DNA of 33,206 bases, taken from NCBI GenBank assembly GCA_003224725.1, contig QHZQ01000068.1, forward strand, positions 1 to 33,206. Direction: 5' to 3'. The notes beneath the pieces are model-generated. The model was not told the DNA's origin. It ran no database searches and saw only the letters and a list, made by a program, of their open reading frames with translations. A program made the translations under genes and the position numbers. The stretch comes from Acidobacteriota bacterium (lineage in GTDB: Bacteria; Acidobacteriota; Terriglobia; Versatilivoradales; Versatilivoraceae). This document shows positions 1-33,206 of this stretch, one piece after another (the first letter of the stretch is position 1; every line of letters starts with the position of its first letter).

Positions 1-1
1 C

Positions 2-109
2 TCAGCTGCACCTACAAAACAGATTTTTCAGAATATCGAAATTACCATAGCCGCAAACATTCAAAAGCTGGAAGAAGTCTTGGTGCTCAGGAAGGAACCT
101 CAGAGCTAA
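2..109 (+). CDS. mreC: MreC C-terminal fragment (rod shape-determining protein), 5' truncated by window edge
   Basis: Open frame from the window edge: SAAPTKQIFQNIEITIAANIQKLEEVLVLRKEPQS*, stop TAA 107-109 immediately before the mreD ATG at 110. 'LEEVLVL' resembles MreC C-termini, and position is mreC-mreD-mrdA-rodA. Confidence 0.75.
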   Translation, partial: SAAPTKQIFQNIEITIAANIQKLEEVLVLRKEPQS

Positions 110-601
110 ATGGTCAACTTCTTGCGTTCCTTGTCCGTCCTCGTAATCATCATGTTGATGGTGACACTTCAAGTGGTCCTGACGCGTTACTTTCCCCGAT
201 TAGGCATGCTGGATTTACCTTTAATTGCGGTGATTTATTTGACGATTGCTAAAGAAAACCTCCTCTGGACGATTTTTTCAGGATCTGCTATTGGCTTTTT
301 GCAAGACAGTCTTTCTCTAAGTGCTCTGGGAATGAATGGCTTTACTAAAATCTCCATTGGCTGTCTTGCCTATCTGGCAAATTCCATATTTGCCGTGGAT
401 CGCGTGCTGACTCGCTTTGGGCTGTTATTTCTTTCCTCGATCCTGGCCACCTTGCTTTTTTTGCTTTTGCGAATTATGTTTTTAAACCGTAACGAAGTTA
501 TCGATGGTCAACGGCTGTTACTGAGTGGTGCCGTGAATGCCTTGGTGGGACTCCCTCTTTTTTACCTGTTTGACAAGATTGTCAAGTCCCCAAACGAGTA
601 G
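110..601 (+). CDS. mreD: Rod shape-determining protein MreD
   Basis: 163 aa multi-TM protein between mreC and PBP2; 'LGMLDLPLIAVIYLTIAKENLLWTIFSGSAIGFLQDSLSLSALGMNGFTKISIGCLAYL' is MreD-like. Confidence 0.88.
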   Translation: MVNFLRSLSVLVIIMLMVTLQVVLTRYFPRLGMLDLPLIAVIYLTIAKENLLWTIFSGSAIGFLQDSLSLSALGMNGFTKISIGCLAYLANSIFAVDRVLTRFGLLFLSSILATLLFLLLRIMFLNRNEVIDGQRLLLSGAVNALVGLPLFYLFDKIVKSPNE

Positions 602-603
602 GT

Positions 604-2466
604 ATGGATCTCAAAGACTTTTACGAGGATAAGAAATTCGTCCAATCCAGAATCCCGTTTATTCAGGTGACGGCTGTTCTGCTGTTTCTCCTCTTGTTGA
701 TCGGTTTGTGGAATTTGCAGCTACTCAAGAGCAGATATTATATTGAACTGGCAGAAAAAAACAGGATTCGCTCCATTCCGTTGGCCGCCCCTCGAGGCAA
801 AATCCTGGACCGGAACGGGCAGATCCTCGTGGATAATCAGCCTTCCTTTACCCTGATTGCCTTGCGAGATAATTTGCCCCACATTGAAAATTCGCTGGAT
901 CTCCTGGCCAGTGGTTTGAACTTAGATAAGAAATTCTTAGAGTCTCAGTTCGAAAAATATCGTCACCTCCCCAGCTATCTTCCCATCCCCATCAAAGAAG
1001 ACATCACGATCAAAGATTTATCATTTATCAAGGCTCATCGGCTTGAGCTTCCTGGACTGGAAGAAATTAGCCTACCGAGAAGATTTTATCGGGAGAGGCA
1101 GTTGGCTTCTCACCTCCTAGGTTACGTAGGAGAAATATCAGAAAAGCAATTAGGCACTCCTGAGTTCGACTACTGCAAACCGGGTGACATTGTGGGTAAA
1201 GCCGGTGTAGAGCGAGTATACAATCAAATCCTCACCGGAATGGATGGGCAGAAAAAAGTAGTGGTCGACAGTCGCGGCAAAGAGGTTGCCGTACTGGACT
1301 CCATTGAACCAGTGGCTGGAAACGACTTGCGCCTGACCCTCGACTTGGATATTCAGCGTGCTGCCGAAAGGGCATTTGAAGAAAGGGCAGGTGCCGCCAT
1401 TGCTCTAGATCCGCGCAGTGGTGAAGTTCTGGCTCTGGTGAGCCGACCCGCTTTTGACCCCAATAGCTTTGCCTCCCGCATTAGCAAGAAGGAGTGGGAT
1501 GACTTGATTAATGATCCCAAGAATCCCATGCAAAACCGGGCCATCCAAAGCAGGTTTCCGCCAGGGTCCGTATTTAAGATTTTCATGACAATCGCGGGAC
1601 TCCAGGAAGGGATACTGACACCAGAATATACGGATTATTGCTCGGGATCGACCGTAATGTACGGGCGGCCCTTTCATTGCTGGAAGAAGGAAGGCCACGG
1701 ACGCGTCAAGCTGCATCAGGCCATCATTAATTCTTGCAATGTTTTCTTCTATCACTTGGGGCAAAAATTGGGGATTGATAAGATCGCTTATTATGCTCAA
1801 GGCATGGGATTGGGGCAAAAAACTGGGATAGATCTACCTGGAGAGGACACCGGCTTGGTCCCTTCATCGGCCTGGAAAAAAAAGGTCCTTAAAGCAGAGT
1901 GGTACGCAGGCGAAACCATCTCGGTGGCCATCGGACAAGGTTATGTCTCCTTGACTCCCATCCAAACCGCCCGCGCTTTTGGGGGATTAGCCCTGGGAGG
2001 TGTTTTTAAAACTCCTCATGTGGTCTCAGGAAATGAGTTAAAGCGTTGGGGGAAAACCGTCAATGTTTCCTACGAGAGTCGGTTTGATCTCAGCGAGGAG
2101 ACAATTGATATTGTAGGTCGTGGATTATGGGGCGTGGTAAATGAGTGGGGGACTGGCCACCGCGCCGCCATCCAGGGTTTTGATGTTTGTGGTAAGACCG
2201 GTACGGCTCAAGTGATTGGCAAAGATCTAAAGGTTTCCGTCGACTCAAAGGCAGAATTTGAAGATAATGCATGGTTCGTAGCTTTTGCACCGCTTCACTC
2301 AGTGGAGATTGCGGCTGCGGTCTTTGTGGAACATGGGGGGCATGGCGGTGAAGCGGCAGCTCCCATTGTTCATGACATGTTTCAGGTCTATTACGGCAAG
2401 AAGACAAAGCCCAAAGAAGGCCAGCAAATGGCTATGAGTCAGGAAATTCTCCCGAATTCGAATTAA
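604..2466 (+). CDS. mrdA: Penicillin-binding protein 2 (peptidoglycan D,D-transpeptidase)
   Basis: N-terminal TM; PBP dimer region 'APRGKILDRNGQILVDNQPSF'; transpeptidase motifs SxxK (PPGSVFK), SxN (SCN) and KTG (CGKTGTAQV). Confidence 0.95.
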   Translation: MDLKDFYEDKKFVQSRIPFIQVTAVLLFLLLLIGLWNLQLLKSRYYIELAEKNRIRSIPLAAPRGKILDRNGQILVDNQPSFTLIALRDNLPHIENSLDLLASGLNLDKKFLESQFEKYRHLPSYLPIPIKEDITIKDLSFIKAHRLELPGLEEISLPRRFYRERQLASHLLGYVGEISEKQLGTPEFDYCKPGDIVGKAGVERVYNQILTGMDGQKKVVVDSRGKEVAVLDSIEPVAGNDLRLTLDLDIQRAAERAFEERAGAAIALDPRSGEVLALVSRPAFDPNSFASRISKKEWDDLINDPKNPMQNRAIQSRFPPGSVFKIFMTIAGLQEGILTPEYTDYCSGSTVMYGRPFHCWKKEGHGRVKLHQAIINSCNVFFYHLGQKLGIDKIAYYAQGMGLGQKTGIDLPGEDTGLVPSSAWKKKVLKAEWYAGETISVAIGQGYVSLTPIQTARAFGGLALGGVFKTPHVVSGNELKRWGKTVNVSYESRFDLSEETIDIVGRGLWGVVNEWGTGHRAAIQGFDVCGKTGTAQVIGKDLKVSVDSKAEFEDNAWFVAFAPLHSVEIAAAVFVEHGGHGGEAAAPIVHDMFQVYYGKKTKPKEGQQMAMSQEILPNSN

Positions 2467-2470
2467 TCCC

Positions 2471-3568
2471 GTGTTTGGAAAATTCTCTTTTTATTTCAAG
2501 GATTTTGATTGGTTTATTTTCCTGCTGGCACTGGCTATCGCAGTTGTTGGTGTTGTGGAGATCCATAGCGCTACCCAATATAACAGAGCAGAAAAATTCT
2601 ACGTTAAACAAATCTATTGGATAGTCATCGGGCTGGTAATGATGCTGGCGGTCATGAGCGTGGACTACCACACACTGGCCGAAACGGTTCCTTATTTCTA
2701 TATCATTGCCATACTCTCGTTGATCGCTGTGCTGCTTTTTGGTCAAAGGATCTCAGGAAGCAAAAGCTGGATCTCGCTGGGAGGAGCGTTCTCCGTTCAA
2801 CCCTCGGAATTTGTCAAGATCGCGGTTATTCTTTCCATGGCCCGTTTTCTCTGTGAAATTCGAACGGAATTTCTTACAGCCATTCATATTGTGAAAGCTT
2901 CATGTATTGTAGGCCTCCCAGTGATACTGGTGCTGTTGCAGCCCGATCTAGGTTCCGCGCTGACCTTTATCCCCATTCCTTTAGTGGGCTTATTTCTGGG
3001 AGGATTAAGACCAAAATGGATCCTGCTCTTTATAATTTTGTCTGTCTTGGTCGTGGGGCTGGGATGGTATAATCTCAAGGGCTATCAAAAGGAGAGGATC
3101 TATACCTTTCTTGAGCCAGAAAGAGATCCGCTGGGGGCTGGTTATCATTCGATCCAATCCAAGATTGCAGTTGGGTCAGGAGGCCTCTGGGGAAAGGGAA
3201 TTAATAAGGGAAGTCAGACGAAGCTGGGATTCCTTCCCGAACGGCACACAGATTTTATCTTTTCGGTTGTCGGGGAAGAACTAGGCTTCGTCGGAACAGT
3301 CGTTATTTTGCTTTTTTACCTGCTTATTGTCATGAGGTCCATCCATATCGCTCAAACTGCAAGAGACAAGCTGGGTATCTATATTACGTTGGGCGCCGTT
3401 AGCGTACTGTTATTTCATATTTTGGAAAGTGTCGGAATGGTTGTCGGCCTTATGCCTATCACAGGGATCCCGTTGCCTTTGTTGAGTTACGGAGGATCTT
3501 CGGTATTGTCCACATTTATTTTCTTGGGCCTTATCATTAACGTTCGGATGAGACGATTTGTCTACTAG
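2471..3568 (+). CDS. rodA: Rod shape-determining protein RodA (SEDS glycosyltransferase); probable GTG start
   Basis: SEDS-family multi-TM protein: 'GSKSWISLGGAFSVQPSEFVKIAVIL', 'LLQPDLGSAL', 'LPERHTDFIFSVVGEELGFVG', 'MPITGIPLPLLSYGGSS'. Starts 4 nt after the mrdA stop. Confidence 0.95.
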   Translation: MFGKFSFYFKDFDWFIFLLALAIAVVGVVEIHSATQYNRAEKFYVKQIYWIVIGLVMMLAVMSVDYHTLAETVPYFYIIAILSLIAVLLFGQRISGSKSWISLGGAFSVQPSEFVKIAVILSMARFLCEIRTEFLTAIHIVKASCIVGLPVILVLLQPDLGSALTFIPIPLVGLFLGGLRPKWILLFIILSVLVVGLGWYNLKGYQKERIYTFLEPERDPLGAGYHSIQSKIAVGSGGLWGKGINKGSQTKLGFLPERHTDFIFSVVGEELGFVGTVVILLFYLLIVMRSIHIAQTARDKLGIYITLGAVSVLLFHILESVGMVVGLMPITGIPLPLLSYGGSSVLSTFIFLGLIINVRMRRFVY

Positions 3569-3913
3569 TTTGATTGACTCTCGCTTCTTCAATCCGGAAA
3601 AGTTATTTAAGTTTGACTGTTTCGCAACAAATTTCATGTGTTTCAGCGTGGTCCCTTTTTCCCATGTGTAAGCAGGGGCCCCTCAAATCGTTTTGATGAC
3701 TATGAGACACAAAAAGAGCTTGGCCGGTAGCTCTTCGTGGGGGTTTTGGGCCCCCAGGAGGAATATAGGGCATTGTTTTTGGGTTAACGATCAAAATCTA
3801 ATCCGATTTCGTCGATTCAACAGGATTGATATCAGCAGGATTGATAAAGGATCACCCACGGATTTCCCCACCCGATCAAGCTCCTCTGTGATCTCACATT
3901 GGAGGAGTCGTAC

Positions 3914-6337
3914 ATGTCAAAGGAATTAATTATCTCAGTCTCGCCGCAGGAAACCAAAGCCGCTATCCTCGAAAACGAGCAGGTAACGGAAATTTATATC
4001 GAGAGGAACAAAGAGCATGGCATTGTTGGAAGCATCTGCAAAGGCAGAGTTACCAAAGTGCTCCCTGGAATGCAATCAGCTTTTGTGGATATCGGTTTAG
4101 AGCGAGATGCTTTTCTCTATGTCTCGGATTTCTTCGAAGACACGGAAGAATATGACAAAATCGTTTCGACGGCTGAAGAACAAGTGGCTAAATTGGAACA
4201 AGCGGTCAAGGAACCTGGTCCTGCTGGCCCGGAAGTTCCGCCAGCCGCTTCGGAGGGGGGCGTACTGGGTCCCAATGTGGTCAAGTACCATGATCGTCGA
4301 GGGCGCTCGCGAAGGTCTCGGCGAAATCGTCTCAGAGGCAAAAGGTATGATGAAGTTTCTCCGTCTGAGCTTCGTCCGAACATCCAGGAAAATGCCGTGG
4401 CGCAGCCCACGCCCAAATTGCAAGAGTTTCCCTCCGTCCTTCCCGGTGAATCCCTCGCCAAATATCAGAAATTAGCTCCCAGCCCAATGGTCACAGAGGG
4501 AGAAGTTGAAAATAAACCCACTGTCGTCGGCGGAACTGTCGAATTAGCTGAAAGGAATGTCGTTGTTCTGGAGGGTCCTGAAAGTACAGAAGCCCCCCAT
4601 GAAACCGAAGAGACGCCCATTGGAATTCCTGAGAGACGCACTGAGCCAGTTCCTGATACTCTACCCAAGGACGTGGGAACCACCCAACTAGTAACCGATT
4701 TTCCTTCGCGCGACCTGATAGCGGAGCGTGAGGTTAGCGCCGAGAGACCGGAAGGGGAACGTCCGAAGTCTTTATCAACCTTGGCGGATTTAAGCCAGAT
4801 TCCAACTCTGGAAACTTCTCCTCCTGAAATTCTCCCGATTGAGAGTCCGACCCAGGAAAAATCGCCAGGATCTTTTCTCATTTCTTCATCCGAGACGAAG
4901 GAATCTGCGAAGCCGCTCCAGGACCATATCTCTGGGGAGACAACACAGCGCCAATCCCCCATAGCCCCAACTGTTGGGGAAACACCGGTCGTTGCCAGTA
5001 CCTCTCCCTTACTTACGAAAGCTCAGTTTCGCAATTCGCCAAGTACCACTAAATTCTTCCGCCGGAACATGGACAAGAGAAGACGCCAACAGAATTGCAA
5101 TGAAGACCGAAACGAGTGGGAGGGAACTGCTGATTTCCCGCTGATAGGAGATTTGCTCAAAGAAGGCCAGGAGATTTTAGTCCAGATCTCCAAAGAACCG
5201 CTTGGAACTAAGGGAGCTCGAATAACCTCTCATATCGCGCTTCCAGGGAGATATTTGGTTTATATGCCCACGGTCGATCACATCGGCGTCTCCCGCAAAA
5301 TCGAATCGGACGACGAGCGACAACGCCTGAAAAGAATTATTCAGGAAAATAAAGGAGGGCTGCCCGGCGGCTTTATCGTTCGGACCGCCGGTCAGAACAA
5401 AGGTGAGGACGAATTCAAGTCCGACATCAAATACCTTTCTGCCTTATGGGCGGAAATCAGATCTAAGTCAGAGAAGAAATCTGCTCCCGCAATTATACAT
5501 CGCGACCTCAATCTTATCCAGAGGCTCCTGCGCGATCAGCTTTCGGGAGACTTTTCAGCCATTCGGGTCGATAACGAAATCGAGTACACCGGAATTGTTG
5601 AATTCATCAACCGTTTTCAACCTTCCCTGGTAAATCGAGTAAGACTTTATACGAAGGAAGCTCCCATATTTGAAGAGTTTGGGGTTCAGGAGGAAATCGA
5701 TAGGGCACTGCGCTCTAAGGTTTGGCTCAAATCCGGTGGATATATCGTCATTGATCAAGCTGAGGCGCTGGTTGCCATCGATGTTAACACTGGGAAGTAC
5801 GTGGGCAAATCCAATAAGTTAGAAGACACTATTGTCAAGACCAATATTGAAGCTGCCAAGGAAATCGCGCATCAAATTCGGCTGCGCGACCTTGGAGGAA
5901 TCATTGTTTGTGATTTCATCGACATGGAGGACAGAAAGAATCGTCAGAAGGTTACTCAAACTTTGGAAGAAGCTCTCAGGTCCGATAAGTCTCCTTCCAA
6001 GATTTTACAGTTTAATGACTTCGGACTGGTAGCTATTACCCGGAAGCGGGTCAAGCAATCCTTGCTGAAAGTTCTTTGTGAACCCTGTTCGGAGTGTGCC
6101 GGGTCTGGAATGGTGAAGTCTCCCCAAACGATCTGTTACGAAATTCAAGGGGAAGTCAAGAAAATGGCCAGATTTTTGGAAAACAAGGAAATCACCCTTC
6201 GAGTCCACCCGGAGGTGGGGAAGGTATTGAAAACCAATGAAGCATCTGTAATTAACGAAATTGAGTCTACCCTGAAAAAAGAGGTCATCATCAAAAGTGA
6301 TCCATTGCTACACCAGGAGCATTTCGATATTTTCTGA
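3914..6337 (+). CDS. rng: Ribonuclease E/G family protein with a large low-complexity insertion in the S1 domain
   Basis: N-terminal 'MSKELIISVSPQETKAAILENEQVTEIYIER...GSICKGRVTKVLPGMQSAFVDIGLERDAFLYVSD'; catalytic part 'VAIDVNTGKYVGKSNKLEDTIVKTNIEAAKEIAHQIRLRDLGGIIVCDFIDM'; Zn-link 'CEPCSECAGSG'. The track ORF starts at TTG 3899, but GGAGGAG precedes ATG 3914, which is preferred. Confidence 0.93.
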   Translation: MSKELIISVSPQETKAAILENEQVTEIYIERNKEHGIVGSICKGRVTKVLPGMQSAFVDIGLERDAFLYVSDFFEDTEEYDKIVSTAEEQVAKLEQAVKEPGPAGPEVPPAASEGGVLGPNVVKYHDRRGRSRRSRRNRLRGKRYDEVSPSELRPNIQENAVAQPTPKLQEFPSVLPGESLAKYQKLAPSPMVTEGEVENKPTVVGGTVELAERNVVVLEGPESTEAPHETEETPIGIPERRTEPVPDTLPKDVGTTQLVTDFPSRDLIAEREVSAERPEGERPKSLSTLADLSQIPTLETSPPEILPIESPTQEKSPGSFLISSSETKESAKPLQDHISGETTQRQSPIAPTVGETPVVASTSPLLTKAQFRNSPSTTKFFRRNMDKRRRQQNCNEDRNEWEGTADFPLIGDLLKEGQEILVQISKEPLGTKGARITSHIALPGRYLVYMPTVDHIGVSRKIESDDERQRLKRIIQENKGGLPGGFIVRTAGQNKGEDEFKSDIKYLSALWAEIRSKSEKKSAPAIIHRDLNLIQRLLRDQLSGDFSAIRVDNEIEYTGIVEFINRFQPSLVNRVRLYTKEAPIFEEFGVQEEIDRALRSKVWLKSGGYIVIDQAEALVAIDVNTGKYVGKSNKLEDTIVKTNIEAAKEIAHQIRLRDLGGIIVCDFIDMEDRKNRQKVTQTLEEALRSDKSPSKILQFNDFGLVAITRKRVKQSLLKVLCEPCSECAGSGMVKSPQTICYEIQGEVKKMARFLENKEITLRVHPEVGKVLKTNEASVINEIESTLKKEVIIKSDPLLHQEHFDIF

Positions 6338-6384
6338 GGTCTGCTCTCAAGTCTGTTGCCCTGTATTTTCTCTCTCTGCCTAGA

Positions 6385-6404
6385 AACCCTTTTGCGGAAG
6401 GGTT
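6385..6404 (+). terminator. Hairpin after the RNase E/G gene; possible terminator without a clear U-tract
   Basis: AACCCTT-ttgcgg-AAGGGTT, 7 bp perfect stem, 48 bp after the stop codon. Confidence 0.35.
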
Positions 6405-6575
6405 CCTGTTGAAAATCTGACGGAGCTGTTGTCACTTTTTGGGGTGTCCGGAGAACGAGTTCTTGAGTCGCTGTAAATAAGGGTTAGTTAGGCAGGGATC
6501 TTGATCCACCCCGATCTTGTTTTTCTCCGGACCTCAGATGTTCTTAGCCAGCTTGGAATCTGCAGCCACCTACTG
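6405..6575 (+). ncRNA. Candidate structured RNA with 6S-like architecture (tentative)
   Basis: Perfect 10-bp inverted repeat GTCCGGAGAA (6446-6455) / TTCTCCGGAC (6523-6532). Outside it a second pairing (GGAGCTG near 6422-6428 with CAGCTT(GG) near 6550) leaves roughly symmetric ~17-nt unpaired flanks, like a 6S central bubble. 3' region 'CTTGGAATCTGCAGCCACCTAC'. No covariance model was run. Confidence 0.3.
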
Positions 6576-6593
6576 AATACGTACAACTCAACA

Positions 6594-6621
6594 TTGTTGT
6601 GTCACCCGATCATTATACAAT
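6594..6621 (+). promoter_or_regulatory. Candidate sigma70-type promoter upstream of the radical SAM gene
   Basis: TTGTTG - 16 nt - TACAAT (6616-6621). Confidence 0.25.
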
Positions 6622-6806
6622 CTCGGATGTCGGAGTCTCGGTTTTAGAGAGTTTCACTCAATAACAATTGCAGACGAAGTTGTTGGCGGCTTAACGCAGC
6701 GGGACCCTTCTTCCCGGATAGTACGGGACTGGCCCTGATAGAAAAGGAACGGGGTGAGGGGGGGCGAGCCACACTTGTTTTGTAAGGGAACCTAAGGAGG
6801 GCGCAC

Positions 6807-8420
6807 ATGCATATTCTCCTCTATGTGCCGGACAACCAAGTTACCAACAATTTCATTCCTCAGCTCTGGCCCTTTGTGTTGCAGAGGCTGACTCCGGCGG
6901 AACACCCTGTCACCATTATCGACGGCAATGCACTCCATTACAGCGCTGCGGAACTGGTGGAATTTATCCTGAAAAACAGTGTGGACCTTGTGGGAATGGG
7001 CTTCATGACCCGGATGGCACAAAAAGCTTATGAGATGGCTGGAGCAATTCGCACAGCCACGTCTGTGCCCATTGTTATGGGCGGTCCCCATGTCACCGAA
7101 GTGCCCGACGAACCTCTGGGTCGGACAGGCCATCCGCAGTACGCAGATGCGGTGGTGTTGGGAGAAGCAGATGACACCTGGCCTCTGGTCGTCAAAGATG
7201 CAGCCTTGGGGAGACTGCAAAGCGTCTACCAACCGGGCACGGTGGCAGGCAAGGACGTCAAGCCCTCGCTCAAGGGTTATCCGGTGGTAGCCTGGGACCA
7301 GATGGACCTATCCCTTTTTAACTTGATGCGCTTTGTTCCCCCTGTTGCCAAACGATTGTTGAAGCATCTCGGTATCGATTACGACAACGTCTATGTGATT
7401 CCTATGGAATCCGGCCGAGGCTGTCCCTATGGCTGCGAATTCTGCACCGTAACGGGTTTTTTTGGGGACGCCATCCGTTTCCGGGACAATGAGAATGTGA
7501 TCTCCGAATTGCTGCGCTTGAAGTCCCTGGCAAAGCAGAAGAATGCATTGGTGAGCGTCTTTTTCATTGATGACAATTTTGCTATCAACCGGAGCCGCCT
7601 CAAATCCTTGTTGCGGGATATGATCAAATACGATGCCTGTCTCCCTTGGATCGCTCAAATCAGTATGAACCTTCTACGGGATGAGGATTTGATCCGGCTC
7701 ATTGCTGCCAGTGGAGGACGCTGGATCTTTATGGGTCTGGAATCCATGGATCCTGAAAGCCTCAAAGTGGCGCACAAGGAATTCAACAAGCCGGCAGAAT
7801 ATGCCTCCATCCTCAGCATGCTCGCCAAATATGACCTTTACGCCATCACCTCCTTCATTTACGCGATGGAAGCCGACCAGCCTGGTGTGGGGAGGAAAAC
7901 GGTCGAAAAGATGACCGACTGGCCCCCCGGGCTGCCGGTATTTGGGTTGCTCACTCCTTATCCGGCCACTCCGCTATATGAGCGGTTGAAGCGGGAAGGG
8001 CGTCTCACCCGGCCGGAACATTGGCTCGATTTTCAGGCTTTCAAGACAGCCTTTACTCCTAAAGCCATTTCCGCGGATGACGCCGAAGCAGAAGTACGGG
8101 AGTCCTGGCATCATTGCTACAGCCGAGACGCGTTCCGCCGGGCTCAGCGCTGGATGCGCGCCCATCACAAGCCCTTTGGCCAACAGCTCACCCTATTCAT
8201 TGCCCGCCTGCTGTTTCGCGGGATCTACTTTCCCCAGATGACACGCTGGTCCTGGATTCGCTTGCTGGTCGGAAACTATCGCACCCTTGGCAGCCTGGCG
8301 CATTCCGGGGTGCGGGCGCGCCTGCGCAATTGGAAGTCATCTGGACTGCCTAGCACGCCTTCATCGCCCGACAGCTTTGGTTCGTTACAGATGGATTCGG
8401 AAGAGCCTGGCAATAATTGA
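6807..8420 (+). CDS. B12-binding-domain-containing radical SAM protein
   Basis: N-terminal Rossmann/cobalamin-binding-like region ('VDLVGMGFMTRMAQKAYEMAGAIRTATSVPIVMGGPHVTEVPDE') and CxxxCxxC cluster motif 'GRGCPYGCEFCTVTGFFG'. RBS-like AAGGAGG upstream of the ATG. Confidence 0.9.
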   Translation: MHILLYVPDNQVTNNFIPQLWPFVLQRLTPAEHPVTIIDGNALHYSAAELVEFILKNSVDLVGMGFMTRMAQKAYEMAGAIRTATSVPIVMGGPHVTEVPDEPLGRTGHPQYADAVVLGEADDTWPLVVKDAALGRLQSVYQPGTVAGKDVKPSLKGYPVVAWDQMDLSLFNLMRFVPPVAKRLLKHLGIDYDNVYVIPMESGRGCPYGCEFCTVTGFFGDAIRFRDNENVISELLRLKSLAKQKNALVSVFFIDDNFAINRSRLKSLLRDMIKYDACLPWIAQISMNLLRDEDLIRLIAASGGRWIFMGLESMDPESLKVAHKEFNKPAEYASILSMLAKYDLYAITSFIYAMEADQPGVGRKTVEKMTDWPPGLPVFGLLTPYPATPLYERLKREGRLTRPEHWLDFQAFKTAFTPKAISADDAEAEVRESWHHCYSRDAFRRAQRWMRAHHKPFGQQLTLFIARLLFRGIYFPQMTRWSWIRLLVGNYRTLGSLAHSGVRARLRNWKSSGLPSTPSSPDSFGSLQMDSEEPGNN

Positions 8421-8662
8421 CAGGTGACTATCAGGCTTTTCCCCTTAGCCCGTCGCGGGTGGGAGTTGGACATCTCTTACCGTATCTTGCGGCTGTTGTC
8501 TCTCTTCCATCTTGTCTGGGACTTAAAGACTCCTCCACGACACATAATCGAGGCTGCTATAAGGTTAGAATCTCTCTGCCTCATCTGATCGCTGCTCTCT
8601 TATCCCTCACCAACCTGCGCTATCCATCAGCTCTTCGCGGAGATTACAGGACTGGACTTGTC

Positions 8663-8685
8663 AAGGTTCATTGCCCCTGAACCTT
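8663..8685 (+). terminator. Hairpin, possible terminator downstream of the radical SAM gene
   Basis: AAGGTTCA-ttgcccc-TGAACCTT, 8 bp perfect stem; no strong U-tract. Confidence 0.35.
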
Positions 8686-8801
8686 CAGCGAAATTTTCAA
8701 TGCGTTGTATGAGCACAAGACTTTAATATTCGACTATCGCACTCGAGGGCATGGGGGCTATGAATTATCTGTAAGACCTCATTAGTACTTCTCTCTGCGT
8801 G

Positions 8802-8830
8802 TTGTTTAAAATGAAATTCCAACCTATAAT
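8802..8830 (+). promoter_or_regulatory. Candidate sigma70-type promoter for the DUF4159 gene
   Basis: TTGTTT - 17 nt - TATAAT (perfect -10 at 8825-8830), 47 bp before ATG 8878. Confidence 0.45.
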
Positions 8831-8877
8831 TTGAGTGTTCCATTGAAGCTCATTAGCGCATTTCCGCATTTAATGTC

Positions 8878-9690
8878 ATGTCAAAAAAATGGTTCAGTTT
8901 ATCAGCCCTTATGATTCTCCTCGTCGTTCTAGCCAGCCTGGCACAAACGGATGATCGTTCGAAATCGCGATCCCGTCATGCTCCGTATCCCCGGTTCGAT
9001 TTCAAGGAAGATGGTACCTCTGAAATTACTCCTCCCAAAAACGAATACACGTTTGCCCGGTTGGTTTACAACGGAGGATGGGGATGGCGTTACGGGAGTT
9101 GGACGACGGACACTCCGAAAGCCGATATCAATTTGGCAGCAGGTATCAAGCGGCTGACCAATCTCGATGTCAGGGAAACTCCCTTTTATATACCGCTAAC
9201 CTCGAAAGAAATCTTTAAGTATCCCTTTCTCTATGCCGTTGAGGTGGGCTACCTGCAGCTCTCCCAAGAAGAGGCTGACATTCTCAGGGAGTATCTGCTG
9301 CGCGGCGGCTTCTTCGTGGTAGATGATTTTCATGGGACCTTGGAATGGGCCAATTTCGAGGAACAGATTCGCAAAGTGTTTCCAAGTTGCAAGATCGAAG
9401 AGGTGCCTGTTACCCATCCTGTCTTTCATTGCTTCTTTGACATTGAAAAATTGTTCCAAATTCCCGGCATACAGTTTCTCTATAGTGGCAATACATACGA
9501 AAAAGATGGTTATGTCCCCCATTTCCGGGGCATCTTTGACGAAAGCGGACGCCTTATGGTGATGATCAACTTCAACTCCGATCTGGGGGATGCCTGGGAA
9601 TGGGCTGACAGCCCCTATTATCCCGAAAGATATACCTCGACGGCTTATCGGCTGGCTATCAACTACATTATTTATTCAATGACGCACTGA
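8878..9690 (+). CDS. DUF4159 domain-containing secreted/periplasmic protein
   Basis: Signal-like N-terminus; 'FARLVYNGGWGWRYGSWTTDTPKADINLAAGIKRLTNLDV', 'LLRGGFFVVDDFHGTLEWANFEEQIRKVFP', 'THPVFHCFFDI', 'NFNSDLGDAWEWADSPYYPERYTSTAYRLAINYIIYSMTH' are typical of DUF4159. Confidence 0.85.
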   Translation: MSKKWFSLSALMILLVVLASLAQTDDRSKSRSRHAPYPRFDFKEDGTSEITPPKNEYTFARLVYNGGWGWRYGSWTTDTPKADINLAAGIKRLTNLDVRETPFYIPLTSKEIFKYPFLYAVEVGYLQLSQEEADILREYLLRGGFFVVDDFHGTLEWANFEEQIRKVFPSCKIEEVPVTHPVFHCFFDIEKLFQIPGIQFLYSGNTYEKDGYVPHFRGIFDESGRLMVMINFNSDLGDAWEWADSPYYPERYTSTAYRLAINYIIYSMTH

Positions 9691-9710
9691 GCAAAATGAT
9701 GGAATGATGC

Positions 9711-9801
9711 AATAATGGAATTCTGGGTGCGAAGTAAGAGAGACTGATTCAAAAAATCTTCACCGAGACTCATCATTCTAATATTCCAGAATTCCATTAT
9801 T
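9711..9801. repeat. Intergenic inverted repeat, 16 bp perfect arms
   Basis: AATAATGGAATTCTGG (9711-9726) and its reverse complement CCAGAATTCCATTATT (9786-9801), separated by 59 nt. Confidence 0.85.
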
Positions 9802-9804
9802 CCC

Positions 9805-12093
9805 ATGGGTTCCTTCTTCCAACTTCTCTTCAAATATAAGGCGTTCCTCTTTCATAGAGGGACGATTGCTTTTGAAAGCTCTCTTTCGCCTTGGCTTATC
9901 TTACTTCTCTCGCTTGGGTGTGGCGCCTTCACCTACTTGCTTTATCGGCAGCGCCTCTCATCGCTGAATCCTCACCCTTCACCTCCTTGGAAGACGCTCT
10001 TGCTCGCTTTCCAGCGATCATTTGTCTTCGTGGTCCTGTTGATTATCCTGTTCCGTCCGGTGCTCCACGTCTCCACCGTTCTTCCTAGGGAAAATATTGC
10101 CGCCATACTAATTGATGATTCCAGAAGCATGACGATACAAGACCTGGGTCAACAGAGCCGAGTGGCGGCGGTGAAACATTTGCTGGATCCAAAGCAGGAA
10201 ACCTTTTTGGCAGATGTGGAGCGGAGATTTCAATGCCACCTTTTTAAATTCTCTCGCGACCTGCAAAAGTTGGACTCATTGGAGGGCCTACGGTCCGAGG
10301 GCACCGGAACCAGTCTGGAAGCCTCCCTTGAAGGTGTTCTAAAACAGTTTGGACCTGCGCCTTTGGCCACTGTGGTCGTCTTTACCGACGGAGCAGACAA
10401 TCTTTCGAAAAACCTGAAATCAGTTATTAGCCAATATCAATCAAGAAAGATAACCGTGAATGTTTGCGCTGTAGGACAAACCGAAATGGGAAAAGACATT
10501 GAGGTGGTTCAGGCCAGCGCCCCACGGAAAGTGCTACCGGAATCGATCACCACGGCTGTGGTTTCGCTGAGGAGTGCTGGCTATGCCGGAAAGAAGGTGG
10601 TTTTGGAGCTAAAAGAAGACGGCAAATTGGTAAGTTCCACGTGGGTGACGCTGGGCACCAAAGATGAATCCCAAATCGTGGAATTGAATCTCGCTTCCAA
10701 AGGGAAAGGCTTAAAATCTTACACAGTTTCACTCGCTCCTCAACCGGGCGAAATCATCACTCTCAACAACTCTCAAAATCTCCTCGTCGATGTCGAAGAT
10801 ACCAAACCCAAGATTCTTTACCTGGAAGGTACACCCCGCTGGGAATTTAAGTTCATTCGGCAAGCCCTTCAGCCTGACAAGAATCTCCAGCTTGTGACTC
10901 TATTGAGGACTTCAGGCAATAAGTTCTATCGCCAAGGCATAGAGAGCGAAGATAATCTGGCTTCCGGGTTTCCGGCTTCCAAGGAAGAGCTCTTTCAATA
11001 CCAGGGTTTGATTATCGGAAGTATTGAGGCTTCCTTTTTCACCTCCGAACAACTCAAGATTATCTCCGATTTTGTCAGCGAGCGCGGAGGCGGGTTTATG
11101 ATGCTGGGGGGAAGGAATTCGTTTGACGCTGGAAAATATGGAAGCACGCCGATCGCGGATCTCTTGCCCGTGATTTTAGGACAAAGAGAAGCAGGCAGCT
11201 CTTTTGTTACGGCGCCAGTAAAATTTCGGCTGACTTCCTACGGCAAGTCTCATCTCGTCACACGACTGGTGATCGACGAAGGCGAGAATGAAAAGAGATG
11301 GAAGTCTCTTCCTGAAATTGGCGAATTCAATTGGATTTCGTCAGCCAAACCAGGGGCCACCGTGCTTGCCCAGGGAGACCGTGGCTATTCCAATGCGATC
11401 CTATTAGCAACCCATCGTTATGGACGAGGACGAGCCATGGCCTTTATGGCTGTCAGCTCATGGCGTTGGCAAATGGAGATGCCACATGAAGATGACTCTC
11501 ACGAAATTTTCTGGCGCCAGGCTTTACGCTGGCTGGTGGGCTCCGCACCAGATGCAATAAGCTTAGACCTCGATCGAGGCGTTTTCCAAGAGGAAGATAC
11601 AGTCCCATTGAATGTGGAAGTGAACGATCCTTCTTTTACCAAGCTTAATGATGCTCAGGTCATCGCCAGCGTGACCTCACCTGACGGAAAAACAACCGAT
11701 GTGGACTTAAAATGGGTCGTAAGAAAAGATGGAATTTACTTCGGAGAGTTCAAGCCGTCAGCAAAAGGGACTTACAAAGTTAGCGTCAAGGCTTCACGGC
11801 AAGGTAAAGAAATCGGAAAGGCTGAACAATTTTTTCAGGTCACTGAATCCAATCTGGAGTTTTACAGTGCCGGTCAAAACAAGGACCTATTGAGCCGCCT
11901 GGCCTCGGAAACAGGCGGAAAGTACTATACCCTGGCGGACGCCAAAAACCTGCCGGAAGAAATAACTTACATGGAAACCCCTAACTCTATTCCACAAATT
12001 CTCCCACTCTGGGACATGCCCATCTTCTTGCTGGTTCTCTGTGTCTTCTTGATATCAGAGTGGGCCTTGCGCAAAAGGCAGGGGCTCGCCTGA
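9805..12093 (+). CDS. Membrane-anchored VWA / glutamine amidotransferase-like protein
   Basis: Two N-terminal TM segments, MIDAS-like DxSxS ('LIDDSRSM') with 'VVVFTDGAD'; GATase-like segment 'FVSERGGGFMMLGGRNSFDAGKYGSTPIADLLPV'; C-terminal TM 'MPIFLLVLCVFLISEWALRKRQG'. Confidence 0.88.
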   Translation: MGSFFQLLFKYKAFLFHRGTIAFESSLSPWLILLLSLGCGAFTYLLYRQRLSSLNPHPSPPWKTLLLAFQRSFVFVVLLIILFRPVLHVSTVLPRENIAAILIDDSRSMTIQDLGQQSRVAAVKHLLDPKQETFLADVERRFQCHLFKFSRDLQKLDSLEGLRSEGTGTSLEASLEGVLKQFGPAPLATVVVFTDGADNLSKNLKSVISQYQSRKITVNVCAVGQTEMGKDIEVVQASAPRKVLPESITTAVVSLRSAGYAGKKVVLELKEDGKLVSSTWVTLGTKDESQIVELNLASKGKGLKSYTVSLAPQPGEIITLNNSQNLLVDVEDTKPKILYLEGTPRWEFKFIRQALQPDKNLQLVTLLRTSGNKFYRQGIESEDNLASGFPASKEELFQYQGLIIGSIEASFFTSEQLKIISDFVSERGGGFMMLGGRNSFDAGKYGSTPIADLLPVILGQREAGSSFVTAPVKFRLTSYGKSHLVTRLVIDEGENEKRWKSLPEIGEFNWISSAKPGATVLAQGDRGYSNAILLATHRYGRGRAMAFMAVSSWRWQMEMPHEDDSHEIFWRQALRWLVGSAPDAISLDLDRGVFQEEDTVPLNVEVNDPSFTKLNDAQVIASVTSPDGKTTDVDLKWVVRKDGIYFGEFKPSAKGTYKVSVKASRQGKEIGKAEQFFQVTESNLEFYSAGQNKDLLSRLASETGGKYYTLADAKNLPEEITYMETPNSIPQILPLWDMPIFLLVLCVFLISEWALRKRQGLA

Positions 12094-12128
12094 GCAATTG
12101 CGGATTGGCGATTGTCGATTGCGGATTG
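12094..12128. repeat. Short degenerate tandem repeat (GCGGATTG-like units)
   Basis: gcaattGCGGATTGGCGATTGTCGATTGCGGATTG directly after the stop codon. Confidence 0.6.
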
Positions 12129-12162
12129 AAAGAAGCTGACTACCACAAAGCATCAGTAAGAT

Positions 12163-12291
12163 CTCACGCAAAGCCGCAAAGTAAGGATTCATCGGGTGAG
12201 ATCTTGAAGGCAACATCCACATTGATTCAAGAAGCTTTCCTTTTCGCTCATAAGAGTCATTTCCCTTCGCGTCTTGGCGCCTTTGCGTGAG
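12163..12291. repeat. Intergenic inverted repeat element
   Basis: CTCACGCAAAG (12163-12173) and CTTTGCGTGAG (12281-12291), 11 bp perfect, extending imperfectly inward (CTCACGCAAAGCCGCAAAG versus reverse complement CTCACGCAAAGGCGCCAAGACGCGAAG). Confidence 0.75.
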
Positions 12292-12312
12292 TCTTAGTTT
12301 GATTAGACCCCA

Positions 12313-13413
12313 GTGAAAAAAATGTTTGTATCGTCAATTAATAATTCGTCCCGGCCTCGACGGTCCCAACTTTTTGGAATTTCATCTGTTTGGCTTTCCT
12401 TTTGGAAATTTGTTTTTGTCTTTCACCAGATCTTTCTTGGCCTACTCGGGCCCACTTTGCTGATGGCTCAGACGGGGAGGCACGCTCTAATAGTCAGCAG
12501 TGTTTCAGGAGATGAAGAATCGAAGGAAAAGTTTTGGAAGTGGTCGAACCAAATGTATCAGACATTAAACCAGGAACTGAAATTCCCCAAAGAGAATCTC
12601 TTCTTGCTGAGCGAAGACCCGAACCAGGACAATTCCATTGTAACCGCCAAGGCGACCCGGAGTGAACTTTCTAAAGTCTTTGATCGACTGGCCTCACGGG
12701 CAGGGGTGGATGATGTGGTCTTCGTCTTTCTGTTAGGTCATGGTAGCTTCGATGGCAAGGAGTATAAATTCAACTTGGTGGGGCCTGACGTGTCGGGTTC
12801 CGAGCTTAAAGCCTTCCTGGACCGCTTTTCCAGTCAGAAAGTGGTTTTGGTCTGTGCCACTCCTTGTAGTGGGATCTTAACCAAGATCCTCAGCCATAAA
12901 AATCGGATCATCATCACTGCCACCAAGAATGAATTCGAAAATAACACCACTATTTTCGCTCAATTCTTTGTAGAGGCTTTTAAGAACAAGGCGGCCGATA
13001 CCAACAAGAACTCCGAGGTTTCCATTCTCGAAGCCTATTTATATGCCAGCCAAAAAGTGGACGCATGGTACAAAGAACGAAAGCTGCTGGCCACCGAACA
13101 TCCTCTTTTGGAGGACAACGGAGATGGGGCGGGGTCGAGCTCTCCTTCTCCTGCGAACGGCGAGGGATTGCTAGCCAGCAAGGTCTCCTTGGGAGAGGCT
13201 GTAGCAGCAGTTGCCCGGCGAGGAGGAGCTTCCTCCGTCAGTGCTGAGTTAAGTGCCCTCTATTCCAATAAACAAAAGATCGAAGCGGCACTTCAGGAAC
13301 TTAAGTATGAGAAGTCTTCTCTGTCCGATGCCAAGTACAATAAAAGTCTGGAAAGCTTATTGGTGCAATTGGCTCAAACCAACCAAAAGATAAAGAATTT
13401 AGAAAAAAAGTAA
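12313..13413 (+). CDS. Legumain/caspase-like (C13-type) protein, secreted
   Basis: Possible signal segment ending near 'LLMAQTG'; 'RHALIVSSVSGDEESKEKFWKWSNQMYQTL'; His segment 'VFVFLLGHGSFDG'; Cys segment 'VVLVCATPCSGILTKILSHKNRIIITATKNEFENNTTIFAQFFVEAF'; 'EHPLLEDNGDG'; C-terminal coiled coil. Confidence 0.75.
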   Translation: MKKMFVSSINNSSRPRRSQLFGISSVWLSFWKFVFVFHQIFLGLLGPTLLMAQTGRHALIVSSVSGDEESKEKFWKWSNQMYQTLNQELKFPKENLFLLSEDPNQDNSIVTAKATRSELSKVFDRLASRAGVDDVVFVFLLGHGSFDGKEYKFNLVGPDVSGSELKAFLDRFSSQKVVLVCATPCSGILTKILSHKNRIIITATKNEFENNTTIFAQFFVEAFKNKAADTNKNSEVSILEAYLYASQKVDAWYKERKLLATEHPLLEDNGDGAGSSSPSPANGEGLLASKVSLGEAVAAVARRGGASSVSAELSALYSNKQKIEAALQELKYEKSSLSDAKYNKSLESLLVQLAQTNQKIKNLEKK

Positions 13414-13493
13414 GGCGGAGAGCCCAAGCCATGAGACGTTTCACCCGTCATTTGGAGCTGAAGGAGATCGAAGGGTTTTTGCGGAACCTCCAT

Positions 13494-13562
13494 TCGTGCT
13501 CGTACTCATGCTCCTGCTCTTGCTTGGCTTTCTGCCGAGGGGTCGAGCACGAGCATAGCAAG
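13494..13562. repeat. CTCGT/GAGCA-type short tandem repeat with inverted partner
   Basis: tcgtgctcgtactcatgctcctgctcttgct (13494-13524) followed by partly complementary tcgagcacgagcatagcaag (13543-13562). Confidence 0.6.
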
Positions 13563-13677
13563 AAGGGGTTTTCGCAACCGATCGTTTACAGTTTGGCGTT
13601 GCGTTTCGCAGCTTGATAAGGCCAGGTGTTATCCGCGATCGACCGTGTTCTTACCGATCCGGCTAAGGGAGCACCGC

Positions 13678-16600
13678 TTATGCAACAGGTGCACGGGCCA
13701 AAGTGTCTAGCTCGACGACCTGGGCACCGGCCTTGACGGCTAACTCTGCCAAACGCCTGTGATGGGTGAAGAAAAGCACTTGCGTTCGTTTAGCCAAATC
13801 GCCGATCACCTGCAGCGCTGCTGATGCGCGTGCATCGTCACTGTTGATGAGGATGTCATCAAAGATCACAGGGCAAGGTGCCACGGTTTCCACGTGGTGC
13901 TCGATGGCAGCCAGTCGCAATGAAAGATACAGTTGATCGCGAGTGCCGTCGCTCAACCCTTGGACTTCTACGTGTTCGCCGTTCTGTCGGATCGCGACCA
14001 GGACCGGCTTGTCATCATCTCCAAAATCGGTGGTTAGGCCGCGATATTCTTCGCTAGTGAGACTTGCAAACAGCTCGCTCGCGCGATTCAGAACGGGTCC
14101 CTGACGTTTCTGGCGAAACGATTCGATGGCTCGCTGAAGCACTTCCGACGCGAGTCGCAGCCGCAGATATTGCGCGACTGCCGGACGAATTCTCGCCAGC
14201 GCATCCTCAGCTTTCTGTGCCTGAAGCGCCGATTGCTCGCTCCCTTCGAGGAGCTCAAATTCCTGCAACAGCCTCCCATACTCGCTACCAGTCTTGAAAA
14301 CTTCATCTTGAAGAGACTTCTGACGTTCTTCACGCGCAGAGATTTCCGACTTGAGCACGTCCAATTCGTATACGGATGCTTCCTCCTCGATCTGTTTTAG
14401 ATCGGAAAGGGCGTTTCGCTCGATAAGCCCCGTCGCGATGCGATCATATTCCTCTTGCTTGTCTGCCTTTTGTTCGGCTTTGCTGATAATGATCTCTAGT
14501 TGTTGGTCGTCTTCACTCTGAGCAAGCTGTCGTAGCTTCTGCAAAGTGGCCGCCGCAGCTTGAGCCTTACCCCTGCAGCTTGCTATCAGTAGCTCGTCCG
14601 CTGCGTTCTGCGCTTCCAGGGTATTGCGTTCAGTTTCGGCTTTGCCGGTTTCCACATATCGCACGTGCAACTCTGCCGCTGCAGCTTGCGGAACAAGGCA
14701 AGCAAGAGCCGGGTCGATGATCCCGACAAGTCGAGAAGTATTTCTTTCAAACTCCTCGATGTTGTCGCCGATGCGTTTCACGCGATGCTGCAAGCGTTCG
14801 GCCTCCTTGAGGTGACCGAAGGCATTCTCGAGAACTGCAAGCGCCTGTGCCACCTGAGCGGGAGTGCTGCCTTCCTGCAGAAGCAGTGCATTCACGAACG
14901 GTGCCCATTTCCCCGACCAGTCCAATAGTTTGCTGTTGCATTCCTGGAGCTTCGCGCGTCGCTTTTCGAGCGCCAGCAACTGCTTTCGCCGACGAAGGTC
15001 AGCAATCAGTCGTCTTTCTTCCTCGACCTGTTTGGCAAAGGCTTGCGCGATCTTGAGCAATACGGCCAGCGAGTTGGCCCGACTCTCGGTCCGTGATCCC
15101 AGATCGGTCAAACAGCCGTTAATCTGAGCGGCTGCTGCTAGGGTGAGCTCCCGCAGCAGACGAAGATCGTTCTCTTTCTCCCGACGCTGTTCGAGCAGGT
15201 CGAGGATAGTTTGCCGTGACTGCATCCACTCTCTCATCTCAGCAGGTGATAGGGGCTCCGAGCCAAGTCCCCTCCAGGCAGAGGCCCAGCGCTTATGTAG
15301 TTCCGTTTCGACGATTTCCAATTCGGCGAGTTCGTGTTCCGTCGTGTGCTGTTCTGCATGCGCCGCCTCAATTTCCTTCAAGAGGCGGCCGTGAATGGCG
15401 ACATCCTTGGCGTGGATAAAGCGCAGGTCGGCAATCTCGTCGGAGCGGCGAAGGTGTTGGATGAAAGATTCAGGCAGAGGCGTCGATGAATTCGATTTTT
15501 TCTGTGCTTCTTCGCTCGTAAGAGTTTTGTCGAACGCTGATGCACGAATCAATTGCCACAGGTCATCACGTCGGCCTCGGATATCCGCTAGGTCACCCTC
15601 GCCTACTTTCCCGACCTTCACACTCAAGCGTTCAAACTCTGCTTCCGTCTTGCGAATCGTGTCCCGAACGTGGGAAAGTCGGGCGCTCAAATCGCGACGT
15701 TTGTTTTCGTTAATCTCCCAATCTCGGGCATATTCGTCAATGGTTGCTGGTAGGGGTAACTTGAGTGCTTCAAGCTTCTCTAGGCTTCCTGACCAGAGCC
15801 CCAAAGCGTCGAGCTCTCGGTTCACCTGGGTCGTGAAGCGTTTGATATCGGAGTTCAGTCGAACCATCGCATTATCCGCATCTCCCAACGATTTCGCTTG
15901 CTCGATGGTAGCGATGAGCAGCACGGGATCGGGCGGCTCAGGGTGGAGCGCCAGCTCGTCGTCGATCCTCTCCTCCTCTTGCTCGCGGGCACGTAGTTGT
16001 TCTTCGGCTTGCTCCAACGCCGTGGTAAGGCGTGCATGTTCTGTGATCAGGGACAGGATTTCCGCCTTGCGACTATATGTGCTCCTTAATTCCTCAGCAT
16101 CGGAAATCGGACGCTTGCGCCAGATTTCCTTCCATTCCACTTCAGCAAGTCGAATAGCCTCGTCGCGCTCGGCCACTCGCTTGGGCCTGTCGCTCACGCC
16201 GCGAATGTAATCGCTAATTCCAGCATTCAGTTCCTCAATCTCCTTGGCGTGTGATTTGAAGACAGTGCTGAGAGGAAGCGCCTGGATGCGTTCTTTTCGC
16301 TGTGCAATCTGTTCACTGAGTGCTTGGTTCTGGCTGCTTGAGCTTGCGAGCGCCGCCACTGCGTCATCGCGTATCCTGCGTGTGCCGGCCGGCAAAGCAG
16401 CGACAGAGTCGAAGGCAAGAAGCGCCGCTCGCAGATCCTGCAGTCGAGCTATATCCGGCTTATTCCCAGCTATTCGGCGCAGCTTTATTAATTGCTGCTG
16501 CAACGTTTGAGCTTCCCCCTTCAGTGTTTCGTGATTTTGCTTTGTCCGGTCGAGTTCTGCCTGTTTTTCTTTCACTGCTGCTGCGGAGATCGCGAGTCTT

Positions 16601-17184
16601 CGAGTCTCAGCCCGGGCATGCCTGTATTCTTCTAGCGCGATGCCAATCACCTTGGTGCGCGACTTGGGAGAAAACAGTTCCTTAGCTTCGTTGTCAATTG
16701 CTTCGAGCACTTTTCTAAGATCCAGCAGGCCAGCGGCCTGGAACAGTGCACTGCCAACGTCGCCCCTTCCACGCAGCAGTTGTTCGCCTCCTTCACGCAA
16801 ACGTTCATGATTCAATCCAAAAAATTGCTCAAATCGTTCTCGGTCCAGTTCTCGCAGGAAGGCGCGTAAGACCCCTTCCTGGATCTGGGACTCTTCGATG
16901 TTCAGAAGGGTTCCGCTTGTCCCCTTACGACGACGAAAGGAAAGGATCTGGTCACCGTTCGAAATGGTCGCTCCGATTCGCAGCTCGGACCCTTTACAGC
17001 TATGGACGTCCGGGGTCCTGGGCGGCACTCCGAAGAGGAGCGCAGAAATTCCTCTTAGGAGCGTTGACTTGCCGGCTTCATTGTCCCCATAAACCACGTG
17101 ATAATCCGGCTGTCTAGGCGGAAGCTCGATCTCGCGATTGGAAAAATGTCCGAAACGAATGACGTCGATCCGATCGATTCTCAT
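13678..17184 (-). CDS. AAA/SMC-like ATPase, SbcC/YhaN-like
   Basis: Walker A 'YGDNEAGKSTLL', long coiled coils, ABC signature-like 'VQGLSDGTRDQLYLSLRLAAIEHH', Walker B 'PVIFDDILINSDD', 'QVLFFTHHRRLAELA'. Overlaps the upstream gene by ATGA. Confidence 0.9.
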   Translation of the reverse strand: MRIDRIDVIRFGHFSNREIELPPRQPDYHVVYGDNEAGKSTLLRGISALLFGVPPRTPDVHSCKGSELRIGATISNGDQILSFRRRKGTSGTLLNIEESQIQEGVLRAFLRELDRERFEQFFGLNHERLREGGEQLLRGRGDVGSALFQAAGLLDLRKVLEAIDNEAKELFSPKSRTKVIGIALEEYRHARAETRRLAISAAAVKEKQAELDRTKQNHETLKGEAQTLQQQLIKLRRIAGNKPDIARLQDLRAALLAFDSVAALPAGTRRIRDDAVAALASSSSQNQALSEQIAQRKERIQALPLSTVFKSHAKEIEELNAGISDYIRGVSDRPKRVAERDEAIRLAEVEWKEIWRKRPISDAEELRSTYSRKAEILSLITEHARLTTALEQAEEQLRAREQEEERIDDELALHPEPPDPVLLIATIEQAKSLGDADNAMVRLNSDIKRFTTQVNRELDALGLWSGSLEKLEALKLPLPATIDEYARDWEINENKRRDLSARLSHVRDTIRKTEAEFERLSVKVGKVGEGDLADIRGRRDDLWQLIRASAFDKTLTSEEAQKKSNSSTPLPESFIQHLRRSDEIADLRFIHAKDVAIHGRLLKEIEAAHAEQHTTEHELAELEIVETELHKRWASAWRGLGSEPLSPAEMREWMQSRQTILDLLEQRREKENDLRLLRELTLAAAAQINGCLTDLGSRTESRANSLAVLLKIAQAFAKQVEEERRLIADLRRRKQLLALEKRRAKLQECNSKLLDWSGKWAPFVNALLLQEGSTPAQVAQALAVLENAFGHLKEAERLQHRVKRIGDNIEEFERNTSRLVGIIDPALACLVPQAAAAELHVRYVETGKAETERNTLEAQNAADELLIASCRGKAQAAAATLQKLRQLAQSEDDQQLEIIISKAEQKADKQEEYDRIATGLIERNALSDLKQIEEEASVYELDVLKSEISAREERQKSLQDEVFKTGSEYGRLLQEFELLEGSEQSALQAQKAEDALARIRPAVAQYLRLRLASEVLQRAIESFRQKRQGPVLNRASELFASLTSEEYRGLTTDFGDDDKPVLVAIRQNGEHVEVQGLSDGTRDQLYLSLRLAAIEHHVETVAPCPVIFDDILINSDDARASAALQVIGDLAKRTQVLFFTHHRRLAELAVKAGAQVVELDTLARAPVA

Positions 17185-18434
17185 AAGGGCTCCATAGCGG
17201 AGATCCGCGAGAGCAGCACTCCTTCAGCTTCTTCAATCGCCGTGCTGAGCGTGAGAGCATCCAGCTTCAGTGGCTGCGGCCCCTCCCCCAATTCGTTTGG
17301 GAGTTTGTTCTGCAGTTCTGCGATCGCAGCTACGCTTGCCAGACTAGCGGGGTCCTGACGAAACGTTGCGATGATTCTGAGAACTTCTCCAATGGGGTCG
17401 TCACGCCTAAATAACTCGTCTCTGTTCAGGTGTGGCAAGGTTGCAACTTGCACGCGTTCGACCCACAACTGACCATTGCCACATTCATTCGCAAGGCTGA
17501 TCACCTCGTTCCGAACCTGTTCAAGGTCGCGGCTAAGCTCGGCGTGAGCATTAGTAGTTCCTGAAATACGCAAACGCACGGCAGCAACGCGGTCTTTACT
17601 TCGCAAAAGCAAAGCTTCAAGCCGTGTTCGAAGCGCTTCGTAAACGTCGTCGGCTGTTTGACAAGCAGACGCGTCGATCTCTTCCTCCACCCACGGCACA
17701 ACCGAAGTCGAGATTGTCTCGATAGAAATCGTTCCGGTCTCGGAAACCGTCACTAGTTCGCAGCTCTTTTCTCCCTGCTCTTTTCCATGGCGGCCCTGAA
17801 TGTTGCCTGGATAGACGATGTAAGGATCTGTGCAGAGAATTTGTCGATTGTGTACATGGCCAAGAGCCCAGTATTGGTATCCCTTGTTCTTCAGCGTTTC
17901 GAACGAACAGGGTGCGTAGTTCGCATGTTCGGAGATGCCGGTAAGATTTGTGTGCAGGACCCCAATGTTGAAGAAACCGGAAACAGGCTGCGGATAATTG
18001 GTGGCCAGATCCTCTGTAATTTCGGGTGTGGCAAAACTCTGGCCATGTATTGCAACGCGCAAGGCCTCATTCGAAAAGGTTTGTGGCTCGCTGGCACGAA
18101 AGATGTGGACGTTGCGCGGAGGCCGAAGCTGCTTAATTAGTTTGCTGGCGGCATCGTGGTTTCCGTAAATGAGATAAACATCGATGCCAGCATCTTTTAG
18201 TCGGGTCATCTGCTTGTTGAAAAACAGCGCCGATTCAAAGCTCTTGAGTCCCGTGTCATAGAGATCGCCCGCAATGATGAAGAAATCCACTTTCTCCGTA
18301 AGGGCGGTGTCCAACACCTTCTCGAAGGCGCGCCGGGTTGCATTGCGAATCTCACTCGCTGGAGCGCCCGGATACTGGGCTAAACCCTGAAGTGGTGTAT
18401 CCAGGTGCACGTCCGCGCAGTGGATAAATTTCAT
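17181..18434 (-). CDS. Metallophosphoesterase, SbcD/YhaO-like DNA repair exonuclease subunit
   Basis: 'MKFIHCADVHLDTPLQGL', 'FIIAGDLYDTG', 'YLIYGNHD', 'YWALGHVHN' motifs. The track ORF extends to 18605, but MKFIHCADVHLD at 18434 is the natural start and a promoter-like sequence lies inside the extension. Confidence 0.92.
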   Translation of the reverse strand: MKFIHCADVHLDTPLQGLAQYPGAPASEIRNATRRAFEKVLDTALTEKVDFFIIAGDLYDTGLKSFESALFFNKQMTRLKDAGIDVYLIYGNHDAASKLIKQLRPPRNVHIFRASEPQTFSNEALRVAIHGQSFATPEITEDLATNYPQPVSGFFNIGVLHTNLTGISEHANYAPCSFETLKNKGYQYWALGHVHNRQILCTDPYIVYPGNIQGRHGKEQGEKSCELVTVSETGTISIETISTSVVPWVEEEIDASACQTADDVYEALRTRLEALLLRSKDRVAAVRLRISGTTNAHAELSRDLEQVRNEVISLANECGNGQLWVERVQVATLPHLNRDELFRRDDPIGEVLRIIATFRQDPASLASVAAIAELQNKLPNELGEGPQPLKLDALTLSTAIEEAEGVLLSRISAMEPL

Positions 18435-18547
18435 TAAATGGGGACCCCCTCGCCGCTGCCTCATTGCTGGAATTCGTCCACCGACCGAGCACGCGAACGC
18501 AGTTTTTCTTGGGCGGATTGGGCTGTCACAAGTCCATTGAGAAACGG

Positions 18548-18577
18548 AGTCTATCCCGCTACTTTGGACTTTGTCAA
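18548..18577 (-). promoter_or_regulatory. Candidate sigma70-type promoter for the SbcD/SbcC-like pair
   Basis: Minus strand TTGACA - 18 nt - TAGACT; plus strand AGTCTA 18548-18553 and TGTCAA 18572-18577. Confidence 0.4.
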
Positions 18578-18944
18578 CCAAAGCTATCGGCATCGCGAGA
18601 GCCAAGCCTGCGGCTCAGCAGGACCGACCGCTATAGGTTGGCTGAAGCTTTGGTAGGGGTCGCAATCGAAGACCGCCCGCTGGCAATTGGGCTGGACCTA
18701 CATACGATGTCAATCCCCGGAGGAAGCGAGGGAGGAAGGGGTCCCAGCCCATCCATGGTCATCTTGGTCGGTCTATTGTTGGCGTTGACAGTCGCCTTCT
18801 GAGCCGGAGGACTATTGGTAAGGCAACATCGTGCGGAACCGACGCATCTACCACGGAAAAAGGATCTTTTCGGAATCTTCCCCAGGAACAAAGTCACACC
18901 GTCAGTGATGTGATATCCTAGAGGTTGCGGAGCCCTCGCCGGGC

Positions 18945-21593
18945 ATGTCAACTCGACGCGACCCGATGATGAAAAGAATTTTCATTGCTTTATTTGGTTT
19001 CTTCTTTCTATTGCTCTTCCTTTGGCACTCAAGGCAGGGTGCCAGCTTAGTTGAAAGCATGGGTGTGGCCGACGACCATTTGCTTCGAGGGAAATATGCC
19101 GAAGCCATCCATCTCTACGAAAAACTGGCCGAGAAGAATGATCCCGACGCCAGCTCCGCTCGTGCCGGTCTTTTGCGGGCACTCTTAATCACAGGGCAAT
19201 ATGAGAAGGTCGAAGAACTGGCCAACCGATTCTTAAGCGATCACTCCGAGGAGCCAGTTCTCGCCCTTTTGTTGGGAAAGTCCTGCCGGCTGCGCGGAAA
19301 ATTTTCGGAGGCGCGTCAAGCTTTCGAAAAGGCGCTTAAAGGCAACTCTTCGATCCACGATGAAGCCCAACTCAATTTGGCTCTCCTTTTTGAAACCATG
19401 GGACAAATACCAGAGAGCCGCGCGCATTTTTCCGAAGTTTTCGAACGAGTCATGAGTCATAGTGGCGGTCGGCTGGGCTTGGCGGCCATTGCTGCCAAGC
19501 ATCTCGAGCGCTTTCGCCAGGCCAATGACTTTTTCAAACAAGCCACTCAAGAAAACCCCCATGATCTCGATCCCTGGATCTGGACGGCTTGGGGAAACCT
19601 CCTTCTGGAAAAATATAATCCGGCCGAGGCTGCCTCTGTTTTCGCCGATGTCTTGAAAGTGAATCCCAACCATCCGGAGGCCCTTCTGGGACTGGCTCTC
19701 AGCCGCGGCGAAGATCGTGGAGCGGAAGTTCAAGAGCTTTTAAAGAAGGTCTTGGAGATCAATCCTAACTTGGAGGACGCTCATGCCTTGCTGGCGGGGA
19801 TTGCTCTTGAGTCCGAAGCTTTCGACAAAAGCGCCCAAGAGATTGAGAATTGCCTGAGAGTCAATGCCAAATCCTTGAAGGCTCTCTCCCTGAAGGCCAC
19901 TCTTTATTATGCTCAAGGTCAAGACAAGGAATTTCAGACCCAGATTCAAGAAATCCTCAGCTTCAACTCTCACTTCGGAGAAGTATACCTTGATCTTGCC
20001 AACTACTGTGTGACCCAGCGGCTGTATAAAGAATCCACAGAGTTTTTCAAGCGAGCCATTGAAGTCAATCCTCGTCTCTGGACTGCCTATTCAGGGCTGG
20101 GCATCAACCTCTTGCGCCTTGGAGAGTTGCAGGCTGCTAAAGAAGTTTTAGACAAGGCATACCAGAATGATCCATTCAATGTATGGACGTTCAATACATT
20201 GCATCTCATGGATAGCTATCAGAATTTTGAGACACTCAAGACCACAGACTTTTCTCTACGACTTCATAAAAAAGAATCCAAGCTACTGGAGAATTATGTG
20301 CCGGCCTTGTTGGAAGAGGCTTATCAAACCCTCTCATCGAAATTTAAGTTTTACCCCGCCAAGCCTATTTATTTTGAAATGTTCCCTGATCACGAAGACT
20401 TTGCGGTGCGCACTCTGGGGGTTCCTGGCTTAGGCGCCCTGGGTGTTTGTTTCGGTCGCGGGGTGGTGATGGATTCTCCCAGTGCTCGCCCCAAGGGTAC
20501 TTTCAACTGGGGCAGCACTCTCTGGCACGAGTTTGCCCACGTTATTACTCTAGGGATGACCGGCCATCGTGTTCCCCGCTGGTTCACCGAAGGCATTTCT
20601 GTCATGGAAGAGCACAAAGCCAGGCCAGGCTGGGGAAACGATTTGACCCTGGAGAACGTCAGGGCCTTGCAAGAGAAGACCCTGCTTCCTATCAACGAAC
20701 TAAACAGTGGTTTCATTCGACCCAAATTTCCCGGTCAGGTACAACAATCCTATTTCCAGGCAGGACAGGCGTGCGAGTTCATTGAGAAAGAGTTTGGTTT
20801 TGCCAAAATCCTGGAGATGCTGCAACTCTTTAAGGCCCGCTATTCCCTGGAACACACGTTGAAACAGGCCTTGAACCTTTCACCTTCGGAATTTGACCAA
20901 AGGTTCAACGCTTATCTGGAATCACTCTACGGCAACATCTTGCAGGCGGTCGATTTTAAGATTCTCGAAAGAAAAGAGGTGCTGGAAGATCACTCCAAGC
21001 TGGAACATCTCGTGACCGAGCAACCTGACAATTTCTTTGCCAACTTAAAACTGGCGGGCTATTATCGGAAAGAGGGCCAATTAGAAGAAGCCATTGCTTG
21101 CTTAAATAAAGCGAAAGCAGTTTTTCCCAGCTACGTTGAAGCCGACAACCCCTATAAGCAACTCAGTGAAATCTACCAGCAGCAGAACCGCCTTGCCGAT
21201 GCTATCGCCGAGTTGCAGGCCTTGACTCGGAGGAACGATCACGACTTCGATTCCTTAAAACAGTTGGCCCAATGGCTGAATGAAGTCGGTAAGCCAGACG
21301 AAGCTCGCAAGGTTTTTCAGGATGCCATGTATGTTCATCCCTTTGAGCAGGAATCTCACCAGCTTCTGGCAGAATTATCTTTCAAACATAAGGATCTGCC
21401 TTTGGCCCTGCAGGAATATCGAGCGCTATTGGCGCTTGATCCGACAGACAAAGCAGCCGCCCATTTCAATGTAGCCAACGTGCTATTGCAAATGGGGCAA
21501 AAGTCGGAAGCCAAGAAAGAGGTGCTGGCCGCACTGGAAATTGCTCCAGGTTTCGAGCCCGCCCAGGAGCTTTTGCTTAAGGTCGTTGAGTAG
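18945..21593 (+). CDS. TPR-repeat protein with embedded gluzincin (peptidase MA-like) domain
   Basis: Multiple TPRs on both sides of 'STLWHEFAHVITLGMTGHRVPRWFTEGISVMEEH' (HExxH plus downstream E). N-terminal TM. True start may be ATG 18966 or 18969. Confidence 0.88.
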   Translation: MSTRRDPMMKRIFIALFGFFFLLLFLWHSRQGASLVESMGVADDHLLRGKYAEAIHLYEKLAEKNDPDASSARAGLLRALLITGQYEKVEELANRFLSDHSEEPVLALLLGKSCRLRGKFSEARQAFEKALKGNSSIHDEAQLNLALLFETMGQIPESRAHFSEVFERVMSHSGGRLGLAAIAAKHLERFRQANDFFKQATQENPHDLDPWIWTAWGNLLLEKYNPAEAASVFADVLKVNPNHPEALLGLALSRGEDRGAEVQELLKKVLEINPNLEDAHALLAGIALESEAFDKSAQEIENCLRVNAKSLKALSLKATLYYAQGQDKEFQTQIQEILSFNSHFGEVYLDLANYCVTQRLYKESTEFFKRAIEVNPRLWTAYSGLGINLLRLGELQAAKEVLDKAYQNDPFNVWTFNTLHLMDSYQNFETLKTTDFSLRLHKKESKLLENYVPALLEEAYQTLSSKFKFYPAKPIYFEMFPDHEDFAVRTLGVPGLGALGVCFGRGVVMDSPSARPKGTFNWGSTLWHEFAHVITLGMTGHRVPRWFTEGISVMEEHKARPGWGNDLTLENVRALQEKTLLPINELNSGFIRPKFPGQVQQSYFQAGQACEFIEKEFGFAKILEMLQLFKARYSLEHTLKQALNLSPSEFDQRFNAYLESLYGNILQAVDFKILERKEVLEDHSKLEHLVTEQPDNFFANLKLAGYYRKEGQLEEAIACLNKAKAVFPSYVEADNPYKQLSEIYQQQNRLADAIAELQALTRRNDHDFDSLKQLAQWLNEVGKPDEARKVFQDAMYVHPFEQESHQLLAELSFKHKDLPLALQEYRALLALDPTDKAAAHFNVANVLLQMGQKSEAKKEVLAALEIAPGFEPAQELLLKVVE

Positions 21594-21656
21594 AGCGAGC
21601 GTTCGGCCCTCTATCATGAGCCGTCAGTTTGTTAAGGTAATTTCCACGAGTTTCTT

Positions 21657-21705
21657 GCTGAATGCTGATGGCTGATAGCTGAAGGCTGAGAATAGCTGAA
21701 GGCTA
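21657..21705. repeat. Degenerate GCTGAWRGCTGA tandem repeat
   Basis: gctgaatgctgatggctgatagctgaaggctgagaatagctgaaggcta in the intergenic space before the MoxR gene. Confidence 0.65.
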
Positions 21706-21749
21706 GGAAACTAAGTTCTCAAGTCCCCGTTTATCCCGAGGTGAATTGA

Positions 21750-22805
21750 ATGCATGCGGACAAAAATGTTGGAGCTGAGCTAGTCAATAATGAAAATGTA
21801 ACCTTGTCTACAGAAGTGGAACTTCTGGAGAAAATGCAGAAAGCTCATGAACTGATTCTGCGCGAGATTCGCAAAGAGATAGTGGGCCAGGACAGCGTGG
21901 TGGAGCAGGTCTTGATTTCTCTGTTTGTCGGAGGCCATTCGATTATTACGGGAGTGCCAGGCCTTGCCAAGACCCTTCTTATTAAGACCGTTGCCAACGT
22001 GCTGGACCTAAAATTCAAACGAATCCAGTTTACGCCGGATTTGATGCCGGCCGACATCACCGGAACAGACATTATTGAAGAGGACCACACTACTGGCCAC
22101 CGTACTCTTGTTTTCGTGAAAGGCCCTATCTTCGCCAATATCCTATTGGCTGACGAGATCAACCGGACACCCCCCAAAACTCAGTCAGCCTTACTGGAGG
22201 CAATGCAGGAGTACAGTGTCACCGTGCAGGGAGTTACTTACGAACTGGAGCGCCCGTTTTTCGTTCTGGCGACACAGAATCCCATCGAGTTGGAAGGCAC
22301 CTATCCTTTGCCTGAGGCCCAACTGGACCGATTTATGTTTGACATCATCATCGAATATCTCTCTGAGAAAGAAGAAATCGAGGTGGTCAACGCAACAACC
22401 ACCTATCGAGATATTCGTTACGAACGCCTCATCAGTGGTCAGGACATCCTCGATTTTCAAAGGGTGGTGAGAAAGATTCCCGCCGCCGAGTCGGTGACAC
22501 GCTACGCGGTCAATTTAGCCCGGGCCTCGCGCCCCACCGACAAATCCGCTCCAGATTTCATTAAGGCCTGGGTGAATTACGGGGCCAGTTTAAGAGCCTC
22601 CCAATTTCTCATTCTGGGAGGAAAAGCCAGAGCCATTATGCAGGGACGCTATAATGTGTCCATTGATGACATCCGTCATTTGGCCTTACCGGTTTTGCGA
22701 CACCGCCTCCTGACCAATTTCCACGCGGAATCAGAACAGGTAAACTCAGACCGAATTATTCAAAAATTAATCGAGAGCGTGCCAGCGCCGAAATCGGGGA
22801 TCTAG
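21750..22805 (+). CDS. MoxR-family AAA ATPase
   Basis: Walker A 'GVPGLAKT', 'FTPDLMPADITGTDI', Walker B/sensor 'NILLADEINRTPPKTQSALLEAMQE', 'VLATQNPIELEGTYPLPEAQLDRF'. Confidence 0.96.
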   Translation: MHADKNVGAELVNNENVTLSTEVELLEKMQKAHELILREIRKEIVGQDSVVEQVLISLFVGGHSIITGVPGLAKTLLIKTVANVLDLKFKRIQFTPDLMPADITGTDIIEEDHTTGHRTLVFVKGPIFANILLADEINRTPPKTQSALLEAMQEYSVTVQGVTYELERPFFVLATQNPIELEGTYPLPEAQLDRFMFDIIIEYLSEKEEIEVVNATTTYRDIRYERLISGQDILDFQRVVRKIPAAESVTRYAVNLARASRPTDKSAPDFIKAWVNYGASLRASQFLILGGKARAIMQGRYNVSIDDIRHLALPVLRHRLLTNFHAESEQVNSDRIIQKLIESVPAPKSGI

Positions 22806-22867
22806 CCGGTTTCGGGAGGTTAAAACCTCGATCTGTGAACAACCAAGCGCTTCGCCCTTGATATTCC

Positions 22868-22908
22868 TGGTAGCCACGATCACCGCGCAGCCTGCGGTGG
22901 TCGTGGGC
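22868..22908. repeat. Hairpin repeat with TGGTAGCCACG...CGTGGGC ends
   Basis: CCACGATCACCGC (22874-22886) - gcagcct - GCGGTGGTCGTGG (22894-22906), 13 bp with one G-U. Ends shared with the element at 30412. Confidence 0.75.
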
Positions 22909-22963
22909 AGTTCGTAACGGAAAGGCCACAGTCAGCAAAAGGCGCCGACCGTAGTCAAAAAAG

Positions 22964-23890
22964 TTGGCTCAAATGAATTTGATCACACAAGACTCGACCT
23001 CATCCGGGCCTAGATTTCTCGATCCTGCCATCCTGTCCAAGATTGGAAACCTCGAATTAGTCGCCAAAACCGTGGTGGAAGGTTTTGTCTCGGGTCTGCA
23101 CGAGTCGCCCTATCTGGGCTTCAGCGTTGACTTTGCAGAATATCGGCAATACATGCCGGGAGATGATATTCGGCGCATTGATTGGAAGGTGTATGCGAGA
23201 TCCGATCGCTATTACGTCAAGGAGTATGAAGGCGAAACCAACACCAATGTTTACCTGCTGCTGGATATCAGCGGTTCGATGGGATACAAATCAGGCTCCG
23301 TTTCAAAAATGGAATATGCTTCCTACCTGGCCGCTTCCCTGGCCTATTTCGCTCAAAGGCAAAAGGACAGTGTTGGATTAGTAACCTTCGCTGAAAGTTT
23401 GGTGGACAAGCTGGCGGCTCGGTGCCGGCTTGGCCATTTGAATAGCCTCCTGCATATCCTGGAGAAGACCAGTCCCAAAGCTAAGACAGAGTTCGGGAGG
23501 CCTCTGCAGGCTTTGGCTGAGACTTTTCGACGCCGCGGTATCGTGGTCTTGATTTCTGACCTATACGCCCCTGCAGAAGAGGTCGTCCAAAGTTTGCGAC
23601 ATTTTCGTTTCAAGGGGAACGACATGGTTGTCTTCCATATCCTGGATCCTCAAGAGCAGGAGTTTCAATTTTCCAATGTCTTTCGCATGGAAGATATGGA
23701 AACCAGGCGGCAAGTGGTGATGGTCCCTGAGGTGGTCCGTGACGAGTATTTAAGGCTCATGAACCAGCACATCGAAACTTTTAAGAAAGAATGCGGAATC
23801 TTAGGCATAGATTATCTCGTGCTGAAAACATCGCGTCCTTTGGACTATGCCCTTTATTCCTATCTTTATACCCGGCAAAAATCCATGTGA
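22964..23890 (+). CDS. DUF58 domain-containing (VWA-fold) protein
   Basis: 'EYRQYMPGDDIRRIDWKVYARSDRYYVKEYEGETNTNVYLLLDISGSMGY' is the classic DUF58 motif with MIDAS DxSxS. Confidence 0.95.
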   Translation: MAQMNLITQDSTSSGPRFLDPAILSKIGNLELVAKTVVEGFVSGLHESPYLGFSVDFAEYRQYMPGDDIRRIDWKVYARSDRYYVKEYEGETNTNVYLLLDISGSMGYKSGSVSKMEYASYLAASLAYFAQRQKDSVGLVTFAESLVDKLAARCRLGHLNSLLHILEKTSPKAKTEFGRPLQALAETFRRRGIVVLISDLYAPAEEVVQSLRHFRFKGNDMVVFHILDPQEQEFQFSNVFRMEDMETRRQVVMVPEVVRDEYLRLMNQHIETFKKECGILGIDYLVLKTSRPLDYALYSYLYTRQKSM

Positions 23891-23900
23891 TGTTCACATC

Positions 23901-23924
23901 GTCCCCCATTGTTCGAGGGGGGAC
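23901..23924. repeat. Short inverted repeat (GTCCCCC/GGGGGAC) after the DUF58 gene; possible terminator or dispersed repeat
   Basis: GTCCCCC (23901-23907) - 10 nt - GGGGGAC (23918-23924). Confidence 0.55.
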
Positions 23925-24010
23925 TTGGGGTAGCCAATCAAGACTTGGTGCGGATTCCCAGCAACCTCCCTGAAGTCTCGAGGGGAGACCTGTTCCAGGC
24001 GCTCGCTTAA

Positions 24011-24046
24011 GGAATCGTCGTCGTCCTCGTTCTCGTCGTCGTGGTC
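24011..24046. repeat. CGTCGTC/CTCGT-type short repeat, copy 1 of a 36-bp pair
   Basis: GGAATCGTCGTCGTCCTCGTTCTCGTCGTCGTGGTC matches 32/36 positions of the reverse complement of 32846-32881. Confidence 0.75.
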
Positions 24047-24120
24047 GACTCTTGGATTTCAAGGACGAGCACGACGTGCCGGGATATCAACGTCCAGAGC
24101 CAGTTAGTTAACAAACGCCC

Positions 24121-26232
24121 ATGCATTTCCTCAACCCTTTATTCTTATTAGCTAGTATTGGAGTCATCGGCCCCATTGTCCTTCATCTGGTGCGCAAAGA
24201 AGAATCCCAGAAGGTCCCCTTCAGCTCATTGATGTTCGTTACCAGGATGCCAAAGAGATCTTGGCGACGCCAAAAGCTACAGCACTTGCTGTTGCTGATG
24301 CTGAGAGTGGCTGCTTTGCTGTTGTTGGTTTTGGCCTTCGCTCGTCCATTTTTTACCTCCAGGGTACCGGTCCCGATTCAGTCTTTGAAAAATAAGTTCG
24401 TGGTTATCTTGTTGGATAATTCCTTTAGCATGCGATTTGGCGACCGTTTTGAGAAGGCCAAGAAACAGGCCCTCCAATTAGTCAGTCGTCTCGGACACGG
24501 AGATTCAGTTCAAATCGTGGCGTTTTCCGATACCTCACAAGTGCTCAACAGCCCTCGTGCAGAACGAGGTGTGCTGGAATCACTGATTGATGGATTACGA
24601 CCTTCCTATCGAAAGACCAGCTACACTCAGGCTCTCAAGCTGGCCAATCAGCTCCTGGCCTCGGCTCCCGATGAGCTCCGAGAGATCGATTGGATCAGCG
24701 ATTTCCAGGAAAGCGGGTGGAAAGACACTCAGGAGGAGATTACTTTAGGCGAAGACATTCGTATCCAGGCTTATGATATTTCTGGAGTGGACGTCGGCAA
24801 CGCGGCTGTGGGTCAAATCCAGATTAGCGAGATTCCGAACCAAGAAAACCCTCTGGTTAGAGTTTTGGCAGGAGTCCCAAGTTACGGCCTAAAAGCGCCC
24901 GGCTTGGCGACGCTTAAGTTGGAACTGAATGGAAAGCTCCTCCAGGAAAAACAACTCTCCCTGGAAAGTAATGGTTCAAAGCCGGTAGAGTTCGAAACTT
25001 TCAGCCTGCCGCCCGGCGTTTCGGCCGGTAAGGTCCAACTGAATTTTCCCGACCCACTTCCCGCAGATAACGTTTTTCATTTCGCTCTGAACTCGCATAA
25101 AAAGTTGAAGCTGCTTCTGTTGGGAGAAAAACAAGCCAACAACAATTTCTATTTGGCCAAAGCCTTGGCTGCGAGCTCTGTTTCTCCGTTCACAGTCGAA
25201 GTGCAGGACCTCAAATCGGGCAACCTGGCTGACCTGACTCCATTTGCCGCAATCCTGCTAAACAATATTGAAACGATCCCTCCCAGAGTAGCCTCTTCTC
25301 TTTATGGATTTGTTAGCAACGGCGGCGGCATTATTTTGGTGTTGGGAAACCGAGTCAAGTCGAATGACTTTAATGCGCAACTGGAGAAGATTCTTCCCGC
25401 CCAATTGGGCTACAAGTACAGTGCCAGCGAAACAAAGAAGGAACAGTTTATTGGAGAGATGCCAAAACATCATCCCATCTTCGATGTATTTGACACCGTT
25501 CATCACTCCTATTTCTTGACGACACCTTTTTCGGGGTACTTCCATTCCACGCCGCGTTCAGCCAGTCATGTATTGATCAAATTAGAAGATGGCAGTCCCC
25601 TGCTTATCGAAGGCACAGTAGGAAAGGGTCGCACACTGTTATTCACCTCTTCCCTGAACATGGATTGGAATGACCTTCCTCTAAAATCCGTGTTCCTGCC
25701 CTTCTGCCAGCAATTAGTGAAATACTGCGTCGGATTTGAAGAAAGTCAAAGCGCTTTTATGGTGGGAGAAGTTATTCCTCTAAGCAAACTGAATCCCTTT
25801 CTGGACAAAGCTTTGAACAAGATCTCAAATTCGTCCGGATCTTTCAGCCAGTCCTGGAAGGTCTTAAATCCGTCTGGAGAGAAAACAGATTTGAACGATA
25901 AGGATTTGATCAAATCGCCGTTTTTTACTTTGGAAGAACCGGGTTTCTATCAAACTACGGTTCACAATTTCAAAAATCTGGTGGCTGCCAATGTCGATCC
26001 CGCAGAATCAGACCTCAGAAAAGTTGAGCCACAAAGAATCTTGTCCTCGATTAGAAGACAAGTGGGGGAAACCAGGGCATCGGGAAGACTACTGGAAGCC
26101 ACCATGGACCAGCACTTAGCGTGGGAAGGCCGGCAACGGCTCTGGTGGTTTCTGCTCCTGCTGGCGTTAATGATTTTACTCGTTGAGAGTTTCGTCGCTA
26201 ACCGCTATTATAAGAACACGGCCGAAATGTAA
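24121..26232 (+). CDS. BatA/VWA domain membrane protein
   Basis: N-terminal 'MHFLNPLFLLASIGVIGPIVLHLVRKEESQKVPFSSLMFVTRMPKRSWRRQKLQHLLLLMLR' is the aerotolerance/BatA N-terminus; VWA 'VVILLDNSFSMRFGDRFEKAKKQA'; C-terminal TM. Confidence 0.93.
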   Translation: MHFLNPLFLLASIGVIGPIVLHLVRKEESQKVPFSSLMFVTRMPKRSWRRQKLQHLLLLMLRVAALLLLVLAFARPFFTSRVPVPIQSLKNKFVVILLDNSFSMRFGDRFEKAKKQALQLVSRLGHGDSVQIVAFSDTSQVLNSPRAERGVLESLIDGLRPSYRKTSYTQALKLANQLLASAPDELREIDWISDFQESGWKDTQEEITLGEDIRIQAYDISGVDVGNAAVGQIQISEIPNQENPLVRVLAGVPSYGLKAPGLATLKLELNGKLLQEKQLSLESNGSKPVEFETFSLPPGVSAGKVQLNFPDPLPADNVFHFALNSHKKLKLLLLGEKQANNNFYLAKALAASSVSPFTVEVQDLKSGNLADLTPFAAILLNNIETIPPRVASSLYGFVSNGGGIILVLGNRVKSNDFNAQLEKILPAQLGYKYSASETKKEQFIGEMPKHHPIFDVFDTVHHSYFLTTPFSGYFHSTPRSASHVLIKLEDGSPLLIEGTVGKGRTLLFTSSLNMDWNDLPLKSVFLPFCQQLVKYCVGFEESQSAFMVGEVIPLSKLNPFLDKALNKISNSSGSFSQSWKVLNPSGEKTDLNDKDLIKSPFFTLEEPGFYQTTVHNFKNLVAANVDPAESDLRKVEPQRILSSIRRQVGETRASGRLLEATMDQHLAWEGRQRLWWFLLLLALMILLVESFVANRYYKNTAEM

Positions 26233-26289
26233 TGCTGGTGTAGTCCAGACTTCGGCCCGCTTAGTAGCGAGCAGACTGAAGAAGCAGTC

Positions 26290-29200
26290 ATGACTCACGA
26301 ATATCAAAAACTACAGGAAAAAATTAAGCAGGTGCGGCAGCGTTTTAGATGGATCGTGCTTGCCAGAGGCCTCGTATTTTCTCTGACGGGTTCCTTGGTT
26401 ATTGTGGCAGTCGCCATCCTTTTGGTGGATCACTGGAACTACAGTAATAGAGCCATATCGCTGGTGAGAGTTTTTTCCGTCCTTTTCATTCTGGGAATAT
26501 TTGCCTGGTTCCTGGCCCGGCCGCTATTGCGGAAAGTGATGGGTGTCCAGATCGCTCGTTACATAGAAGAACATCATCCAGCCTTGCAAGATCGGTTGGT
26601 AAGCGCGATTGAATTGGGAGAAAAGGAAGCTCCCCATTCTCCCTCCAATCCTATCTTACCGCTGTTAATCCATGATGCCATAAAGCACAGCAGCCATATC
26701 CGGGCCAAAACTCTTTTCAACCCACGGGAACCTTATCTCTCGGGAGCGGTCGCTTTTGGGCTGATTCTTTTCTTCATCCTGCTGCAGATCCTCGGTCCCG
26801 AGTTTTTTCAATATGCGACACTAAAATTATATGCCAACTGGCTGGTACCCCGGCCGGAACCTCTTTATCACCTGGACGTAGCTCCCGGCAACACCCAAGT
26901 AAGAAAAGGCTCAGACCAGCTGATTTCAGCTCGACTGATGGGTTTTGATTCTCACGAGGTCAATCTTCTCTCCCGTTATGAGGGTAGTAACACCTGGGAA
27001 AAGACTCGAATGGAGTCGCAGAAAGGCTCCAACTCTTTTGGATTCCTGTTCCTGGACATTAACGAAAAAGTTCACTATTACGTACAAGCGGGTAACGTCA
27101 AGTCTCCCGAATTTACCCTTAGCGTCACTGATCTGGCCCAGGTGGAGAAAATCGACTTGACCTACAACTTCCCGCGTTACACTGGCCTTCCTCCAAAACG
27201 GGAAGAGGATAGTGGCGAAATCTCGGCCCTGAAAGGAAGCCGGGTCGACCTAGAAGCCTTCACCAACGTGGATGTGACCACAGCCAGGATCCTTCTTGAG
27301 GACGGAACCTCCATTCCAATGGAACGCATTGCCGAGAAAAAATTGCGCGGCCAGATCGAAGTTAAGAAGGATTCTTCTTATAAAATTGAGTTGACCGATC
27401 TTTCGAAATCCTCCAGCATCGGATCTCACGAATACCCAATTACAGCTCTGGAGGACCAACCCCCGCTCGTCACGCTGCTCAAACCCGGCCGGGACAAGAA
27501 GGCAACAAAATTAGAAGAAGTGCTCACCGAGGTTAAGGCGGACGACGACTTTGGCATCAATTCTCTGGAGCTGTATTTCACCGTCAATGGCAGCAAAGAG
27601 AATGTCGTGAACCTGTTCCAACAAAAAACAGGTGAAACTCCTAAATCCATTTCCGGGACTCACACCTTCTTTCTGGAAGAATACAACTTGGAGCCCGGTG
27701 ACTTTGTCACCTATTTTGCCAGGGCTTCCGACGCCCTCAATACGACCACCAGCGATATTTACTTCTTGGAGGTGCGCCCCTTTGGAAAGGAGTACTCCCA
27801 AGCCCAGTTTGCAGGCGGGGCGGGAGGAGCTGGAGATGTCAGCTCGGTGCTCTCCGCGCGTCAGAAGGAAATTCTGGCCGCCACCTGGCGACTCGTCCGG
27901 GATAAGAAGTCGTTTGCCCCGAAGGAGTACAGGGATAATCTAAAACTGGTAACTACCTCACAGCAAAAACTTCAACAGCAGACTAAAACCTTATCTGACC
28001 GAATCCAGCGCCGAGCGCTGGCCACCCGAGACAAGGAATTTCAAAAGCTATCGGAAAACTTGATTAAGGCCGTGGAAGCGATGACTCCGGCCCAGCAATG
28101 GTTGTCCCAAGATAAGCCACGGGATGCGGTCAGCCCGGAGCAAACGGCCTTGCAGCATCTCATGCGCGCCGAAGCTTATTTTAAGGAAATTCAAGTGGCT
28201 TTTGGAAATAGTTCAGGTGGGCAAAGCAATTCTCTCGGTGCCGAAGAACTCGAGGGCCTTTTTGAATTGGAATTGGACAAACTGAAGAACCAATATGAAA
28301 CTTTGCAGCAGCGAAACTCGATGCAGGCAGGCGACGAGATTGATGAGGCAACACGCAAATTGAAAGAATTGGCGAGGCGGCAACAACAACTGAACGAGCG
28401 GAACAGACAGATGCCGATGTCCCGGTTCGCTTCGGGCAGCAGTTCGGGGGGGTCTGATCAGCAAAGTCTCCAGGCTGAAGCCGAGAAACTGGCCAGACAA
28501 TTGGAGAGGCTCTCTCGTGAAACTCAAAGCGAAGATCTTCTTAAAGCCAGCCAACGCCTGAAGCAAGCGGCCCAGGAAATGCGCAATCATTCAAGCAATA
28601 GCAGCGGTAAAGATTCCCAAAACCGTGGGCTTCAGGCCCTCAGCCGTCTCAACGATGCTCAACAACTTCTCGATCGTCACCAAAAGAACGGCCTTTCCGA
28701 CGATCTAAGGCGCATGCAGGCGGACGCAGAACAGTTGGCTCGCCAGCAGGAAAAGATTCAGTCCGGATTGGAAGAGCTTGCTAGAAATTCTTCTGGAAAT
28801 GGCGCCAACGCTTCCACCCCAGCAAGTTCTGGTGACCAGGCTGAACGAGACTTTAATAAGAAGCGGCAGATTTTCCAAGACAAGACCCAACTCAAAAAAG
28901 GGCTGGACGCCATGGAACAAGGTCTTTTTGCTTCTGCAAGAAGAGCCGGCAGCCAGCAAAGGGCGACCTCTCAGAAACTCCAATCTGCTGGCAATGCTAT
29001 GCACGACAACCGAATCCAAGAGAAAGTCGATCAGGGAGGCCAAATGATTGCCCGCGGCCTGTTGGATAGCGCGCGGCAACGGGAATACAATATCCGGGGA
29101 ATGCTCGAAGACCTCAAGCAAAAAATTGCTTCGGCCGAAAAAAGCCTGGACAGTTCAGAAAGTGGCACCGCAGAAGAGAAGCTAAGTAAGGCCCTGAGCC

Positions 29201-29523
29201 AAACGGGGGACTTGATTGGAAATCTAGAGTCGCTAAATCGGCGCCTCCAGCAGTTTTACGGAAACAAGAAAGGGAGCCAATCGGAACAACAGGCAACTGA
29301 AAAGGGCTCGTCCGATGTTGCTAATCTGCAGCCCAATGGGAAGGAAGGTCACAACGGGAAATCTGCAAACATCCACTCCATCAGGGAACTCTCAAGATCA
29401 GCCAGGCGAACAGCAGGGCCAATCCCCGGGAAATGGAAAAAGTTCCAATGGAAAGGGCCAGGGTCGCTCTTCTCAAGATGCCGAGACAAATTCCAACTCC
29501 AATTCTTCCGCTATGGGGGGTAA
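26290..29523 (+). CDS. DUF4175-like large coiled-coil membrane protein, N-terminal part; true frame lost near 29350-29390
   Basis: Two N-terminal TMs, beta-rich extracytoplasmic region, then long Q/R/K-rich coiled coil. The last ~45 residues change to atypical composition while the +1 frame becomes protein-like. Confidence 0.85.
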   Translation: MTHEYQKLQEKIKQVRQRFRWIVLARGLVFSLTGSLVIVAVAILLVDHWNYSNRAISLVRVFSVLFILGIFAWFLARPLLRKVMGVQIARYIEEHHPALQDRLVSAIELGEKEAPHSPSNPILPLLIHDAIKHSSHIRAKTLFNPREPYLSGAVAFGLILFFILLQILGPEFFQYATLKLYANWLVPRPEPLYHLDVAPGNTQVRKGSDQLISARLMGFDSHEVNLLSRYEGSNTWEKTRMESQKGSNSFGFLFLDINEKVHYYVQAGNVKSPEFTLSVTDLAQVEKIDLTYNFPRYTGLPPKREEDSGEISALKGSRVDLEAFTNVDVTTARILLEDGTSIPMERIAEKKLRGQIEVKKDSSYKIELTDLSKSSSIGSHEYPITALEDQPPLVTLLKPGRDKKATKLEEVLTEVKADDDFGINSLELYFTVNGSKENVVNLFQQKTGETPKSISGTHTFFLEEYNLEPGDFVTYFARASDALNTTTSDIYFLEVRPFGKEYSQAQFAGGAGGAGDVSSVLSARQKEILAATWRLVRDKKSFAPKEYRDNLKLVTTSQQKLQQQTKTLSDRIQRRALATRDKEFQKLSENLIKAVEAMTPAQQWLSQDKPRDAVSPEQTALQHLMRAEAYFKEIQVAFGNSSGGQSNSLGAEELEGLFELELDKLKNQYETLQQRNSMQAGDEIDEATRKLKELARRQQQLNERNRQMPMSRFASGSSSGGSDQQSLQAEAEKLARQLERLSRETQSEDLLKASQRLKQAAQEMRNHSSNSSGKDSQNRGLQALSRLNDAQQLLDRHQKNGLSDDLRRMQADAEQLARQQEKIQSGLEELARNSSGNGANASTPASSGDQAERDFNKKRQIFQDKTQLKKGLDAMEQGLFASARRAGSQQRATSQKLQSAGNAMHDNRIQEKVDQGGQMIARGLLDSARQREYNIRGMLEDLKQKIASAEKSLDSSESGTAEEKLSKALSQTGDLIGNLESLNRRLQQFYGNKKGSQSEQQATEKGSSDVANLQPNGKEGHNGKSANIHSIRELSRSARRTAGPIPGKWKKFQWKGPGSLFSRCRDKFQLQFFRYGG

Positions 29524-30001
29524 CAGCCCGCAGGGAGAGCATCGCGAGAATGTTATCAGCGATGGGGAACATCAATACCACGGAAGCACCAATCTGGGTA
29601 ACGCCGCTGTTAATTTTGGGGATCGCCAACTGCCCCCTCCGGGACGATTGACTCCCGAACAAATGCGCCAGTTTGAGAAAGAATATCAATTGCGTCTCAA
29701 GGAAGCCCAAGAGATTGGCAGAAATTTGACAGGCCAACCCGATCTAGCCACCCAATTGAAAAACATGGTGGAACGTATGAAGCAGATGAGCTCCATGAAA
29801 TTTCTGCTGGACGAGCGACAACTGGAGCGTCTGAGAAGTCATGTGATCGAGGGTTTCCGGCAACTGGAACTTGATCTCAGCAAAAACCTCCAGCACCTGA
29901 TCACCAAAGAAAATCTTCACCTGGCCAAAGACGAAGAGATTCCCGAAGCTTATCGAAAACAGGTGGAAGATTATTACAAGGCGCTTTCAAAACTGCGCTA
30001 A
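29315..30001 (+). CDS. C-terminal part of the DUF4175-like protein in the +1 frame (frameshifted continuation)
   Basis: 'PSGNSQDQPGEQQGQSPGNGKSSNGKGQG...GRLTPEQMRQFEKEYQLRLKEAQEIGRNL...LVKD-like C-terminal coil' continues the Q/G-rich linker style. No RBS at ATG 29315. Confidence 0.8.
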   Translation: MLLICSPMGRKVTTGNLQTSTPSGNSQDQPGEQQGQSPGNGKSSNGKGQGRSSQDAETNSNSNSSAMGGNSPQGEHRENVISDGEHQYHGSTNLGNAAVNFGDRQLPPPGRLTPEQMRQFEKEYQLRLKEAQEIGRNLTGQPDLATQLKNMVERMKQMSSMKFLLDERQLERLRSHVIEGFRQLELDLSKNLQHLITKENLHLAKDEEIPEAYRKQVEDYYKALSKLR

Positions 30002-30244
30002 CCCCGAAATCCAGGTTCGAAACTACCACCAAGACATCAGGTTGGAACACAACACCAGAAAAGCAGAGGATTGAGAATCGAGAACAGAGGATCGCCCTTT
30101 GGCAGAAGCAATCAATCCTCGATGCTTTATCTTCCATCATCGATTTCGCTGGTTAACTTCTTTCTGTGGGATAATTCTTCAAAACCCGGTAATGCGTTAG
30201 AAGCTGTCAAAAAAATCGGAGCTGACCGACGTTGCGGTTTTCCC

Positions 30245-30351
30245 CCCTCACCCCTGGCCCCTCTCCCCGTTGGGGCGAGGGGAAAGTATATATTAGACTT
30301 AACTCCCTCGCCCCCATCGGGGGAGAGGGTGGCCGAAAGGCCGGGTGAGGG
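30245..30351. repeat. Intergenic inverted repeat element (CCCTCACCC...GGGTGAGGG)
   Basis: CCCTCACCC (30245-30253) and GGGTGAGGG (30343-30351), with internal CCTCTCCCC / GGGGGAGAGG and GGCCGAAAGGCC hairpins. Confidence 0.8.
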
Positions 30352-30411
30352 CGTGCATCAGGAATTTTTTCACACCTTCTTAGTTACGGGGGGCCGTTGA
30401 GGGGCGCCGTC

Positions 30412-30525
30412 TTGGTAGCCACGGCGAGCCCCTTTCTGCGCGACCGCCGTCGCTCGCCGTGGGCTTTTCCGTGGAGGTGGACAAACCCACGACGAATTAG
30501 AAAGCAAATTCGTCGTGGCTACCAA
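30412..30525. repeat. MITE-like element: 12-bp terminal inverted repeats enclosing two hairpins
   Basis: TTGGTAGCCACG (30412-30423) / CGTGGCTACCAA (30514-30525). Internal CCACGGCGAGC (30419-30429)/GCTCGCCGTGG (30452-30462) and CCACGACGAATT (30487-30498)/AATTCGTCGTGG (30507-30518). Confidence 0.85.
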
Positions 30526-30604
30526 AGCTGTTTCCTTCACTCAAGAAGTTTTTGGAACTTTCTTGGGTCCGCATTCGTTATTAAGGGCCAAGGAGGGAGA
30601 TTCC

Positions 30605-31153
30605 ATGAGAAAATTAGCTTGCATAGTCAGTCTGGGCCTGTTGCTTTTCAACCTGGGCAGCCCTGCCCTGGCTCAGAACAAAAATCCCTGGTTACATCTG
30701 GAAGTCCAGGAAAACAATGCCGATCCAACCCTGGTAAAGGTGAATCTTCCCATTTCGATGGTGGATGTGGCACTGAATGTCGTCAAGGACGAAAATCTCA
30801 AAAGTGGCCGGCTGAAACTGGATACCCATGATATCAGCGTTGCCGATATGAAGCAGCTCTGGAGCGAACTTAGGAAAGCGGGTAATGCCGAGTTTGTCAC
30901 CGTGGAAAAGAAGACCGAATCCGTCAGGATTGCTCGGCAGGGGAATTTCTTACTGGTCAAAGTTACTGAATCGAAGACGAAGGGCTCCAAAGTTGACATT
31001 AAAGTTCCCCTGGAGGTGGTGGATGCACTGCTTTCCGGTCCGGGAGAGGAACTGAATATTAAAGCTGCTCTCGCGGCCATGCAGCAAAAAGGAACCGGCG
31101 ACATTCTCGTTGTAAACGACCACCAAACCCAGGTAAGACTCTGGATCGATTGA
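30605..31153 (+). CDS. Secreted protein of unknown function (paralog A)
   Basis: Signal peptide 'MRKLACIVSLGLLLFNLGSPALAQ'; AAGGAGGGAG RBS before ATG 30605. The longer ORF start at 30515 lies inside the repeat element. Confidence 0.8.
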   Translation: MRKLACIVSLGLLLFNLGSPALAQNKNPWLHLEVQENNADPTLVKVNLPISMVDVALNVVKDENLKSGRLKLDTHDISVADMKQLWSELRKAGNAEFVTVEKKTESVRIARQGNFLLVKVTESKTKGSKVDIKVPLEVVDALLSGPGEELNIKAALAAMQQKGTGDILVVNDHQTQVRLWID

Positions 31154-31160
31154 GGCCGCC

Positions 31161-31679
31161 ATGACACTTAAGAATTTCTGCATTGGATTCCTGATAGTTA
31201 CGTTGTTAGTGATCGGTTATGTCGTTGAGGCTGGCATTGCTGTCGTGCACGTCAAAACGCCCGACACCCACATTTGGGTTCCGGTCCCCGTAGCGTTGGG
31301 CCACCTGGCAGGGAAATTCATTGATTTGCCGTTTTCCCAAGAACCTGAATTTGAGAAAGTTCTGGAATATCGGGAAGCGGTCGTCGAAATTTTGCGCCAG
31401 CTCCAAGATCTCCCTGATTCCAACCTGATCGAGGTCAGCAAGACCAAAGAACATGTCCGTATTTTTAAGCGCGGTGATTCCCTCTGTGTTGATGTGGACA
31501 ATGCGAATGAGAAAGTGAAAGTCCGGCTCCCCCTCCACACTGCCGAACGTCTTCTCGAAGCCATGAGTCACCGTCATGTCAATGTGGGAGATCTCGTGGC
31601 CTGCCTGGAATGGCAACCTGCCGGCGATATCGTGCATGTTAAGAATGGGAATGAAGAAGTGCGGGTATCCATCTGGTGA
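31161..31679 (+). CDS. Membrane-anchored or secreted protein of unknown function (paralog B of the upstream gene)
   Basis: N-terminal hydrophobic segment. Shares the plan VKV-[NR]-[VL]P / EHVRIxxxGxxLxVxVxxxxxKVxVxxPLxxxxxLL / GDIxxVxxxxxxVRxxI with the preceding gene, 7 nt upstream. Confidence 0.75.
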   Translation: MTLKNFCIGFLIVTLLVIGYVVEAGIAVVHVKTPDTHIWVPVPVALGHLAGKFIDLPFSQEPEFEKVLEYREAVVEILRQLQDLPDSNLIEVSKTKEHVRIFKRGDSLCVDVDNANEKVKVRLPLHTAERLLEAMSHRHVNVGDLVACLEWQPAGDIVHVKNGNEEVRVSIW

Positions 31680-31948
31680 CTCTTTTCTCTTTCCTGATTA
31701 TCCGAGGTCGGGACATCTTGTTTTTGTAGCAAGATTGTTTCGTCAGGTGGTTCGTCTGTTCCCATTTGAATATCAGGTCCTTCTCTCTCTTGGACTTCCA
31801 CGCCCTGCTTGAGTCCGTTCAACCAATTTCTATCAGATAAAATCCTGGTATGATAAGTTGTGAGGTTTTGATTTCTTCACAAGATTAAGACGTGGAGTTT
31901 CTCATGATTCTCATGATCCTTCCGATCACCACGAGCGATGAAAATTAG

Positions 31949-32041
31949 TCCCCTCCACGGGAGGGGTGGATGGGTGGGTTATCCCGAAAGCGGAAGGACC
32001 CACCCCGAAGGCTACGCCTTCTACCCCTCCCAAAGAGGGGA
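31949..32041. repeat. Intergenic inverted repeat element (TCCCCTC...GAGGGGA)
   Basis: TCCCCTCCACGGGAGGGGT...GGGTGGGTT...GACCCACCCC...ACCCCTCCCAAAGAGGGGA, with central GAAGGC-tac-GCCTTC hairpin (32007-32021). Confidence 0.8.
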
Positions 32042-32058
32042 TTTTCCTGGAGGCAATT

Positions 32059-32538
32059 ATGAAAACACGATGGATGACTTGGGGCCTTCTGCTATTTTTT
32101 CTCTGTTCCATGGCAGGATTTAGCCAGTCAAACACGGAGAAGAAAGAAAGTAAAAAGAGTCCTGCTAAACAAGAAGCAAGTCATAAAGGCTCCGCCAAGC
32201 AAAAAGTAAGTCAGAAAAGTTCCGCCAAACAAGAGGGTATTGGTGAAGGCGCCAAAGACATTGGTAAAGGCGCCAGCCAAGGCGGGAAGGAAATGGGAAA
32301 AGGGGCCGCCGGCTTTGGGAAAAACGTTGGCAAAGGCCATTTAGGCGAAGCAGGCAAGTCCCTGGGAAAAGGCGCTGGTGGATTTGGCAAAGACGTTGGG
32401 AAAGGAACGGGGACAGGAACCAAGAAAATTGGCAAAGGAGTAGCTGGATTAGGCAAGAAGGGTGTGAAGACAGTCACTGGCGGCAAGGGAAAGGAATCGG
32501 AGAACAAAACCCAGAAGGAGACTAAGGTTCAGAAATAG
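32059..32538 (+). CDS. Secreted Lys/Gly-rich repeat protein of unknown function
   Basis: Signal peptide 'MKTRWMTWGLLLFFLCSMAGFSQ', RBS GGAGG before ATG 32059, then three ~10-aa and seven ~11-aa repeats. Confidence 0.75.
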   Translation: MKTRWMTWGLLLFFLCSMAGFSQSNTEKKESKKSPAKQEASHKGSAKQKVSQKSSAKQEGIGEGAKDIGKGASQGGKEMGKGAAGFGKNVGKGHLGEAGKSLGKGAGGFGKDVGKGTGTGTKKIGKGVAGLGKKGVKTVTGGKGKESENKTQKETKVQK

Positions 32539-32623
32539 ACTTGCCGCGGACAATTTCCCGCTCGTGATTGGTAGTGAGGTCAGCTAAGAGAGTGCGTTAG
32601 GCGGCTACTTGAATACTGAGGCA

Positions 32624-32764
32624 ATGCACATTGATGCTCTTGAAATTGTCGGGGAGATTACCGAGATTGAAACGATTGCTTCTGGCAGTGGCATACGGAT
32701 ACTTTCACTTTTGCCTGGAGTTTGGAGATTTGAATGTGGGAGCCGGCCTCCGGACGGCGACTAG
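32624..32764 (+). pseudogene. Possible gene remnant truncated by the adjacent repeat element
   Basis: 46-aa frame MHIDALEIVGEITEIETIASGSGIRILSLLPGVWRFECGSRPPDGD*. The 'EIETIAxGxxIRxL' start resembles a small hypothetical-protein family (from memory), and the frame runs into the REP-like arm at 32733. Confidence 0.3.
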
Positions 32765-32813
32765 AACCCCCGTTTGATCACTGTGTCGCGGTCCAGAGGT
32801 CCGCTCCCACATT
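32733..32813. repeat. REP-like inverted repeat (AATGTGGGAGC...GCTCCCACATT)
   Basis: AATGTGGGAGCCGGCCTCCGGAC (32733-32755) versus GTCCAGAGGTCCGCTCCCACATT (32791-32813): 23-bp arms with 3 mismatches. Confidence 0.85.
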
Positions 32814-32845
32814 CCCCTGCTTCGTTGATGGATTACCCAAAAACT

Positions 32846-32881
32846 GACCTCGACGACGAGGACGAGAACGGCGACGATTCC
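32846..32881. repeat. CGACGAGGACGAG short repeat, copy 2 (inverted relative to 24011-24046)
   Basis: GACCTCGACGACGAGGACGAGAACGGCGACGATTCC; reverse complement matches 24011-24046 at 32/36. Confidence 0.75.
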
Positions 32882-32951
32882 ATAAACGAGAACAAAATTC
32901 TCATTTCGATCCACATCACGGCCAACCCCCAGTGCCGGAGAAGAACCCAAT

Positions 32952-33206
32952 GGCATCCATGCGGAGAGAGGGCGCCCAGGAGACGGCTGGCACGGGGTCG
33001 ATCCGGCATGTGATCCTGGCTAGCTTTATCGGGACGGCTATTGAGTGGTACGACTTTTTCCTTTACGGCACTGCGGCAGCGCTGGTTTTTAACAGGCTTT
33101 TCTTTCCAAACGTAAACCCGATCACAGGAACCTTATCGGCTTTCGGCACCTTCGCCGTCGGTTTCGTCGCGCGTCCCGTGGGCGGCATCATCTTTGGCCA
33201 TTACGG
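32952..33206 (+). CDS. MFS transporter, metabolite:H+ symporter-like, 3' truncated by window edge
   Basis: MASMRREGAQETAGTGSIRHVILASFIGTAIEWYDFFLYGTAAALVFNRLFFPNVNPITGTLSAFGTFAVGFVARPVGGIIFGHY; 'IEWYDFFLYG' and 'FVARPVGGIIFGHYG' are hallmarks of the MHS family. Confidence 0.92.

Follow-up and report, generated by a model that had tools for sequence, protein, structure and literature searches.

The gene under study lies close to the end of a 33,206-base contig (C313) from the draft genome of an Acidobacteriota soil bacterium (763 contigs, 89% complete); the whole contig, termed the window, was analysed. The open reading frame spans 32059-32538 on the forward strand, from the ATG at 32059 to a TAG stop that ends at 32538, and a ribosome-binding-site-like GGAGG (32049-32053) was read directly from the sequence ahead of the start. 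Its 159-residue product is rich in glycine and lysine and is predicted to be exported. Residues 1-22 (MKTRWMTWGLLLFFLCSMAGFS, 32059-32124) resemble a Sec signal peptide and lack a lipobox. By eye, the N-termini of the homologues have the same layout, often with AQ at the end, and nearly all family members with intact starts carry such a signal-peptide-like segment. The mature protein has a computed pI of ~10.2 and a net charge of ~+20.

Following the putative signal peptide, a Lys-rich linker of three decapeptide repeats (residues 33-62, 32155-32244), found in this genus only, reads KSPAKQEASH, KGSAKQKVSQ and KSSAKQEGIG in order. The conserved core module of 72 residues (32245-32460) comes next, and a degenerate Lys/Glu-rich tail (32458-32535) closes the protein. 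In the best phase, comparison of the units places six 11-mers at residues 67-133 (32257-32457). These are unit 1, DIGKGASQGGK (32257-32289); unit 2, EMGKGAAGFGK (32290-32322); unit 3, NVGKGHLGEAGK (32323-32358); unit 4, SLGKGAGGFGK (32359-32391); unit 5, DVGKGTGTGTK (32392-32424); and unit 6, KIGKGVAGLGK (32425-32457). The third unit has 12 residues and contains the motif HLGE, which the alignment and the AlphaFold models mark as a conserved helix break, with HP or EP at this site in the relatives (LHP in the Edaphobacter group and GEP in the others).

The flanking DNA contains two dispersed elements. A palindromic element of ~110 bases (31935-32046) lies directly upstream of the gene and recurs elsewhere in the genome ~40 times or more (81-91% identity); folded as DNA, it scores far better than shuffled sequences (z -4.95), it has no Rfam match, and it occupies the equivalent site in the sister species. 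An inverted-repeat element (32725-32830) lies downstream, with four good further genome copies of 78-86% identity. Two adjacent proteins, encoded at 30605-31153 and 31161-31679, possess N-terminal signal-like segments, may be paralogues of each other, and gave no convincing match in Pfam or NCBIfam. When neighbourhoods were compared across genera, no gene but the family itself recurred convincingly beside it; the large neighbour clusters corresponded to antisense or overlapping frames of the family gene, or to closely related genomes.

Repeat architecture and conservation of the family

The initial annotation had placed a repeat protein at 32155-32481, and both its sequence and its coordinates are as described. 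Lag-11 self-identity reaches 26/67 against 12.4 expected (z 5.0), a value attained by none of 5000 same-composition shuffles, whereas lag-10 identity in the decapeptide linker is 11/20 against 2.9 expected (z 5.5), again equalled by 0/5000 shuffles. The lag-23 self-identity of the 11-mer array is likewise high, as expected for an array with one 12-residue unit. The annotated array is thus real, with its count and phase corrected to six clean units followed by the degenerate tail.

In a profile search, 48 of the 299 genomes in the class contained the family, generally as a single copy, with Edaphobacter, Granulicella, Bryocella and Terracidiphilus among the named hosts; the copy in the sister species (G001) is 91% identical to the 159-residue protein. 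A narrower profile run across the phylum found 19 of 396 genomes at an E-value of 1e-5, five of which are outside the class and weaker, with L077 and L078 being candidate matches only. The core is 72-73 residues long in 31 of the 34 aligned members, contains 23-36% glycine, and follows the pattern [D/K/E/S]-[V/I/L]-[G/A]-K-G-[T/A/V]-[G/A]-[K/G]-G-[G/T/A]-K. Among 30 units compared, position 2 is V/I/L/M in 27 and position 4 is lysine in 22, whereas positions 3 (Gly/Ala) and 5 (Gly) are each kept in 28.

Alignment and unit comparison showed that the 11-residue phase is kept in the homologues; the variation in repeat number that the initial annotation anticipated was not seen, the number being fixed. 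Across genera, unit k compared with unit k gives a mean BLOSUM score of 23.2, against 10.4 for non-matching units between proteins and 12.4 for those within one protein. Synonymous codons between the units of the gene are identical at 24/58 sites, compared with 23.8 expected. As the synonymous codons are at chance level and the units are homologous by position across genera, the unit duplications are ancient, and a recent expansion of the repeats is ruled out. The decapeptides behave differently: Pro/Gln/Thr-rich linkers stand in their place in other genera, and a peptidoglycan-binding domain does so in two genomes. The conserved part is the 11-mer core of fixed size; a functional decapeptide repeat is not supported, the decapeptides lying outside the conserved domain as a genus-specific linker.

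Comparison with the sister species gives a dN/dS of 0.16 for the whole gene and 0.13 for the repeats; in nine other pairs the core has values of 0.015-0.10 and the linker 0.18-0.49. Purifying selection on the core is strong (dN/dS 0.015-0.13), whereas for residues 140-159 of the tail, which offer few sites, purifying selection is not visible in dN/dS. The low complexity and the many overlapping reading frames at the locus might suggest a spurious frame, an explanation to which we assign a negligible probability: it is ruled out by in-frame dN/dS far below 1, by the homologues, and by the position-aligned units across genera. Two outcomes had been named beforehand as counting against the initial annotation, a lack of both homologues and purifying selection or the loss of the 11-residue phase in homologues, and neither was obtained; the gene is real and under selection.

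Helical periodicity, domain fusions and paralogues

The hydrophobic moment, calculated on the Fauchere-Pliska scale, peaks at 96-98 degrees in the 159-residue protein, in five relatives and in two LEA-like paralogues, and its value at 98.2 degrees is equalled by only 0-13 of 2000 shuffles. Such a peak is the signature of an amphipathic 3-11 helix, and the periodicity at the 11/3 angle foreseen in the initial annotation is present in every member tested. A β repeat was rejected, as there is no 164-degree peak and the β harmonic is flat. The moment of the 159-residue protein is 0.28-0.43 and, for units 1-2 and 4-6, 0.42-0.44, with a mean hydrophobicity near zero; the whole-core moment of the relatives is lower (0.19-0.25) because of a one-residue phase shift. 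Reported moments of 11-mer lipid binders are 0.257 for Plin4, 0.30 for synuclein and 0.35 for Plin3 (PMC5889406), so that the protein falls in or just above this range (0.257-0.35), calculation details differing between the two sets. On the helical wheel, V/I/L/M at position 2 and T/A/V at position 6 form a ridge that is flanked by glycine on both sides, with K/D/E opposite.

AlphaFold predicted two helices in the 159-residue protein (precursor residues 65-90 and 97-116) with a break at HLGE and a pLDDT of 48.7, and two helices in the Edaphobacter core (3-37 and 41-84) with a break at LHP and a pLDDT of 61.1. Both models are of low confidence, and their helix-break-helix course counts as consistent with the reading preferred below. 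The low confidence is compatible with disorder in water, and, since a glycine content of 23-36% speaks against stable helix formation in water, folding, if any, is probably induced.

Two relatives carry the same module behind a PG_binding_1 domain (PF01471). In L024, from a genome (G006) of the same family as the source organism, the module follows PG_binding_1 (E 6e-14) and is matched by the 159-residue protein alone at E 3.4e-9; in L079, from another class (G514), the module (E 2.8e-7 with a profile devoid of PG_binding_1) lies behind PG_binding_1 at E 1.7e-16. These fusions locate 11-mer modules next to peptidoglycan, within the cell envelope. The peptidoglycan link suggested in the initial annotation gains support from them, although the Pfam search found no PG_binding_1 in the 159-residue protein itself. 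A looser analogue, L085 (G305 C60), is predicted to be exported and combines PG_binding_1 and BON domains with a stretch of LEA-like 11-mers; with this layout, a phospholipid-binding domain could be coupled to peptidoglycan.

Small paralogues, also predicted to be exported, occur in the same genome and in relatives; they include L002 of the same genome (G000 C439), L012 and L021, and have canonical LEA-like 11-mers such as EKSKEVGKATA. The lengths of L012 and L021 differ by exactly 11 residues, that is, one unit. Profile-profile comparison of these paralogues against the 11-mer family gave 96%, a figure that shared composition may inflate.

Candidate mechanism and comparison with known systems

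The reading we prefer, to which we give about an even chance, is that the protein is a periplasmic, largely disordered polycation that forms a weak two-helix amphipathic coat on anionic envelope surfaces. After Sec export, it would reside in the envelope in a mostly disordered state. Upon contact with an anionic surface, either a periplasmic membrane face or lipid A/LPS, the six 11-mers would adopt two 3-11 helices of weak amphipathicity that meet at the conserved break, with the narrow, Gly-flanked ridge of V/I/L/M and T/A/V lying on the surface and K/D/E pointing outwards. Because many weak contacts add up, the envelope might be coated or stabilised, as by the 11-mer regions of LEA-3, synuclein and perilipin, and the variable N-terminal linker, or the peptidoglycan-binding domain in some relatives, would place the module in the periplasm. 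The existence of the gene, the fixed module, the 98-degree periodicity and the peptidoglycan-domain fusions are observed; export, helix formation on contact, the membrane ligand and the protective role we infer. Several findings weigh against this reading: the glycine content disfavours a helix in water and weakens the ridge, pLDDT is low, the neighbours are not conserved, and the clear PG_binding_1 fusions number just two.

A rather unlikely alternative is that the repeats act through their charge alone and need no helix, binding the phosphate of lipid A/LPS, extracellular DNA or acidic exopolysaccharide. The strongly basic mature protein fits this polyanion binding, and a precedent exists in BilRI, an outer-membrane, LEA-like 11-mer protein that binds LPS outside its repeats and whose deletion lowers transformation (PMC8096337). 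However, the net charge of the core is just +3 to +6 in many relatives, and conservation falls on the 11-residue phase and on the V/I/L position; charge alone leaves the fixed unit number and its conserved break unexplained, and no competence gene was seen within the window.

Alternatively, the helices could pack against each other or against further copies through the small residues of positions 10-3-7 and 5-9, which have GxxxG spacing, and so form a self-assembling glycine-zipper or hendecad bundle, either oligomeric or inserted as a hairpin. The near-invariant positions 3 and 5 agree with such packing, as would the two-helix topology of the predicted models; but lysines every 3-4 residues make full membrane insertion unlikely, pTM values of 0.15-0.32 lend no support to a packed hairpin, and the Gly-zipper Pfam models matched none of the family proteins searched, so we hold this bundle to be improbable. 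We are still more doubtful of a soluble LEA/hydrophilin-type shield against desiccation or cold, acting on no specific surface. The LEA-like paralogues speak for it, as do the soil-dwelling hosts, among them Edaphobacter and Granulicella, yet the LEA_4 model does not match, and the fixed length together with core dN/dS values down to 0.015 suggests a specific interaction, not bulk hydrophilicity.

Most known membrane-coating 11-mer helices come from plant and animal cells, and to our knowledge bacterial LEA-like proteins are few and little understood. A conserved 11-mer family of fixed length, predicted to be exported, present in a common soil phylum and sometimes fused to a peptidoglycan-binding domain, would allow such a helix to be studied at work in a bacterial envelope in a clear-cut, testable setting. 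As an extension of the envelope coat, we put forward with considerable reserve that the family might be a periplasmic counterpart of the synuclein and perilipin coats, in which an exported 11-mer module would cover the periplasmic side of the outer membrane (or that of the inner membrane) and would be tied to peptidoglycan through the fused domain in some species.

Searches of Pfam, NCBIfam and PDB chains assigned the 159-residue protein to no family. LEA_4 (PF02987) had no Pfam match in the protein, in 18 family members or in the paralogues; a LEA_4 search of the same genome was also empty, with the control genomes silent as well. No homology to synuclein or perilipin was detected in Pfam families or PDB chains, and weak sub-threshold hits to OATP, RcsF, Senescence, ApoLp-III and Clavanin were set aside as noise arising from composition. 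The LEA/synuclein likeness drawn in the initial annotation thus stands for the 11/3 amphipathic periodicity and falls for membership in a named family, and a literature search found nothing on the 11-mer protein family.

Compared with group 3 LEA proteins, the 159-residue protein has the same kind of tandem Lys-rich 11-mers with amphipathic 3-11 periodicity (lag 11, 98-degree peak) and would share the predicted disorder-to-helix transition, and its paralogues in the phylum look canonical; however, it is far richer in glycine, has a fixed set of six units with a break, and is predicted to be exported. With the giant amphipathic helix of Plin4 and the synuclein 11-mers (PMC5889406) it would share the 3-11 helix, a weak moment, a V/T/A/G ridge, polar-face lysines and many weak contacts, but it is bacterial, predicted to be exported, has six units instead of dozens and more glycine, and shows no sequence homology. 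BilRI of Aggregatibacter (PMC8096337) is the nearest studied bacterial case found: it is also a bacterial envelope protein with 11-mers, predicted to be helical and disordered alone, but its repeats mostly end in KD[A/T] and are not built on GKG as in the lipobox-free 159-residue protein. Altogether, the comparison suggests that this protein works like the repeats of LEA-3, synuclein and perilipin without belonging to any tested family, as a Gly-rich variant previously undescribed as a family that resembles both the drought-protection proteins of plants and the lipid-coat proteins of animals.
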